Below are positions 1 to 64,000 of a DNA stretch of 64,000 nucleotides, piece by piece; within the stretch, counting starts at the first letter, position 1, and every line of letters starts with the position of its first letter. The DNA is from Methanosphaerula palustris E1-9c (GTDB lineage Archaea; Halobacteriota; Methanomicrobia; Methanomicrobiales; Methanospirillaceae): NCBI RefSeq assembly GCF_000021965.1, contig NC_011832.1, positions 496,001 to 560,000 of the forward strand, given 5' to 3'. The notes beneath the pieces were generated by a model. That model was not told the origin of the DNA. It saw only the letters and a program-made list of their open reading frames with translations, and did not search any database. Position numbers and translations under genes: made by a program.

Positions 1-156
1 GGTATTTGACTTTTTGTATAAAAAAATCGAGAATTGCTGATTTATTCACGATATTACGTTTCTTCTTCTCTAGAGGTGTTTTATTTGGGGGTTAACTCAT
101 GTTTTCTGCTATCGCCTTTCCTTTGGGAATGACAACGACCGGAACCGTCTATGAAC

Positions 157-166
157 ATCTATTTAT
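157..166 (+). promoter_or_regulatory. TATA box of the tRNA-Arg gene
   Basis: CTATTTATGC lies about 45 nt upstream of the mature tRNA 5' end. This fits an archaeal TATA box driving a precursor with a leader of about 20 nt. Placement is by eye. Confidence 0.45.
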
Positions 167-208
167 GCGAGAGGATCGTATAGAATTGAGCAGGGTTATC
201 CCTCATCG

Positions 209-280
209 GTCCCGGTAGGGTAGTGGACATCCTAGAAGCTTGCGGAGCTTTTGACCCGGGTTCAAGTCCCGGCCGGGGCG
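209..280 (+). tRNA. tRNA-Arg (anticodon GCG)
   Basis: A complete 72-nt cloverleaf folds by eye. The acceptor stem is GTCCCGG/CCGGGGC, the D stem GGGT/ATCC has one wobble, the anticodon stem is GAAGC/GCTTT, and the T stem is CCGGG/CCCGG with loop TTCAAGT. The anticodon loop TTGCGGA puts GCG at 242-244, which reads the Arg codon CGC. The discriminator is G280 and CCA is not encoded. There is no intron. It stands alone, just downstream of the 3' end of a decayed regulator gene on the other strand. Confidence 0.9.
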
Positions 281-309
281 TTTTCGTTTTTTTCATCCTC
301 TTGAGATTT

Positions 310-1839
310 CTATCCTGATTTTGATAGATGATGCTTCTCTGTTGACTCGTCATTCTTTTCTTCTACGATCATCCTCTCGATAGTTCCACCCAGCTCCCGC
401 CCGATCGAGATGAGGGTCTCCCTCTCCTCAGGAGAGATCATATGCCTTCGTGTGCTGACCACGTTCAATGCACCGATGATCCTGGCCTTGGTGTGGAGGG
501 GGACGCTCTCCACAGACTGGAAGCCATAAGGAATGGCATGATCCGGGGAAACCTCTTCATAATGTTCGGTTATGATAGTAATTCCTTCGATGAAGAGTTT
601 GCAATAGGGGATCCCGTCGAGGTGAACCTCTCTACCTTTGGCGAGGAACTCCGGTGACAGGTTCCTGGAATGGACAACCCTGGCGATTCTGGCAGCCAGG
701 TCAACCAGATAGATTCCTCCTGCATCAAAGTCCAGCAGGCCGCAGCGTCTCATTCTGGATGTCACCGAGTACCTGTTGGCGATTGGTGGCCTGGTTTGCC
801 GTGTTGATGAATGCGAGGGCCTTTGTTCTTCTTGAGAGCGTCTCCTCATTATAAGTGAGTGCCACTCTTGCCAACCGATCTTCGTTGATATCTCTCACAG
901 TGGAGAGAAACTCATGATCCCCAGAGGGTACGAACTGACTCTCAAAAAATGTGTTTCATCCCTGAAGTTGAGGCAGTATTCATATCGTTGGGGGTGTCCG
1001 GTCTCTACAACAAGGGTGATATCTCAAATATCGTTCGATAGAGATTCTCAGACTCCTGAAGAACTCGTTCGGCCTCTTTGCTCTCTGTGATATCATGAAT
1101 GGCGCCGGCCACTTTGGTCGGTTTTCTGTCACCTGTGCGGAGGATCAGTTGTGCGACTGAATGAATGATCCGCTGGGGGGACCATCTGCCGGGGTCAATA
1201 GTATATTCAAGGTCGTGTCTCTTCTCACCTATGATCAGGTCCTGAAGTGCCTTTTGCACCCTCTCCTGGTTTAGGATGTAGGCTTCAATCTCTTCGGTGG
1301 CCACAGTTCCGGACTGTCAGTGGATCCCAAAGATCCTGAGCCCCTCATCAGAGGCCCAGAGTGTCTTTGTCTTTAGGCTGTACTCCCAGTTCCCGGTCTT
1401 CCCGATAGCCTGTGGGCCATCCGCAGTCGCTCGTCATTAGTACGGAGTGCATCCTCGGTCTGTCGACGTTGTACCACGATCCTGATCTTGTGCATGAGTT
1501 CAGCAAACAGGGACCTCGGGTCACCTCCCTTCAGGAGGTAAAAATCTGCCCCGCTTTTCAGCGCCTGGATGACCACTTCCTCCCTCCCATGTCCGGTGAA
1601 AAGAATGAAGGGTGTGGAGCCAAACCTGACGCGGACCTCTTTTAAGAAGGTGATGCCATCTTTTTTCAGCATCTGGTAATCAGAGATGATCGCTTCATAC
1701 ACTGAAAGCTCCCCCGATGAGTCTGTGTTTCCAGTGCAGACGTGTCCGTATCGATGGTGAACTCATGGGAAATCTCCAGGTAGAATTTTGTTACCTCTAG
1801 GAGGTCCGCTTCGTCATCGATGTAGAGAACATGATGCAT
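310..1839 (-). pseudogene. Decayed response regulator / PAS / GAF signal-transduction gene
   Basis: Fragments of one multidomain protein lie in order but in different frames. A receiver start (MHHVLYIDDEADLLEVTKFYLE, from 1839) is followed after a frameshift near 1700 by the rest of the receiver (IISDYQMLKKDG, FILFTGHG, with a Lys in DFYLLKGG). Next come a PAS-type segment (GNWEY, then GAIHDITESKEAE) and a C-terminal GAF segment (GIYLVDLAARIARVV to about 310). Separate frameshifts near 1400, 1000 and 750-850 and in-frame stops (for example near 1319) break the reading frame. Such receiver-PAS-GAF proteins are common methanogen sensory regulators. No histidine kinase core is visible, so the intact ancestor may have been a signal-relay protein or a truncated kinase. 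The fragments are unlikely to be separate working genes. Confidence 0.8.
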
Positions 1840-2053
1840 TGGAGGCACCTGGCTATGACTCGGTATTGACCAATTGACATAAATATTCATGGTTTTTTAT
1901 GCCGCCTTTCTGATCGCTTTTCCGATTGCAGTATGCCAGGTCGGCTCGCTGTCATCTTATCGATTCAGACGAATATTTTTTTGTGTGAAGACCAGTTTGT
2001 CTCTCCCGTACCTCTCATATCAGGTCTCTCATCAAATTCCATTTTTGACCAGA

Positions 2054-2064
2054 GAATATATAAT
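2054..2064 (+). promoter_or_regulatory. Candidate distal TATA box upstream of acs
   Basis: The AT-rich element AATATATAATC would place a transcript start near 2085-2090 and give acs a leader of about 90 nt. That leader would contain the palindrome at 2114-2136. A second TATA-like element lies closer to the gene, so which promoter is used cannot be told from sequence. Confidence 0.4.
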
Positions 2065-2113
2065 CTATCACTATTAATAATGATAATTAACCCCGGCAGA
2101 GGGACCAGACTAT

Positions 2114-2136
2114 TCCACATCCCAATTGGGTGTGGA
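2114..2136 (+). promoter_or_regulatory. Inverted repeat, candidate operator for acs
   Basis: Arms TCCACA and TGTGGA flank the perfect palindrome CCCAATTGGG, with one extra T in the left half. It lies 8 bp upstream of the proximal TATA-like element TTTTATAG (2144-2151) and 43 bp before the acs start. The symmetry suggests a dimeric regulator site. No known regulator is assigned. Confidence 0.5.
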
Positions 2137-2143
2137 TGATCCC

Positions 2144-2151
2144 TTTTATAG
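2144..2151 (+). promoter_or_regulatory. Proximal TATA-like element of acs
   Basis: TTTTATAG centred about 31 bp before the acs ATG would give a start site near 2174, an almost leaderless mRNA. Only a weak Shine-Dalgarno sequence precedes the ATG, which is consistent with this. Confidence 0.4.
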
Positions 2152-2178
2152 GGGTAAGCAGGACAGGGGTCTGATATC

Positions 2179-4086
<1,908 letters not shown>

Positions 4087-4165
4087 ATGCTGCAGTTTCT
4101 TGATAAGTTATGGGCAGCAGGGTATGCTGAAACATCAACAAAAAAGATAAGATGTGAGGAGAAAA

Positions 4166-4759
4166 ATGGCTAACGAATCTGGTACCACCATCACACCGGT
4201 AAAGAATCTCGATGTTACGGCGAACCCGGCCCCCCTTGGGCTCCTGGGTTTTGGGATGACGACTGTCCTCCTGAACCTGCACAATGCAGGATTCTTTGCA
4301 CTGGGTTCTATGATCCTTGCGATGGGTATCTTCTATGGAGGTCTGGCCCAGGTCATCGCTGGCATCGAGGAATGGAAGAAGAATAACACCTTTGGCGCAA
4401 CTGCGTTCACGTCATATGGTTTGTTCTGGCTATCGTTCGCCGGTCTGCTGGTGCTTCCGAAGATGGGGCTTGCAGAGGCCTCTGACAAGACTGCCATGGC
4501 AGCGTATCTCGCGATGTGGGGGTTGTTCACTGGTGTCATGTTCATCGGGACACTGAAGGCAAACCGGGCTCTCCAACTCGTATTCGGCTCGCTGACGATC
4601 CTGTTCATCCTGCTGGCCCTTGGAGACCTCACCGGTAATGCGACGATCACCATGGTAGCGGGCTATGAGGGGATCATCTGCGGGTTCTCTGCTATCTATG
4701 CAGGTCTCGCCCAGGTGCTCAACGAGATGTATGGGCGGACCGTTGCACCGCTGGGATGA
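4166..4759 (+). CDS. GPR1/FUN34/YaaH-family acetate permease
   Basis: This 197-residue, six-helix membrane protein belongs to the acetate uptake transporter (SatP/AceP) family. The family signature [14 protein letters not shown] sits before TM1, followed by LNLHNAGFF. Later segments keep the family pattern, for example [23 protein letters not shown] and the final [15 protein letters not shown]. The start is ATG 4166, preceded by GAGGAG. An upstream in-frame GTG at 4154 is less likely. It lies 79 bp after acs in the same direction, so it probably imports the acetate used by Acs. Family placement is firm; substrate is inferred from family and neighbour. Confidence 0.9.
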
Positions 4760-4769
4760 TCCCGTCACC

Positions 4770-4800
4770 GCAGGATAAACCTGCACTCATTCTTTTTTTT
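4770..4800 (+). terminator. Hairpin plus T-run after the acetate permease
   Basis: The stem GCAGG/CCTGC with loop ATAAA (4770-4784) is followed by eight Ts at 4793-4800. It lies 10 bp after the stop codon of the permease. The T-run alone would terminate in archaea. Confidence 0.65.
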
Positions 4801-5125
4801 GAATCTAGAGAACCTGATATACCCGGTTCATCATAACGGATCTGTCGGGTGGATAATCGTCTGCAACGCCATCTGGCGTCCGCAGATCCAACTTTTTCTC
4901 TTCAGGAGATTCTACTGATCTTCTGACCAGTGACTGGATTTTGCCCCTTTGCAGTTGGGATGGTTATCGTTCTCGTGATGATGGGACCTGGTAGAGATCC
5001 GAATGGTTGAGGAGTCGGATAGGATCGATGCGGCATGGTCGGATGCGAATCAAAACGAAGCACCCCTCAGGGGATGCTTCGTGTGGATGAAGAATGGGGA
5101 GATCCCCACTTCAAAAATCCCATCA
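4801..5125. other. Intergenic region without a recognised gene
   Basis: About 325 bp separate the acs-permease unit from the convergent dockerin gene. Short open frames here have no family features and no good start signals. I see no RNA gene, repeat or clear promoter. Confidence 0.5.
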
Positions 5126-7009
5126 TCAGAGTGAATTAAAGAGCATGACCACATCATTGAAGTTGATCTTCCCGTCCCCGGTGAAGTCGAAGGCGGCGAC
5201 CGGTTCATTCGCGGCAATCCAGTCCATCTGGTTGAAGAAGAGCACGACGTCATTGAAGTCGAGCACCCCGTTGCCGTTCACGTCCTCGTACGTACCATCC
5301 CCGTTCAGATCTCGCGGGACACCGGTCCCTCCCGGGACGATCCCGATCGGGACAGTGGATTTCGTGAACTCGATCCAGTTGATGTTCTGGCCATCACCTG
5401 AGAAGGTTAAATTCAGGACATGCATGCCGGCCGTGAGCGTGACCGGGATCGGGACCGTTGAACCCGTGGGTCCGGGTGTCGGTGTCTGCGGGGGAAGGTC
5501 GACGTACATAAACGGGGTGACGTTGGTGAACGTAGCGAAGGATCCGGTGTTCGGGATGGTGATCGTCGGGAATTGGACCCCGTCGATCGAGAGCTCGACG
5601 GTCCGGTCGTTGTTCGGGCTTGCCACGCGGGCCGTCAGGGTGTATGAACCAGCCTGGGTGACGTTCACCGTGTAGGTGAGCCACTCGCCGTCCCTGATCC
5701 AGCCGACGTCCGGCGTACCCTCCGCGGGGTTGGCCTCGATGTCGACATCATCCTGGCGATAGGCACCGCCAGTGTTACCTGGTGTTGTGTCGTGGTACGC
5801 GATCCCTTCACCGCCGAGGTTGTAGTCCTCGGCCTCGATCCGGCCCGGGATGGTCAGGGCTTTATAGGGCGTTGGGCTGACCCCCTCGAATGGGTACCCA
5901 GGTGTTCCACCCAGGATCTCACCGAGCGAAAGACCGCCGTAGATCAGATCGTTGGGTGTGATCATAAGGTCGGTCACGATGACGAAGTGCGGATCACGGT
6001 GGTCGATCCGGTGCCAGCCTCTGGAGAAGACATTCAGCGCGTCGATCTGTAGGTCTCCATTATAATATTTCTCGATCTCCCATCGATCCCCATTCTTTAC
6101 CACGTCGTATGTGGTGTAGATCGGGAACGACCCCTCGGTCCACTGCACCCGGGCGACCACCTGTCCTGTTGTGTTCGAGGCATCAGTACCGAGGACATCC
6201 CCGACCAGGTACCGGGGTTGATCGCTCTGGCTCGGGGGAGAGTCCCAGAGTTCAGGTCCGTAGCCTTCCCCGGCAAGGAATTCGGCGAACGAGAGATGGT
6301 ACCACCCAGTGTCGCCGGTATTGGTGATTGTATCATTCACGATGACGGTGTGCGGATCCGCATGGGCGAGTCGGCGCATGCCCATGCTGATCAGTGTCTC
6401 CTCTGGCAGGCCGAAGCCATTGTAGTCGAACGAATCGATCTCCCAGCGGTCCCCATTCTTCACCACGTCGTACGTTCTGTAATAAATCTGGCCGTTATTG
6501 GTGTATTCTCTCCCGATCAGGGTTCCACCTGTGGGAGCATACGTATTGTTCAGGATGTCACCGGTGACATAAAGCGGGGTTCCCGCTCCGGTCTCTCTTG
6601 GAGCGGGCTCGACCGGGTAGGCGATGCCGGCCAGGGCCTCGGCCAGCGAGAGGCCGGTGTACTGCATATCCCCACCGGTGATCGTCGGGTCCGTGATGAC
6701 CACGAGGATCGGGTCAGCATGCGCGACCCTGTATGCGTGAAGGTTCACAACAAGGTTCTGTTCATCGACCTGAAAATTGCCGTGCCAGTACTTCGGGATC
6801 TCCCAGCGCCCGGCTCTGCTGACCACGTTGTAGGTAGTATAAATCGGGGTCGCGCCGCCGGTCTGCACTCCGGCGACCACAACAGTCTCGTTTATACTGA
6901 TAGTTAGGACATCACCCACCACATAGCGTGGGGTTCCGGGGGTGTAAGCGTTGTCTGCCGTAACCGGTACGATGAGAAGGAGGAGCAGCACTACTGCGAA
7001 ATATCGCAT
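5126..7009 (-). CDS. Secreted repeat protein with CBM6/35-like and dockerin domains
   Basis: The 627-residue protein starts with a signal peptide (MRYFAVVLLLLLIVPVTA). Three homologous modules of about 110 residues follow, starting near residues 25, 143 and 262. Each has a Y-V-GD-[VI]L opening, a central IYTTY(N/D)VV with RWEI, then AHADP/DHRDP and a GLSLAE-like end. A carbohydrate-binding module of CBM6/35 type spans about 385-555 (IPGRIEAEDYN, VGWIRDGEWLTYTV, HVLNLTFSGDGQNINWIEF). The C-terminus (about 565-627) is a type I dockerin with two calcium-loop repeats, DLNGDG...VLDFNDVV and DFTGDGKINFNDVV. Dockerins bind cohesins; no cohesin is seen here. The protein is probably extracellular, bound to glycans or to a surface partner. 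The function of the three repeats is unknown. Confidence 0.85.
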   Translation of the reverse strand: MRYFAVVLLLLLIVPVTADNAYTPGTPRYVVGDVLTISINETVVVAGVQTGGATPIYTTYNVVSRAGRWEIPKYWHGNFQVDEQNLVVNLHAYRVAHADPILVVITDPTITGGDMQYTGLSLAEALAGIAYPVEPAPRETGAGTPLYVTGDILNNTYAPTGGTLIGREYTNNGQIYYRTYDVVKNGDRWEIDSFDYNGFGLPEETLISMGMRRLAHADPHTVIVNDTITNTGDTGWYHLSFAEFLAGEGYGPELWDSPPSQSDQPRYLVGDVLGTDASNTTGQVVARVQWTEGSFPIYTTYDVVKNGDRWEIEKYYNGDLQIDALNVFSRGWHRIDHRDPHFVIVTDLMITPNDLIYGGLSLGEILGGTPGYPFEGVSPTPYKALTIPGRIEAEDYNLGGEGIAYHDTTPGNTGGAYRQDDVDIEANPAEGTPDVGWIRDGEWLTYTVNVTQAGSYTLTARVASPNNDRTVELSIDGVQFPTITIPNTGSFATFTNVTPFMYVDLPPQTPTPGPTGSTVPIPVTLTAGMHVLNLTFSGDGQNINWIEFTKSTVPIGIVPGGTGVPRDLNGDGTYEDVNGNGVLDFNDVVLFFNQMDWIAANEPVAAFDFTGDGKINFNDVVMLFNSL

Positions 7010-7221
7010 AAGGATATGCTAGTCGTTCAACTATATATCACTGGGTTTGGTGAGCCCGGGCTATGGGTTCTTTGCCCCTCCTGTGCTGTGCAGTTTTAAT
7101 ATGGGGATTTGCGGTACTTCAGCTCGACTTTGGGTGGCAGGCTGCACATTTGATCAGAATTGTTAAGGAGTTCACAGGTTGAGATCATACTGAAGGTGCA
7201 GATGACAGGATCTGTTCGATC

Positions 7222-8226
7222 ATGAGGTGGGCGTTCATCGTCCTGCCGGCTCTGGTTATCGCCCTGGTAGCGGCTCTGGTCCTCGTCCAGAGTGGAACCG
7301 CTGCCGACCCCCTGAAGATCAATGGTATCCGACTCTCCTCGGCCGATTCAGAGCCGAATTATCCCACGATATCAGGTCAGTATGTGGTCTGGGAGGAGGA
7401 TCGAGGAGTAGATGCTCAGATCTGGCTGTACAACCTGACGACAAACTCCAGCCGCCCTCTCTCCCCGCATCTGGGGAACCAGTTCGCGCCGGCCATCTCT
7501 GGTGATCGGGTGGTCTGGCAGGACAAGCGGAACGGGAATTGGGATATCTATCTGTACAACATCACGACTGGTGTGGAGGCCCCGGTCTGCACGGATCCTG
7601 CAAAACAGGTCAGACCACGGATTTCCGGAGATGCTATCGTCTGGACAGATTATCGGAATGGCAATCCTGACATCTACCGGTACGATCTCGGTACCCAGAC
7701 AGAGCAACCTGTCTGTATTGACCCCGCAACGCAGTAGCTTCCCGACGTATCAGGGGATCGTATCGTCTGGGAGGATTATCGGGAAGGATTCGTTAATTCA
7801 GGAGATATCTACCTGTATAACATTACCTCTCAGCAGGAGCAGGTCGTGGTCAACCTCTCAAGGGGCCAGTGGGCTCCCTCGATCTCTGGTGATCGAGTGG
7901 TCTGGCAGGACTACCGTTCTGGCGCGGCATTTGATATCTACATGAGGAACCTGACTACCGATAGTGAACAGGTGATCTGTGCGGATCCCGGGCGACAGTG
8001 GCTGCCGAAGGTATCTGGGGATCTGGTGACCTGGGTGGACTCCAGTGGTGAGGAATGGACGATCACCGCCTATAATCTGACCTCCGGGGTTAGGTACCAG
8101 TTCGGCTCTGGTACAGCAGATCAGTGCTGGTCTGAGGTGTCAGATGGTCGGGTGGTCTGGATGGATTACCGGGACAATCAGAACAAGGTTTACCTGTCAG
8201 ACCTGACTGGTTCAAACGCTTCATAA
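7222..8226 (+). pseudogene. Secreted seven-bladed beta-propeller gene interrupted by an amber codon
   Basis: The frame from ATG 7222 encodes a signal peptide (MRWAFIVLPALVIALVAALV) and TolB-like propeller repeats of the form [IV]SGD-x-VVW-x-D-x-R...DIYLYN[LI]T. A TAG at 7735-7737 stops it after three blades. The same frame continues open to TAA 8224-8226 with four more blades, giving seven in all, the normal number for a closed propeller. By alignment with QWLPKVSGD in a later blade, the TAG replaces Trp, one base from TGG. It is therefore most likely a recent nonsense mutation, or a sequencing error or readthrough. The product may act at the cell surface; its ligand is unknown. Confidence 0.75.
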
Positions 8227-8256
8227 CCCCTAATCTAAAGTTCATGGAGATCCCGT

Positions 8257-8376
8257 ATGGAACATTCAATGTTTCTTATGGTCATCGGTATTCAGATCGT
8301 ACTCGTCATCGTCGTAATGCTCATCTCCTCCAGGGGACTCGACGGCGGGGCTGGTAAAAAGGGAGATCTGCAGTGA
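8257..8376 (+). CDS. Short single-span membrane protein (tandem paralogue 1)
   Basis: ATG 8257 opens a 39-residue frame beginning MEHSMFLMVIGIQIVLVIVV, followed by a short tail with GLDGG. One hydrophobic helix spans almost the whole N-terminal half. A very similar frame lies 244 bp downstream (8621-8770) with the same start (ME[HR]SM) and the same GLDGG after the helix. That duplication is the main evidence it is real. I do not recognise the family; no function is proposed. Confidence 0.55.
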   Translation: MEHSMFLMVIGIQIVLVIVVMLISSRGLDGGAGKKGDLQ

Positions 8377-8586
8377 TAATCGAGAATTTGAATGGTTGAG
8401 TCAGACGAATCGAACGACCAGTATGACGGATGGTTCTGCTCTTTGGAATGCCGGCCGGCAGCCCATTGACCTGCGTGCAACCCGATCCAATAGCAGATGC
8501 ATGGGTTGATATCGCCGGCCGGAGCCGGTCAGAGAATGAAAGAATTTTCGATCTATCAGACATTTTCGGTCCAAGTATTTCATAAC

Positions 8587-8596
8587 GTTTATATGT
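8587..8596 (+). promoter_or_regulatory. TATA box of the second micro-membrane-protein gene
   Basis: GTTTATATGT lies about 30 bp before ATG 8621, in an AT-rich stretch unlike the GC-rich surroundings. This fits an archaeal promoter giving a very short leader. Confidence 0.5.
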
Positions 8597-8620
8597 AAAA
8601 AATTATTATTATTATCTACT

Positions 8621-8770
8621 ATGGAACGTTCAATGCTTCTTATGGTTGTTGGTCTTCTGGCTGTCATCGTCATCGCTGTCACAGCCATCTCCTATCTGGG
8701 GCTCGATGGTGGACTGTTGCAGGGAAATCTGCAGGGTATGATGTGTGTAGCCAGGCCATACGGCCAATAA
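8621..8770 (+). CDS. Short single-span membrane protein (tandem paralogue 2)
   Basis: ATG 8621 opens a 49-residue frame beginning MERSMLLMVVGLLAVIVIAV, then SYLGLDGGLL and a polar end. It is the paralogue of the 39-residue frame at 8257. A TATA-like GTTTATATGT at 8587-8596 lies about 30 bp before the ATG, which suggests its own near-leaderless promoter. The C-terminus differs from copy 1 and carries a single Cys. The family is not recognised. It ends 46 bp from the convergent NRAMP-like gene, with a T-run between them. Confidence 0.6.
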   Translation: MERSMLLMVVGLLAVIVIAVTAISYLGLDGGLLQGNLQGMMCVARPYGQ

Positions 8771-8815
8771 CTGGATACTTTTAACCTCCTTCTTTTTTAA
8801 GCGTCAGATCTGTTA

Positions 8816-10069
8816 TCACATCATCGCATAATAGATTGCGGCCACTGGAAAGAGTACACTGCCTGCAGCCATCACACCATACCAGAGCCAGGAGCCCTGG
8901 GCATAGGGGGGGAGGGTTCTATCCAGGTAAATCAGCAGCAGCCCGACGAGGCCAAAGACCATCATTGAGAGGGTGACGAGTTCCTTGGCGAGATATTTGT
9001 CTCCTATAAATGCGAAGATGATGAAGAGCGCGGCAAAGACAAGGACCATCCCTTTGTACAGCCTGTCCTCGGCGTCTTTCCGGTTTATCGTCTGCGCAAT
9101 GAGCGTCGCGACTGCTCGGGCTCTGCCATCCAGGGCCCCGATCAGGTAGACAAAGAGGGTGACGAAACTGATGATCAGAAAGATCGTCATCCCGAACGGA
9201 ACCGTGTTAAGCGTATGCCCGATCAGCCTGATCATCAGGTCGTTCTCGAAGGCCGACATTCCCTCCTCATTCATCACCACGAACCCGATCGTGAGGTAAA
9301 AGAACGAGAGGAGGCCGAGGAGCAGAAACCCGAGGGTGAGATCGAAAGAGACCAGATTGATATGTTCCTTAAAGAAGGCTTCGCCATGGGCCCCTTTAGT
9401 CTCCTTCTCCAGCCACATCGAGTAGCAGAGGAGTGAAAGCCCGGTCCCGAGAGAAGCCATGATCGAACCGATATAGTAGAGCAGTTCGTTGTTTCCAAGG
9501 TCCGGGGCGAATCCGGCAGCGATGTCAGGGACTGAAAAGTACAGGGTGTTGAGGTTGTATAGCAACCCGCAAACGATGATCACCCCTGCAACCACCATGA
9601 TCTTCTTGAAGAGCGGGTATGAGTTGTGATACAGGATGGCGGTGATCCCTGCGATCATCAGGATGACGGTCAGTTTGGCAGGTAACTCGATTGGGAGGAT
9701 TGAGGCAAGCAGGCTTGCAGCCACCATCGCACCAGCCCCGTGGTTCATAACCTCGATCAGATAGATCCCACCGATGACCGGTGTCTCCACGGTCCGGAAA
9801 CCCGGGACTCTGCGCAGCCCGGCATAGATGTTCTCCCCCTGTGAGACTGTATACCTGGCGATCCCTCTGTTGAAAGCGTACTTGTAGACAAGGACCGCAA
9901 GGATGGCCCAGAGGATCAGGTAACCATAGTCAGAGCCGAGTCCGATGAGGGTTAAGAGGCCGACCCAGCCCGCCGAGGACATGGCAAGGGACAGCCCGGG
10001 GCCGACAAACCTGAACCTCTTTCTGATCAGATCCCACAGGTGCGGAATGGAAAACATGGATGACGCCAT
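8816..10069 (-). CDS. NRAMP-like membrane transporter with diverged metal-site motifs
   Basis: This 417-residue protein has about eleven predicted membrane helices and the general NRAMP (MntH) layout, opening with RFRFVGPGLSLAMSSAGWVG. In true NRAMP metal transporters TM1 has DPGN and TM6 has MPH. Here the equivalent places read SSAG and, in the helix before SMWLEKETKG, ASLGTG, so the canonical Mn/Fe ligands appear absent. It may be an NRAMP-related protein with another substrate, or a related APC-fold carrier. The gene stands alone. Alternative starts exist at Met5; the first ATG is kept. Confidence 0.6.
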   Translation of the reverse strand: MASSMFSIPHLWDLIRKRFRFVGPGLSLAMSSAGWVGLLTLIGLGSDYGYLILWAILAVLVYKYAFNRGIARYTVSQGENIYAGLRRVPGFRTVETPVIGGIYLIEVMNHGAGAMVAASLLASILPIELPAKLTVILMIAGITAILYHNSYPLFKKIMVVAGVIIVCGLLYNLNTLYFSVPDIAAGFAPDLGNNELLYYIGSIMASLGTGLSLLCYSMWLEKETKGAHGEAFFKEHINLVSFDLTLGFLLLGLLSFFYLTIGFVVMNEEGMSAFENDLMIRLIGHTLNTVPFGMTIFLIISFVTLFVYLIGALDGRARAVATLIAQTINRKDAEDRLYKGMVLVFAALFIIFAFIGDKYLAKELVTLSMMVFGLVGLLLIYLDRTLPPYAQGSWLWYGVMAAGSVLFPVAAIYYAMM

Positions 10070-10163
10070 CGCTAATCATTAATGTCTGCCTAAACACGGA
10101 TATGTATGTCTGTTTAAGAATAGAAAAGACATGTTTTTAACTATCATCTGCGCATCCCTGTAA

Positions 10164-10916
10164 GTGATCGATCTTACGGAAGTTCCATTGGTATCACGAT
10201 GGTATAGGCCCGGACTGGCCTTCTTCTCCCTACTGCTGGCCGGCTCGCTCGGCCTTCTCCTGGCCGTTCTCCTCCTACCATCCCACACCTTCGATGGGTA
10301 TGGGACGGTCAGCAATGGCCTGCAGTTGCTGACCAGTATCGCCTGTCTGATCGTCTGTGTATCTGCATACATCTTCTGGTCACGGGACCTGTTGCTGATT
10401 TATGCAGGGTTTGCATTTGGTGGTTGGACCCTGGCCAACACCTTCTGGTATGCCTACACCCTGATCATCGGGCCAACACTGATGTACCCAACCGTCTCTG
10501 AAGCGGGTTTTCTCGGGGTCTTCCTCTTCCTGGCTTCAGGCTATTTGGAGGTCTTTCCCAGTTCTGCCTGGTCACTGCCCCGGTTGGGGGGTTTTGCCAT
10601 CTGTCTCATCATACTCTTATCCGTTCCTGTATACCTGATCATCCAACTCGGCCTCACCCTCTCAACAGGGGTCACTCTCCTCTTCTTTTTCTTCGGTGGA
10701 TACCTGCTCCTTGTCTCCCTCTCTCGCCAGGTCTATGAAGAGCGTTTCCTCTTCGCCGGAACGCTTATGGTGATCGTGGCCCACCTGATCTATGCGGTCC
10801 GTGAGGCTGCATACCCTGACTTCTGGCTGTTTCGAATCGTCGGTCCCCTGGTTGTGTTATCGTTCTGTCTGCTGGAGATCGGGTTGTTGCAGCGGATATG
10901 GGAGGGACGGATATGA
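10164..10916 (+). CDS. Polytopic membrane protein of unknown function
   Basis: This 250-residue protein has about seven or eight hydrophobic helices, short loops and no catalytic motif I recognise. The start is taken as GTG 10164; no clear Shine-Dalgarno sequence supports it, and downstream TTG codons are possible. Its stop overlaps the ATG of the next gene (ATGA at 10913-10916), so the two are very likely translated together. The partner is a PrsW-like membrane protease, which suggests a joint membrane role. No specific function is claimed. Confidence 0.7.
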   Translation: MIDLTEVPLVSRWYRPGLAFFSLLLAGSLGLLLAVLLLPSHTFDGYGTVSNGLQLLTSIACLIVCVSAYIFWSRDLLLIYAGFAFGGWTLANTFWYAYTLIIGPTLMYPTVSEAGFLGVFLFLASGYLEVFPSSAWSLPRLGGFAICLIILLSVPVYLIIQLGLTLSTGVTLLFFFFGGYLLLVSLSRQVYEERFLFAGTLMVIVAHLIYAVREAAYPDFWLFRIVGPLVVLSFCLLEIGLLQRIWEGRI

Positions 10917-11572
10917 TCGTTGCATTCTTCCTTGCGGCAGCGATCCCGCTCTGTTTTCTGCAGATCTTCCTCGAAGGTAAACAGCGGGTGATCGTCTCGT
11001 TCCTGGTCTGGGGACTCTGTGCCGGGGTGATAGCGTATTACCTCAACTCCAGTCTGGCCGACCTCTTCGCCTCGACTACCATGATCCCCGGTATCACGAT
11101 CGCCCCGGTTGTCGAGGAGTTTCTCAAAGCGCTGCCCCTCTTTCTGATCCTGCCGCTGACCGGTCGACGGTATGATCGGTCGTTGCTGGTGCTGGCCATG
11201 GCCTCTGGATTCGGATTTGCGATCCTTGAGAACTACGTCTATCTCTCCGATCTCACCCTGACTGGGGTCGGTCCTATCGTGTACGCCGTACTCCGGGGGA
11301 TCACCAGTTCATTGATGCATGGATGTATGACCGCGATCATCGGCTATGGGATCTTCCTGACGAGCAATCTTTCAAAAAGGTCTCTCCCGGTCCTCCTCTT
11401 CGGTCTGTACACCATTGCGATCACCCTCCATGCCCTCTACAACCTGCTGGTTGAATACTCTGGGATTGGCAGGGTGTTCGCCATCAGCGCGCCGCTGACT
11501 CTCTTCATTCTGCTGCTCGTGGCTTACAACTGGGGGGTGCTGATAGGAGAAGTGGATGGCCAGAAGGAATGA
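10913..11572 (+). CDS. PrsW-like intramembrane metalloprotease family protein
   Basis: This 219-residue protein has about seven helices. It carries the PrsW family motifs: VVEEFLKALPLF (the EExxK motif), FGFAILENYVY (FxxxE) and two His-containing helices, RGITSSLMHG and TLHALYN. In Bacillus, PrsW starts cleavage of an anti-sigma factor. The archaeal family members have no known substrate. The ATG at 10913 overlaps the previous stop and follows GGGAGG at about 10900, which is a better start than the upstream in-frame ATG at 10898. Confidence 0.8.
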   Translation: MIVAFFLAAAIPLCFLQIFLEGKQRVIVSFLVWGLCAGVIAYYLNSSLADLFASTTMIPGITIAPVVEEFLKALPLFLILPLTGRRYDRSLLVLAMASGFGFAILENYVYLSDLTLTGVGPIVYAVLRGITSSLMHGCMTAIIGYGIFLTSNLSKRSLPVLLFGLYTIAITLHALYNLLVEYSGIGRVFAISAPLTLFILLLVAYNWGVLIGEVDGQKE

Positions 11573-11643
11573 TCTCCTGAGATCCGGTCATATCTTTTTC
11601 AGATCCCGAGCATCTTCTCTGATTGAAGATCTACACGCAGAAC

Positions 11644-11652
11644 CTTTATATT
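11644..11652 (+). promoter_or_regulatory. TATA box of the glutaredoxin-FTR operon
   Basis: CTTTATATT lies about 25 bp upstream of a predicted start near 11673, giving a leader of about 20 nt to ATG 11693. It is directly followed by an inverted repeat. Confidence 0.55.
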
Positions 11653-11666
11653 TGAATATCCTTCAA
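11652..11666 (+). promoter_or_regulatory. Inverted repeat TTGAA-N5-TTCAA next to the TATA box
   Basis: The perfect 5-bp arms TTGAA and TTCAA, five bases apart, lie between the TATA box and the predicted transcription start. A repressor bound there would block polymerase. The regulator is unknown; a redox-linked role is only a guess from the genes. Confidence 0.4.
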
Positions 11667-11692
11667 TACCCGATCAAAGGATGGTGAGTATC

Positions 11693-11971
11693 ATGCAGAT
11701 TGAAGTTGTGGATGGCAGAGATAAGGGGAACGTAATGCTCTATGCTCTCAGTACCTGCGGATGGTGTGCGAAGACCAAGGAACTGTTGAAGTCGCTCGGT
11801 GTGAAGTATTCATATCTGTATGTCGACAAGGTTGGTCCTGATGAGCAGGAACAGGTGGTCAAGGAGATCGAGCGGTTCAATCCTCACCTCTCGTTTCCAA
11901 CGCTGGTGATCGGGAACGATCATGTGATCGTGGGTTTCCGAGAAGACGAGATCAGGAAGGAACTGGCATGA
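11693..11971 (+). CDS. Glutaredoxin-like / thioredoxin-fold protein
   Basis: This 92-residue protein has the redox motif STCGWCAKTK (Cys22, Cys25) after the first strand and the cis-Pro segment LSFPTLVIG, both typical of glutaredoxin-like archaeal thioredoxins. ATG 11693 follows GGTGAG; an in-frame ATG at 11681 is less likely. Its stop overlaps the ATG of the ferredoxin-thioredoxin reductase gene, so the pair form a matched reductant and disulfide-exchange protein. Confidence 0.85.
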   Translation: MQIEVVDGRDKGNVMLYALSTCGWCAKTKELLKSLGVKYSYLYVDKVGPDEQEQVVKEIERFNPHLSFPTLVIGNDHVIVGFREDEIRKELA

Positions 11972-12486
11972 CCGCAGAGAGGACACCGGTTGCCGATGAG
12001 GACGCCGTTGCCCTGTTTGAGCGGCTGAACCGGGAAGCTGGGCAGGCCGGGTACCATATGAATCCGGATATGGAGTTCGTGCTCGGTCTGATGAGAGGAT
12101 TGCTGACCAACAAGGAGCGGTATGGATACATGGCCTGTCCCTGTCGTCTGGCCAGTGGGGTTCGGGAGAAGGATCTGGACATTATCTGTCCCTGTGACTA
12201 TCGTGACCCGGATCTTGCAGAGTTTGGTGGATGTTACTGTGCGCTCTATGTCTCGAACGCGGTGCTGCAGGGGCGCCAGCATCTTGAATCTATCCCGGAA
12301 CGTCGACCCCCCGCAGATGAGCGGGAGGTGAAGGAGGTTGGGCAGCATGCTCCCCCGCTCGGTGAGGTGCTACCATTTCCTGTCTACCGCTGTCCTGTCT
12401 GCGGCTATCTCTGCGCGATGAACACCCCTCCGTTAGTCTGCCCGATCTGTAAGGCAGACCGGGACCGGTTTGTTCGGTTCTTCTGA
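11968..12486 (+). CDS. Ferredoxin-thioredoxin reductase catalytic chain with C-terminal rubredoxin-like domain
   Basis: This 172-residue protein carries the FTR catalytic motifs CPC (57-59), CPC (74-76) and CYC (89-91), which hold the [4Fe-4S] cluster and active-site disulfide. A C-terminal metal-binding knuckle follows (CPVC at 142-145, CPIC at 158-161), a rubredoxin- or zinc-ribbon-like fusion. The family reduces thioredoxin-like proteins with electrons from ferredoxin. The ATGA overlap with the upstream glutaredoxin points to that protein as the substrate. Plant-type FTR has a separate variable chain; none is present. The fused domain may carry electrons to the cluster, which is inference. 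Confidence 0.85.
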   Translation: MTAERTPVADEDAVALFERLNREAGQAGYHMNPDMEFVLGLMRGLLTNKERYGYMACPCRLASGVREKDLDIICPCDYRDPDLAEFGGCYCALYVSNAVLQGRQHLESIPERRPPADEREVKEVGQHAPPLGEVLPFPVYRCPVCGYLCAMNTPPLVCPICKADRDRFVRFF

Positions 12487-12489
12487 AGT

Positions 12490-12505
12490 AACTCTTTTTT
12501 TATTC
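12490..12505 (+). terminator. T-run terminator after the FTR gene
   Basis: A run of seven Ts follows CTC directly after the FTR stop codon, in a short intergenic stretch before the next promoter. This fits an archaeal T-rich terminator. Confidence 0.45.
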
Positions 12506-12567
12506 AAACAGGCCTGTGCAGTCGCCCTATCAAATGTCTGATATAGCAAGATGTGCCATGATCTGCT

Positions 12568-12909
12568 ATGGATCAACAATTACATATCGAGATCATCGGG
12601 TTGAAGAACGCGTCCTGTTCACCATTTCCCTGCGATGATGAACGGACCTGCGGACTGACAGCCTGCCATCCCTCTGGAAAACTGCTCCCTGCGGTGGATG
12701 CGCTGCGCCAGGCGGTTGAGAATGAGTACGGTGAAAAAGTCACTCTCTCGCTGGTGTTGATCGACGATCAGGTTCCTGATTATGTGGGTACAATTCTCAG
12801 GGACCAGTACCCGCCGATTCCGTTCGTGCTGATCGACAGGGAACTGGTTCCGATGGGACGGATATCGCTTGAGCAGATAAAAAAGGAGATCGATCGTCGG
12901 CTCGCTTAA
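12568..12909 (+). CDS. Small Cys-rich thioredoxin-like protein of unknown function
   Basis: This 113-residue protein has a strand (LHIEIIGLKNA), a Cys-rich loop (CSPFPCDDERTCGLTAC), a helix and a C-terminal strand pair containing PPIPFVLIDRELV, which resembles the cis-Pro part of a thioredoxin fold. The four Cys suggest a metal or redox site. It follows the glutaredoxin-FTR operon but has its own intergenic space. Its TAA shares bases with the stop codon of the convergent carbonic anhydrase gene. The family is not named with confidence. Confidence 0.65.
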   Translation: MDQQLHIEIIGLKNASCSPFPCDDERTCGLTACHPSGKLLPAVDALRQAVENEYGEKVTLSLVLIDDQVPDYVGTILRDQYPPIPFVLIDRELVPMGRISLEQIKKEIDRRLA

Positions 12910-13487
12910 GTGACTGGCGAGAGGGTGCCCGACCCGAGGTCGAAGTAGAGGCCGTGGAGCCTGATCTTCTCATCCCGTTCTGCCTTTTTTACCAGGGGAT
13001 AATTCCGCAGGTGCTTGAGCTGCAGGCGGACATTTTCTTTGGCGATTTCATCCAGTCTGGCCACCTTCTCCTCGGGTGTCGATGCCGGGGGAAGTCTCTC
13101 ATCGACCCGCTCTTTTGCCTCGATTGCATTGCCCAGCCAGAACGGGACATATGCATCGTCTGTTTCCTTGTCGAGCCCTTTGATGGCTCCGCAATCCGAG
13201 TGACCGCAGATTACAATATCTTTCACCTTCAGGTGCTTGATCGCGTACTCAAGTACCGTCGCAAAGTTCCATCCACTGATCGGAACGATGTTCCCGATGT
13301 TCCGGTGGACAAAGATCTCACCTGCGCGGGCGGCCGTGATCCGTTCCGGGTCGACCCGTGAGTCTGAACATCCTATCCAGAGTACTTTTGGACTCTGCCC
13401 TTTCGAGAGTCCTTTGTAGTATTCCCTATTCTCGATAAAGTCTGTCTCCAAAAAGCGCTTGTTTCCTTCGAATAAATAGTCTATCAT
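12906..13487 (-). CDS. Beta-class carbonic anhydrase
   Basis: This 193-residue zinc enzyme interconverts CO2 and bicarbonate. Motifs are WIGCSDSRVDP (Cys zinc ligand and the Asp-Arg dyad) and VICGHSDCGAI (His and Cys ligands), with the family's HRNIGNIV between them. The start is ATG 13487, after AGGTGA; the upstream in-frame start at 13565 has no support. In a CO2-reducing methanogen it could supply CO2 for methanogenesis or bicarbonate for carboxylases. The end overlaps the convergent upstream gene through a shared TTAA. Confidence 0.93.
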   Translation of the reverse strand: MIDYLFEGNKRFLETDFIENREYYKGLSKGQSPKVLWIGCSDSRVDPERITAARAGEIFVHRNIGNIVPISGWNFATVLEYAIKHLKVKDIVICGHSDCGAIKGLDKETDDAYVPFWLGNAIEAKERVDERLPPASTPEEKVARLDEIAKENVRLQLKHLRNYPLVKKAERDEKIRLHGLYFDLGSGTLSPVT

Positions 13488-13724
13488 GATCGTCACCTGC
13501 CAGGCATCTGCTGTCAAAAATCCAAATAATGTAATCGACCGGATCTTCTCGCATCTTTGTTTCAAGCAGAATCAGAACCAAATTCAGGGTCGATTCCCTG
13601 AAATATTCGATGGATTTGACACCGTCGACTCGTCAGGATCAGACGATGATCATAGCTGTCTATGGCTGGTCCGGAACGGAATGTCCAACACGATGCACTG
13701 GAGAATTTTATCTTCAGTATGGTA

Positions 13725-13735
13725 ATTAAAAAATG
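13725..13735 (-). terminator. T-run after ilvD (minus strand)
   Basis: On the minus strand a TTTTTTAATTA stretch lies about 15-25 bp after the ilvD stop. It would end the ilvD transcript before the carbonic anhydrase promoter. Confidence 0.4.
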
Positions 13736-13748
13736 TTGTGGAAGGATT

Positions 13749-15392
13749 TCACCGCTGAACAGCGCCGTGATCTGCCTGTCCGACTGTGGCAGCATACCTG
13801 GCCAGCACCCCGGAGAGGAACTGTTCTGACGGTTGCCATGACTTCCGCCGATCCGAAAGGGTGGCGTCGTCGACCAGCAGGTCTATGGACCTTGCATTGA
13901 GATCGATCCTGATCAGATCTCCGTCTTTCACCAGTGCGATCGGCCCGCCGATCGCTGCTTCAGGGGCAACGTGCCCAATGCAGGGACCACGGGTACCGCC
14001 GGAGAACCGTCCGTCCGTGACCAGAGCGACGCGGGTGTACCCGAGCCCCATCAGGGCGGAGGTCGGCGAGAGCATCTCCGGCATCCCGGGCCCGCCCTTC
14101 GGCCCCTCATACCGAATCACGATCACGTCTCCCTCCTGCACCTGCCGGCTGAGGATCGCATCCATGGCGGCCTGCTCACCGTCGAAGACCCTGGCCGGTC
14201 CCTGGTGGGTCCACATATCCTCGTTGACGGCTGAACACTTCACGACAGCAGAGTCTGGGGCGAGGCTCCCGCGAAGGATCTTTAGCCCGCCGGCGGCATG
14301 TACCGGGTGCTCAATCGTTCCGATCACCTTCCCGTCCGTGACGACGCCCCTGGCCGCGATCTGGAGCACGTTCTGCCCGGATACGGTGGGTCCGTCTTCG
14401 AGCAGACTGATCAGTCGCTGCTCGACGGCAGGGATCCCGCCGGCATGGTGAAGCTGTTGCATCGAGTATGGCCCGCCGGGCTGCATGGCACCGATATGGG
14501 GGACCTGTTCTGCAATAGCAGTGAACTGATCGATATCAAAGGGAAGCCCGGCTTCTTCTGCGATGGCCATCAGGTGGAGGACGGTGTTGGTCGAACCGCC
14601 GAGGGCCATGTCGACCCTGATCGCGTTTCTGATCGCTGGAGCTGTGATGATCGCCCGCGGCGTCACCTGCTCCTTCACGAGCCCGACCACCCGTTCACCG
14701 GTTTTGCGGGCAATCCTGAGTTTTGCTGCGTCCACCGCTGGGATGGCTGCACACCCGGGGAGCGACATCCCGAGCGACTCGGTGATGCAGGCCATCGTGT
14801 TGGCGGTGTAGAGCCCCTGGCAAGAGCCGCATCCGGGCATCGCTGTGCATTCGAGAGTGTGCAGTTCCTCTTCAGTGATCGTGCCTGCCGCGACCTTCCC
14901 AACCCCTTCGAAGACATCGGTCAGGGAGAGGTCTTTGCCATTGCTGCACCCGGAGAGCATAGGTCCGCCGGTTAGCACGATCGTCGGGATGTTGCACCGT
15001 GCCGCCGCCATCAGCATCCCTGGGACGATCTTGTCACAGGTGCCGATGCAGACCAGCCCGTCGAGTCGGTGCGCCTCGGCCATCAGTTCGATCGAGTCGG
15101 CGACCGTCTCCCGCGAGGGGAGCGAGTACCGCATCCCGGAATGACCCATCGCGATCCCGTCACAGATCCCGATCACCCCGAACTCGAAGGGCACCCCTCC
15201 GGCTGCGCAGATCCCTCCCTTGACCTTCTCGGCCAGGGTCCGAAGGTGCAGGTGGCCCGGCACGATCGTGTTCCACGCGTTCGCGATCCCGATGAATGGC
15301 AGGTTCATCTCTTCGTCGGTCACCCCCAGCGCTCGAAGCAGCGAGCGGTTGGGTGCCCGCTGATATCCGGCTTTGACCTCGTCACTTCTCAT
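13749..15392 (-). CDS. ilvD: Dihydroxy-acid dehydratase
   Basis: This 547-residue protein, the normal length for IlvD, dehydrates 2,3-dihydroxy acids in valine, leucine and isoleucine synthesis. Iron-sulfur cysteines appear in [12 protein letters not shown] and [18 protein letters not shown]. The C-terminal signature [21 protein letters not shown] and the closing RDLxRI-like DGDLIRIDL are present. ATG 15392 is preceded by GGAGGATAG. It follows the aconitase-X small-subunit gene by 50 bp in the same direction, so the two may share a transcript although their pathways differ. Confidence 0.96.
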
Positions 15393-15442
15393 AACAGTCT
15401 ATCCTCCGTTGATGCATAGAGTTCTTCCTGTTCGCAGCCCAT

Positions 15443-15847
15443 TCAATCGTCAAATGTCACCTCGCCAGTCTCTCCGTTCACTGTGGCCGAGCGGTGCTCT
15501 TTGAGTTCTTCAAACGGAATATCGAGCCGGTCGACCATTGGGATACCGCTGATGATCGCTCCGACCACGATGATCGGTTCCGCCTCCTGGTTGATGATCG
15601 CGGCTGGGGCCTTGTGGTTCCGTGCGAGTGCATAGAGAATGTAGGACCCTACCGTCGACCCCTTGCCGTGGGGGAAGGCGAAGATCGTCCCTTCGATCGA
15701 CCGCCCCTGCAAGGGGTGCCCCTGTTCAATGATCACTCCCGTCACCGGGTCCACTCCAGAGAGAAAGGATATCGGGGCTTCACTGACCAGTAATTCCCCG
15801 GATCCTGACCCTTTTGCTATTCCTCTTCCCTGCATGGTCACATCCAT
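15443..15847 (-). CDS. Phosphomevalonate dehydratase small subunit (aconitase-X swivel domain, DUF126)
   Basis: This 134-residue protein is the swivel domain of the aconitase-X family. It shows the motif FPHGKGSTVGSYILYALA, whose Ser is an active-site residue in the family, and the AEPIIVVGAIISGIPMVDRLD core. In archaea this small subunit pairs with the AcnX large subunit to form mevalonate-5-phosphate dehydratase. The large subunit is encoded nearby on the other strand (19342-20505). ATG 15847 is only about 28 nt from a TATA-like element on the minus strand, so the mRNA may be leaderless. Confidence 0.9.
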   Translation of the reverse strand: MDVTMQGRGIAKGSGSGELLVSEAPISFLSGVDPVTGVIIEQGHPLQGRSIEGTIFAFPHGKGSTVGSYILYALARNHKAPAAIINQEAEPIIVVGAIISGIPMVDRLDIPFEELKEHRSATVNGETGEVTFDD

Positions 15848-15885
15848 ACCTAATAAATGTTTGAAAATTACATTATACTATTGAT
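15848..15885. promoter_or_regulatory. Compact divergent promoter between AcnX small subunit and PAN
   Basis: Only 38 bp separate the two opposing ATG codons. The stretch is AT-rich, with TATA-like ATTATACT and CTAATAAATG elements readable on both strands. The two promoters must overlap, and both mRNAs would be leaderless or nearly so. Confidence 0.6.
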
Positions 15886-17046
15886 ATGGACGATACCATT
15901 ATCAATAGCGTTAATGCAGGCAGTGAACTCAATTATCAGATTGAGCTTCAGCAGATAGAGGCTCAGTTCCTCGAGCTGAAGATGAGGTTCGACACTCTCC
16001 AGAAAGAGAACGCTCATCTCAAGAAGGAGAACAATCAGCTGAAGCGTATGCCACTCTTTGTGGCTGTGGTCGTGGACATGCTCGGGGATGGTGTGATCTA
16101 TCTCCGGCAGCAGGGGAATAATCAGGAGTACCTGACCCATATTGACGAGGATCTGTATCGTACCTTAAAACCAGGAACCAAAGTCGCAGTGAACAACTCT
16201 CTCTCTGTAGTCAGGGTCGTCGGCAACATCTTTGATGCACGGATCAGGGTGATGGAACTGGACTCCTCGCCTGATGTCTCCTTCGACCAGATCGGCGGAC
16301 TTGCAGAGCAGATCGAGGAGGTGCGAGAGGCCGTCGAGTACCCGTTGACCAGGCCTGAAATATTCCTGCAGGTGGGTGTCGAACCGCCGAAGGGGATCCT
16401 GCTCCATGGTTCGCCAGGAACCGGCAAGACCCTGATCGCAAAGGCGGTCGCCCATGAAGCGAAGGCCACCTTCATCCGGATGTCCGGGAGCGAACTGGTT
16501 CACAAGTTCATCGGTGAAGGCGCCCAACTGGTCAGGGAACTCTTCACGCTCGCTCGTGAGAGGGCTCCCTCGATCATCTTCATCGATGAGATCGACGCGG
16601 TCGGTTCGATCAGGACCAACGACGGGACCTCGGGAAGTGCCGAGGTGCAGCGGACCATGATGCAGTTGCTGGCAGAGATGGATGGGTTCAACAACAGGGG
16701 AGATGTCCGGATCATGGCTGCGACGAACCGGGTGGACATGCTCGACCCGGCTCTGTTACGCCCCGGGCGGTTCGACCGGGTGATCGAGATACCGCTGCCG
16801 GACAAGGGCTCGCGTCGGTCGATCCTCTCGATTCATTCCAGGAATATGACACTCTCCAACGTTGATATCGACCTGCTCGCGGAGATGACCGAGACCTTCA
16901 CCGGTGCGGAGCTGCAGTCCGTCTGCAGGGAGGCTGGAATGATGGCAGTTAGAAAGAAAGCTTCAGCCATCGAACAGCAGGACTTCATCGCTGCGATCAG
17001 AAAGATCAGGACAGATCCCGCCACCGACGAGCGCATGTTCACCTGA
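15886..17046 (+). CDS. pan: Proteasome-activating nucleotidase
   Basis: This 386-residue AAA+ ATPase unfolds proteins and feeds them to the 20S proteasome. An N-terminal coiled coil (about 15-55) is followed by an OB-like domain. The AAA core has Walker A GSPGTGKT, Walker B IIFIDEIDAVG, the second region of homology AATNRVDMLDPALLRPGRFDR, and a Sensor 2-type C-terminus. The classical HbYX tail is only partly matched: the C-terminus ends in ERMFT. It is followed one base later by a DUF5804 gene and then isoprenoid genes. Confidence 0.95.
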   Translation: MDDTIINSVNAGSELNYQIELQQIEAQFLELKMRFDTLQKENAHLKKENNQLKRMPLFVAVVVDMLGDGVIYLRQQGNNQEYLTHIDEDLYRTLKPGTKVAVNNSLSVVRVVGNIFDARIRVMELDSSPDVSFDQIGGLAEQIEEVREAVEYPLTRPEIFLQVGVEPPKGILLHGSPGTGKTLIAKAVAHEAKATFIRMSGSELVHKFIGEGAQLVRELFTLARERAPSIIFIDEIDAVGSIRTNDGTSGSAEVQRTMMQLLAEMDGFNNRGDVRIMAATNRVDMLDPALLRPGRFDRVIEIPLPDKGSRRSILSIHSRNMTLSNVDIDLLAEMTETFTGAELQSVCREAGMMAVRKKASAIEQQDFIAAIRKIRTDPATDERMFT

Positions 17047-17047
17047 T

Positions 17048-17539
17048 ATGGACGTCCTCTTCCTGGGGAGGGAGGGGATCCCCCTCTACCAGACTCTTTT
17101 AGCGTCAGAGACTGCACGTGCTGCGCTCCGTTTTTATCATCCTGTTGAAGTGCCGTATGGGGTGATCGTCAGAATGGCCTCGCTCGGGTCTGCCCTCTCC
17201 CTGGTCTCGGAACTCCGATGGTATATGCGCCGGTATGTTCGGACTGTTCTCTTTGAGATTGGCTCGGAGATCTACTGTACCCTTGCGCTGGCCACTGAGG
17301 TCTACTATGGCCGGCAGATCCGGCTTCACTCCCCCTGGCCCTATCGCTTCCTGTATGTGATCAAAGACAGGGCCTTCGCCGGGGTGGTGCCCCTGGACCC
17401 GGAGAGCGATCCGGAACACTGCCGGATCGATGACCGCGATGCCGACCGGGTGTACGAGGTCTGGCGTTCTGAATCCGAGGAGCCGACCGTCGACGAGCGA
17501 TCAGCAGAGCATACATTATCCGACGATGATACAGTATAG
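17048..17539 (+). CDS. DUF5804-like conserved protein
   Basis: This 163-residue protein starts one base after the PAN stop, so it is co-transcribed. The central part (ASETARAALRFYHPVEVPYG, ASLGSALSLVSELRWYMRRY) resembles the haloarchaeal DUF5804 family as I recall it. The C-terminal tail is acidic. There is no catalytic motif and the function is unknown. A role linked to PAN would be a guess from position. Confidence 0.6.
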   Translation: MDVLFLGREGIPLYQTLLASETARAALRFYHPVEVPYGVIVRMASLGSALSLVSELRWYMRRYVRTVLFEIGSEIYCTLALATEVYYGRQIRLHSPWPYRFLYVIKDRAFAGVVPLDPESDPEHCRIDDRDADRVYEVWRSESEEPTVDERSAEHTLSDDDTV

Positions 17540-17550
17540 ATGAGGCTGGA

Positions 17551-18108
17551 ATGAGCGACAAGGAGTATGTGGTCGGGGTCACCGGTGCCAGCGGGATCAT
17601 CTATGCACGACGACTGCTGGAGGTGCTCTGTTTGGATGCCAGGGTGCACCTGATCATCTCCGAACAGGCCCGTGCGATCGCTGTACACGAAGGGGTTTCA
17701 CTCGATGGGTTCGATGCGATCTACGTGGACCCTCACCTCCTCTCAGCGGATATCGCGAGCGGCTCGTGCAGGATCGACGGGATGGCAGTGGTCCCGTGCA
17801 GTATGAAGACCCTGGCTGGCATCTCCCAGGGATATAGCGACACGCTGATCGGGAGGGCTGCAGATGTCTGTCTGAAGGAGCGGCGCCGATGCGTCCTCCT
17901 CCTTCGTGAGATGCCGCTCGGCCGGGTCCATCTGAAGAATATGCTCGCCGCCGATGAGGCTGGGGCTGTGGTGATGGTCGCGAGCCCTGCCTTCTACCAT
18001 CGGCCGGAGACGATCGACGATCTGGTCGACATGGTTGTGGCCAGGGTGCTCGATCATCTGGGGGTCGAGCACACGCTTGGACCACACTGGAGGGGATATG
18101 ATGCGTGA
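17551..18108 (+). CDS. ubiX: Flavin prenyltransferase
   Basis: This 185-residue Rossmann-like flavoprotein makes prenylated FMN from FMN and dimethylallyl phosphate. Motifs are GVTGASGIIYARRLLEVL at the N-terminus, VVPCSMKTLAGISQGYSDTL in the centre, and LLLREMPLGRVHLKNM near the end. Its stop overlaps the start of the UbiD-family decarboxylase, the enzyme class that needs this cofactor. In archaea such a pair serves the anhydromevalonate phosphate decarboxylation step of isoprenoid synthesis. Confidence 0.95.
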   Translation: MSDKEYVVGVTGASGIIYARRLLEVLCLDARVHLIISEQARAIAVHEGVSLDGFDAIYVDPHLLSADIASGSCRIDGMAVVPCSMKTLAGISQGYSDTLIGRAADVCLKERRRCVLLLREMPLGRVHLKNMLAADEAGAVVMVASPAFYHRPETIDDLVDMVVARVLDHLGVEHTLGPHWRGYDA

Positions 18109-19339
18109 ATTTATTGAAAAGATGCGAGCTGCAGGGCGTCTGACCGAGGTCAGCAGTCCCTGCTCCACAGAGTACGAGGCCCCGAAGCGGGCTGCAGCGA
18201 CCGATGATCTGGTCCTCTTCGAGGATCTCGACGGGATGCGGGGGGTGATGAACCTGGTTGCGACCCGTTCGGCCCTGGCTCTGGCCCTCGATATAAGGGA
18301 GGAGTCGCTGGTGTCGATGCTGGCTGGATGCCGGTTTGACGGTGAGGTGGCGGTGGATGGGAAGGTGACCACCGGCCACCCCGACCTCTCAAGGATCCCG
18401 ATTATGAAGCACTATCCTCTGGACGCAGGACGATACCTCACATCAGCGATCGTCTTCTCCCGGTATGGCGGGGTTCAGAACGGTTCGATCCATCGGATGC
18501 AAATGCTGGATAAGACCCATCTCGCGGCCCGGCTGGTCGAAGGACGGCATACGTATAACCTGCATAAGGCGGCGCTGGCCGATGGAGAAAACCTGCCGGT
18601 GGCCATCACCATCGGGACACATCCGGCTGTCACGTTCGCCTCCTGTACGCGGGTCCCGGAGGGGAAGGAACTCGCCTATGCCGCCGAACTGCGGGGCGGA
18701 ATGCTCCCGGTTCGAGAGTGCAGTAACGGGGTGCTCGTCCCCGACGCAGAGATCGTACTTGAGGGATACATCGGGGCCGAGACCGCAGAGGAGGGGCCGT
18801 TCGTCGATATCACCGGAACCTATGACCCGATCAGGATCCAGCCGGTGATCACGATCACCGGGATGCAGATGAAGCGGGACCCAATCTACCATGGGATCCT
18901 GCCAGGTGGTGCCGAGCACAAGATGCTGATGGGCGCTCCGTACGAGCCGAAGATCTATACGGCGGTGAGCGGGGTCACCGGCGTTAAAAATGTGGTACTG
19001 ACCAGCGGTGGGTGCGGGTACCTCCACGCGGTTGTTCAGATCAAAAAGCGGACGCAGGGAGACGCGAAGAATGCCATCATGGCCGCGTTTGCTGCTCATA
19101 CTTCGTTGAAGCATGTGGTCGTCGTCGACGAGGACATCGATCCGACCTCGCTCACCGAGGTGGAGTATGCGATCGCGACGCGGGTACGAGGCGACGAGGA
19201 CTTGATGGTGATCACTGGCGTCCGCGGTTCGTCCCTGGACCCCTGCCGGCTGGCGGATGGGACCAATGTGAAGGTCGGGGTCGACGCGACGATGGTGATG
19301 GGACGTGAGGACGAGTTTGTCCGGGCACGGTGGGATTGA
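18101..19339 (+). CDS. UbiD-family decarboxylase, probable anhydromevalonate phosphate decarboxylase
   Basis: This 412-residue protein is of the UbiD family, using prenyl-FMN. Recognisable parts are the N-terminal MREFIEKMRAAGRLTEV, the binding segment RYLTSAIVFSRYGGVQNGSIHR, and EAEIVLEGYIG-type motifs (EIVLEGYIGAE, then GPFVDITG). It sits between ubiX and the aconitase-X large subunit. In the archaeal mevalonate pathway this enzyme turns trans-anhydromevalonate phosphate into isopentenyl phosphate, so the role is inferred from family plus context. ATG 18101 or 18098 is used after GGAGGGG, overlapping the ubiX end. Confidence 0.88.
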   Translation: MREFIEKMRAAGRLTEVSSPCSTEYEAPKRAAATDDLVLFEDLDGMRGVMNLVATRSALALALDIREESLVSMLAGCRFDGEVAVDGKVTTGHPDLSRIPIMKHYPLDAGRYLTSAIVFSRYGGVQNGSIHRMQMLDKTHLAARLVEGRHTYNLHKAALADGENLPVAITIGTHPAVTFASCTRVPEGKELAYAAELRGGMLPVRECSNGVLVPDAEIVLEGYIGAETAEEGPFVDITGTYDPIRIQPVITITGMQMKRDPIYHGILPGGAEHKMLMGAPYEPKIYTAVSGVTGVKNVVLTSGGCGYLHAVVQIKKRTQGDAKNAIMAAFAAHTSLKHVVVVDEDIDPTSLTEVEYAIATRVRGDEDLMVITGVRGSSLDPCRLADGTNVKVGVDATMVMGREDEFVRARWD

Positions 19340-19341
19340 CG

Positions 19342-20505
19342 ATGTTTCTTGATACAGACGATGAGAAGATCCTGGCAGGCGAGTACGGCGAGACCAGGCA
19401 GAGGATGATGGAGCTCCTTGTCGCGCTCGGCAAGGTCTTTGACGCAGAGAAGATGATCCCGATCAGTAGTGCACAGGTCAGTGGGGCTTCGTACAAGACG
19501 ATCGGCGACTGGGGGCTCGAATGGCTGCAGGGTCTCGATGCCCGGGTCTCGGTGCCGGCGGTGTTGAACCCGGTCGGCATGGCACGCGACCGGTGGCAGG
19601 AGATGGGAATCAGCAGCGAATTTGCTGACAAGCAGAATCAGATCATTTCGGCATTTCAACGGCTTGGGGTAAAATTGGAATGCACCTGCACCCCCTATTA
19701 TCTGAATATGGTTCAGTATGGGGATCACCTGGCCTGGTCAGAGTCATCGGCGGTCAGTTATGCGAACTCGGTGATCGGTGCCAGGACCAACCGCGAGGGC
19801 GGTCCTGGGGCCTTGGCCGCTGCCTTGGTTGGGAAGACGCCGTACTATGGCCTTCATATCGTGGCCAATCGGAGGCCAGAAGTGGTGATTCAAGTCGCTG
19901 ATGCGCCTAAGACTCAGGACACCGCCTGGTACGGGGCGCTCGGTCACCTGGTCGGGCCGCTCGTCGGGACCAGGATCCCCCTCTTCACGGGGATCAGACC
20001 GTCCCGTGATCAATTGAAGGCGCTCGGCGCAGGGATGGCAGCTACCGGGGCGGTGGCTCTGTACCATGTCGATGAAATCACCCCTGAGACCAGGGTCTTC
20101 CACTTCGATACCACCACCCTCGAAGCGATCCCTGTCGAGCCGGCATCGGTGGATGCGGTCTTCTCCAGCCAGGAGGTGGACGCTGTGGCGGTCGGGTGTC
20201 CGCACTGCTCCCCGGACGAGCTGACCCGGATCGCCGGGTTGCTCAAAGGAAAGCATACAAAGAAACCATTCATCGTCTTTGCGGCGAAGGGTGTGATCAG
20301 TGCAGAGCAGGAGTCGGTGGCCTTGATTGAGAAGAGTGGAGCAAAAGTCTATGCAGATACGTGTATGGTCGTCTCGCCAGCCCTCGAGCGTTTCAACAGT
20401 CTGATGGTGAACAGTGGAAAGGCCCTCGCCTATGTCCCGAACCTCTGTGGTGGGACTGCTCACCTCGCTACCCTCGAGGAGTGCGTGGCCGAGGCCACCC
20501 GCTGA
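19342..20505 (+). CDS. Phosphomevalonate dehydratase large subunit (aconitase-X catalytic)
   Basis: This 387-residue protein is the aconitase-X large subunit. It contains IPISSAQVSGASYKTIGDWG, LECTCTPYY with Cys ligands, SYANSVIGARTNREGGP, VGCPHCSPDEL and DTCMVVSPALE, the usual iron-sulfur and substrate segments. With the small subunit (15443-15847, other strand) it should dehydrate mevalonate 5-phosphate to trans-anhydromevalonate 5-phosphate. ATG 19342 follows GGTGGG and starts two bases after the UbiD stop; an in-frame GTG at 19330 is less likely. Confidence 0.9.
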   Translation: MFLDTDDEKILAGEYGETRQRMMELLVALGKVFDAEKMIPISSAQVSGASYKTIGDWGLEWLQGLDARVSVPAVLNPVGMARDRWQEMGISSEFADKQNQIISAFQRLGVKLECTCTPYYLNMVQYGDHLAWSESSAVSYANSVIGARTNREGGPGALAAALVGKTPYYGLHIVANRRPEVVIQVADAPKTQDTAWYGALGHLVGPLVGTRIPLFTGIRPSRDQLKALGAGMAATGAVALYHVDEITPETRVFHFDTTTLEAIPVEPASVDAVFSSQEVDAVAVGCPHCSPDELTRIAGLLKGKHTKKPFIVFAAKGVISAEQESVALIEKSGAKVYADTCMVVSPALERFNSLMVNSGKALAYVPNLCGGTAHLATLEECVAEATR

Positions 20506-20580
20506 TTCCAGGGCGCGAACCCATTTATTTCTGGTAAAACAATCAAGCAAAGGACTATAACGAACGAACCGGGGAAACCG

Positions 20581-21336
20581 ATGACCGCTCTGATTGACAT
20601 CCCCCTGATCGGTCTGCCGCTGACGCGTCTGCTGATCGGGCTCTCTGGAGGAGTTGAGATCCGCCGGATGCAGAGGCGAAAGAACAGAAAAGGTCTGATC
20701 GTAGCACTCAGTTCAGATGATCCTGCGATCCGGTATCTGGCAGTCGACGCGCTCGGTGGCCTGCATGACCCGGCCGCGATCCCCAGTCTGGTCCGATGCC
20801 TGACCGGGGAGGGAGGCAGGGATATCCGTTGGAAGGCTGCGGAAGCGCTTGGGAACATTGGTCCGGCTGCAGTGAAGCCGCTGGTCGGGGCCCTCTCCAG
20901 TGCTGATGAGGACGTCCGGTGGATGGCTGCCCTGGCCCTCGGTGCCACCCGGGATGATAGGGCGATAGGTCCGCTGATAGCCCTCTTTTCTGATCCAGAT
21001 CGGTTTGTCAGAGGCCGGGCCACGGTAGCGCTGGGTATGATCGGTTCTGCTACAGTGCCTGCGCTGACCTCCGCACTCACTGATCCCGATCCAGATCTCC
21101 GCTGGGGTGCTGGGGTGACCTTTGGCATCATCCGGGATCCATCCACCCTTCCTCTACTGATCCATGCTCTCGGCGACCCCGTGGATCAGGTCCGGGCTGA
21201 AATCCTGGCTGCCGTCGCCGGATTCGGAGCAGAAGCGGCTGAGTCGCTCAGGATTCAGACCGATAGCGGAAAGCCGGCCCGTGATGCCGATATCCACCGT
21301 CTCCTTACATCTATCGAGGGAAATCGTCTCGGGTAG
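20581..21336 (+). CDS. HEAT-repeat protein
   Basis: This 251-residue protein is built mostly of PBS-lyase-type HEAT repeats (for example DPAIRYLAVDALGGLHDPAAI, DIRWKAAEALGNIG, DVRWMAALALGATRDDRAI) after an N-terminal hydrophobic segment. Such proteins act as protein-binding scaffolds. It lies 6 bp before a DUF432 gene and an MscS channel gene, and another HEAT protein follows the channel, so all four probably form one operon. Confidence 0.85.
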   Translation: MTALIDIPLIGLPLTRLLIGLSGGVEIRRMQRRKNRKGLIVALSSDDPAIRYLAVDALGGLHDPAAIPSLVRCLTGEGGRDIRWKAAEALGNIGPAAVKPLVGALSSADEDVRWMAALALGATRDDRAIGPLIALFSDPDRFVRGRATVALGMIGSATVPALTSALTDPDPDLRWGAGVTFGIIRDPSTLPLLIHALGDPVDQVRAEILAAVAGFGAEAAESLRIQTDSGKPARDADIHRLLTSIEGNRLG

Positions 21337-21342
21337 GTATAA

Positions 21343-22074
21343 ATGAGTCTGCCTGCCATGGTATCTGTGTACGGCACCTATGGCTACGAGGCCACCATAG
21401 GGACAGACCAGATCAACCTTTCGATCAGCCGGCGTTCGGGGATGGTCGAGTACAGTCGGAACTGTGCGGGAGCGACGGTGAAGAAGCATGTAGCTTCATT
21501 GGATGGTCGGATCATCATAAACCCGATCGAGCCGGTGAACCTTCCGGAGGAGGTGACCCGTTATCTGGAGGTGCAGTTCGAACCGCTTCTTCTCGAGCCT
21601 TCAAGCCATCAGACAGTGTACCTGACCTTCCCGGTTGAGATCGGGGTCTTCATCGCTGCACAGGAGGATGTGCATCTGGTCGATATATTCTCGCTGAACC
21701 AGCCCAGGTATTCGCTGTATGGCCAGCCGGACTGGGGTTATATCACCCGATGGCATCGGAGTGTTCTGTACCATGAGATCCCGATAACCGATCCGCTCCG
21801 GGAAGGAGTGCTCGCCCTGGAGATCAAGAACGACGCCAGCACCTGGGTGGAGGTGAATAGGGCGGTCTTTGACAGTGTCGGGATGAAGATCTATTACAAC
21901 TCGTTCGTCGCGATGTGGGCCGAGATGCGGATCATCAACAGCACCGTCGCAGAGACCAACTTCTTTGACAGTCCGCTCGTTCGTGGTATGACCCGGTCAC
22001 TGGAACATTACACGATCATGAAGATCCCTGGTCTCCATAGGGAGGAGTTTTTGATGGATGCGGGGCTGAACTGA
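21343..22074 (+). CDS. DUF432 protein, partner of the MscS channel gene
   Basis: This 243-residue beta-rich protein resembles DUF432, found in archaea next to mechanosensitive channel genes. Typical parts are ISRRSGMVEYSRNC, VEIGVFIAAQEDVHLVDIFS and KYALYG-like RYSLYGQPDWG. It has no signal peptide or clear helix span, so it may be a cytoplasmic regulator or assembly factor. Its TGA overlaps the channel ATG (TGATG). The molecular function is unknown. Confidence 0.75.
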   Translation: MSLPAMVSVYGTYGYEATIGTDQINLSISRRSGMVEYSRNCAGATVKKHVASLDGRIIINPIEPVNLPEEVTRYLEVQFEPLLLEPSSHQTVYLTFPVEIGVFIAAQEDVHLVDIFSLNQPRYSLYGQPDWGYITRWHRSVLYHEIPITDPLREGVLALEIKNDASTWVEVNRAVFDSVGMKIYYNSFVAMWAEMRIINSTVAETNFFDSPLVRGMTRSLEHYTIMKIPGLHREEFLMDAGLN

Positions 22075-22940
22075 TGTTGGAGATCCCGCTGTACAACAAT
22101 ATCACGGTTGGAGATCTGATCATCGTCGTCACCGCGGTATTGGCGGCCTATCTCATCGGCAGGGTGTTGACGATCTCCCTCAAGAAAGCGCTGCTCGATA
22201 AAATTCCCAAGGGCACCCTGAACCTGTTCTTGAAGGTCATGAACATCATGCTTGTGGTCTTTGCCTTTCTTCTGGTCCTCCCGACGAGCATGAAGGTCGA
22301 TCTGACCGGTCTTGTCGTTGCCGGCGGTCTCGCCGGGGTGATCCTCGGGTTTGCCAGTCAGAGCGTGGTTGCGAACCTGGTCTCTGGTATCTTTCTGATC
22401 TTTGAACGTCCGATCACGATCGGGGATAACATCCACCTTGCTGATATATCCGGAACAGTCGAGGATATCCGACTCTTCTCTACCATTGTCCAGACGTATG
22501 AGGGGATATATGTCAGAATCCCGAACGAGAAGGTCTTCACCTCGAACATCACCAACTACGTGAAGAACCCTGCCCGCAGGTTCGAGTATGAAGTGGGAAT
22601 CCGATATAAGGATGATGCCGCTGCTGCGGTCAGGATCATCAGGGAGGTCATAGCGTCACATCCGTTTGCTCTGATCTCTCCGGAACCCTCGGTCTATGTC
22701 GATTCCCTGGCAGACAGTTCCGTGAAGATCGTGATACGGATCTGGTCTCCGTCGACGGTCTGGTGGACAGTCAGGACTGATCTCCTCTGGAAGATAAAAC
22801 TGGCCCTTGAGGCCAGCGGGATTGAAATGCCGTTTCCCCAACAGACAATCTGGTTTGAGAATGGTACGAGAGGTTCAAACGTCGGTCAGGATGGGCAGTT
22901 TGATATGCAGGAGCATCTCAAAAAGATGCATAATGAGTGA
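22074..22940 (+). CDS. Small-conductance mechanosensitive channel (MscS family)
   Basis: This 288-residue protein has three N-terminal helices (up to about 105) and the MscS pore region AGGLAGVILGFASQSVVANLVSGIFLI. The beta domain follows with RPITIGDNIHL and GTVEDIRLFSTIV. It releases solutes during osmotic downshock. It is translationally linked to DUF432 upstream and overlaps the HEAT-repeat gene downstream by 8 bp. Confidence 0.93.
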   Translation: MLEIPLYNNITVGDLIIVVTAVLAAYLIGRVLTISLKKALLDKIPKGTLNLFLKVMNIMLVVFAFLLVLPTSMKVDLTGLVVAGGLAGVILGFASQSVVANLVSGIFLIFERPITIGDNIHLADISGTVEDIRLFSTIVQTYEGIYVRIPNEKVFTSNITNYVKNPARRFEYEVGIRYKDDAAAAVRIIREVIASHPFALISPEPSVYVDSLADSSVKIVIRIWSPSTVWWTVRTDLLWKIKLALEASGIEMPFPQQTIWFENGTRGSNVGQDGQFDMQEHLKKMHNE

Positions 22941-23445
22941 TAATGAAGAGGTAGAGTCGCAGATCACCAGGATTCGGCAAGGGGGTCTCGAGGAACGGAG
23001 GGCTGCAGTTCGGGAACTGGTGGTAATGAGTGAGCGGGCAGTAGGGCCGCTTATCGCTGCCCTGCTTGCAGAATCAAACCCCGATCCCCGGTGGTATATG
23101 GCCGGAGCTCTGGGCAGGATCGGATCGCCGGGTGTGGCCCCGCTCCTGGCGGCGATGAGAGAGAATACCGATCATGATTTCCGCAGATATGCGGCGGCTG
23201 CACTTGGGGAAGTGCGTGGATCAGCGATCCTGCCGCTTATCGAGGCTCTGCAGGATCCGGATCGAGAGATCCGACAGTTTGCTGCACTTGCCCTCTGCAG
23301 GATTGGAGATCCCGCGGTTGGCCCCCTTAAACAGGCCTGTGCAGAGGGCGGTGACGTTGAGGCAAGGGCACGGCAGGTGCTTTGGAAACTTGGGGATGCA
23401 GGGCTTGCGGCATTGATCGAACGTTCGAACAGCCAGGACATGTGA
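22933..23445 (+). CDS. HEAT-repeat protein
   Basis: This 170-residue protein has about four HEAT-like repeats (DPRWYMAGALGRIGSPGVAPL, DFRRYAAAALGEVRGSAI, EIRQFAALALCRIGDPAV). ATG 22933 overlaps the channel stop codon, so it is likely co-translated. It is shorter than the HEAT protein at the start of the operon and shows similar repeat sequence, suggesting duplication. It is convergent with the next gene; the stop codons abut. Confidence 0.85.
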   Translation: MSDNEEVESQITRIRQGGLEERRAAVRELVVMSERAVGPLIAALLAESNPDPRWYMAGALGRIGSPGVAPLLAAMRENTDHDFRRYAAAALGEVRGSAILPLIEALQDPDREIRQFAALALCRIGDPAVGPLKQACAEGGDVEARARQVLWKLGDAGLAALIERSNSQDM

Positions 23446-24573
23446 TTATACCTGGGTCCGGCGCTTCAGATCCACCTGTTCATGGAGTATCCTGACGATT
23501 GCAGGGTTTAATATTACGTCGGGGTCAGGAACCATCAGATAGACCGGAAAGAAGCCGAAGAGATCCTGGGACGTGGTCTTGTAGACCTTAGAAGATATGT
23601 AGGCGTCCCTGATATCAGAGAAATCTCTGGCAAACGAGTTGACTGCATCGATCTGTCCCTTCTCCAGTTTTGAGCGGTACACGATGAGGGGGATATCGAC
23701 GAAGTTATTCAGCACTTCTGTCTTTCGATCCTTGAGGTTGATGATCATCCGCCTGCTGTGGGCTCCCTGTGAAAAACGGACCAGTAGAATCTGGCTGATC
23801 ATAACCATCAGTACGGGAATGACCCCCAGCCCTTTGATCGCCGCTTTGGCATCGAGGACCGCGTTGAGCGTAAAACCCGGCAACATCATTGCGGCTATGG
23901 TCACGATGATCACCAGCGTGGCCAGGGTTCCTATCGAGAGGATGACCGTCCAGAGCGGCTGCATCCTGGTATGGATCCGCTGATAGATGTCAGTCCTGAT
24001 ATCGAGGAGTGAATCGAGGAAATCTGCCGAGTAGGGCTTCAGGTACCAGATCCCAAGATAAAATATGATGATTGCGATGGACTGGAAGGTCACCAGGTCT
24101 GTGATCGGTCCGAGGCCATAGGTCAGGGTAAAGATAATATTCACACAGTAGACCAACGAGAAGCCGATGGCCAGCGGCTGACTGTTGATGAAGAATGCAT
24201 TCCAGAGAATTTTTCCGAGTGTCCATTTATTTTTGTAGAGTTCGATCTGCCGGAGTGTCGCCAGGTAATCTCTGGTTCCCTTTCTCCTCCGGGGTCCTAT
24301 TGACTGAGTCGATGGGATCAGCATGATGAACGGGTTCACTGCATACAACAGAAAACTTGCTGTGATCCAGTCGATCATGTAATTATCCAGCACAAAGAAG
24401 AGGAGGATGTTCAGTAACAACAGATCGATAACCAGTAGCCGGCTGATGTTCAGGTTCTCATCGGATTTTAGGAGTGCTGTTCGCTCAGCCCGCTCGTAAT
24501 GGATCTCATCTTCTGTCTGGTGTATCAGGCGGTTGATATGCTCTTTGATCCCTGTGAGTTCCGCAGGTTCCAT
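23446..24573 (-). CDS. Polytopic membrane protein of unknown function
   Basis: This 375-residue protein has a charged N-terminus (about 1-40, helical), six to eight hydrophobic helices, and a C-terminal cytoplasmic region of about 110 residues (from RKTEVLNNFVDIPLIVYRSKLEKG). No family is recognised. ATG 24573 follows GGGGGT and is preferred over an upstream in-frame ATG at 24636. The gene stands alone, convergent with the HEAT-repeat gene. Confidence 0.75.
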   Translation of the reverse strand: MEPAELTGIKEHINRLIHQTEDEIHYERAERTALLKSDENLNISRLLVIDLLLLNILLFFVLDNYMIDWITASFLLYAVNPFIMLIPSTQSIGPRRRKGTRDYLATLRQIELYKNKWTLGKILWNAFFINSQPLAIGFSLVYCVNIIFTLTYGLGPITDLVTFQSIAIIIFYLGIWYLKPYSADFLDSLLDIRTDIYQRIHTRMQPLWTVILSIGTLATLVIIVTIAAMMLPGFTLNAVLDAKAAIKGLGVIPVLMVMISQILLVRFSQGAHSRRMIINLKDRKTEVLNNFVDIPLIVYRSKLEKGQIDAVNSFARDFSDIRDAYISSKVYKTTSQDLFGFFPVYLMVPDPDVILNPAIVRILHEQVDLKRRTQV

Positions 24574-24807
24574 ATCCGTACCCCCAATGTATTGATTTAA
24601 TGATCTTTTCCACGTATGGGCGAACCGGATATTCACAGAGCCTCTTTGACCTCTGCTCGTATCTGCTTCACTCTAATGGGTGAAGCAGATGTTTGATAAA
24701 ACCCGGTATCAATCATCAATTAGGTTTTCACTTCTATTAGGGGTATTGGTGGAAACCGTACAAAAAATGTTATCTTAAAAAAGGATGATTTTGTCAATGG
24801 ATGACGA

Positions 24808-25938
24808 TCATCCGAGCTCGTCCCACCTGTTCCTGCGCTGGTAGAGGACAACCCCACCGACGACCAGCCCTATGGCCACTACGACCAAGATGTAGTAGAT
24901 GATCCCGAGTCCGCCGCCGTCACTCTCGGTGCTGGTGTTGTTGAGGGTTTTTGTGGTTCCGGTTCCGTTCCTGAGTGCCAAGGCATCATTGTAGGCTCCG
25001 AGGGCTTTCGTTGCAGATTCGTTCGCCTTAATCCGTGCCTGGTTATAGTTGCCTGCTGTCAGACTCTCGTTTGCTGCGGTATAGGCCTGATCTGCATTCT
25101 CCCGCTGGATTGTGATCGCGGCTACCCGGGCGTCATTGGTCATGTCCGGATTGCTCTTGAAGTAGGTGATCAGTTGATCGACATTGGCGAGCGAGTTCTT
25201 GGCCTGATCGATCTCGCTCTGAGCCCAGGACTTGTCCAGGCTCGTCTCAGCATCAGCGATGGCTTTCTGGGCAGTGTCAAGATTCGCCTGGGTGGCGGTG
25301 AAGTTCGTTCCATTGCTGCTTTTGATATTCTGTTCAGCCAGTTTGTACTTGGCTTCAGCCTCATCGGTGCCGACTCCGGCTGCTGCTCTTTGATCGATAT
25401 CAGCCCGGAGGGTCTTCAGGTCGCTCTGTGCCTGCTGGACGTTCTTTACCAGGTCATCGGGGTTGACGACCTTACTGGTCAGGGTGAACTCTCCGTTATC
25501 CCGGACTTTGGTCGTCGCGTCAAGCCACTGGAGCCTGAGAACCGTGAGGTTCTGCGTTGCGTTGGTCTGCGGGACAACACCTTCAACTGTGATCAGCAAC
25601 TTCACCGACTGGCTTGAGGGGTAATCCAGGTCGAACCCGTTGATCTTCAGGTACTTGCCTGACGCATCGGGTTTGGGGTTATCAGCACCATTGATGGTGA
25701 TCGAGTACTGCCACTTGGCTTTGTCCAATTCAGTGAATCCCTGGAACGTATCGGTTGACGGGAACGTGGTTCCAGTAAGTGTTGAGAAGTCGACCACCGC
25801 ATGGGCGGTCACGGCGGTTCCTGCTGCGAGATCCCCCGAGGGGGTCACCTCGCTCGACTCCATCTTGAATGCCGCTCCTGCCTGTACTATGCAGCAGAGG
25901 AGAAACAGTATGATGATCCCTTTGATTGCGTATTTCAT
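24808..25938 (-). CDS. Membrane-anchored secreted coiled-coil protein, CetZ operon partner
   Basis: This 376-residue protein has a signal peptide (MKYAIKGIIILFLLCCIVQAG), a beta-rich N-terminal domain (to about 170), and a long alpha-helical, coiled-coil stretch (about 170-320, rich in Ala, Gln, Asp, Lys). A low-complexity Thr/Asn linker and a C-terminal membrane helix (IIYYILVVVAIGLVVGGVVL) followed by RRNRWDELG complete it. Several N-x-[ST] sequons suggest glycosylation. ATG 25938 follows GAGGTG and lies 10 bp after the CetZ stop, so the two are in one operon. It may link the cell surface to the inside; no family is recognised. Confidence 0.75.
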   Translation of the reverse strand: MKYAIKGIIILFLLCCIVQAGAAFKMESSEVTPSGDLAAGTAVTAHAVVDFSTLTGTTFPSTDTFQGFTELDKAKWQYSITINGADNPKPDASGKYLKINGFDLDYPSSQSVKLLITVEGVVPQTNATQNLTVLRLQWLDATTKVRDNGEFTLTSKVVNPDDLVKNVQQAQSDLKTLRADIDQRAAAGVGTDEAEAKYKLAEQNIKSSNGTNFTATQANLDTAQKAIADAETSLDKSWAQSEIDQAKNSLANVDQLITYFKSNPDMTNDARVAAITIQRENADQAYTAANESLTAGNYNQARIKANESATKALGAYNDALALRNGTGTTKTLNNTSTESDGGGLGIIYYILVVVAIGLVVGGVVLYQRRNRWDELG

Positions 25939-25948
25939 TATATGCACC

Positions 25949-27115
25949 TCATTCGAAGAGTGGGTCGATCCCATCCTCGAACATCGTCATCCCATCGGTT
26001 TTGGCCCGGGCCAGTTCCACCTTCGTCTCTTTGGCCATATCAAGGAGAGCGCGGATCCTGGGCACTTCCCCGATCGAGGCGAGCACTACGACGGCAGCCA
26101 CATAGTTGCTTTCGATTGGATAATCCCCGCTCCGGATCTCCTCGCCCTCGATGTTCTCCTCGACCCAGCTCCTCGCCTTCTCGACACCTTTACGATCCAT
26201 CTCCCCCGGCGGTCCGACCAGCAGAATCAGGGCACGCTGTGCAGTTTTAAAGTCACAGGGAAGGGTCAGACGTCCGAGCATCGCGCTCCTCACCAGGGAG
26301 ATGATCTTTGCACTCCGATCATCCCCGAGCAGCACCTCTTCGGAGGCTTCCCGCTTCTTGAGTGAACCGATCAGGTTCCCGAACAGCCCTTTGTTCTGTT
26401 TTGACCTGGTACTGATCGCCTCGGTCTTGGCATACCCAACTGTAGTAATACCGCCACCACGGAGGGTGTTGATGATCTCGCTGGAGTCGACGACCATCTC
26501 GCCGACCCCGATCTTACCGACCTCGCCGGCACGGAAGAGAACCCCGAATCTGCGGACGATCTCGTCGTTCACCCGGTCGTAGGCCATCTTGATCGACTCC
26601 CCTTCCTTTCTCCAGGCCCCGTTGTCGAAGATGAAGGTGTTGTCCGCCTCATTGACGAGCGTTGTCAGCGAACGGGCTGCGTTATAGGTGTACAACCGTC
26701 CCTCCTCGACAGATGGGAGGATCCCGAGGGCATAGACCGGTTCATGGTACAGCCCTTTCAGGTGCCTGACCAGCACTGGAGAACCCCCGGAACCGGTGCC
26801 TCCACCAAGACCGGCGATGACCACGAATGCATCGATGTCAGAGGTACCGATCGATTCGATGGCGGTCACGATGCTATCGATCTCGTCCTTTGTCAACTTT
26901 GCGCCCATCGCGTTATCGGTGCCGACCCCGTGTCCTTTCACGACGGTCTGTCCGATCAGGATCCGGTTCTTCATCGGAATATTCTTAAGGCCGATCAGAT
27001 CAGTCCGTGCAGTATTCACAACGAGCCCGCGGAACAGGTTGCTCTTGTCCTGCTCCATAAACATGTCCACGACCTTGCCCCCAGCCTGGCCGAACCCAAT
27101 AAAGAAGACCCTCAT
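25949..27115 (-). CDS. CetZ / tubulin-FtsZ superfamily GTPase
   Basis: This 388-residue protein has the tubulin signature GLGGGTGSGGSP (residues about 103-114), N-terminal FFIGFGQAGGKVVD and VVNTARTDL, and the T7-like segment after TLPCDFK. The sequence fits the CetZ family, archaeal cytoskeletal GTPases linked to cell shape and motility, better than FtsZ proper, because the C-terminal FtsZ peptide is missing. The ATG has no strong Shine-Dalgarno sequence. It is the first gene of a two-gene operon with a membrane-anchored coiled-coil protein. Confidence 0.85.
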   Translation of the reverse strand: MRVFFIGFGQAGGKVVDMFMEQDKSNLFRGLVVNTARTDLIGLKNIPMKNRILIGQTVVKGHGVGTDNAMGAKLTKDEIDSIVTAIESIGTSDIDAFVVIAGLGGGTGSGGSPVLVRHLKGLYHEPVYALGILPSVEEGRLYTYNAARSLTTLVNEADNTFIFDNGAWRKEGESIKMAYDRVNDEIVRRFGVLFRAGEVGKIGVGEMVVDSSEIINTLRGGGITTVGYAKTEAISTRSKQNKGLFGNLIGSLKKREASEEVLLGDDRSAKIISLVRSAMLGRLTLPCDFKTAQRALILLVGPPGEMDRKGVEKARSWVEENIEGEEIRSGDYPIESNYVAAVVVLASIGEVPRIRALLDMAKETKVELARAKTDGMTMFEDGIDPLFE

Positions 27116-27178
27116 CTAAAGACACCGTCCATCGGCCCTATATCTGCGGTACTATTGCTATCCATCTTATATCTCATT

Positions 27179-27223
27179 TTATATGGCAAACTCAAAAACC
27201 TTCTTATCCTTTTTGCCATATAA
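27179..27223. repeat. Inverted repeat with 12-bp perfect arms between cetZ and the FAD oxidoreductase gene
   Basis: The arms TTATATGGCAAA (27179-27190) and TTTGCCATATAA (27212-27223) are perfect complements 21 bp apart. Each arm contains a TATA-like core, and the element sits between two divergent genes. It could be a shared operator, or two symmetric promoters; an RNA hairpin is less likely given its position. Confidence 0.65.
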
Positions 27224-27237
27224 TGATGTAACAGATT

Positions 27238-28476
27238 ATGAAGATCTGTATCATCGGCGGAGGATTGGCAGGTCTCACTGCAGCGCTCGACCTCTCTGGG
27301 GATCATTCCGTGGAACTCCTTGAGCGGCGCCCATTTCTTGGCGGTTGTCTCTCATCTCTTTCGCGTGAACACTATACCATAGAACACTACTATCATCACT
27401 GTTTTGAGGGGGACAGCAACCTCTTCTCGTTGATGGAACAACTGGGGATAAGCGACCGGCTCGAATGGCTGGAGGGGAGCACCGGGTATTATGTGGATGG
27501 GGCCGTTCATCCCCTGACCACGCCACGGGAGATCCTCGTGTACCCCTATCTGTCGTTGCTCGACAAGGCCCGACTGGCCCTGCTGACGCTCCGTGCAAAG
27601 CGGATGGATCGGATAAAACTCGATGATGTTCCAGTAAAGCAGTTTCTGGTTGAACAGGTGGGGATGAACGCCTATACTTCCTTCTTTGAGCCGCTGCTCA
27701 AATCAAAGTTCGGGGCCATGCGAGACCAGATCTCTGCAGCCTGGCTGATATCCCGGATTGCGATCAGGTCCAACCGGACCACTGGAGGGGAACGGCTCGG
27801 TTATCTGAAAGGAGGTTTCTCGATCCTGATCGATCGGCTGGAACAGGTCCTCTCCGACCGGGGGGTTTCCATCCAGACCGGCACCCCGGTCGAGAGTATG
27901 CAACGATCCGGTCTTGAATGGATCGTGAATGGGATCCGGTATGATACGGTCATCTCGACGATCCCGCCACAGGAACTGGCCAAACTGAGCGGGGTTGAGT
28001 TCCCTGCGATCCCATACCAGGGGGCGGCCTGCATGATCCTCGCTCTGGACCGTGATGTGACGGAAGGGATATACTGGCTGAATATGAAGGATCCTGCACC
28101 GTACGGGGCAGTGGTCTCGCACACTAACTTTGCACCCCTGGAACGATATGGCGAACATCTGGTCTATCTGGCTTCGTACTTCAGCGGTACCCTTCCTGAC
28201 CAGCACGGTCAGAGGATGAAGGAGGACTTCTGCACGCGTTTCAATGTCACGGACGAGATGATCCACTGGCAGCACCTTGAGGTGGATCCCTGGGCCGGTC
28301 CGGTTTATACCACAGGATACCGGCAGATGATCCCCAACTATGAACAGTACGGTCTTTATATGGCTGGCATGTTCAGCAGGCCCAACTATCCAGAACGGTC
28401 GATGGAGGGTTCGATCACCGCCGGCAGACAGGTGGCAACCTGTGTCCGGCGGAGGATGGCCCATGACCAGCATTGA
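27238..28476 (+). CDS. FAD-dependent oxidoreductase, amine oxidase / protoporphyrinogen oxidase-like
   Basis: This 412-residue protein has the dinucleotide-binding start MKICIIGGGLAGLTAALDL and the second FAD motif LERRPFLGGCLSSL, then EHYYHHCFEGD and a C-terminal FAD segment (NYEQYGLYMAGMF...RSMEGSITAGRQVA). It belongs to the NAD(P)-binding amine oxidase-like superfamily, where phytoene desaturases, UDP-galactopyranose mutases and related enzymes lie. The substrate is unknown. It overlaps the glycosyltransferase gene downstream, so it may modify a lipid-linked sugar or isoprenoid. Confidence 0.8.
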   Translation: MKICIIGGGLAGLTAALDLSGDHSVELLERRPFLGGCLSSLSREHYTIEHYYHHCFEGDSNLFSLMEQLGISDRLEWLEGSTGYYVDGAVHPLTTPREILVYPYLSLLDKARLALLTLRAKRMDRIKLDDVPVKQFLVEQVGMNAYTSFFEPLLKSKFGAMRDQISAAWLISRIAIRSNRTTGGERLGYLKGGFSILIDRLEQVLSDRGVSIQTGTPVESMQRSGLEWIVNGIRYDTVISTIPPQELAKLSGVEFPAIPYQGAACMILALDRDVTEGIYWLNMKDPAPYGAVVSHTNFAPLERYGEHLVYLASYFSGTLPDQHGQRMKEDFCTRFNVTDEMIHWQHLEVDPWAGPVYTTGYRQMIPNYEQYGLYMAGMFSRPNYPERSMEGSITAGRQVATCVRRRMAHDQH

Positions 28477-29179
28477 GGTCAGCGCGGTGATACCGGTCTA
28501 TAACGACCTCCCCGCACTAAAGGTTGCGATCCCTGTATCGATCGAGGTTCTCTCCAAGGTCACCGATAGTTTTGAGATCCTGGTAGCAGAGGACGGTTCC
28601 ACCGATGGGAGTGCTGAGTTCGTCAGGGCCGTCGAGCAGACCGATCCCCGTATTCACCTGCTCCATTCAGATCAGCGTCTTGGACGGGGCAGGGCCCTGA
28701 ACCGTGCGTTCACTGCCGCCCAGGGGACGATCGTCTGCTACTATGATGTCGACCTGGCTACCGACATGCAGCACCTCGCCGAGGTGATCGATGCGGTCCG
28801 TGAGGGCTCTGATATTGCGACTGGTTCGCGTCTTCTCCCGGAGAGCGACATCGTCAGGACTGGCGGGCGGGAGATCGCGAGCCGGGGGTATAACCTGCTG
28901 GTCAGGACGATCCTCGGTTCAAAACTGTACGACCACCAGTGCGGGTTCAAGGCCTTCAACAGAGCTCGGCTTCTGCCGTTGCTCGAAAAGGTTGATGATA
29001 CGCACTGGTTCTGGGACACCGAGGTACTGGTCCGGGGGGCCCGGGCCGGCTATAGGATCCGGGAGATACCGGTTCGGTGGCGGCAGGGGCCGGGGACCAC
29101 GGTCAAAAGGAAGGACGTCGTGGACATGGGCAGTGCGATCCTGCGGTTGTGGTGGGGGCTTCATGTATCGAAAGATTAG
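28463..29179 (+). CDS. Family 2 glycosyltransferase, dolichyl-phosphate mannose synthase-like
   Basis: This 238-residue cytoplasmic enzyme opens with SAVIPVYNDLPALKVAIPV and contains LVAEDGSTDGSAEF and the DxD-type YYDVDLATDM. Other typical parts are ATGSRLL and QCGFKAFNR. The family transfers a sugar from a nucleotide donor to dolichyl or polyprenyl phosphate. ATG 28463 overlaps the oxidoreductase end by 14 bp. It has no C-terminal membrane domain; the next gene encodes a membrane protein that may supply that function. Confidence 0.88.
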   Translation: MTSIEVSAVIPVYNDLPALKVAIPVSIEVLSKVTDSFEILVAEDGSTDGSAEFVRAVEQTDPRIHLLHSDQRLGRGRALNRAFTAAQGTIVCYYDVDLATDMQHLAEVIDAVREGSDIATGSRLLPESDIVRTGGREIASRGYNLLVRTILGSKLYDHQCGFKAFNRARLLPLLEKVDDTHWFWDTEVLVRGARAGYRIREIPVRWRQGPGTTVKRKDVVDMGSAILRLWWGLHVSKD

Positions 29180-30140
29180 TGCAGTCGTGATCCCGACGCT
29201 GCTGGCAGCAGGGATCCTCGGGTTTATGCTCTACAGTGTCAGGGCTGACCTCTCTGTTGCCATCGCCAACAGCATCCCGGCCTATATCGCTGTCGCCGTG
29301 CTGATCTGTGTGGCAGCATGGTGGCTTCGGGGTTTCCGGTACAGGTCGATCTTGCAGGGTCTCTCCATCAAGCCGACGCTCACCTTTGCGACGGCCAATA
29401 TCTTCATCAGCCAGACCGTGAATCTGGTGATCCCATTTCGCCTCGGCGACTTTGTTAGGGTTTTCCTCCTGAAGCATGAGCACAGCACCACCTACTCGCA
29501 GGGGATCTCCTCGATACTGGTGGAACGGATCTTTGATGTGGTGACCGTGGCCCTACTCGGACTCATATCGGTTCTGTTTCTGCTGAATGTACCGGAGTGG
29601 TTCTACACGTTGATCGTGATCCCGCTGGTTGCCGGCGTGATCTTCTTCGCTCTGCTCATCGTTGCAGGACGGTTTCAGACGAAGAATCGGTATATCGGGA
29701 TGGTGCTGACGATGCTCGACGAGGTTCGGCGTGTCTCGCTGAACCTGCGTTCACTCCTGGTCCTCGGTGTTTCGTCGATTGTGATCTGGATCCTGGATGC
29801 GATGGTCTGTATGGCGGTGGTACTGATGTTCGAACAGCCACTGGACCCGATCGTTGTGATCCTGGCCGTTGTGATCGGTAACCTGATCAAGACGGTTCCG
29901 GTGACGCCCGGGGGGATGGGGATCTATGAGGCTGCAGTGGCCGGCGTCTTCGTTACGCTCGGGGGTATGCCCCTGGCCACCGCGACCCTGATTGCGGTCA
30001 TCGACCATCTGATCAAGAATCTGATAACCGGAATCGGCGGAGCGATCTCGATCTATCTCTGCGGGGACTGGGTGATGCCGGTGATCTGGCGGGTCTTCCA
30101 GAAGAAGGTTGTGGAGGGTGAGTCGATTGGTGGGGATTGA
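29163..30140 (+). CDS. Flippase-like membrane protein (UPF0104 / LPG synthase TM domain family)
   Basis: This 325-residue protein has about eight helices. It shows the family pattern VILNLVIPFRLGD-type FISQTVNLVIPFRLGDFVRVFLLKH-like region, GISSILVERIFDVVTV, and PVTPGGMGIYEAAVAGVFV. Members sit beside polyprenyl-phosphate glycosyltransferases and are thought to act on lipid-linked sugars. ATG 29163 overlaps the glycosyltransferase stop by 17 bp. The family name is from pattern recognition; the substrate is unknown. Confidence 0.82.
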   Translation: MYRKISAVVIPTLLAAGILGFMLYSVRADLSVAIANSIPAYIAVAVLICVAAWWLRGFRYRSILQGLSIKPTLTFATANIFISQTVNLVIPFRLGDFVRVFLLKHEHSTTYSQGISSILVERIFDVVTVALLGLISVLFLLNVPEWFYTLIVIPLVAGVIFFALLIVAGRFQTKNRYIGMVLTMLDEVRRVSLNLRSLLVLGVSSIVIWILDAMVCMAVVLMFEQPLDPIVVILAVVIGNLIKTVPVTPGGMGIYEAAVAGVFVTLGGMPLATATLIAVIDHLIKNLITGIGGAISIYLCGDWVMPVIWRVFQKKVVEGESIGGD

Positions 30141-30141
30141 G

Positions 30142-32136
30142 ATGCAGGTGGCCGCAGTGATCATCTGGCTGGTGCTGATCAAACTGCTCCAGTTATCGCT
30201 CTGGCCTCTGCTGCAGGAGGGGTGTGGCCGGTTTGCCTACCCTGCCTCGTTCACCGGTTCTGTCCTCGCCTATACTCTTCTCTCCTGGTACTGTGGCCTG
30301 CTCCACCTCCCGGTCTGGTTGGCGCTGCTCCCGTTCGGGGTACTGCTCGCCTATCACCTGTACCGGCGGGAGTACACCCGCGCTTCCCTCGCTGGAATGT
30401 GGCGGTGGGACCTGGTCTTCCTTGGCTTCTTCCTCTTCATGCTCGAGGCCCGGTACACCAACCCCTCGGCCTCGTATGCAGAGAAGTTCATGGATCTTGG
30501 TTTCATCTCATCAGTGATGCGAACCCCGGTGGTTCCGCCGCTCGACCCCTGGTATGCCGGCGGGTATCAGAACGTCTATTACTATCTCGGGTACTGGCTG
30601 GTCGGGGCTCTTGGCGCCGTCACCGGGATCCCCGCATCAGTTGTCTTCAACCTGGCACTGCCGACGATCATGGGCCTCGCTGCCGTGAATCTGTATGCGA
30701 TTGGAGATCTACTCTTAAAACGGCTCTCCTGGCTGCCGACCCTGATCCTCCTCCTTCCGAACCCCTCCGCGTTCCTCCTCTCCTTTGGGGGGAATGATCT
30801 TTCGAAGGTCGCCTGGGACAGTACCCGGGTGATCGACAATACGATCAACGAGTACCCGCTCTTCTCCTTCACCTGGGGTGATGTCCATGCACATGTGCTC
30901 GGTATCTTCAACCAGGTCTTTCTGATCTTCCTGCTCCTCCTCTGTATCCGAACCTGGAAGGATCTCACCTCCAGGGGGAGGGGGCTGTTGATGCTGCTGG
31001 TCGCCGTCTCGCTCGGGTCGATGCCCGGGATCAATTCCTGGGATGTGCTGATCTATGCGCCGATTACGCTCGGAGTCTGCCTGTACCTGGTCTGGCAGGA
31101 GCGGCAGCAGGCAGTGGCCGGCCTCCTTCAGTATCTGCCGCTCGTGATCCCGGTGCTGGCCATCGCTGCCTACCTGCCGTTCTATCTGCAGATGTCCAGC
31201 GCAGGGATCAAGGGGATTGGGATCGTCCATCTCCCCTCGGCTCCGGCCCAGTTCCTGCTGGTGCACGGTTTCTTCCTGCTGGTATTCTATGCCTTTTCCG
31301 CACGTGACCTGGTCAAGCGGCCCTATCTGATCGCCGCGGCGATCCCGTTCCTGTTGACCGGGTATTATGCCGCTGCGATCGCTGTGATCCCGCTCGTCTC
31401 GTTTGCCACGCGGAAGGCCCGGCGGCACGAGGAACTCCTGGCTGTCTGCGGGCTGTTGGTCGCCGTCTTCTGTGAGATCCTGTATCTGAAGGACAATATG
31501 GGAGATCAGTACTTCCGGATGAATACGGTCTTCAAGTTCTATGTCGCGGCATGGCTGCTGATGGGATCGGCTTCAGCAGTGATGATCGGGCGGGCTATCG
31601 ACGAGTCTCGGTTATCGGTTCATCTCGCGTCCATTGGGGATGCCCGGGGGAAGGGGATGGCAGTGCTACTGATCGCGGTACTGCTGATCACTCCGTTTGC
31701 CGTCACCGGCAAACTGACGGCCCCTGACCGGACTCTCGACGGTCTCGCCTATGTGGAGACGACCCATCCCGGGGATGCGGCTGCAGTGGCCTTCCTTTCG
31801 CAACTGAAAGGGAGCCCGGTGATCGTCGAGGCGCAGGGGTCGGACTACACCTACGCCGCCCGGATCTCTTCGTTCACTGGCCTCCCGGCGATCATCGGCT
31901 GGACTTTCCACGAGTATATGTGGCGCGGGGACTACGGTCCGGTATCAGAACGGATGGCCGATGTGAAGACGATCTATCAGGATCCTTCACAGACGGTATC
32001 ACTGATGAAGAAGTATAATGCCACCCTCCTCTATGTCGGGGAGACCGAATGGACCACCTATCAGGTCTCGCTCCCGACCACCGGGCTCAAGCAGATCTAC
32101 TCCGGGCAGGGCGTTCAGATCTATCAACTGGCCTGA
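30142..32136 (+). CDS. DUF2298 large membrane protein
   Basis: This 664-residue protein has about fourteen predicted helices. Diagnostic features of DUF2298 are ARYTNPSASYAEKFMDLGFI, the Tyr-rich VYYYLGYWLVG, and TWGDVHAHVLGI, followed by SMPGINSWDV and YLKDNMGDQYFRMNTVFKFY. The N-terminal half resembles GT-C type glycosyltransferases, but activity is unproven. ATG 30142 follows GGTGGGG, one base after the previous stop. As last gene of the operon it probably handles the lipid-linked sugar made by the upstream enzymes. Confidence 0.88.
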   Translation: MQVAAVIIWLVLIKLLQLSLWPLLQEGCGRFAYPASFTGSVLAYTLLSWYCGLLHLPVWLALLPFGVLLAYHLYRREYTRASLAGMWRWDLVFLGFFLFMLEARYTNPSASYAEKFMDLGFISSVMRTPVVPPLDPWYAGGYQNVYYYLGYWLVGALGAVTGIPASVVFNLALPTIMGLAAVNLYAIGDLLLKRLSWLPTLILLLPNPSAFLLSFGGNDLSKVAWDSTRVIDNTINEYPLFSFTWGDVHAHVLGIFNQVFLIFLLLLCIRTWKDLTSRGRGLLMLLVAVSLGSMPGINSWDVLIYAPITLGVCLYLVWQERQQAVAGLLQYLPLVIPVLAIAAYLPFYLQMSSAGIKGIGIVHLPSAPAQFLLVHGFFLLVFYAFSARDLVKRPYLIAAAIPFLLTGYYAAAIAVIPLVSFATRKARRHEELLAVCGLLVAVFCEILYLKDNMGDQYFRMNTVFKFYVAAWLLMGSASAVMIGRAIDESRLSVHLASIGDARGKGMAVLLIAVLLITPFAVTGKLTAPDRTLDGLAYVETTHPGDAAAVAFLSQLKGSPVIVEAQGSDYTYAARISSFTGLPAIIGWTFHEYMWRGDYGPVSERMADVKTIYQDPSQTVSLMKKYNATLLYVGETEWTTYQVSLPTTGLKQIYSGQGVQIYQLA

Positions 32137-32144
32137 TCCATCTC

Positions 32145-32156
32145 TTATCTTTTTTG
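32145..32156 (+). terminator. T-run after the DUF2298 gene
   Basis: A stretch with six Ts lies within 20 bp of the stop codon and would end the four-gene transcript before the ribosomal protein promoter. Confidence 0.45.
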
Positions 32157-32324
32157 TCGACGGAGGGGATCGATCCGGTTTGAATGCACAGGATCCAGGG
32201 GTTCGCACTGTTGGTCTTCTGTGTCAGATCCCGGGTCAGAGGGATGATCCGGACGGGCGAGGATCTCCTGGATTCTGGGGAAAATTCAGGTAGATCACCA
32301 GGTCCCTGGCCTCCAGTTACAAAC

Positions 32325-32332
32325 CTTTATGT
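32325..32332 (+). promoter_or_regulatory. TATA box of the L7Ae operon
   Basis: CTTTATGT within ACAAACCTTTATGTGTGG would set transcription start near 32352-32356, giving a leader of about 65 nt. Confidence 0.55.
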
Positions 32333-32380
32333 GTGGCTAAAAGAGAAAGATATGGACACATCGGCGACTGACTGATGAGT

Positions 32381-32405
32381 GATGAAGGAGACTACGCAAT
32401 CCTGA
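32381..32405 (+). promoter_or_regulatory. Possible kink-turn in the L7Ae leader
   Basis: The stem AGGA (32386-32389) / TCCT (32400-32403) is flanked on its outer side by GA (32384-32385) and GA (32404-32405), which could form tandem G-A pairs, preceded by the three-base bulge GAT. This is the core layout of a kink-turn, the RNA motif bound by L7Ae. The outer stem is weak. Autoregulation through such leaders has been described for archaeal L7Ae; here it is inference. Confidence 0.35.
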
Positions 32406-32417
32406 ATGAGGTGAGTT

Positions 32418-32786
32418 ATGTCAAAAGCATACGTAACATTTGATTCTCCAGAGGAGATCCAGAACAAGGCCCTTGAAGCCCTTGAAATTGCCCGGGATAC
32501 CGGGAAGGTCAAGAAAGGGTCCAATGAAGCGACAAAAGCTATCGAACGATCCATTGCTCAGCTGGTCCTGATCGGCGCAGATGTGGAGCCAGAAGAGATT
32601 GTGATGCATCTGGCCCCACTCTGTGATGAGAAGCACATCCCGTACATCTTTATCGGGAAGCAGAACGATATCGGAGCCGCCAGCGGCCTGACTGTTGCCT
32701 CGACTGCTGCAGCGATTGTGAAGCCTGGAAAGGCAAAAGAACTCGTCGACGAGATCACGGCCCAGCTCACTGAGTTAAGGGGGTAA
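32418..32786 (+). CDS. rpl7ae: Ribosomal protein L7Ae
   Basis: This 122-residue RNA-binding protein recognises kink-turns in rRNA, in box C/D and H/ACA RNAs and in RNase P. Typical segments are [43 protein letters not shown] and [24 protein letters not shown] precedes ATG 32418. It heads a tight operon with S28e, L24e and Ndk, the usual euryarchaeal order. Confidence 0.96.
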
Positions 32787-32792
32787 TGTCCG

Positions 32793-33002
32793 ATGGCAGA
32801 TGAAGGCACGCCAGCGGAAGTGATCGAGGTGATCGGGTCCACAGGGATGCACGGAGAAGCCATGCAGGTCAAATGCCGTATCCTTGACGGTTCCAACAAG
32901 GGGCGGATCATCACCAGAAACACCGTCGGTCCAATCCGCGAAGGGGACATCCTGATGCTCCTCGAGACCGAACGTGAAGCAAAAAAACTCTCCAGGCGGT
33001 GA
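32793..33002 (+). CDS. rps28e: Ribosomal protein S28e
   Basis: This 69-residue protein is of normal length, with the conserved [28 protein letters not shown] and the C-terminal [11 protein letters not shown]. It lies 6 bp after the L7Ae gene and binds 16S rRNA in the small subunit. Confidence 0.95.
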
Positions 33003-33007
33003 AGTAA

Positions 33008-33199
33008 ATGGTTGAAATGCATACCTGTACGTTCTGCGGTGAAGGGCTCGAACCCGGAACCGGCAAGATGTTCGTCCGCAGGGATGGTTCTATCTATTAC
33101 TTCTGCAGCACCAAGTGCCAGAATAACTTCAAGCTCGGAAGAGCTCCGCGCCGGGTCGCTTGGACCAAGGCCGGCAGAAAGGCACTCGGTAAGGAGTGA
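33008..33199 (+). CDS. rpl24e: Ribosomal protein L24e
   Basis: This 63-residue zinc-ribbon protein of the large subunit has [21 protein letters not shown] and the second Cys pair [10 protein letters not shown], followed by [10 protein letters not shown]. The stop codon overlaps a GTG before ndk, and its end supplies the ndk Shine-Dalgarno sequence AAGGAGTGA. Confidence 0.95.
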
Positions 33200-33204
33200 A
33201 TGAG

Positions 33205-33654
33205 ATGGACCGGACCTTTGTGATGATCAAGCCCGATGGAGTCCAGCGCGGCTTAATCGGGCAGATCGTCGCCCGGCTTGAGGACAAGGGGCTGAAGATG
33301 GTGGCCGCACGATTTGAGCGGCTCGCTGAGGCGACGGTGAATGAACACTACCGTGAGCACATCGAACGGTCGTTCTATCCCTCGCTCAAGCAGTATATCA
33401 TGAGCGGTCCCTGTTTCCTGATGGTCTGGGAGGGAAAGAATGCGGCTGCGGTGGTCAGAACGCTGACCGGCGCAACCAACCCATCCGAGGCCGCTCCTGG
33501 CACTATCAGGGGCGATTACGGTCTTGACATCGGTAGGAATGTGATCCATGCGTCCGACGCTCCTGAGAGCGCCGCACGCGAGATTGCACTTCACTTCCCG
33601 GGCACCGGACAGGTCACCTATACACGGATCGATGAACCGGTCCTGTATGAGTGA
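33205..33654 (+). CDS. ndk: Nucleoside diphosphate kinase
   Basis: This 149-residue enzyme transfers the terminal phosphate of ATP to nucleoside diphosphates. It has [18 protein letters not shown] at the N-terminus and the active-site His in the signature [15 protein letters not shown] 33205 follows AAGGAGTGA; the overlapping GTG at 33196 is unlikely. It is the last gene of the L7Ae operon, followed by a T-run at 33663-33670. Confidence 0.96.
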
Positions 33655-33662
33655 ACCCGCAC

Positions 33663-33670
33663 TTTTTTTA
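33663..33670 (+). terminator. T-run after ndk
   Basis: Seven Ts within 10 bp of the ndk stop codon fit an archaeal terminator for the L7Ae-S28e-L24e-Ndk operon. Confidence 0.45.
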
Positions 33671-33718
33671 ATATGACTCTGTCTGCTTTCAACAGCTGGC
33701 GCTCTCTTCTGAAGAATA

Positions 33719-34174
33719 ATGACGATAACTGAGGTGATCCACTGCCATGGACATCAGTATGTCCTGGCCACGCACAAGACCACGTTTGAGGTGACCACCG
33801 AGCCCTCGTTGACCCTGCAGGGCGACTGCATCATCGGCGTCGGGGCTGACCGGGCAGGCCCTGATCTCTCATCTGAGTTTAAGAGAGCGCTGGCCACAGA
33901 TGGGGCGGTACTGATCACAACGCTGGCCTGCGATGGGATCTCCGTGGTCGTCAGGTCCCGGGGTGGTTCTGGACTGGACCTTTCCCACCAGACCGACCTG
34001 GTATGGCGCCGGTCTCCGTTCACCTGCAGCCGGACGATCGGAGTCTACGCGGATCATGTGGCCCGGACCCTGCCCAGAGATCTGATCGCCAGCCTTCAGA
34101 ACGGGGCCCCGCTTGAGGTGACGCTGACCGTCCTCTCTGCTGTTGAGGCCGTCAGTCAATCCCTCCCGAGCTGA
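33719..34174 (+). CDS. DUF371 protein
   Basis: This 151-residue archaeal protein fits DUF371: ITEVIHCHGHQYVLATHKTTFEVTTE, then LTLQGDCIIGVGADRAGPDLS and SRGGSGLDLSHQTDLVWRRS. Its function is unknown; the family is almost confined to archaea. The 3' end overlaps the convergent xseB gene by 19 bp. Confidence 0.82.
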   Translation: MTITEVIHCHGHQYVLATHKTTFEVTTEPSLTLQGDCIIGVGADRAGPDLSSEFKRALATDGAVLITTLACDGISVVVRSRGGSGLDLSHQTDLVWRRSPFTCSRTIGVYADHVARTLPRDLIASLQNGAPLEVTLTVLSAVEAVSQSLPS

Positions 34175-34338
34175 CTGATCTTCATCTCGGCCGTCTCGAG
34201 CATCCCCTCGCACTGTTTCACCAGCAGGGCCCCGCGCTCATACAGGGCGATGCTCTCGTCGAGGCTGGTCTCATCGTCCTCGATCTTCTGCACGATAGAT
34301 TTCAATTCCTTCAGCAACTCTTCATATGTTTCTGTCAT
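34156..34338 (-). CDS. xseB: Exodeoxyribonuclease VII small subunit
   Basis: This 60-residue helical protein shows the family pattern YEELLKELKSIVQKIEDDETSLDESIALYERGALLVKQCEGML. It binds the large subunit and is required for activity. It overlaps the xseA end by 17 bp in the same direction. Confidence 0.93.
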   Translation of the reverse strand: MTETYEELLKELKSIVQKIEDDETSLDESIALYERGALLVKQCEGMLETAEMKISQLGRD

Positions 34339-35581
34339 AGGTGACCTCCTTTATCTTCGCGATCCCGGTTCCGTCCGCCAGCCTCAGTAATACCTGGTCT
34401 CCTTTGCTGATCTGATGTGCCGAGGTGATCGGTTGGTTCTCCCGTTCGACCATACAGTAGCCACGGTTGAGCAGCCTGAGCGGATCGCCGGCTTCCACCA
34501 TCGCCCGCTGTTCCCTGACCTCCAACCGTCTTCTTTCCATCCCGACCGTGAGGGCACGGTCGAGCCATTCGGAGAGTGTGGCGAGATCCTCTCTCCGCCG
34601 GTTCATCAGTCGTTCAAGCCGAGCAGGGTGAAGTCGCTCTCTGAGGGTAGTGACCTCGGTTGAGCCCTTCTGTACCCTCCGTATCAGGTGATCGATCAGG
34701 TGCTGCCGGCAGGTCAACAGTTCGCTGATCAGTTCTCCCCGGTCCGGGACGACCAGTTCCGCTGCTGCAGAGGGGGTCGGGGCACGCAGGTCTGCAGCCA
34801 GGTCACAGAGGGTTACATCGACCTCATGGCCGACCGCACTGACCACCGGGGTTATACACCCTGCGACTGCCCGGACGACGTCGGGGTGGTTGAATGGGAA
34901 GAGGTCCTCGAACGAGCCTCCTCCCCGGGCGACGATGATCACATCCACCCTGGTATCGACCCTCCTGATGGCCGCCGCGATCTCAAGGTGAGCCGTCTCC
35001 CCCTGTACGACCGTCGGGGAGACGATCAGGGTCAGGGGGAACCGCCGGCTGATCACATTCCTGATGTCCTGCAGGACGGCGCCGGTCGACGAGGTGACCA
35101 CGCCCACGACCTTCGGAAACCGGGGGAGCGGTCGTTTTCTTTCGGCTGCGAAGAGCCCCTCTGCATCGAGTTCCCGCTTCCACCGTTCGACGAGGAGGTG
35201 CTTCTCCCCCTCCCCTGTCCGTCGAACCTCCCTGGCATAGAACTGATACCGCCCCTGCGGTGGGTACAACCCGATCGATCCAAAGATCTGGACATTCATC
35301 CCATTGGCCAGATCGATCCCGATCCGGGCCGCATCACTCCGCCAGATCACACACTGGATTGTCGAGACCTTTCCGAACCGTTCCTCTGAAAGGGAGAAGT
35401 AGCGATGGCCTGAACTGTGGTGGGTATAGTTGGTGATCTCCCCGCGGACCCAGATCTCCTGAAGCCGTTGATCGCCGAGGAGGGTCTCGATCAGCCCGGA
35501 GATCTCGGATACGCCGAGCGTTCGGGGTTCCTCGCGGGGCGCGATCTGGTCGAAGGTTAACTGGCCCTGTCTTCCTGCCAT
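34322..35581 (-). CDS. xseA: Exodeoxyribonuclease VII large subunit
   Basis: This 419-residue nuclease subunit begins with the OB-fold region (LGVSEISGLIETLLGDQRLQEIWVRGEITNYTHHSSGHRYF). It carries the core motifs VVGVVTSSTGAVLQDI, DVIIVARGGGSFEDLFPFNHP and SAVGHEVDVTLCDLAADLRAPTPSAAAEL. It degrades single-stranded DNA from both ends. ATG 35581 is preferred because the OB-fold starts soon after it; an upstream ATG at 35644 would run into the divergent gene. ExoVII is essentially bacterial, so transfer from bacteria is likely. Confidence 0.93.
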   Translation of the reverse strand: MAGRQGQLTFDQIAPREEPRTLGVSEISGLIETLLGDQRLQEIWVRGEITNYTHHSSGHRYFSLSEERFGKVSTIQCVIWRSDAARIGIDLANGMNVQIFGSIGLYPPQGRYQFYAREVRRTGEGEKHLLVERWKRELDAEGLFAAERKRPLPRFPKVVGVVTSSTGAVLQDIRNVISRRFPLTLIVSPTVVQGETAHLEIAAAIRRVDTRVDVIIVARGGGSFEDLFPFNHPDVVRAVAGCITPVVSAVGHEVDVTLCDLAADLRAPTPSAAAELVVPDRGELISELLTCRQHLIDHLIRRVQKGSTEVTTLRERLHPARLERLMNRRREDLATLSEWLDRALTVGMERRRLEVREQRAMVEAGDPLRLLNRGYCMVERENQPITSAHQISKGDQVLLRLADGTGIAKIKEVTYDRNI

Positions 35582-35618
35582 TACGTTCAATAGGATGTAC
35601 TCCGTATCACCTATATCT

Positions 35619-36440
35619 ATGGTTCGCTCTTCCGTTGCGAGCATGTTCTTTCACGAGTCCACGCTCTCTGAAATCTTCGCCACCGTCGCCGCTTCATCTC
35701 TCGATACCATGGAGTTCTGGCCTGAGACCCCTTCGTTCTGGCTCTACGGCATGCCGATGGACCTGCTGGATAGATGCCGTTCCCTCTACTCCTCGATGGA
35801 TCCGATGACCGTGCATGTCCCGATCCTCGACCTGAATCCCTGCTCCATGAATCCCAAGGTGGCTGCGGCGTCCCGTGAGTATTCAGCGGCTGCTATCAGG
35901 TTTGCTGATCGGATTGGAGCTGGGGTGGTGACGGTGCATCCTGGCCGCCGGACAGCTAAGCGACCCCCTGGTCCTGACGAGTACACCCGGTTCGAGGTAC
36001 TGATCGATCTGCTCAGAGAGGAGGCCAACCGGTCCTGGGTAAGGGTCGCGATTGAGAATATGGAGAATAAGGTGAACTATCTGCTCTGCACTCCAAAGGC
36101 AGTCCGTGCCCTGCTGGACCGGGAACCCTGGCTGTATTTTACGCTCGATGTCTCGCATGCGATGGGCACCTCGGTGGAGTCGGTGCTTGAGTACATCGAA
36201 CTCTGCTCTGATCGACTGGTCAATGTCCACCTCTCGCGGAGTGAGAATGGCGTGATGCATCTTCCTATGCAGGGCCACCCTGATTCTCAGCGGGTGCTCG
36301 AGGCGCTGGCCGAACAGGGGTATCAGGGAAACCTGACTCTGGAGATCGAGGACCTCCGGTTCGATCATACTCTATCAAGGGAGGAGAAGGTCGCGTTATT
36401 GAATGAGGAAGAGCGTTTCATCGCCCGGTTCTTTGTCTGA
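35619..36440 (+). CDS. Sugar phosphate isomerase/epimerase-like TIM-barrel protein
   Basis: This 273-residue protein belongs to the xylose isomerase-like TIM barrel superfamily. It has SMFFHES at the first strand, VVTVHPGRR, VRVAIENMENK, LYFTLDVSHAMGT and LVNVHLSRSENGVMHLPMQGHPD, which supply probable metal ligands (Glu, Asp, His). The substrate is unknown. The start at 35619 keeps the full first strand; ATG 35643 is the alternative. It is divergent from xseA with very little space. Confidence 0.8.
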   Translation: MVRSSVASMFFHESTLSEIFATVAASSLDTMEFWPETPSFWLYGMPMDLLDRCRSLYSSMDPMTVHVPILDLNPCSMNPKVAAASREYSAAAIRFADRIGAGVVTVHPGRRTAKRPPGPDEYTRFEVLIDLLREEANRSWVRVAIENMENKVNYLLCTPKAVRALLDREPWLYFTLDVSHAMGTSVESVLEYIELCSDRLVNVHLSRSENGVMHLPMQGHPDSQRVLEALAEQGYQGNLTLEIEDLRFDHTLSREEKVALLNEEERFIARFFV

Positions 36441-36452
36441 TCTCCACCATCA

Positions 36453-36466
36453 AGTATATAAAATCC
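36453..36466 (+). promoter_or_regulatory. TATA box of the CorC-like gene
   Basis: AAGTATATAAAATC is a near-consensus archaeal TATA box, placing transcription start near 36485 and a leader of about 55 nt with GTGAG before ATG 36541. Confidence 0.6.
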
Positions 36467-36540
36467 TGCTTTCAATATATTATTAGATACGATCTCATGA
36501 ATACCCATTTCGTGGTTTGCCCTTTACGGCGTGAGCATTA

Positions 36541-37806
36541 ATGCTTCAGTTAGACCTTTTTAACGCTTCGATTTTTGGACTCTGTATCATTCTTTCGGCC
36601 TTTTTCTCCAGTTCTGAAGTGGCGCTGATCTCGATCACACGAGCCAAGGTCCGGGCATTGGTGAATGATGGGCGGTCAGGCGCAGCCCAACTCTTTAAAC
36701 TCAAGCAGAATCAGGATCATATCCTGATCATCCTCCGGATCGGAAACACCATCGCGATCGTGGCCGCGGCCGCGGTGGCCACCTCCATCGCGATCGAGGC
36801 ATTTGGGGATCCCGGTCTGGGGATCGCGATCGGAGGTACAGTGCTGATTCTGCTGATCTTCGGTGAGATCGGACCGAAACTCTTTGCGACCCGGTACACC
36901 GAACCCCTGGCCCTCAGGGTGGCTCCCCCGATTCTCTTCCTCTCCCGGGTCGTCGGTCCGTTCCTCTGGTTATCAGATAAGGTCAGCCGTTCACTGGTCC
37001 CTGGAGATGTCTCTACTGAACCAACGGTGACTGAGGATGAGATCCGGGAATGGATCGATGTCGGTATGGAGGAGGGGACGATCGAGCAGGAGGAGCAGGA
37101 GATGCTCTACAATGTTCTGGAACTCGGGGACACAACCGCTCGCGAGGTGATGACCCCCCGCGTCGACGTCGCGATGATCGAGGACACCAGCACCCTTGAG
37201 AGTTCCCTCACTATCTTCCATGAGACTGGTTTCTCCAGGCTCCCGGTTTATCACGAGAAGATCGATAACCTGACAGGGGTCCTCAACATCAAGGATGTCT
37301 ACACGGTGATCGTCGGACATAAGAAGGATGTAAAGATCTCGGATCTGATGTACGATCCGTATTTCGTCCCTGAAACCAAGAAGATCGACGACCTCTTAAA
37401 GGAGTTGCAGCTCAGAAAAGTTCCGATGGCGATGGTGATGGATGAATATGGTGGTTTTGTTGGGGTTGTGACGGTCGAGGACATCCTTGAGGAACTGGTT
37501 GGTGACATCCTCGATGAGTTCGATGATGAGGAACCCGAACTGTCCCGGATCGGCGAGGGGATCTATATGCTGGATGCGCGTATGTGGGTCGATGATCTGA
37601 ACGAACAACTGGATATTGCGCTTCCGACCTCCGATACCTACGAGACGATCGGGGGGCTGTTGATCGAGCAGCTCGGCCATATTCCGCATCCTGGTGAGAC
37701 AGTCAGGGTCGAGGAGAGCAATGCGACGCTGGTCGTTATGCAGATGCGGGGCAAACGGATCGTCAAGGTGAAGATGATCCTCTCCGATGATCGGGAGAAG
37801 CGTTAA
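36541..37806 (+). CDS. CNNM/CorC-type hemolysin-like transporter
   Basis: This 421-residue protein has an N-terminal DUF21 membrane domain (four helices, to about 190; ALISITRAKVRALVN, IGNTIAIVAAAAVATSIA, GEIGPKLFATRYTEPLAL). A CBS pair follows (REVMTPRVDVAMIE, GFSRLPVYHEKIDNLTGVLNIKD, MAMVMDEYGGFVGVVTVEDILEELVGDI). A CorC_HlyC domain at the C-terminus includes YETIGGLLIEQLGHIP. The family is linked to Mg2+ and Co2+ efflux. A TATA box, AAGTATATAAAATC near 36453-36466, lies upstream with an AT-rich leader of about 55 nt. Confidence 0.92.
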   Translation: MLQLDLFNASIFGLCIILSAFFSSSEVALISITRAKVRALVNDGRSGAAQLFKLKQNQDHILIILRIGNTIAIVAAAAVATSIAIEAFGDPGLGIAIGGTVLILLIFGEIGPKLFATRYTEPLALRVAPPILFLSRVVGPFLWLSDKVSRSLVPGDVSTEPTVTEDEIREWIDVGMEEGTIEQEEQEMLYNVLELGDTTAREVMTPRVDVAMIEDTSTLESSLTIFHETGFSRLPVYHEKIDNLTGVLNIKDVYTVIVGHKKDVKISDLMYDPYFVPETKKIDDLLKELQLRKVPMAMVMDEYGGFVGVVTVEDILEELVGDILDEFDDEEPELSRIGEGIYMLDARMWVDDLNEQLDIALPTSDTYETIGGLLIEQLGHIPHPGETVRVEESNATLVVMQMRGKRIVKVKMILSDDREKR

Positions 37807-37833
37807 TAGTCTCATCTGGCAGATGTGTGATGA

Positions 37834-38442
37834 ATGAAGACGATTGCAGTGCTCGCTTCGGGCCGTGGCTCAAACTTTTCGGCAGTGATCGATCGGATCC
37901 GGGATCAGAAGATCCCTGCGGTCTGCGTGGCACTGATCACCGATAACCCGGATGCTCGGGCGATCGATCGGGCGGCGGAGGCCGGCATTCCGTCTGTGGT
38001 CGTGGACTACTGTGCCTATCCCAACCGGCGGGCCTATGAGGTGGATCTCTTCGCTGCGATCGAGGCGACTGGTGCCGACCTGATCGTGCTCGCAGGGTAT
38101 ATGCGGATCTTGGGGGATCGGATCGTGCATGCCTGTGCCGGCCGGATGATCAATATCCATCCTGCGCTGCTGCCCAGTTTCTCCGGGCTTCATGCTCAGC
38201 GTCAGGCCCTTGAGTATGGGGTCAGGGTGGCCGGCTGCACCGTTCATTTCGTCGATACCGGAATGGATAGCGGACCGATCATTCTGCAGCACTGTGTGCC
38301 TGTGCTGGATGGGGATGATGAGGATGCGCTGAGTGAGCGAATCCTCCAAGAGGAGCACCGGATTCTTCCGGAGGCGGTCAGGCTCTTCTGCGAGGATCGG
38401 TTGACCATCAGTGGCCGGCGTGTCCTGATAAAGCAGGGGTGA
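37834..38442 (+). CDS. purN: Phosphoribosylglycinamide formyltransferase
   Basis: This 202-residue enzyme adds a formyl group to GAR in purine synthesis, using 10-formyl-tetrahydrofolate. It has ASGRGSNFSAVIDRI, VVDYCAYPNRRAYE, VLAGYMRILGDRIVHACAGRMINIHPALLPSF and GCTVHFVDTGMDSGPIILQ, so the catalytic Asn, His and Asp are present. It lies 27 bp after the CorC-like gene. Confidence 0.95.
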   Translation: MKTIAVLASGRGSNFSAVIDRIRDQKIPAVCVALITDNPDARAIDRAAEAGIPSVVVDYCAYPNRRAYEVDLFAAIEATGADLIVLAGYMRILGDRIVHACAGRMINIHPALLPSFSGLHAQRQALEYGVRVAGCTVHFVDTGMDSGPIILQHCVPVLDGDDEDALSERILQEEHRILPEAVRLFCEDRLTISGRRVLIKQG

Positions 38443-38449
38443 AGATCCC

Positions 38450-38462
38450 GCATTATATAATG
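38450..38462 (+). promoter_or_regulatory. TATA box of rnp4
   Basis: CATTATATAATGG lies about 55 bp before the rnp4 ATG and directly after purN. It marks the start of the large translation gene cluster. Confidence 0.6.
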
Positions 38463-38512
38463 GTCAGCGTACAGTACTAAGTGAAGTGTGCCTGCAGGGG
38501 GCAGGGGCTGGT

Positions 38513-38833
38513 ATGACCGTTAAGTCACAGAACAGACAGACCAAGAAACTTGCCGGGGAACGTATCGCGATCCTCTTTACGCAGGCGAAGGTCTTCGCCG
38601 GGATCAACCCGGCCTGGAGTGACCGGTGCGTGGAACGGGCCAGGGCCATTGCAATGCGGCAGCGGATGCGGATGGAACGGGAACAGAGAAGACAGTATTG
38701 TCACCACTGTTATGCGTACTTTCTGCATGGTGTGAATGTTCGGGTCCGTGTCCACCGTGGACATGTGATCGTGACCTGCCTTAACTGCGGGCGCCAGACA
38801 CGGTATCAGGTGGTGAGGACAGATAATAGATAA
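38513..38833 (+). CDS. rnp4: Ribonuclease P protein component 4
   Basis: This 106-residue protein of the Rpr2/Rpp21 family has a basic helical N-terminus (QTKKLAGERIAILFTQAKVFA, ERARAIAMRQRMRM) and a zinc site formed by YCHHCYAYF and TCLNCGRQTRYQV. It helps mature tRNA 5' ends. The start is ATG 38513; an upstream GTG at 38486 lies in the leader. Confidence 0.9.
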   Translation: MTVKSQNRQTKKLAGERIAILFTQAKVFAGINPAWSDRCVERARAIAMRQRMRMEREQRRQYCHHCYAYFLHGVNVRVRVHRGHVIVTCLNCGRQTRYQVVRTDNR

Positions 38834-38840
38834 TTCGAGT

Positions 38841-39083
38841 ATGCAGGACCTCAAGCCGACCATCTGGGTTGGCAAGCGGGGAATGACCGATACGATGATC
38901 GACGAGATCGTCAGGCAGCTCAAGGATCGTAAGGTGATTAAGATCAAGTGGCTCCGGTCCACCGATGTGGTACCTGAGGATATCGCCCTCCGCGCAGGTG
39001 CTGAACTGGTGCAGGTCCGGGGGCATACGATGGTCCTTGCAGAAGGACGGTCCGGCCGGGCCGGTCGGGAACAGAGCAGGTGA
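38841..39083 (+). CDS. YhbY/CRM-domain RNA-binding protein
   Basis: This 80-residue protein is a single CRM (CRS1-YhbY) domain: LKPTIWVGKRGMTDTMIDEIVRQLKDRKVIKIKWL and the RGHTMVLAEG end. Bacterial YhbY binds pre-50S particles. It is 7 bp after rnp4. Confidence 0.85.
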   Translation: MQDLKPTIWVGKRGMTDTMIDEIVRQLKDRKVIKIKWLRSTDVVPEDIALRAGAELVQVRGHTMVLAEGRSGRAGREQSR

Positions 39084-39146
39084 ATCCGGTTGATTCATCT
39101 TGCTATTTAGATAAATAAGGGCGGATTTTTGATGATTCACCTGCTC

Positions 39147-39160
39147 GAAATATATAAAAC
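39147..39160 (+). promoter_or_regulatory. TATA box of rps19e
   Basis: GAAATATATAAAAC lies about 70 bp before the rps19e start. AT-rich flanks and a further TATATTTG-like stretch nearer the gene make the exact start uncertain. Confidence 0.5.
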
Positions 39161-39218
39161 CTTTATGGACATATACCTAAAGACTGTTATTATATTTGAT
39201 GGACAGTGAGGAAGTTCA

Positions 39219-39665
39219 ATGACAACGGTATACGATGTACCGGCAGATAAACTGATCAGAATGGTGGCAGAGGAGCTGAAGCAGCGCCCTGAGATCGCAC
39301 CACCTGCATGGGCAGAGTTTGCCAAGACTGGGGTCCACAAGGAGATGCCCCCCGAGGATCCGGACTGGTGGTATACACGCGCAGCAGCAGTGCTCAGGCG
39401 CGTATATATTGACGGACCGGTAGGTGTAGAGAGGATGCGCAGCTTTTATGGCGGCAAGAAAAACCGAGGAGCCAGACCCAATCAGTTTAGAAAGGGTAGT
39501 GGAGCGGTGATCCGGACACTCGTTCAGCAGCTTGAGGCCGCTGGACTTATCGTTCGCGACAAGGCGGGCCGAAAGGTCTCCCCGGCAGGGATGTCGTTCC
39601 TTGACGGGACAGCCTATGGTCTGGTCAGCAGTGCAGCCGAAGGTACATCTGGACAGAGCGAATAA
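39219..39665 (+). CDS. rps19e: Ribosomal protein S19e
   Basis: This 148-residue small-subunit protein has TTVYDVPADKLIRMVAEEL, PEDPDWWYTRAAAVLRRVYIDGPVGVERMRSFYGG and GSGAVIRTLVQQLEAAGL. GAGGAAG precedes the ATG. It opens the run S19e-PDCD5-PP-loop-L39e-L31e-aIF6-L18a-prefoldin. Confidence 0.96.
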   Translation: MTTVYDVPADKLIRMVAEELKQRPEIAPPAWAEFAKTGVHKEMPPEDPDWWYTRAAAVLRRVYIDGPVGVERMRSFYGGKKNRGARPNQFRKGSGAVIRTLVQQLEAAGLIVRDKAGRKVSPAGMSFLDGTAYGLVSSAAEGTSGQSE

Positions 39666-39677
39666 TTTGACAGGTGC

Positions 39678-40010
39678 ATGATGGGGGATGACGAACTCGC
39701 TGAACTTCGGCGCAGACGGATGGCTCAACTTCAGAGTCAGCAGATGGATCAGCAGCAGATGGATGAGGAGAAGCAGCGTGCCAAGTCTGCGATGCAGATG
39801 GCATTGATGCAGATCCTTGAACCTGAAGCGCGGGAGCGTTTAAACACCATCAGGCTGACTAAGCCGGAGTTTGCAGCAGGTGTTGAGCAGCAGTTAGTGA
39901 TGCTCGCCCAGAGTGGGCGAATCAAGCAGAAGATCTCTGATGCACAATTGAAGGATCTGCTCAGGCAGTTGATCCCGGCAAAGAAGGATTTCAATATCGT
40001 ACGGAAATGA
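39678..40010 (+). CDS. PDCD5-family DNA-binding protein
   Basis: This 110-residue, mostly helical protein has DDELAELRRRRMAQLQSQQ, ARERLNTIRLTKPEFAAGVEQQLVMLAQSG and the end KKDFNIVRK. Its family is the archaeal homologue of human PDCD5. The cellular role is not settled; position suggests ribosome or chaperone links. The stop overlaps the next ATG. Confidence 0.92.
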   Translation: MMGDDELAELRRRRMAQLQSQQMDQQQMDEEKQRAKSAMQMALMQILEPEARERLNTIRLTKPEFAAGVEQQLVMLAQSGRIKQKISDAQLKDLLRQLIPAKKDFNIVRK

Positions 40011-40591
40011 AGGCAGCGGTTCTCTTCAGTGGAGGAAAGGATAGCGCACTTGCGGCATTGATGCTCGCACGGGATTATCAGGTGGAGCTGAACACGTTTG
40101 TGTTCGATCAGCATCACTCTCTTCCTGCAGTCGAGGCTGCTGCAGATGCACTCTCCCTCCCGCTGATTCGGAGAACCTTTGGGACAGCACTTCGTGATCG
40201 GCTCGTAGTCATGATCCGCCAGTGTGGTTATCCCAATGATGCTATCAACCTGGTCCACCGTTATGCAATCACTGCACTTGCAGAGGAGTATGCAGTGGTT
40301 GGGGATGGAACGCGTCTGAATGACCGTGTACCGATGCTGACGTTCGGTGAGGTGCAGCGCATCGAGGCAAAATATGGGTGCTCCTATGTTCGGCCGTTGC
40401 TTGGTTTCGGCAGGACCGAGGTGAACCGCCTCGTTGATCGCCTGCTGATCGTGCAGTACGGAGAGAGCAGTACCCTGCAGAATGGGGACTACGAACATGA
40501 ACTGCGGGATGCGTTGGTGATCCAGGGGGTTGACCCGTCGGCCTTCTTCCCGCAGCGCCATGAACAGTCCTTGATCTGTGGAATAAAGTGA
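40007..40591 (+). CDS. PP-loop ATPase-like protein (N-type ATP pyrophosphatase)
   Basis: This 194-residue protein opens with the PP-loop AAVLFSGGKDSALAALML, which binds ATP for adenylation. The rest (GDGTRLNDRVPMLTFGEVQRIE) resembles the archaeal DUF7411-like group. No metal Cys pair is obvious. It lies in the ribosomal gene run with an ATGA overlap to PDCD5, so a tRNA or rRNA modification role is plausible but unproven. Confidence 0.8.
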   Translation: MKAAVLFSGGKDSALAALMLARDYQVELNTFVFDQHHSLPAVEAAADALSLPLIRRTFGTALRDRLVVMIRQCGYPNDAINLVHRYAITALAEEYAVVGDGTRLNDRVPMLTFGEVQRIEAKYGCSYVRPLLGFGRTEVNRLVDRLLIVQYGESSTLQNGDYEHELRDALVIQGVDPSAFFPQRHEQSLICGIK

Positions 40592-40609
40592 AGAAATGTG
40601 GGGTAAATT

Positions 40610-40762
40610 ATGAGTAAACTGACCAAAGGAAGAAAAATTCGGCTGTCAAAGGCCACTGCGCAGAACAGGCGGGTCCCCTCCTGGGTGATGATCAAGACCA
40701 AGCGGGCTGTGGTCTCTCATCCTAAGAGGCGGAGCTGGAGACGGAGCTCACTGAAGGTGTAA
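40610..40762 (+). CDS. rpl39e: Ribosomal protein L39e
   Basis: This 50-residue, very basic protein starts [20 protein letters not shown], continues [14 protein letters not shown], and ends [14 protein letters not shown], matching L39e in length and sequence. It starts 18 bp after the PP-loop gene and ends 2 bp before L31e. It lines the ribosomal exit tunnel. Confidence 0.96.
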
Positions 40763-40764
40763 TA

Positions 40765-41028
40765 ATGGTAGAAAAAATGAATGAGCAGATCTATATTATT
40801 CCGCTGCGAGACGTCAAGCGTTCGCCACGGTGGAAGCGAAGCAACACTGCGATGAAGGATATTCGGGCATTTCTTGCCAAGCATATGAAGAGCGAGGATG
40901 TCAAGCTCGATGCCAGCATCAATGAGAAGGTCTGGGAGCGGGGGAGTGAAAAACCACCGCGCAAGATCCGGGTCCGGGCCATGAAGTTCGACGACGGACA
41001 GGTCCAGGCTGAACTCGCACAGGAGTAA
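40765..41028 (+). CDS. rpl31e: Ribosomal protein L31e
   Basis: This 87-residue large-subunit protein has [40 protein letters not shown] and [20 protein letters not shown]. It is 2 bp after L39e and 1 bp before the aIF6 gene, the usual archaeal order. Confidence 0.96.
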
Positions 41029-41029
41029 C

Positions 41030-41695
41030 ATGATACGGACGCTCGCATACGAAGGCGACCCCCATATTGGTATCTTTACGCGAGTGCTTGAGGATATCGC
41101 AGTGGTCCCACCCGAGGCCTCTGCTGACTATTGCGCCGCCCTTAAAGAGGCGCTCGGTGTAACTCTGGTGAAGACGCATGTCCAGGGGAGTTCCATCATC
41201 GGTTCACTGGTCAGTGGAAACAGCCGGGGGGCTATCGTCAGTGGGCTTGCTTACCCTGATGAGATCAGGGCGATCGAGGAGTACCGTGAGGTGATGCTCC
41301 TCGAGGGATCGATGAATGCGGCAGGTAATGTGATCCTTGCCAATGATCAGATGGCGGCTGTCCATCCTGATATGGATAATGCCACAATCGAGCAGATCCA
41401 TTCGGTGCTGGGCGTGCCGGTGATCAGGCTGACACTGAGTGGGATCAAGACGGTCGGAATGGCCGGGTATGCGACGAACCGTGGAATTCTTGTCCATGCA
41501 CGGAGTGCTGGCAGGGAACTGGCAACTCTTGAGTCAACCACCGATCTTCCGGTTGGGACAGGAACGATCAATATGGGGAGCGGCCTTGTCGGTACAGGGT
41601 TGCTCGCAAACAGCACGGGCTATCTCGCAGGCATCGAGACGAGCGGTTTCGAGATGGGCCGTATCGCAGATGTATTTGGATTTGTTGAGGGATAA
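41030..41695 (+). CDS. Translation initiation factor aIF6
   Basis: This 221-residue protein, the normal length, binds the 50S subunit and blocks early joining. Segments include [29 protein letters not shown]-like [19 protein letters not shown], and [20 protein letters not shown]. The gene starts one base after L31e. Confidence 0.94.
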
Positions 41696-41696
41696 T

Positions 41697-41888
41697 ATGG
41701 CAGAACAGATGTTTGAAGTGAAAGGGACATTCAAGATAGGCGACGATTGGAAGCCCTATACCAAGGTCGTCGGCGCACCGAACAGCAAGCAGGCAGAGGA
41801 GCGTACTTACGCCACAATCGGCAGCGAGCACCACCTTAAGAGAATGTATATTACTATCAACGGCATTACTCCTGTAGATGGTGAATAA
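41697..41888 (+). CDS. Ribosomal protein L18Ae (LX)
   Basis: This 63-residue protein has FEVKGTFKIGDDWKPYTKVV, AEERTYATIGSEHHLKRMYI and a short end. It is the archaeal single-domain L18Ae/LX. The start is ATG 41697 just after the aIF6 stop. A longer open frame upstream runs inside the aIF6 gene and is not used. Confidence 0.92.
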   Translation: MAEQMFEVKGTFKIGDDWKPYTKVVGAPNSKQAEERTYATIGSEHHLKRMYITINGITPVDGE

Positions 41889-42348
41889 GGTGGAGAACGT
41901 CGACCCACGGGAAGTGCAGATGCTTCAGCACTACCTGAACGAGTACGGGCAGCAGATCGAAATTTTTTCACAGCAGTTCCGTATGATCGAGCAGGGCCGG
42001 CTTGAATCTCTGGCCGCGATTGATACAATTGGTGCGGTCTCCGCTGTTGATGCAGCTGATGGTACCGTGCTGTTGCAGATCGGTGGTGGGGCCAGCGTTC
42101 GCGCCCATGTGGTCGAACCGGAACGGGTGCTGGTGAGCATCGGTGCCGAGGTTACGGTTGAACGGACCAGTGCCGAAGCGATCGATTTCTTAAAGGATCG
42201 GATCACCGAGATGGAGGCATCTGGAAAGAAGATCGCGGAGACGATCGAGAAGGTCCGGTCTCAGATGGATGAGATCAGTCGTCGCCTCGACTTGGTGTAC
42301 AGGGCAGCTCAGCAGCAGGCACCGCAGGGTCAGTCAGGTACGCTCTAA
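41878..42348 (+). CDS. pfdA: Prefoldin alpha subunit
   Basis: This 156-residue protein has two coiled-coil arms (about 8-45 and 100-140) joined by a beta-hairpin region (DAADGTVLLQIGGGASVRAHV, RVLVSIGAEVTVERTSAEAI). It delivers unfolded proteins to the thermosome. The ATG overlaps the L18Ae end by 11 bp; a GTG at 41890 is an alternative. Confidence 0.9.
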   Translation: MVNKVENVDPREVQMLQHYLNEYGQQIEIFSQQFRMIEQGRLESLAAIDTIGAVSAVDAADGTVLLQIGGGASVRAHVVEPERVLVSIGAEVTVERTSAEAIDFLKDRITEMEASGKKIAETIEKVRSQMDEISRRLDLVYRAAQQQAPQGQSGTL

Positions 42349-42349
42349 T

Positions 42350-43579
42350 ATGTTTGAGGGGCTCAAAAGCAGGCTGCAGAAGGTTCAGCAGAAACTGGGC
42401 AGCAGCATCAAGGCTGCGGTCGCCTCGACCCCTGAAGAAGAGGAGGTGCAACAACCGCAGATCAGGGACACCTCATCTGTTCAGGTGGAAACGGTGCTGT
42501 CGGAGATTCCGACAGCATCAGAAGCAGATGAAGTTGTCTCTTCAACGGTCGTTGAATCGTTTTTAGAACCAGAGGTTGTTCCTGAACCAATAGTAACGCC
42601 CGTGGTTCGTCAGGATCTTTCGCCTAAGGTGAAGCAGCCCGCAGAAGAACCTTCCATCGTGACTCCTGTTCCTGAGAAGAAGGAGAAGGTCGGCTTTTTT
42701 AAGAAGATGAAGGTCTTTGTCAAGGAGCGCGAGCTGATCCTTGCAGAGTCCGATGTAAAGGATGTCCTCGACGAACTTGAGATGGTGCTGCTTGAGAATG
42801 ATGTGGCGCTGCCAGTGACTGAGGAGATTCTCAGACATATCAGGCACGACCTGATCGGCTCGCACCGAAAGATTGGGACATCCCCTGATCTGATTGTGAT
42901 GGAGACTCTAAAGGATGCCCTGCTCGATGTGCTCGGTGAGGGTTTCGATCTTCCTGCGTACATCCGGACGCATGACCGACCGGTGAAGATCCTCTTTACC
43001 GGGGTGAATGGCACCGGGAAGACGACGACGGTGGCCAAGGTCGGTGCGTTCCTGTTGAAGAACGGCTTTTCGGTAGTGATCGGTGCAGGGGATACCTTTC
43101 GCGCCGGTGCTATCGAACAGATCGATATCCATGCTGAGCGGCTTGGCATCAAGGTGATCCAGCATCAACAGGGTGGTGACCCGTCGGCTGTCCTCTTCGA
43201 TACGGTCCAGTATGCGATCTCTCATCAGATCGATGTGGTCCTTGCTGATACTGCAGGACGATTCCATAACCGCGCTAACCTGATGAACCAGCTGGCCAAG
43301 GTCAAGCGTGTGATGAAGCCGGACCTGGTTGTCTATGTCGACGAGGCAGTGGCAGGGAACGATGCGGTGATCCGGGCGGAGGAGTTTGAGAAGACCGTCG
43401 GCGCGGACGCGGTCGTGCTGACCAAGGCAGATATGGATCCCAAGGGGGGGGCGGCTATCTCGATCGCCCATACGATCGGGAAACCGCTGATGTTCCTTGG
43501 GGTCGGGCAGGGGTACGAGGATCTGATCCCGTTCACCCCGGCCACCGTCGTCGACGACCTGCTTGGGGGTGAGTCCTGA
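42350..43579 (+). CDS. ftsY: Signal recognition particle receptor
   Basis: This 409-residue GTPase docks SRP at the membrane. It has an acidic, variable A domain (about 20-130), an N domain of helices, and the G domain with [21 protein letters not shown] (G1), [41 protein letters not shown] and [14 protein letters not shown]. The start is ATG 42350. It overlaps the SRP54 start (TGATG). Confidence 0.96.
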
Positions 43580-44901
43580 TGCTCGACCGACTCGGGTCGT
43601 CGTTGAAGGATGCCCTGAAGAAACTGGCTGGAAAGACGGTCGTGGATCGGGCGGCGGTCGAGGAACTGGTCAAGGACCTGCAGCGGGCCCTGATCCAATC
43701 TGATGTGAATGTCAAACTGGTGATGAACCTCTCGCAGGCGATCAAGACACGATCGCTCGAAGAGGAGCCCCTGAAAGGGATGGGGGTCCGTGAGCATGTG
43801 CTCCGGATCGTCTACCAGGAATTGGTGGGGCTGATGGGTCCTGAGGTGGAGGTGACCCTTGGACAGCAGACGATTCTGATGGCCGGGTTACAGGGGTCTG
43901 GAAAGACTACCACCACGGCGAAGCTGGCCCGTTACTTTCAGCGCAAAGGGCTCCGGGTCGCAGTGATCTGTGGGGATACGTTCCGCCCGGGGGCATACCA
44001 GCAGATCAGCACCCTCTGTCAGAAGATCAACGTCCCCTGTTTCGGAGACCCAAACGAGACCGATGCGGTAAAGATCGTGACCAAAGGTCTCAAATCGGTT
44101 GGTCAGGCCGAGGTGCTGATCATCGATACCCAGGGGCGGCATGCGCTTGAGGAGGGGCTGATTCAGGAGATCGTCGACCTGAACACCCTCTCAAAGGCTA
44201 CGCACCGCTGGCTGGTGATCGATGCCGCCCTCGGTCAGCAGGCCAGTGAGCAGGCACGACGGTTCCACCAGGCAATCGATATCGATGGCGTGATCATCAC
44301 GAAGATGGATGGCACGGCAAAGGGTGGTGGTGCCCTCTCGGCGGTTGCAGAGACGAAGAGTGGTATTGTCTTCATAGGTTCAGGGGAGACGATAGAGGAT
44401 CTTGAACGGTTTGACCCTGACGGATTCATCTCCAGGCTGCTTGGGATGGGAGACTTGAAGGCCCTGGTCGAGCGGGCTGAAGAGGCGATCACCACTGAGG
44501 ATGTCGATGTAAACTCGATGCTCCGGGGGAAGTTTACGCTGCGAGACATGTACAAACAGCTTGAGGCAGTCAACAAGATGGGGCCGCTGAAGCAGATCAT
44601 GAGTATGCTCCCGCTCGGAAATGTGGATATCCCCAACGATGTCTATGAGGTGACCGGGACGAAGATGGTTCGGTACCGGATCATCATGGACTCGATGACC
44701 AATGAAGAACTGGACGATCCGGCGGTCATCGGTTCATCACGAATGCATCGGATTGCGACAGGTGCCGGCGCATCCCCTGACGAGGTGCGCGAACTTCTCC
44801 GGTATCACAAGACAATGCAGCGTGCCCTGAAGGGGATGCGCGGTGCCGGAGGAAAATTCAATATGCAACGTATGATGAAGCGTTTCAGTGGGAAGCAGTG
44901 A
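43579..44901 (+). CDS. srp54: Signal recognition particle protein SRP54
   Basis: This 440-residue protein binds the signal peptide and 7S RNA. It has the N domain (to about 90), G domain [43 protein letters not shown] (a slightly unusual DTQGRH instead of DTAGRH), [15 protein letters not shown] and [12 protein letters not shown], and the Met-rich M domain (about 305-435). It is translationally linked to ftsY. Confidence 0.96.
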
Positions 44902-44903
44902 AT

Positions 44904-45479
44904 ATGACCTCTTTTGTTATCATAGGCCACCGGGCCACGACAAGTGGAACCTTCAGTCTGAACGATATGCCCGGGGCGGCCGGACGTATGGACATCCTCT
45001 GTAGATGTGTGAACACTACGTTCTTTCTCTCGCATGATCTGCGCAGGGATACTGTCTGTTACCTGATCCTCTCCGGAGGACCGGATCCTGAGAAGACGGT
45101 TCGATTCACCGGTGAGACGGTCAGGTACCTGAACCCGGACGAACGATCTGCCGGGTCCCTGATCAAGAAGGCCCTGGCCCACACCTGCACCGACCGGTTT
45201 ACCGAGTCGACCCGGGGGGTCGAGGTGCGGTGGGGCGGGCTTGCACGTCTGCTCGAGGATGTCCCCTGTGCGGTCCTGGACGAACATGGCGAGGACATCA
45301 GGACAGCACCTGCCCTCCCCTCCGGATTTCTGCTCAGTGACCATCAGAACTTCACTGATGAGGAACTGCACCTGATCAGTTCACTTCCCCGGTATTCGGT
45401 TGGACCGAAATGCCTGCATGCAGATCACACCATAACGGTGGTGCTGAATGAACTCGATCGACGTGAGGCGAACCAGTGA
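44904..45479 (+). CDS. trmY: tRNA pseudouridine(54) N1-methyltransferase
   Basis: This 191-residue SPOUT methyltransferase has SFVIIGHRATTSGTFSLNDM, GRMDILCRCVNTTFFLSHDL, YLNPDERSAGSLIKKAL and GFLLSDHQNFTDEE. It methylates pseudouridine 54 in the T loop of tRNA. The next gene encodes Pus10, the enzyme that makes that pseudouridine, which supports the assignment. The start is ATG 44904; a GTG at 44898 overlaps the SRP54 stop. Confidence 0.9.
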   Translation: MTSFVIIGHRATTSGTFSLNDMPGAAGRMDILCRCVNTTFFLSHDLRRDTVCYLILSGGPDPEKTVRFTGETVRYLNPDERSAGSLIKKALAHTCTDRFTESTRGVEVRWGGLARLLEDVPCAVLDEHGEDIRTAPALPSGFLLSDHQNFTDEELHLISSLPRYSVGPKCLHADHTITVVLNELDRREANQ

Positions 45480-46708
45480 TGATTGAACAGGTGAAGGCGA
45501 TCCTAGGATATGGCGAGATCTGTGACCACTGCCTTGGACGGTTCTATGGAAAACTGTCCTTTGGGCTGACCAATCAGGAACGGGGGCATGCCCTCCGGGT
45601 GGCGGCGGCGCTCGACGCCAATGAACCGTACCACCCGGCAGCAGGGGTTTGCTGGGTCTGCAACAATCTCTTCGACCAGGTCGGTCTCTGGGCTGAGAAA
45701 GTTTGTACTGCCCTCGAGGGGCTCGAGTATTCGACGATTCTGGTCGGGACCCGGGTTCCACCGTTGCTGACCGAGAGCGAGGAGATGGTCTGGTCAGATC
45801 AGAATCTCCGCTCACCCGAACCACTCAAGTCTGAGATGAACCGGGAGGTTGGCAAGGCGGTCTCTGCTAAGACCGGCCGCATGGTCGACTTCAAGCACCC
45901 AGATGTGGTTGTGATCCTGGATATAGCCGGTGATCAGGTCGAAGTGCAGGTGAACCCGATCTTCATCTATGGCAGGTACCAGAAGTTTGAACGGGGGATC
46001 CCGCAGACCCATTGGGACTGCCGGGCCTGTCATGGCAGTGGCTGTGAAGCCTGTAACTTCACCGGCAAGCAGTATGCCGACTCGGTCGAGGAATTGGTCG
46101 GCAGGCCGGTTATGGTCCTGCTGAAGGCCACTGGTGCCGTTCTGCATGGTGCAGGGAGGGAGGATATCGATGCCCGGATGATCGGCACAGGAAGGCCGTT
46201 CATCCTTGAAGTGGACACGCCTCAGATCCGGTCGGCTGACCTCAAAGAACTTGAACTGGCCGTCAACACCGCTGCAGCAGGCAGGGTTGCTGTAGAGTTC
46301 GACCGGTGGGCGCTGCGGACCGAGGTGGAAACCCTTAAGTCCAACAAAGCGCATAAAAAATACAGGATCCTGGTAGAGGTCGAAGGCGATCTGTCAGAGG
46401 ATGAGCTGAATCTGGCTCTGAATCGCCTGCAGGGGGTCACAATACATCAGCGCACACCCCGCCGGGTTGCCCATAGACGGGCAGACAAGATCAGGGAGCG
46501 TGATGTCCTTGAGATCAGGTGTCTTGGTATCGAAGAAGGCAGGTATTCAATCGAGGTTCTCGGTGAAGCCGGCCTTTATATCAAGGAACTGATCTCAGGG
46601 GATGATGGCAGGACACGCCCCAGTCTTACGGAGATCCTTGGAAGACCTGCTCAGGTGACCAGCCTTGATGTAGTGCTGGTCGAAGAAATGGCAAATGGAG
46701 GAGAGTAA
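45479..46708 (+). CDS. pus10: tRNA pseudouridine synthase Pus10
   Basis: This 409-residue enzyme makes pseudouridine 54 (and 55) in archaeal tRNA. It has an N-terminal zinc site (CDHCLGRF and VCWVCNNLFD), THUMP-like region, and the catalytic segment TGAVLHGAGREDIDARMIGTGRPFILEV with the active Asp, then KKYRILVE and GEAGLYIKELISGDDGRT. ATG 45479 overlaps the TrmY stop; the upstream GTG at 45476 is less likely. Confidence 0.93.
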   Translation: MIEQVKAILGYGEICDHCLGRFYGKLSFGLTNQERGHALRVAAALDANEPYHPAAGVCWVCNNLFDQVGLWAEKVCTALEGLEYSTILVGTRVPPLLTESEEMVWSDQNLRSPEPLKSEMNREVGKAVSAKTGRMVDFKHPDVVVILDIAGDQVEVQVNPIFIYGRYQKFERGIPQTHWDCRACHGSGCEACNFTGKQYADSVEELVGRPVMVLLKATGAVLHGAGREDIDARMIGTGRPFILEVDTPQIRSADLKELELAVNTAAAGRVAVEFDRWALRTEVETLKSNKAHKKYRILVEVEGDLSEDELNLALNRLQGVTIHQRTPRRVAHRRADKIRERDVLEIRCLGIEEGRYSIEVLGEAGLYIKELISGDDGRTRPSLTEILGRPAQVTSLDVVLVEEMANGGE

Positions 46709-46710
46709 TC

Positions 46711-47001
46711 ATGGCACATCATAACGGCCCACGAAAGAAGACACGGTATAAGTTCAAGAAGGATCTCCGCAAGCGCGGTATCGTCCCAGTGACATCCCTG
46801 ATTCAGCACTTCGAGATTGGACAGAGTGTACACATCGTCTGTGAGCCAAGCATCCAGAAGGGGATGCCCCACCGCCGGTTCCATGGAAAGACCGGTAAGG
46901 TGATCGGCCAGCGCGGAAGGGCCTGGATGCTCACGATCTTCGATGGCAACATGGAGAAGATTGTGATTGCAAGACCGCAACATCTAAAAGCTCAAAAATA
47001 A
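46711..47001 (+). CDS. rpl21e: Ribosomal protein L21e
   Basis: This 96-residue large-subunit protein has HNGPRKKTRYKFKKDLRKRG, GQSVHIVCEPSIQKGMPHRRF and GKTGKVIGQRGRAWML. It follows Pus10 by 2 bp after GGAGGAG. Confidence 0.96.
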   Translation: MAHHNGPRKKTRYKFKKDLRKRGIVPVTSLIQHFEIGQSVHIVCEPSIQKGMPHRRFHGKTGKVIGQRGRAWMLTIFDGNMEKIVIARPQHLKAQK

Positions 47002-47028
47002 AAGTCTCCCATCAATCAGGTGTTTGGC

Positions 47029-47379
47029 ATGAAGGTAAAAGGCATCATCAGCGAAGAGAAGGTTACGCTTCCGGAAGTCAGGGATACCCTTGGTCGAGTG
47101 GAAGCGCAGCGTCTTGGGGCAGAACAGGAAATGTCGTATGAGCTTCGCAGAAGCATTGAGCATGCCAATCACCTTGCAAAGACCAGTCCGGAACAGTCAC
47201 GGGCGTTGGTGGAATCCCTGCTGGCGCTTGAGAAGATGAAACCTGATATTGCGTATCGTATCGCCAATATCATGCCTAAATCGCGTGACGAACTCCGGGC
47301 CATCTATGCAAAGGAACGCTATACCCTGACCGGGGAAGAACTGGACGAGATCATTGACCTGGTTATGACCCACTTCTGA
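47029..47379 (+). CDS. rpoF: RNA polymerase subunit F (Rpb4 homologue)
   Basis: This 116-residue helical protein has KGIISEEKVTLPEVRDTLGRVEA, RRSIEHANHLAKTSPEQSRALV, and the end GEELDEIIDLVMTHF. With subunit E it forms the polymerase stalk. The start is ATG 47029; a GTG at 47020 is upstream in frame. Confidence 0.92.
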   Translation: MKVKGIISEEKVTLPEVRDTLGRVEAQRLGAEQEMSYELRRSIEHANHLAKTSPEQSRALVESLLALEKMKPDIAYRIANIMPKSRDELRAIYAKERYTLTGEELDEIIDLVMTHF

Positions 47380-47389
47380 GGTGAGTCAC

Positions 47390-47950
47390 ATGAAGGTCGA
47401 TAAGAAGGAGCTTAACGCAGTAGTGCTGGACGTCCTCCTCAAAGGAAGTCCGGACGATCACCGGTCAGGGTTCAAGCGTGAGCCATTGGTGATGGCCGTC
47501 GGTACCGAGCAGTTCAAACTGCTCGAACTGGTGCCCAAGAAGGTGGAGATCAACATCCATGAGCGCATCTACATCGGTGACGGCGAGCGCGAGAAGATCG
47601 AACGGGTGAAACGCCGTATTTTTTATCAGGATCTATCTCAGGTAGCGAAGCTTGAACTTCCGTTTGTCGTCGAGAAACTGGTGCTCGAGAACGAACAGAT
47701 CTATGTCAAGTTCTTCAACACGTCCGTTCCGATCAGTTCGAAGTTACATATGCTTCACCTGCTCCCCGGCATCGGCAAGAAGCTGATGTGGGAGATCCTG
47801 GATGCCCGAGGGAAGAAGCCGTTTGAAAGTTTTGCTGATATTTCGCAGCGGATCAAAGGGATTCCCCATCCGGAGATCATGATCAAGAATCGGATCCTCG
47901 AAGAGATCGAAGATCCTGATGTGAAATACCATATCTTCACGTCGAAATGA
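47390..47950 (+). CDS. DUF655 protein
   Basis: This 186-residue protein fits archaeal DUF655: AVGTEQFKLLELVPKK, then INIHERIYIGDGEREKIERV and an HhH-like region LHLLPGIGKKLMWEILDARG with FADISQRI. It probably binds nucleic acid. Its place between rpoF and ksgA is the usual archaeal context. The start is ATG 47390, and its stop overlaps the ksgA ATG. Confidence 0.88.
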   Translation: MKVDKKELNAVVLDVLLKGSPDDHRSGFKREPLVMAVGTEQFKLLELVPKKVEINIHERIYIGDGEREKIERVKRRIFYQDLSQVAKLELPFVVEKLVLENEQIYVKFFNTSVPISSKLHMLHLLPGIGKKLMWEILDARGKKPFESFADISQRIKGIPHPEIMIKNRILEEIEDPDVKYHIFTSK

Positions 47951-48735
47951 AAGCTCCACGGGATCAGCATTTTCTGGTCGATCAGAGAGCGATCGATCGG
48001 ATCATCGAATGTGCCGGCGTTGATGGGAAGTCTGTCCTTGAGATCGGTCCCGGAGAGGGTGTGTTGACCCGGGCCCTGCTCGATGCAGGGGCTACGGTCA
48101 GTGCGATCGAGGTGGACCGAACATTGATCGCCCACCTCACTGACCGCTTCGTCGATGAGATCCGGTCTGGATTTCTCACCCTGATCGAGGGGGATGCGGC
48201 CAGGTGCCCGTTTCCTCCTTTTGAGGTGATGGTGGCGAACCTTCCCTATTCTATATCGTCCCCGATCACCTTTCGTCTGCTCGATACCGACTTCTCGTCA
48301 GCCGTGCTCATGTACCAGCGGGAGTTTGCTGCACGGATGGCAGCTCCGGTGGGCACCTCGGGTTGCGGGCGTCTTTCGGTAATGGTGCAGACCTATGCCC
48401 TGGTCGAGGAGTGTTTCACCCTTTCGCCGTTCAGCTTCAACCCACCCCCTGCGGTCGACTCGATGGTGGTCAGGATCAGACCATACGGCCCGATCTTTCC
48501 AATCACAGACAGGTCAGTCTATGCTGCCGTGGTCAGGATCCTCTTCTCTCAGCGGAGGAAGACGGTCAGAAACGGTCTGAAGGGTGGGATCGGGATCTAT
48601 GGAAAACCGGCGATCGCTGGGGTGATCGAGGCCCTCCCTGAGGAGATCCTGGGGGCCAGGCCCCAGACACTGTACCTTGAAGATTATGCAACGATCGCAA
48701 ACCTTGTTTCTGAACGATCAGGTCTATCAACCTGA
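47947..48735 (+). CDS. ksgA: 16S rRNA dimethyladenosine transferase
   Basis: This 262-residue enzyme dimethylates two adenosines near the 3' end of 16S rRNA. Motifs are RDQHFLVDQRAIDRII, VLEIGPGEGVLTRALLDAG (SAM site), VANLPYSISSPITFRLL (catalytic NLPY) and VLMYQREFAARM. The ATG overlaps the DUF655 stop. Confidence 0.95.
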   Translation: MKAPRDQHFLVDQRAIDRIIECAGVDGKSVLEIGPGEGVLTRALLDAGATVSAIEVDRTLIAHLTDRFVDEIRSGFLTLIEGDAARCPFPPFEVMVANLPYSISSPITFRLLDTDFSSAVLMYQREFAARMAAPVGTSGCGRLSVMVQTYALVEECFTLSPFSFNPPPAVDSMVVRIRPYGPIFPITDRSVYAAVVRILFSQRRKTVRNGLKGGIGIYGKPAIAGVIEALPEEILGARPQTLYLEDYATIANLVSERSGLST

Positions 48736-49252
48736 GGCGGATACGCTCCTCCTCTGTAGGGTAGCCTGCAGCACTGCGATGCCCGACGATCGAGTTCTCG
48801 AGGTTGGGACCGGCAGTGGCTATGTAGCCGCTGCATTGAAGGATTGTTGCACTGTCGTCGGGTTGGACATCAACCCTCATGCGGTGATGGCAGCGAAAGC
48901 TCGTGGTGTGGAGGTGGTCAGATCAGATCTCTGTGCGGGATTCAGGGGGCCGTTTGACCTGATCCTCTTCAACCCTCCCTACCTGCCGACCCTGCCGGAG
49001 GAACGGATCGATGACTGGCTTGAGTACGCTCTCGATGGAGGCCTGACCGGTCGGGATGTGATCGCACGTTTTGCAGCAGAGGTCGGTCGGGTGCTCGCGC
49101 CGGAGGGACGGATTCTTCTGTTGATCTCATCATTGACCGGTTATGATGAGGTTGCGGCTATCTTCACGGGGCTTGGATTCCAGATCATCCGGGCTGCAGA
49201 TGAGCAGGTCTGTGATGAACTCCTCTCTGTACTCTGTATCAGGAGAGCCTGA
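48686..49252 (+). CDS. HemK-type protein methyltransferase
   Basis: This 188-residue class I methyltransferase has NDQVYQPEADTLLLCRVAC, LEVGTGSGYVAAALK and the catalytic motif LFNPPYLPTLPEERIDDW. Archaeal and eukaryotic members of this short type methylate the Gln of release factor aRF1/eRF1. It overlaps the ksgA 3' end by 50 bp. Confidence 0.88.
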   Translation: MQRSQTLFLNDQVYQPEADTLLLCRVACSTAMPDDRVLEVGTGSGYVAAALKDCCTVVGLDINPHAVMAAKARGVEVVRSDLCAGFRGPFDLILFNPPYLPTLPEERIDDWLEYALDGGLTGRDVIARFAAEVGRVLAPEGRILLLISSLTGYDEVAAIFTGLGFQIIRAADEQVCDELLSVLCIRRA

Positions 49253-49257
49253 ACGGC

Positions 49258-50115
49258 ATGGCGCACACGCTGAACCTGTCGTCTGATCAGTCTTTCTCTC
49301 TCTCGCTGACGCTGGGGTGCGGGCAGGCCTTCCGGTGGGAGCAGGACGAAGCCGGATGGTGGGAAGGGGTCGTCGGGGATGAGGTGATCCGGGTCCGCCA
49401 GGAAGATCGGTCGCTGACCTTCACCGGAACCAGTGAAGAACGCCTGATCGAGTACTTCGCCCTGGACATGGATCTCGCACATGTGCTGGAGACGATCGAT
49501 CGAGATCCGTTCATCCATGCGGCGATTGAGGAGTGTGCTGGCCTTCGGATCCTCAGGCAGCCCTCCTGGGAGTGCCTCCTCTCCTACCTCTGCGCGACCA
49601 ATACCAACATTCCAATGGTGAAGAAACGGGTCCGTCTCCTCGCCGAGAGCCTGGGGGAACGGATCCCCGGCACTGACCAGTTCGCCTTTCCTGTACCATC
49701 CGTCTTCAACGAAACCTGTGCCGAACCACTCGACCATTGTAGACTGGGGTACCGGAAAGGGTATCTCGCCACGACGGCGTGCCAGCTCGCTGCTGAGGGG
49801 GGATGGGAGGGACGGGTCCGGGCTCAACCATTCGAGGAGGCACGACAGGTACTGACCAGGCTTCCTGGTATCGGACCTAAGGCAGCCGACTGTGTCCTCC
49901 TCTTTGGTTTTTCGCGGTACGAGGCGTTCCCGGTCGATGTCTGGATCCGGCGAATCATGCAGCAGTTCTACCCTGAAACTGCTGCAGAGGGATCGTTCAC
50001 CCCCAAAGAATACGAGCGGATTCGGCGGTTTGCCTGGGAATATTTTGGTGAATATGCCGGCTATGCCCAGGAATACCTCTACGGAGCCCGGATGGGAGCA
50101 GCCCAGATCCCCTGA
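49258..50115 (+). CDS. 8-oxoguanine DNA glycosylase (OGG1 type)
   Basis: This 285-residue protein has the OGG N-terminal region (LTLGCGQAFRWEQDEAGWW) and a HhH-GPD domain with LPGIGPKAADCVLLFGF, giving the catalytic Lys, and AFPVDVWIRRIMQQ, giving the catalytic Asp. It excises 8-oxoguanine. It follows the methyltransferase gene by 5 bp and ends the translation cluster, facing the nif operon. Confidence 0.9.
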   Translation: MAHTLNLSSDQSFSLSLTLGCGQAFRWEQDEAGWWEGVVGDEVIRVRQEDRSLTFTGTSEERLIEYFALDMDLAHVLETIDRDPFIHAAIEECAGLRILRQPSWECLLSYLCATNTNIPMVKKRVRLLAESLGERIPGTDQFAFPVPSVFNETCAEPLDHCRLGYRKGYLATTACQLAAEGGWEGRVRAQPFEEARQVLTRLPGIGPKAADCVLLFGFSRYEAFPVDVWIRRIMQQFYPETAAEGSFTPKEYERIRRFAWEYFGEYAGYAQEYLYGARMGAAQIP

Positions 50116-50268
50116 TGGATTTTAATTTTGAATGGTTTTAAAAACAGAAATGGGATGGGCTCACGCACTGCCGGCATCCCTGTTCACATGTGACCTGTCG
50201 ATTGCATTGATAGCGGTGCGTGCGCCATCCAGAGGTGTTTGGTTGGAATAGTGTGTGTTCATCCCTGA

Positions 50269-50910
50269 TCAGCAGCAACCACCTGCCTGGCCCCTGATCA
50301 ACCGTGCCCGGACCTCGTTCTTTCCAAGTTGCTCACGCTCGATGGTGAATCCTCTCTGATCGGCCTCGAGTTCGATCCAGGGAGGGACATGGTCGCAGAT
50401 GATCTCCAGAGAGGCGAACTCTCTCTGGCGGATGAACTGTAACAGGACCTGCTTACTGGTGATCTCCGGTGTCTTTACCTGGATATCCTTGATCGAGATG
50501 CTGAAGTGGCCTGGTATCAGTTCGACCGGGGTCGGCACTCCCGATTCCAGTGCCGGCTTATCCGCTTCAGCCAGTTCTTCCTCCTCCTCTTCCCAGACAT
50601 AATTCAGGAACTCATCGGTGGTTCCGGTGATCTCCCAGACATGGCACCGGGCCTTCTCCAGTTCGAAGAAGAGTGCCCCGCTGGCGGATTGCGCAACGAA
50701 GATCCGGCATTCCTGAAGGAACAGGATGAGTTCGGCCGTCATCTGGCGCATCTCCCGCAGACTTTTGCACTGGTCTGGGGTGAATCCCATCTCCCGGTCC
50801 ACCTCCCAGATCCCCAGCCTGCGGTGAAAGACCACGACTCTTCCTGGCTCTCCCAGGGTAATGGTCCGATCGTCCGCCCCCAGCATCGTTGCAATCTCGT
50901 GAACTCTCAT
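50269..50910 (-). CDS. AnfO-like nitrogenase accessory protein
   Basis: This 213-residue protein is last in the nif operon. The pattern (VVFHRRLGIWEVDREMGF, then MRQMTAELILFLQECRIFVA, GALFFELEKARCHVWEI, then TTDEFLNYVWEEEEEEL) fits AnfO, an accessory protein first known from iron-only nitrogenase clusters. It ends with two Cys (GGCC). ATG 50910 follows GGGGGA; an ATG at 50928 overlaps the ferredoxin stop. The nitrogenase here has no G subunit, so the protein occurs in a cluster of Mo-type layout. Its exact role is unknown. Confidence 0.65.
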   Translation of the reverse strand: MRVHEIATMLGADDRTITLGEPGRVVVFHRRLGIWEVDREMGFTPDQCKSLREMRQMTAELILFLQECRIFVAQSASGALFFELEKARCHVWEITGTTDEFLNYVWEEEEEELAEADKPALESGVPTPVELIPGHFSISIKDIQVKTPEITSKQVLLQFIRQREFASLEIICDHVPPWIELEADQRGFTIEREQLGKNEVRARLIRGQAGGCC

Positions 50911-50924
50911 CGTTTCATCCCCCA

Positions 50925-51233
50925 TCATATCACCAGGCGATCGACCACGGTGCCCCCCTCGATGTGCTCATCGAGGATCTCTCCCACATCGTCGGGGGTC
51001 ACCGATCCGTACCAGATGTTGTCGGGATACACCACAACGATCGGTCCCTTCTCACAGATTCCGAAACAACCGGTGTTGGTGATGAAGACCTCGTTTCCGA
51101 GTTCGCGATCCTCGATCTCCTCCATGAACCTCATCATGACATCGACCCCCTCCTTGTTGTGGCAGAACCCCTTCTGCTGGCCGGTGGGTCGGGAACTCGT
51201 ACAGATAAATATATGGTGGACTGGTTTTTGCAT
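50925..51233 (-). CDS. Thioredoxin-like [2Fe-2S] ferredoxin of the nif operon
   Basis: This 102-residue protein has the four Cys of the thioredoxin-like [2Fe-2S] ferredoxins: Cys11 (HIFICTSSRP), Cys24 (KGFCHNKEG), Cys56 and Cys60 (TNTGCFGICEKGPIVVVYPD). ATG 51233 follows GAGGTATC and lies 1 bp after nifN. It probably carries electrons to nitrogenase or takes part in cofactor assembly; such proteins are common in nif clusters. Confidence 0.88.
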   Translation of the reverse strand: MQKPVHHIFICTSSRPTGQQKGFCHNKEGVDVMMRFMEEIEDRELGNEVFITNTGCFGICEKGPIVVVYPDNIWYGSVTPDDVGEILDEHIEGGTVVDRLVI

Positions 51234-51234
51234 A

Positions 51235-52605
51235 TCAGATACCTCCTCTGGTGATCATCTCGTCTTTTCGCTGCTGCCGATAGGAACTGTACTTTGCCTC
51301 CAGCAGCGTGTTGGTGAACCGGTCGAGGAATGCCAGTGTCCCCGCATATCCAGCGGAGAGAAGCCGCTGACCTCCAACCCGGTCATGTATGGGAAATCCC
51401 ACCCTGACGATGGGGATCCCCTGTCGTTCGGTCAGGGACCGTCCCCCTGAATGGCCGATGGCGATATTTGCCTTCGTCGTGCAGGCTGCCTCTGAAATGG
51501 CGGCGATGTCGGCCTCCTCAAGGAGCACCGGCGCTTCATCAGCATCTGCCAGTTGGGGTGTGAGCACCTCCTCCAGCCGGCTGTTCCTGGTTCCGCTGGC
51601 GATGACTGCTGGAATGGCTCCGTTCTCCAGGCAAAGGCTGACACAGGCGTTGACCAGTTCAGGCTCACCATAGATGACCGGGCGTCCTTCTGCATTGTAC
51701 TTGTGGGAGTCCGCCATCCCATCGAGGAGCCATCCCCGCTCCAGGGCCAGGGTTTCGGGCAGCGGCCGGCCGCTCAGTCTCTGCAGGGTCTCCATCAGCC
51801 GGTCGGTGTTCTGGAGGCCAATCGGTAACGGCAGGGTGATCAGCGGGACGCCGAACTGCTTCTGCAGGTACAGCCCCGGCGACAGGTCGTCCGGGCAGGT
51901 CAGCCCGAACTGGACGGTAGCCCGTGCCCCGGGCATCGCTGCGATGTCGGCGGTGCTGGTGCCGCCTGGCGGGATCTTCTGGTACCGTCCCCCAAAGGGG
52001 CGGTCCAGGGTCATGGAGTAGTCGGGGATCAGCATGTACTCAAGCCCCATCAGATCGAAGATCCGCTTGATCTCACGAATATCCGCCGGGCTGATATGGG
52101 GGATGATCACATTGATCCGCTGGTGCGGTTCGGTCGGTCTGGCAAAGTAGGCGATGAGGTCTCTTGTCGCCGCCCAGAATCCCTCGGTGTGGCTCCCCGC
52201 ATAACTCGGTGTGGCCACCGGGATGATGTCTATCCCCTCGGTACTCCGTTCCCTGGTGTAGGACTCGATCATCCGCGTGAGGTCCTCTCCCATCGTCTCT
52301 GCGAGGCAGGAGGTGACGATCCCGAGCACCTTCGGCTCATAAACCCTGATCACGTTGTCCAGTGCCTTCTTCAGGTTCTTCTCCCCGCCGTAGATGGTCT
52401 GTTTCTCGTTGAGAGCTGATGACGCCACATCGATCGGTTCGTTGTAATGTTCGACATTTGCGAGCCGCATGTAGGTGCTGCATCCCTGGGAACCGTGCAC
52501 CAGCACCATCGCCCCTTCGATCCCCTTGAAGGCGACGACGCCCCCGAGGGGCATACACATCTGGCACTGGTTCTCGTTCACCTGTCGTACCCGTGTTTCA
52601 CTCAT
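51235..52605 (-). CDS. nifN: Nitrogenase cofactor scaffold NifN
   Basis: This 456-residue NifK-like protein forms the NifEN scaffold where the iron-molybdenum cofactor is finished. It has NENQCQMCMPLGGVVAFKGI, LVHGSQGCSTYMRLA and IVTSCLAETMGEDLTRMI with conserved Cys, then TPSYAGSHTEGF. ATG 52605 follows GGAGGACTG, 4 bp after nifE. The assignment as N rather than K rests on order after nifE and lower similarity to K. Confidence 0.92.
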   Translation of the reverse strand: MSETRVRQVNENQCQMCMPLGGVVAFKGIEGAMVLVHGSQGCSTYMRLANVEHYNEPIDVASSALNEKQTIYGGEKNLKKALDNVIRVYEPKVLGIVTSCLAETMGEDLTRMIESYTRERSTEGIDIIPVATPSYAGSHTEGFWAATRDLIAYFARPTEPHQRINVIIPHISPADIREIKRIFDLMGLEYMLIPDYSMTLDRPFGGRYQKIPPGGTSTADIAAMPGARATVQFGLTCPDDLSPGLYLQKQFGVPLITLPLPIGLQNTDRLMETLQRLSGRPLPETLALERGWLLDGMADSHKYNAEGRPVIYGEPELVNACVSLCLENGAIPAVIASGTRNSRLEEVLTPQLADADEAPVLLEEADIAAISEAACTTKANIAIGHSGGRSLTERQGIPIVRVGFPIHDRVGGQRLLSAGYAGTLAFLDRFTNTLLEAKYSSYRQQRKDEMITRGGI

Positions 52606-52609
52606 TGGT

Positions 52610-53998
52610 TCAGTCCTCCTTACAAGGGGGAGTCTGTTTCAGGTGCTTCCAGACTGGGGAGCAGGTGGTGATGTATACCTCTCTCGCGAACCGGACGGCT
52701 CCTTCGAAGCCGGCCAGGCATTCCTTCCGGTCATGGTTGTGATCGACGAAGCCGATCCCCAGTTTAAAGGCGAGTACCCGTTCCTTCACACCGCCAGCCA
52801 TCATGTCGACCTCCTTCTCCAGCAGGAACTTCTCAAGCTCTGCCGGATTGGCGTCGTCGATGATGACCGTCCCTTCGTCTACCATATCACGGATCCGGTC
52901 GTACTCCTCCTGTTTGCCGGTCTGCGTCCCGGTGAAGACCACCTCCATCCCCAGTTCCTGCAACTGGCGGATGATGGCCACCGCTTTGAAGGCGCCGCCC
53001 ACATAGATGGCCGCACGTTTTCCGGTCAGTTTCTCCCGATACTTCTGGATCGCTGGCTGGATATTCTTCATCTCCCGATCGATCAGGACCTCGGTCCTGC
53101 GCATGATCTCCTCGTCCTCATAGAATTCGGCGATCTTTCGCAGGCTCTCTGCCGTATTCTCTGCGCCGAAGAAGTTCACATCGATATAAGGGGTACCGAA
53201 TGTCCGTTCCAGGTTCTGAGCCACCCAGTGCATGGACCCGGTGCACTGCACAATATTCAGGCATGCCCCTGGTGCCTGCTTCAGGGCGGCCACTGTAGAG
53301 TCCCCGGTGAAGGCCACGTTGATCTCGATCCCGATCTCTCTGAGATAGCGTTCGACGAGCCATTTCTCCCCGCCCAGATTGTATTCTCCAAGGAAGTTCA
53401 GCTTCCTGGTCATCTGGACGGTCTCCCCTTCTTTGGGGGTGATCAGTTTCAGCAGTGCTTCAGCCGCTGCCCGGTAGCCGATCACCTTGTTCCCAGACAT
53501 GAACCCGGTGGACTCCACCGGGATCACATCGATCTGGTGCCGCGCTGAGGCAGCCTTGCAGACAGCGATGATATCGTCGCCGATCATCCCAACCACGCAG
53601 GTCGAGTACACGAACACTGCCGGAGGATGATACTTGGTAACGACCTCATCGATGCAGGCGGCGAGTTTCTTCTCTCCGCCAAAGACGACATCCTTCTCTT
53701 TGAGATCGGTGGAGAAACTGTTTCGATACAGTTCTGACCCGCTGGAGAGGCTCCCCCGGATGTCCATAGTGTACGTGGCACAGCCGATCGGACCGTGGAC
53801 CAGGTGAATCGCGTCCGTTACCGGGTTCAGTACCACCCGTGCTCCACAGAAGACGCAGGCCCGCTGGCTGACTGAGCCGGCCATGCTATCGTCAGAGCAG
53901 TGGATACTGCTCTTATTTCTCCCGGTGGTTATGATCGATCGCTGCCGTTCATCGATACATGCACCAGACCCAACGTCCAGTACGCCTGTCTCTTCCAT
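52610..53998 (-). CDS. nifE: Nitrogenase cofactor scaffold NifE
   Basis: This 462-residue NifD-like protein has QRACVFCGARVVLNPVTDAIHLVHGPIGCATYTMD, VYSTCVVGMIGDDIIAV and VIPVESTGFMSG, the pattern of NifE. It pairs with NifN as the cofactor assembly scaffold. ATG 53998 follows GGAGGATG. A 33-bp gap follows nifK, and the nifK end TATTATAAAC could double as an internal TATA box. Confidence 0.93.
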   Translation of the reverse strand: MEETGVLDVGSGACIDERQRSIITTGRNKSSIHCSDDSMAGSVSQRACVFCGARVVLNPVTDAIHLVHGPIGCATYTMDIRGSLSSGSELYRNSFSTDLKEKDVVFGGEKKLAACIDEVVTKYHPPAVFVYSTCVVGMIGDDIIAVCKAASARHQIDVIPVESTGFMSGNKVIGYRAAAEALLKLITPKEGETVQMTRKLNFLGEYNLGGEKWLVERYLREIGIEINVAFTGDSTVAALKQAPGACLNIVQCTGSMHWVAQNLERTFGTPYIDVNFFGAENTAESLRKIAEFYEDEEIMRRTEVLIDREMKNIQPAIQKYREKLTGKRAAIYVGGAFKAVAIIRQLQELGMEVVFTGTQTGKQEEYDRIRDMVDEGTVIIDDANPAELEKFLLEKEVDMMAGGVKERVLAFKLGIGFVDHNHDRKECLAGFEGAVRFAREVYITTCSPVWKHLKQTPPCKED

Positions 53999-54031
53999 AT
54001 GTCATCATCCTCCGATTCGAGTATTTTTTGT

Positions 54032-55399
54032 TTATAATACCAGTTCGTAGTCCTCGTCCAGGCAGTCGCGATCCCGCCGTTCGAGGAGCGCGTTGCTGAT
54101 CATCTCGATCAGCCGCAGGGCACCCCGGTAGCCGACGATCGGCATCAGGGGCTGCACTGCCCGATCGAGGATCGGGAAACCGACCCTGACCAGGGGGATG
54201 TCCTCGGCCCGTGCAATATATTTGCCGTAGGTGGTCCCGATCAGCAGGTCCACCGGTTCGTCTTTGATCCACTGGTGCAGTTCGAAGAGATCGCCTTCGG
54301 CCTTGACATGGCTCTCTGTGATGCCGGCTTCTTCAAGCATCTCTCTGATCTCCTTCTCGAACCGTTTCCCGGGGGTGCCAGTCAGCACGTGGACCGGGAT
54401 CATGCCCATCGTTAACAGGAATTCGGTCAGAGGGATCACGATGTCTGGATCCCCGAATACAGCAACCTTCTTTCCCTGATAGTGGAAGTTGGTGTCGATG
54501 AGGGTGTCGACTACCTGCCCCCGTTCGATGGTCAGGGACTGGGGGACATCCACGCCGAACCCATCCTTTATAGCCATGATCAGGTCGTCGGTCGCCTTGA
54601 TACCGATCGGTACCTTCAGGGGGACACCGGGAACGCTGCATTTCTCCTGGAGGAGGTTGCCCGCTGCGTCAGAGGACCAGGACCCGAGTGCCAGGGTCAA
54701 CTTAGAGTTCCCTGAATCCCGGATTGATTCGATGGTTGCTCCTCCATCCGCGTACATCGTATACCTGTTCGTCAGCGGTGAATCGAGCACCCCGGTGGTG
54801 TCCGGATACATGATCAGCGGGACACCGAGATCTCCGACGATCCGTTTGATCTCTCGCATGTCACCGGGATTGACGAATCCTGGCAGGATGTTCACCTGCT
54901 CCTTCTTCTCAGTCCCACTTGATTCTGCCAGGTATGAGACGATCGCCTTGCACATGTTTGAGAACCCAGTGACATGGGACCCCACATAACTGGGTGTGTT
55001 GGCATGGATGACGACCTTCCCTTCAGGAACCTCAGCCTGTTTGATGATGTTGGGGATATCGTCTCCGATCGTCTCTGAAAGGCAGGTGGTGTGGACGGCC
55101 ATGATGTCGGGGTTGTAGATCTCAAAGACATTCTTGATCGATGTCTTGAGGTTGGCCGCACCACCGAAGACCGAAGCTCCTTCGGTGAAGGAACTGGACG
55201 AGGCCAGCACCGGTTCACGGAAGTGGCGGGTGAGATGCATCCGGTGATAGGCGCAGCATCCCTGCGAGCCATGGCTGTGGGGCAGGCAGCCGTGTATACC
55301 CAAGGAGGCATACATGGCTCCGAGTGGCTGACAGGTCTTGGCTGGATTGATCTTTCCTATCGTGTGCTCCACCGGTTCTTTTGGGATACATTCAAGCAT
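54032..55399 (-). CDS. nifK: Nitrogenase beta chain
   Basis: This 455-residue protein is the beta subunit of dinitrogenase. P-cluster Cys appear in KTCQPLGAMYASLGI, PHSHGSQGCCAYHRMHL and HTTCLSETIGDDIPNI. Conserved ANTPSYVGSHVTGF follows. ATG 55399 overlaps the nifD stop by 8 bp and follows AAGGAG. The short N-terminus is typical of the methanogen and clostridial types. Confidence 0.95.
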   Translation of the reverse strand: MLECIPKEPVEHTIGKINPAKTCQPLGAMYASLGIHGCLPHSHGSQGCCAYHRMHLTRHFREPVLASSSSFTEGASVFGGAANLKTSIKNVFEIYNPDIMAVHTTCLSETIGDDIPNIIKQAEVPEGKVVIHANTPSYVGSHVTGFSNMCKAIVSYLAESSGTEKKEQVNILPGFVNPGDMREIKRIVGDLGVPLIMYPDTTGVLDSPLTNRYTMYADGGATIESIRDSGNSKLTLALGSWSSDAAGNLLQEKCSVPGVPLKVPIGIKATDDLIMAIKDGFGVDVPQSLTIERGQVVDTLIDTNFHYQGKKVAVFGDPDIVIPLTEFLLTMGMIPVHVLTGTPGKRFEKEIREMLEEAGITESHVKAEGDLFELHQWIKDEPVDLLIGTTYGKYIARAEDIPLVRVGFPILDRAVQPLMPIVGYRGALRLIEMISNALLERRDRDCLDEDYELVL

Positions 55400-57017
55400 T
55401 GCTATCACTCCTTGATCTGTTTTGGTCTTCCCATGGTGCCGTTACCAGTTTCCAGGCCGGGGTCACCAGCGCGTTCGCCACGTCCTCGGCGAAGATCAGG
55501 GAACCGTTGAAGCCGGCATAAGGGCCGCTGTAGTCATACGAGTGCATCTGTTTCGCCGGGACACCCATCTTGTGAACGATATACTTGTCCCTGACTCCTG
55601 AGAAGAAGAGATCCGGTTTTATCATCCTGATCAGTTCTTCGACCTCGTGATGGTTGGCGTCATCCAGGATCACCTCTCCGTCCTTCATCTCAGGGATCAT
55701 CCCCTGGTAACTGTTGAAGGCAATCCTGCTGGATAGTTCGTCGTACTTCTCCTTTGACATCTTCAGGTGGACATGTGCCTCCTGGTATAACTCCTCGTCT
55801 GGGGTTGGATGGAGTTCCGGAATGTTCTTGGAGTCGGCGTCGCTCTTGATGGTTGGGATCACTTGCCGTCCCTCATAGTCATCGCGGTGGGCAAACTCGT
55901 AACCTGCGACCACCACGTCCATACCCAGGTCTCGGAGAAGGGCCTGGTAATGGTGACTCCTGGACCCTCCGACAAAGATGAATGCAGTCTTTCCCTGGCA
56001 GATCTTCCGGTACTGTTCCAATGCGGGGGTCACCCGAGCCAGTTCCCTGGCGATCACCATCTCGGTTCGTTCGATCAGTTTTTCATCATTGAAGCACTGG
56101 GCGATCTCGCGGAGCGAGGCCATGGTGGCGGTGACCCCGATGAAGTTGACCTTCAGCCATGGGATACCATACTTGGTCTCCATCATCTCGGCGATGTAGT
56201 TGATCGAACGGTGGCACTGAACCAGATTCAGGTCGGCAATGTGCAGATTCCGGATCTTCTCATAACTGGCGTCCCCTGTCATGATGCAGTTCAGGGTGTA
56301 GCCGATATCCTTTAGGATCCGTTCCAGTTCCCATCCATCCCCTCCGATGTTGTACTCCCCGAGGATGTTGATCACATAATCGTCCGGGTTCTTTTCGGCG
56401 GTTCCCTTTCCGATCACATGCTCCATCAGATTGTTGTTCGCTATATGGTGTCCTGCCGACTGGCTGACCCCTTTATACCCTTCGCAGTTGAACGAGAGGA
56501 CCTGGATCCCGTGCCGCTCTTCAGCGGCCTTCGCCACTGCATTGATATCATCACCGATCAGACCGACTGGACAGGTGGCGCAGATCGAGACCGCCCGTGG
56601 ATGGAAGATCTCGACAACCTGGTCGATCATCTTGGCCAGTTTCTTGTCCCCGCCGAAGACGATGTCGCTCTCCTGCATATCGGTGGTGAAGCAGAGGGGA
56701 GTGAAGACCTTCTCTGGAGGAGTCGTGTCATCAGCCCGTGCTTTGTTTCGCCGGGTTCCCCAGGCGTAATATGAGCAGCCGACTGGACCATGGACGATAT
56801 GTACCATGTCCTTGATCGGTCCGACGACCACACCTTTGCAGCCGGCATAGGCACAACCACGCTGGGAGATGATGCCCGGGATCGTCCGGGTGTTCGCCTC
56901 GATCTGCTGACAGGCCTCGGCTGAGTTCTTCAGGATGAGATGCTTCTTCCGGTTCTTTTTGACCTTGTCCGGGTAACGACTGAGCATCTCCTCCAGTTGT
57001 TCTTCAGTTATTGACAT
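55392..57017 (-). CDS. nifD: Nitrogenase alpha chain
   Basis: This 541-residue alpha subunit has P-cluster Cys in QRGCAYAGCKGVVVGP, HGPVGCSYYAWG and CATCPVGLIGDD. Cofactor-site residues are CEGYKGVSQSAGHH (Gln and His), LNLVQCHRSINYI (Cys ligand) and QMHSYDYSGPYAGF (His ligand). VGGSRSHH replaces the GGLRPRH of Azotobacter. An insertion of about 50 residues before the C-terminal part (around SDADSKNIPELHPTPDEEL) is also found in clostridial-type NifD. ATG 57017 follows GAGGAG. No G-subunit gene lies between D and K, so this is not a standard V or Fe-only type. Confidence 0.95.
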   Translation of the reverse strand: MSITEEQLEEMLSRYPDKVKKNRKKHLILKNSAEACQQIEANTRTIPGIISQRGCAYAGCKGVVVGPIKDMVHIVHGPVGCSYYAWGTRRNKARADDTTPPEKVFTPLCFTTDMQESDIVFGGDKKLAKMIDQVVEIFHPRAVSICATCPVGLIGDDINAVAKAAEERHGIQVLSFNCEGYKGVSQSAGHHIANNNLMEHVIGKGTAEKNPDDYVINILGEYNIGGDGWELERILKDIGYTLNCIMTGDASYEKIRNLHIADLNLVQCHRSINYIAEMMETKYGIPWLKVNFIGVTATMASLREIAQCFNDEKLIERTEMVIARELARVTPALEQYRKICQGKTAFIFVGGSRSHHYQALLRDLGMDVVVAGYEFAHRDDYEGRQVIPTIKSDADSKNIPELHPTPDEELYQEAHVHLKMSKEKYDELSSRIAFNSYQGMIPEMKDGEVILDDANHHEVEELIRMIKPDLFFSGVRDKYIVHKMGVPAKQMHSYDYSGPYAGFNGSLIFAEDVANALVTPAWKLVTAPWEDQNRSRSDSNA

Positions 57018-57034
57018 TATCATTCACTCCTCGT

Positions 57035-57454
57035 TTACCAGATGGCCGCGTCACCCGATTCACCGGTCCGGACACGTACCGCATCGTCCACAGGCAGCAC
57101 CAGGATGATCCCGTCGCCCACCTTTCGTTCAGTTATATTGACCTTCGTGATGGCCTCGACGATCCTGGGTACATCCTCATCATGGGCCAGGATGGTGAAG
57201 AGACGGCGGGGGAAGAACCGGGAGTCGTCCAGAAAACTGGTGACCTCCTGCTCTGCTTCCTCCACTTCATTGATATCGTCGATGGCCATGGCCAGCAGTT
57301 TCTCCTTGCACGGTTCGATCACCGCAGTGTCCTCGACCAGTTTGCCTCGTCCGAGTACCTTGAGGGCGGTGAAACCGGCGACCCCCGTCTCTACCAGAGC
57401 TCTCTTGGTGACGCCAGTCTTCTTCATCCGCACTATGGCCATAATCTCTTTCAT
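57035..57454 (-). CDS. nifI2: Nitrogen regulatory PII-like protein NifI2
   Basis: This 139-residue PII-family protein has KEIMAIVRMKKTGVTKRALV, VAGFTALKVLGRGK and the C-terminal ITERKVGDGIILVLPVDDAVRVRTGESGDAAIW, with the longer T-loop region of NifI2. With NifI1 it binds and inhibits dinitrogenase when 2-oxoglutarate is low (ammonia switch-off). It lies between nifI1 and nifD, as in other methanogens. Confidence 0.93.
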   Translation of the reverse strand: MKEIMAIVRMKKTGVTKRALVETGVAGFTALKVLGRGKLVEDTAVIEPCKEKLLAMAIDDINEVEEAEQEVTSFLDDSRFFPRRLFTILAHDEDVPRIVEAITKVNITERKVGDGIILVLPVDDAVRVRTGESGDAAIW

Positions 57455-57465
57455 TGCAGTCCCCC

Positions 57466-57792
57466 CTACAACCCCTGACTGCCTTTTGATATCGTGTAGA
57501 CCTCTTCGACGGGGCTGATGAAGATCTTGCCATCCCCATATGCTCCCTTGTCACTGGTCTTGGCCGTCTTTAGGATCACGTTGATGACCTGGTCCTTCTC
57601 TTCATCTGGAATGGCCATCAGGATCATGGTCTTTGGGATCTCGTCATAGACGATCCCACCGATCTTGATCCCTTTCTGCTTACCACGACCCACGACATCC
57701 ACTACGGTCGCGGCATGGAATCCCGCAGATGATAACTCCCCCAGCACCTCGTCCTTCTTTTCGGGCCTTACGATCGCTCTGATCAGTAACAT
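57466..57792 (-). CDS. nifI1: Nitrogen regulatory PII-like protein NifI1
   Basis: This 108-residue PII-family protein has LLIRAIVRPEKKDEVLGELS, FHAATVVDVVGRGKQKGI and AYGDGKIFISPVEEVYTI. It lacks the uridylylation Tyr context of bacterial GlnB. It forms a complex with NifI2 for reversible control of nitrogenase. It follows nifH by 17 bp. Confidence 0.93.
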   Translation of the reverse strand: MLLIRAIVRPEKKDEVLGELSSAGFHAATVVDVVGRGKQKGIKIGGIVYDEIPKTMILMAIPDEEKDQVINVILKTAKTSDKGAYGDGKIFISPVEEVYTISKGSQGL

Positions 57793-57809
57793 GCTCTGTT
57801 CACCTCACC

Positions 57810-58997
<1,188 letters not shown>

Positions 58998-59018
58998 GGT
59001 ATGAATATAGATACTACC
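58998..59018 (-). promoter_or_regulatory. Candidate repressor operator at the nifH start site
   Basis: The 21-bp element begins GGTA and ends TACC, with the inner inverted repeat GTAT-N8-ATAC. It lies directly downstream of the TATA box, so a bound protein would block the start. NrpR of methanogens binds inverted repeats of this general kind (GGAA/TTCC or GGTA/TACC half sites), so it is a reasonable but untested candidate; the half-site spacing here is not identical to either. Confidence 0.45.
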
Positions 59019-59020
59019 TT

Positions 59021-59030
59021 TTAATATAAA
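59021..59030 (-). promoter_or_regulatory. TATA box of the nif operon
   Basis: On the minus strand this reads TTTATATTAA, in the most AT-rich stretch upstream of nifH. The predicted start is near 59000, within the candidate operator. Confidence 0.55.
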
Positions 59031-59216
59031 TTAATATTGGAACAACTCTTCTTTCTTTATTATTTAAATATTACTATTACCGATCGGCTAATTTCCATAA
59101 TTTATCAGTTTATTGTTAGATTAAGTCCAATTCTACCGTTGAAGTAGATTCAGAGACGAACGTGAATTGGACTCTTAAAAAAGGGAAAGCATCTGTGCAG
59201 GACCAGCCCCACGCGA

Positions 59217-59606
59217 TCAGTTCTCCTGTTGGACGTCCACCGTGGGAACTGCTTCTGCCATCTTTCTCAGCACCTTCATCCCCCTGGTAACGATCAGGGT
59301 GTAGGTACTATCCTTTGCTTCTTCGCCATCGATCTCAATTCCAAACCTGGCCAGTGCCCGTGCAATCACCTCTGCCGATTTCCAGTCGGCATAGGTTCCG
59401 GTCAACTGCCTGAGCACTGCAAGGTTGAGCCCCCCCACCCACTCGCGAGGTGTCAGATCCCACTCGATACAGTCGAGCAAACTAGCCTCATTCATAAGAT
59501 ACCGAAATGATCCATCGGAGAGAGGTTCGAGCCCTTCTAACAGTTCATCTGTACTGTTCTGGTCTGCGCATGTCTCTGCGAATTCCTGCATCGTCTGTTC
59601 ACTCAC
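59217..59606 (-). CDS. Hypothetical protein upstream of nif
   Basis: This 129-residue protein is rich in Ala, Glu and Leu and probably helical (LLDCIEWDLTPREWVGGLNLA, WKSAEVIARALARFGIEIDGEEA). No family is recognised and there is no signal peptide. It reads in the nif direction but is separated from nifH by 576 bp and the nif promoter. Its start ATG 59606 has only a weak Shine-Dalgarno sequence (GTGAG). Confidence 0.6.
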   Translation of the reverse strand: MSEQTMQEFAETCADQNSTDELLEGLEPLSDGSFRYLMNEASLLDCIEWDLTPREWVGGLNLAVLRQLTGTYADWKSAEVIARALARFGIEIDGEEAKDSTYTLIVTRGMKVLRKMAEAVPTVDVQQEN

Positions 59607-59725
59607 TTACCCATCTCCCACGTACTGCAAACTTTCATACACGCCCTTCTCATATGCTATTCCTATTTGATCAGGTGAGCCGGGAACCTTTATCATATCT
59701 CCTCCCCAAATGTTTGATGATACCC

Positions 59726-60229
59726 ATGAAGAAAAGCATGATGCTGATGATCGGTCTTGTTGCAGCGGTGCTGGTTGTATCGCCGGCAGCTGCATTTGAG
59801 ACGACATCACTTGATATATCCGTGGGTCAGTCAGGTGGTGCTGTGGTTACCCTTGGTTATCACCTGACGCCTATTGAGATGACTGCTGTCTATCTCCATC
59901 TTATCGATCCGTCCACTGAACTTGCTGCAGCGCTCTCTCCATTTAGTTCGAGGGGTGTAGAAGTCCGTTCTGTATCTGTGGACGAGGCTGTGATCAGCCT
60001 CGATTCATATGCAGAGACCAGTCCTGGGGGGCAGGGTATGCAGTATATCACCCCAAAGATCGACTTTGAACGGGCAGACTCCTATCTGCAGAACACCTGG
60101 TTTGTAGGTTTTATAAATCCAGATATCTCTCCATCAATCACCACGACTCGGTTCCCTGATGGATTTATCGAGACCGCAACAGATCAATCGGTGATCCCAT
60201 CCTACACACATAACGTGCCGGCTGTTTGA
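59726..60229 (+). CDS. Small secreted protein of unknown function
   Basis: This 167-residue protein has a signal peptide (MKKSMMLMIGLVAAVLVVSPAAA) and a beta-rich mature part beginning FETTSLDISVGQSGGAVVTL. It has no lipoprotein Cys and no C-terminal anchor. ATG 59726 is chosen because it gives a clean signal peptide; the longer open frame upstream has no support. The family is not recognised. A TATA-like TTTATCATAT lies near 59690. Confidence 0.6.
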   Translation: MKKSMMLMIGLVAAVLVVSPAAAFETTSLDISVGQSGGAVVTLGYHLTPIEMTAVYLHLIDPSTELAAALSPFSSRGVEVRSVSVDEAVISLDSYAETSPGGQGMQYITPKIDFERADSYLQNTWFVGFINPDISPSITTTRFPDGFIETATDQSVIPSYTHNVPAV

Positions 60230-60255
60230 AATGATCTGATGGTTTATCTATCTCC

Positions 60256-60732
60256 ATGTTTTTTTTCATTCATCTCTTTATCGGGGTGCTCCTCGGATAT
60301 CTGCTCAGTCGATTCAGCGGACGCCATCTCCTCCTCCCCTGCGCCTTCGGCGCAGTGCTTCCCGACTTGGTTGACAAACCACTTGGTTATCTGATTCTCG
60401 GGACGATCGTTGATGGTGGTGGACGGATCTATACTCATGGTCTTCTTTTCCTGGGTCTGTTGTTTCTAATAGGGGCTCTGCTCCTGTATTGGACTGGTCG
60501 TGCTGACCTTGTGGCGATGGGGGTTGGGGTCCTCTCACACCAGCTCCTGGATCTGATGTGGCTGCAGCCGATAAACTGGCTATATCCGTTTCTTGGTCCT
60601 TATCCTACCGTGGGTATTGTTTCTGACTATTTTCTGAATGGATTCATTCGTGAGATCTCCTCACCCCCTGAGTGGGTGATGGGATTCATCTCCCTGCTGG
60701 TTATATTCTTCTATGTCCGACGTAATCGGTAG
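60256..60732 (+). CDS. Membrane-bound metal-dependent hydrolase-like protein (YdjM/DUF457 type)
   Basis: This 158-residue, about five-helix protein has FGAVLPDLVDKPLGYL, RIYTHGLLFLGLL and GVLSHQLLDLMWL, the HD/H motif pattern of the LexA-regulated YdjM-like family. Catalysis is not proven for the family. It is probably an inner-membrane enzyme with a site facing the cytoplasm. Confidence 0.75.
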   Translation: MFFFIHLFIGVLLGYLLSRFSGRHLLLPCAFGAVLPDLVDKPLGYLILGTIVDGGGRIYTHGLLFLGLLFLIGALLLYWTGRADLVAMGVGVLSHQLLDLMWLQPINWLYPFLGPYPTVGIVSDYFLNGFIREISSPPEWVMGFISLLVIFFYVRRNR

Positions 60733-60759
60733 CGGTCTTCCCGAAATTATCATCTCTAA

Positions 60760-61020
60760 TTGTCCCCTAGGGTCTCCGTATGGCATCCATCGAAATTGAT
60801 GATGATCCCAGTCAATCGGAGAAATCGTAGACGACCCAAAAGGGGACGATCATATCGATTCGATCCTATGATCTATCGTTCTCAAGGAGCAGTTGAACGG
60901 TTCTTTAGCTGGGTCAAGGCATTCAGGAAGATTTCATCCAGATATGAGCAGCTCGAGGAATCATTTCGAGGACTGGTCATCATCGCCTGCATACTGATAC
61001 TATGGAGACTTTTGGGCTGA
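60760..61020 (+). mobile_element. IS5-type transposase remnant (C-terminal part)
   Basis: The frame encodes VNRRNRRRPKRGRSYRFDPM, then IYRSQGAVERFFSWVKAFRKI and SSRYEQLEESFRGLVIIAC, the C-terminal end of IS5-family DDE transposases, with the catalytic Glu in VERFFSW. The N-terminal three quarters are missing, no start fits and no terminal inverted repeats were seen. It is a dead fragment. Confidence 0.8.
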
Positions 61021-61070
61021 GCTCAGTAGATTATTCTGAGTTTTTTGTAAACCCTTAAGTTATAATCCAT

Positions 61071-61375
61071 CTAATTTGAGGATAGAGGATTCCTTCTGCT
61101 GGTTGCGGTGCTCTCAAAGGTAATCATCACTCGTGTATTGTGTTTATCCTTGATTGAGAAGTGGTTCCCTTCCAGGATGGATCTGCAGCCCATTTCGTGC
61201 CAGGATGCAGGGACGAAGTGTGATACCACCTCGGGCATCACGGCAAAGGTGACCTCAGACCTCATTCCTTCAGTGATGGCGACCAGAATAGGAACTCCTC
61301 TATCGACCTCGATGGAATTATCATCCTATGAGATTATATCCCCAATAACTGAACCGAACGCTGTATGACAAACAA
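61071..61375 (-). pseudogene. Probable decayed gene fragment
   Basis: On the minus strand a frame reads AFGSVIGDIIS, a TAG, then DDNSIEVDRGVPILVAITEG and MRSEVTFAVMPEVVSHFVPA, ending at TTAGATGG-side TAA near 61071. The text reads like real protein on both sides of the stop, so it is probably the 3' part of a broken gene next to the transposase remnant. No family is recognised; archaellin- or pilin-like beta structure is a loose impression only. Confidence 0.35.
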
Positions 61376-61542
61376 TAATAACATCCATTGAATTTCATCT
61401 CTCTCCACTACTCGCTATCATATCCACTGCTATTCCGGATCTGGAGTTCACCAAGATTGTTCATATGCCACTATATCAAATCTGTCGTTTGTGATAATGA
61501 AAAGAGAATTCCTGAAATTAGATGAAGAAATGGCAGGCCAGG
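61376..61542. other. Intergenic region without a recognised gene
   Basis: This AT-rich stretch separates the decayed fragment from the aldehyde dehydrogenase end. It shows no open frame, repeat or RNA gene I can support. Confidence 0.5.
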
Positions 61543-62973
61543 TCAGAGTCTGACCAGCACCGTCTTCGCCTCGGTGTAGGCATCCAGAGACTGCAGACCG
61601 TTCTCCCGACCGACCCCACTCTCCTTCACGCCTCCGAAGGGCACCTCCGGTGGGATCTTCAGGTGCTGGTTCACCCAGATAATACCGGCCTTCAGCCCGC
61701 TGACTGCAGTCCGAATCGTCTTTAGGTCACTGGTCCAGATCGAAGCACCCAGCCCGTAGCGTGTGCTGTTGGCGGCAGTAATCGCTTCGTTCAGATCCTT
61801 CACCCGAACAATCGGGAGTACCGGTCCAAAGATCTCCTCTCGAAGCAGGATCGAATCCGGGACGACATCAGTCACCAGCGTCGGGGTATAGAAGTTCCCC
61901 CGGATGTACTCATCCCCCTGTGGTAGTTCCCCTCCGGCGATCACTCGACCTTCCTCCCGGTCGACCACCTGCCTGACGACCGAGCGGATTGACTCCCGCC
62001 CTTGCAGGCTGGAGAGCGGTCCCATCTTCACCTCAGGCTTCATTCCGTCACCGATGGTGATCTGGCCGACCTTCTCGGTAATCTGTTCGATCACCTGGTC
62101 GGCGACCGAGTCGACGACATAGAGGCGTTTCACCGCGGTGCAGATCTGTCCGGCATTATAGAACCTGCCGGCGACGGCTCCGGCGACGGCCTTAGGGATA
62201 TCAGCATCCCCACAAACGATCATTGGATCACTCCCCCCAAGTTCGAGGGTCAACCTCTTGAGGTCATGGGCCGCCAGTGTCATGATCCGCTTGCCGGTCT
62301 GGGTCGAGCCGGTGAACGAGACCTTCTGAATTTGTTTGGAACGGACGATCTCCTCCCCTACCTCGTCGCCTGAACCGGTCACCACGTTCAGAACGCCGTT
62401 GGGAAGCCCGACATCGTGCAGAGCCGCAGCCAGCATCAGGGGGGTTAGCGGGGTTGCAGTGGCCGGCTTGAGTACGACGGTGTTCCCGGTCAGAAGAGCC
62501 GGACCGACCTTCCAGGCCATCAACAGCGCCGGCATGTTCCAGGGGATGATCGCCCCACAGACCCCGATCGGCTCCCGCATTACCGTCGCTTCGGACCCGT
62601 CCTCAAGATGCTGAACCGTGGCCGTGAGATTGGACGAGAGGCCGGCATAGTATTCAAAGACCCTGGCTGTACCCCGGATCTCATCAATTGCCTCACGCTG
62701 CGGTTTTCCCTGCTCCGCCGTCAGAATTATCGCGATCTCCTCGGCCTGTTCCCGGATCCTGGCTGCAGCCCTGGTGAGGATCTGCCCCCGATGGTGGGAG
62801 GAGGTGCCCCCCCATCGGGAGAGCGCCTCCTCTGCGGCATCGGCCGCCCGCTTCACATCATCCCGAACTCCGAGCGGGGCTGGGCCGACCGCCTCGCCAT
62901 TCGCTGGATTCTTTACCGTATACGTTCTGTCTGAGAGCGAGCCGACCCACTCCCCATTGATCACCATCTTCAT
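61543..62973 (-). CDS. NAD(P)-dependent aldehyde dehydrogenase
   Basis: This 476-residue enzyme of the ALDH superfamily oxidises an aldehyde to an acid. It has the cofactor region GAIIPWNMPALLMAWKVGPA, TGSTQTGKRIMTLA, the general base region LTLELGGSDPMIV and the catalytic Cys in FYNAGQICTAVKRLYV. The substrate cannot be told; lactaldehyde or succinate semialdehyde are possible. ATG 62973 or 62967 fits; the upstream start at 62982 is less likely. Confidence 0.9.
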   Translation of the reverse strand: MKMVINGEWVGSLSDRTYTVKNPANGEAVGPAPLGVRDDVKRAADAAEEALSRWGGTSSHHRGQILTRAAARIREQAEEIAIILTAEQGKPQREAIDEIRGTARVFEYYAGLSSNLTATVQHLEDGSEATVMREPIGVCGAIIPWNMPALLMAWKVGPALLTGNTVVLKPATATPLTPLMLAAALHDVGLPNGVLNVVTGSGDEVGEEIVRSKQIQKVSFTGSTQTGKRIMTLAAHDLKRLTLELGGSDPMIVCGDADIPKAVAGAVAGRFYNAGQICTAVKRLYVVDSVADQVIEQITEKVGQITIGDGMKPEVKMGPLSSLQGRESIRSVVRQVVDREEGRVIAGGELPQGDEYIRGNFYTPTLVTDVVPDSILLREEIFGPVLPIVRVKDLNEAITAANSTRYGLGASIWTSDLKTIRTAVSGLKAGIIWVNQHLKIPPEVPFGGVKESGVGRENGLQSLDAYTEAKTVLVRL

Positions 62974-63086
62974 GCAGATCACCCGAAATGTAATCTACTG
63001 TTCCGCTGATCTTTAGAAATGTGCCGGTCTAAAAGAGATCTAGTTCCCCGATGACCGGGGATTTTTAGTTTTTGTACTCTGTTGGT

Positions 63087-64000
63087 TCAGGTACCGGCGT
63101 CCCAGTTTGAGAGGTAGGTCTTCTGTTCATCGCTGAGTGTATCGATCGTGATCCCGAGTGAGGCCAGTTTCTGGTCGGCGACCTGCACATCGATCGCCTC
63201 TGGCACCTCGTAGACTCCGCCGGAGAGTTCTTTCCCGTGTTCGGTGATGTAACGTGCACAGAGCGCCTGAAGGGCGAATGAGAGATCCATCACTTCAGCC
63301 GGATGGCCCATCCCCTTCGGTGTCGCAAGGTTTACGAGCCTGCCCTCTGCAAGGATATGGATCCGCTTTCCATCCAGCAGGTAGGTGTCGATCCCATCAC
63401 GGCTCTCCTTTCCCGATGCATGCGCTTCGAGCCAGTCGATATCGATCTCCACGTTGAAGTGGCCGGCATTGGCGAGAATCGCCCCATCTTTCAACTGGCT
63501 GAAGTGAGTGCTGTTGATCACATGTGCGTTCCCTGAGACGGTGACGAAGATATCCCCGAGACGTGCGGCCTCCGCCATCGACATCACCAAAAATCCATCC
63601 ATATGCGCTTCGAGCGCCTTCCTCGGGTCGACCTCGGTGACGATCACCTTCGCACCGAGACCGTGCGCCTTGCGTGCAAGCCCGCGTCCGCAGAACCCGT
63701 AGCCTGCCACGACCAGGTACTTGCCGGCGATCAATACGTTGGTGGTGATCATCACAGCAGAGAGAACACTCTCGCCGGTCCCATGGACATTGTCGAAATG
63801 ATGCTTCATCGGGGTGTCATTGACGGCGACCACCGGGAACTCAAGTTTTCCTTCCGCGGCCATCGCATGTAACCGGTGGATCCCGGTGGTGGTCTCCTCG
63901 CACCCGCCGATCACCGTGCTGAGCAGTTCTCGCCGCTTGGTATGGATGTAGTGGATCAGATCCATCCCGTCGTCGATGGTGACGGACGGCTTTGCATCGA
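63087..64000 (-). CDS. Adenosylhomocysteinase-type hydrolase (5' end outside window)
   Basis: The visible 304 residues are the C-terminal part; the frame stays open to the window edge (AKPSVTIDDGMDLIH at the start). It has GCEETTTGIHRLHAM, VNDTPMKHHFDNVHGTGES, the NAD motif VVAGYGFCGRGLARKAHGLG, NAGHFNVEID and a C-terminal NWDAGT. The family splits S-adenosylhomocysteine; methanogen members may prefer S-inosylhomocysteine, as shown for Methanocaldococcus. Lys and Asp near the NAD site are intact. Confidence 0.93.
   Translation of the reverse strand, partial: DAKPSVTIDDGMDLIHYIHTKRRELLSTVIGGCEETTTGIHRLHAMAAEGKLEFPVVAVNDTPMKHHFDNVHGTGESVLSAVMITTNVLIAGKYLVVAGYGFCGRGLARKAHGLGAKVIVTEVDPRKALEAHMDGFLVMSMAEAARLGDIFVTVSGNAHVINSTHFSQLKDGAILANAGHFNVEIDIDWLEAHASGKESRDGIDTYLLDGKRIHILAEGRLVNLATPKGMGHPAEVMDLSFALQALCARYITEHGKELSGGVYEVPEAIDVQVADQKLASLGITIDTLSDEQKTYLSNWDAGT

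Follow-up and report, generated by a model that had tools for sequence, protein, structure and literature searches.

Small proteins have been linked to membrane transporters in both archaea and bacteria. In Methanosarcina mazei, the 61-amino-acid (aa) protein sP36 regulates the ammonium transporter AmtB1 (PMC10714827), and the membrane-associated small protein sORF_05 is encoded in a methylamine operon, beside a permease (PMC11456600). In E. coli, the small protein MntS is co-induced with the importer MntH (PMC4361602). Here we analyze a window of 64,000 nucleotides from Methanosphaerula palustris E1-9c (NC_011832.1, positions 496,001 to 560,000; all positions below are those of the window) in which a 49-aa single-span membrane microprotein is encoded next to an Nramp-like permease. 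The role that we propose for it is of the sP36 type, a methanogen small protein linked to a transporter, and the likeness is one of description: sP36 moves from the cytoplasm to the membrane, whereas the M. palustris protein has a permanent hydrophobic helix (PMC10714827). Likened again by description, sORF_05 is also a hydrophobic helical small protein near a permease gene that earlier annotation overlooked; its neighborhood is different, and its function too is a proposed one (PMC11456600). MntS is a small protein tied to an Nramp-family system, as this one may be, but it belongs to bacterial manganese homeostasis, whereas the M. palustris permease lacks the canonical metal motifs (PMC4361602). 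A further parallel is MtrI of M. mazei, a small methanogen protein that had escaped annotation, is restricted to one order and binds a membrane complex; its partner is the Mtr complex, and it belongs to another order (PMC12774963).

Two small frames and a third paralog

The first-pass annotation described a 39-codon and a 49-codon frame, separated by 244 bp, which share an ME[HR]SM start and one hydrophobic helix followed by GLDGG, and we confirmed this description. The features of the locus are as follows.

7222–8226, plus strand: beta-propeller gene with archaeal beta-propeller repeats (Pfam PD40, E 1.7e-6) and an in-frame TAG at 7735–7737
8257–8376, plus strand: copy 1, a 39-codon paralog (39 aa, MEHSMFLMVIGIQIVLVIVVMLISSRGLDGGAGKKGDLQ) with a truncated tail, probably relaxed or decaying
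8550–8585, plus strand: relic of a duplicated propeller gene 3′ end upstream of copy 2, DLSDIFGPSIS-stop (compare YLSDLTGSNAS-stop at 8191–8226), from a 185-bp DNA match
8588–8595, plus strand: TATA box TTTATATG of copy 2, 33 nt before the ATG (weight matrix score 11.1, p=0.0005 versus 2183 ATGs)
8621–8770, plus strand: copy 2, encoding a 49-aa single-span membrane microprotein (MERSMLLMVVGLLAVIVIAVTAISYLGLDGGLLQGNLQGMMCVARPYGQ); orthologs, dN/dS and codon-position counts show it to be constrained
8793–8798, plus strand: oligo-T run TTTTTT, archaeal terminator-like in sequence, 22 nt after the copy 2 stop codon
8816–10069, minus strand: 417-aa Nramp-like permease, convergent, lacking the canonical motifs DPGN and MPH; it scores 54 bits with NCBIfam NF037982 (cut-off 50)
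10164–10916, plus strand: 250-aa polytopic membrane protein of no family; sister-genus genomes encode similar proteins at this position
10898–11572, plus strand: PrsW-family intramembrane protease (PF13367, E 2e-27)

Copies 1 and 2 are 58% identical across 38 codons. With copy 2 as the query against the M. palustris genome (a single contig of 2,922,917 bases), copy 1 was recovered at E=1.4e-5, placing the proposed paralogy above chance level, and a third paralog at E=9e-13. This copy 3 lies at C1:1383647, about 880 kb from copies 1 and 2, encodes 49 aa (MERSTLLKIFGFLVVLVIAITVISYLGLDGGLVRENLQGVLGSFSRPPP) and is 60% identical to copy 2. A search of the same genome with a family profile found no fourth copy. 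Elsewhere in the window, a 627-aa protein with CBM6 and dockerin type I domains, here in a methanogen, is encoded at 5126–7009 on the minus strand, and CBM6-like sequence lies downstream of copy 3 (locus L002, from about 2114). A viral origin was considered and rejected, as no phage record matched.

The copy 2 protein would begin with a short N-terminus that is charged (ME-R-R/S), cross the membrane once as a helix and end in an LG[LIV]D turn followed by a brief C-terminal tail. The highest Kyte-Doolittle means over 19 residues, 3.04 for copy 2 and 3.13 for copy 1, classify both as single-span proteins, and AlphaFold2 modeled a helix at residues 2–25 of the tiny protein with good confidence. 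By the positive-inside rule, the positive N-terminus suggests a topology with the N-terminus inside and the C-terminus outside. No copy or ortholog tested had a Pfam or NCBIfam match above cut-off.

One frame had been said to carry its own TATA box, and for copy 2 this box is real. We derived empirical p values with a weight matrix taken from general knowledge of archaeal TATA boxes, using all 2183 ATGs of the window as background. TATA-like boxes lie 28–33 nt before the ATG in copies 2 and 3 and in members of the sister genus, g5 (p=0.006 for copy 3, 0.002–0.017 for five g5 members and 0.07 for one), and the best match of copy 1 is weaker (position −37, p=0.03). Copy 2 would be transcribed from its own box, and the spacing fits an mRNA that is probably leaderless or nearly so.

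Duplication of the propeller tail with the small gene

The duplicated unit is the propeller tail plus the tiny gene, because copies 2 and 3 each have a broken propeller 3′ relic upstream. The alignment of copy 3 with its upstream DNA to the propeller tail with copy 1 is 253 bp long (67.6%, E 6e-28). The corresponding match of copy 2 spans 185 bp (65%, E 9e-17), with much of the score supplied by the tiny frame, and its flank homology is a short stretch, weaker than that of the copy 3 flank. The relics were not significant by tblastn with propeller proteins alone, and the evidence for them is the DNA alignment.

Within the frames of the three copies, identity is 68–75% with at most one 3-nt indel; in the 125 alignment columns 5′ of the ATG, it is 44–63% with indels of 1 and 4 nt. 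Conservation at the DNA level with frameshifts, which the first-pass annotation held to speak against coding, is present in the upstream flanks and absent from the frames. The duplicated DNA carries an internal control, an intact micro-gene beside a broken stretch of a large gene, that makes coding conservation separable from DNA similarity. The paralogy of the two frames had itself been presented as an argument for coding. Coding is supported for copy 2 and for the family, but paralogy alone is not decisive because the DNA duplication also spans the 3′ end of the neighboring propeller gene.

Protein-level selection on the family

In a codon alignment of nine sequences, the proposed frame was free of stops in 9/9, whereas the other five frames had stops in 2 to 9 of the 9. 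Differing codons in this alignment had a mean BLOSUM62 score of 1.45 versus −0.31 in shuffled columns, with 0/1000 shuffles reaching 1.45, and the synonymous share of differing codons was 31% overall and 48% within g5. Synonymous sites are near saturation between genera, and dN/dS is trustworthy within g5 and among the three paralogs. It was 0.06 (L027/L028) and 0.11 (L024/L025) for the closest pairs, 0.27 for copy 2 versus copy 3 (Fisher p 4e-4) and 0.40 for copy 1 versus copy 2 (p 0.02).

Changes unique to one copy fell at codon positions 1/2/3 as 1/2/7 in copy 2 and 2/4/7 in copy 3. We took the majority of the three sequences as ancestor and resolved ties toward copy 2, which tilts the counts somewhat for copy 2 and against copies 1 and 3; on this basis, amino-acid changes numbered 3 in copy 2 versus a neutral expectation of 6.6 (p 0.01) and 9 in copy 3 versus 11.4 (p 0.14). 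Codon-position bias, dN/dS of 0.06–0.4 and the frame tests together place the family under protein-level selection, which for copy 1 alone is doubtful or does not hold. Copies 2 and 3 are almost certainly coding genes. DNA homology does run past the frame limits, as would be the case if these were noncoding, chance frames within a DNA-level duplication, but we regard this as extremely improbable given that the frame is conserved across genera, that changes are biased by codon position and that no shuffle reached the observed score.

The fate of copy 1

Unique changes in copy 1 were distributed 7/8/5 over the codon positions, without third-position bias, and differed from those of the other two copies when positions 1+2 were set against position 3 (15 and 5 versus 9 and 14, Fisher p=0.03). 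Its amino-acid changes from the inferred ancestor numbered 15 versus 15.2 expected without selection, the conserved C-terminal tail is missing, and the oligo-T run found after copy 2 is absent. Given changes that are evenly spread over codon positions and as frequent as under neutrality, together with the missing tail and the poor TATA match, copy 1 is probably under relaxed selection or decaying, although the case is moderate rather than strong. It may still be functional, because its hydrophobicity was retained beyond what neutral change would leave (joint p=0.025).

The frame of copy 1 is open, its sole indel is an in-frame one of 3 nt, and the helix and the dN/dS to copy 2 fit a reading in which both frames are functional small-protein genes with diverged roles, copy 1 merely having a shorter tail. 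The even spread over codon positions, the weak TATA match and the loss of oligo-T and tail run counter to this reading, and we consider it rather unlikely. The dN/dS between copies, which had been suggested as a check, is below 1 for copies 1 and 2, and copy 1's own changes came at the neutral rate. Copy 2 held up as a constrained gene, and an equal standing of the two frames as a gene pair is not supported. Copy 1 would be a second copy, left by the duplication of the propeller 3′ end with the tiny gene.

Orthologs and conserved neighborhood

A profile built from six family sequences gave full-length matches (E 1e-12 to 1e-25) in 6/7 genomes of g5 and no orthologs in the rest of the 232 Methanomicrobiales genomes searched, M. 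palustris apart. In a profile search of 394 genomes across the phylum, matches outside the two genera were only partial, lay within long frames and were not convincing. The family is restricted to Methanosphaerula and one sister genus. Carriers in g5 include Methanoregulaceae archaeon UXB-2016 (SISS01), JPNA_maxbin.147 and KLAP88, and the tiny proteins of UBA288, Chersky_702 and UBA11384 are identical to those of the other three g5 carriers. UXB-2016 is a Lake Untersee genome whose 16S is 95% similar to that of M. palustris (PMC6498233). The g5 orthologs have 46–52 aa, an M[EK]RR start, one helix, LG[LIVF][DE] and a tail ending in YPP. The frame is conserved in relatives, at a fixed place in the sister genus, and this conservation, purifying selection and its own promoter and terminator signals support the coding claim for copy 2.

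The order of beta-propeller gene, tiny gene and convergent permease is kept in 7/7 positive genomes (the M. palustris window and six of g5). Of the 232 genomes, these 7 alone carry the tiny gene, and no others carry orthologs of the permease (E<1e-200) and the propeller (E<1e-110) at comparable similarity. The remaining g5 genome, G004, has none of the three. The permease orthologs at the g5 locus have 416 aa. We read the DPGN and MPH regions of the permease directly and found both motifs missing; its fold model (mean pLDDT 38) was too poor for use, and a sequence search against solved structures gave no match. A contig scan with the single permease protein returned no match, and with a permease alignment it returned six named records. 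The propeller ortholog of G019 matches NCBIfam TIGR04275 (E 5e-85). The M. palustris propeller gene is otherwise open around its single TAG. Pyrrolysine was rejected as the reading of this codon, as no PylS over cut-off is present in the genome, so the gene is either a pseudogene or translated by read-through, or the TAG is a sequence error.

In five genomes of genus g12 (G011, G031, G213, G216 and G219), a related propeller gene and a related permease gene are adjacent in divergent orientation, and no hydrophobic frame like the tiny gene lies downstream of related propellers in other genera, g12 included. Because g12 keeps the adjacent pair without the tiny frame, this arrangement suggests that the two large proteins cooperate, the tiny gene being an addition made in a single lineage. 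As the pair exists without it in another genus, the tiny gene would be dispensable for basic function. It is convergent to the permease gene, so the two do not form a common operon.

Possible roles of the microprotein

Size, single helix and tandem arrangement recall the hydrophobic toxins of type I toxin-antitoxin pairs, tiny membrane peptides that also occur in tandem. We hold this role to be highly improbable: synteny with two large genes is fixed in seven genomes, the tail is conserved, antisense frames are not conserved in the nine sequences, and no known RNA family was found at 7000–10000, where the sole match was a microRNA far under its gathering score.

The N-terminus and helix also resemble the signal anchors of neighboring propellers (M[DE]RR...), small residues (A/S) lie near the helix end, and the tail is conserved within the sister genus, features expected if a signal peptide were cleaved and the tail (LLG[IV]D-GFL-G...YPP) released as a short secreted peptide acting outside the cell. 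The helix, however, is without a break, no clear cleavage site was seen on inspection, and the tail differs between genera and is absent in copy 1, which leaves a secreted peptide quite unlikely.

PrsW proteases act on single-span membrane proteins, and a PrsW gene lies in the block both in the window and in 5/6 of the block-bearing sister-genus genomes. The tiny protein could accordingly be a substrate or regulator of this protease, but two genomes from other families have close PrsW relatives and no tiny gene, and permease and propeller track the tiny gene better than PrsW does; we judge this role very unlikely. The gene for the 250-aa membrane protein overlaps the PrsW gene (10164–11572) and is conserved next to the permease.

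On balance, we lean toward an account in which copy 2 is a real membrane-microprotein gene, copy 1 is its relaxed or decaying duplicate, and the copy 2 product would remain membrane-embedded and assist or regulate the local module of propeller and Nramp-like permease. That its direct partner is the permease or the propeller is a tentative suggestion from place and co-occurrence. No permease or intact propeller gene was seen near copy 3, which, if working, would therefore act in trans or have another role. A bolder and unlikely extension is that this one-lineage family may serve, as a subunit or regulator dedicated to it, an atypical membrane permease of Nramp-like type that is paired with an external beta-propeller in a transport module undescribed before, and that in M. 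palustris a fragment of the propeller gene took a copy of the tiny gene with it, the copy outlasting the decay of the large gene.

This microprotein is a well-supported, lineage-specific addition to the small membrane proteins that annotation is prone to overlook, here in methanogens from peatlands and cold lakes. Should the permease prove to be its partner, the control of transporters by small proteins would gain a further archaeal case.
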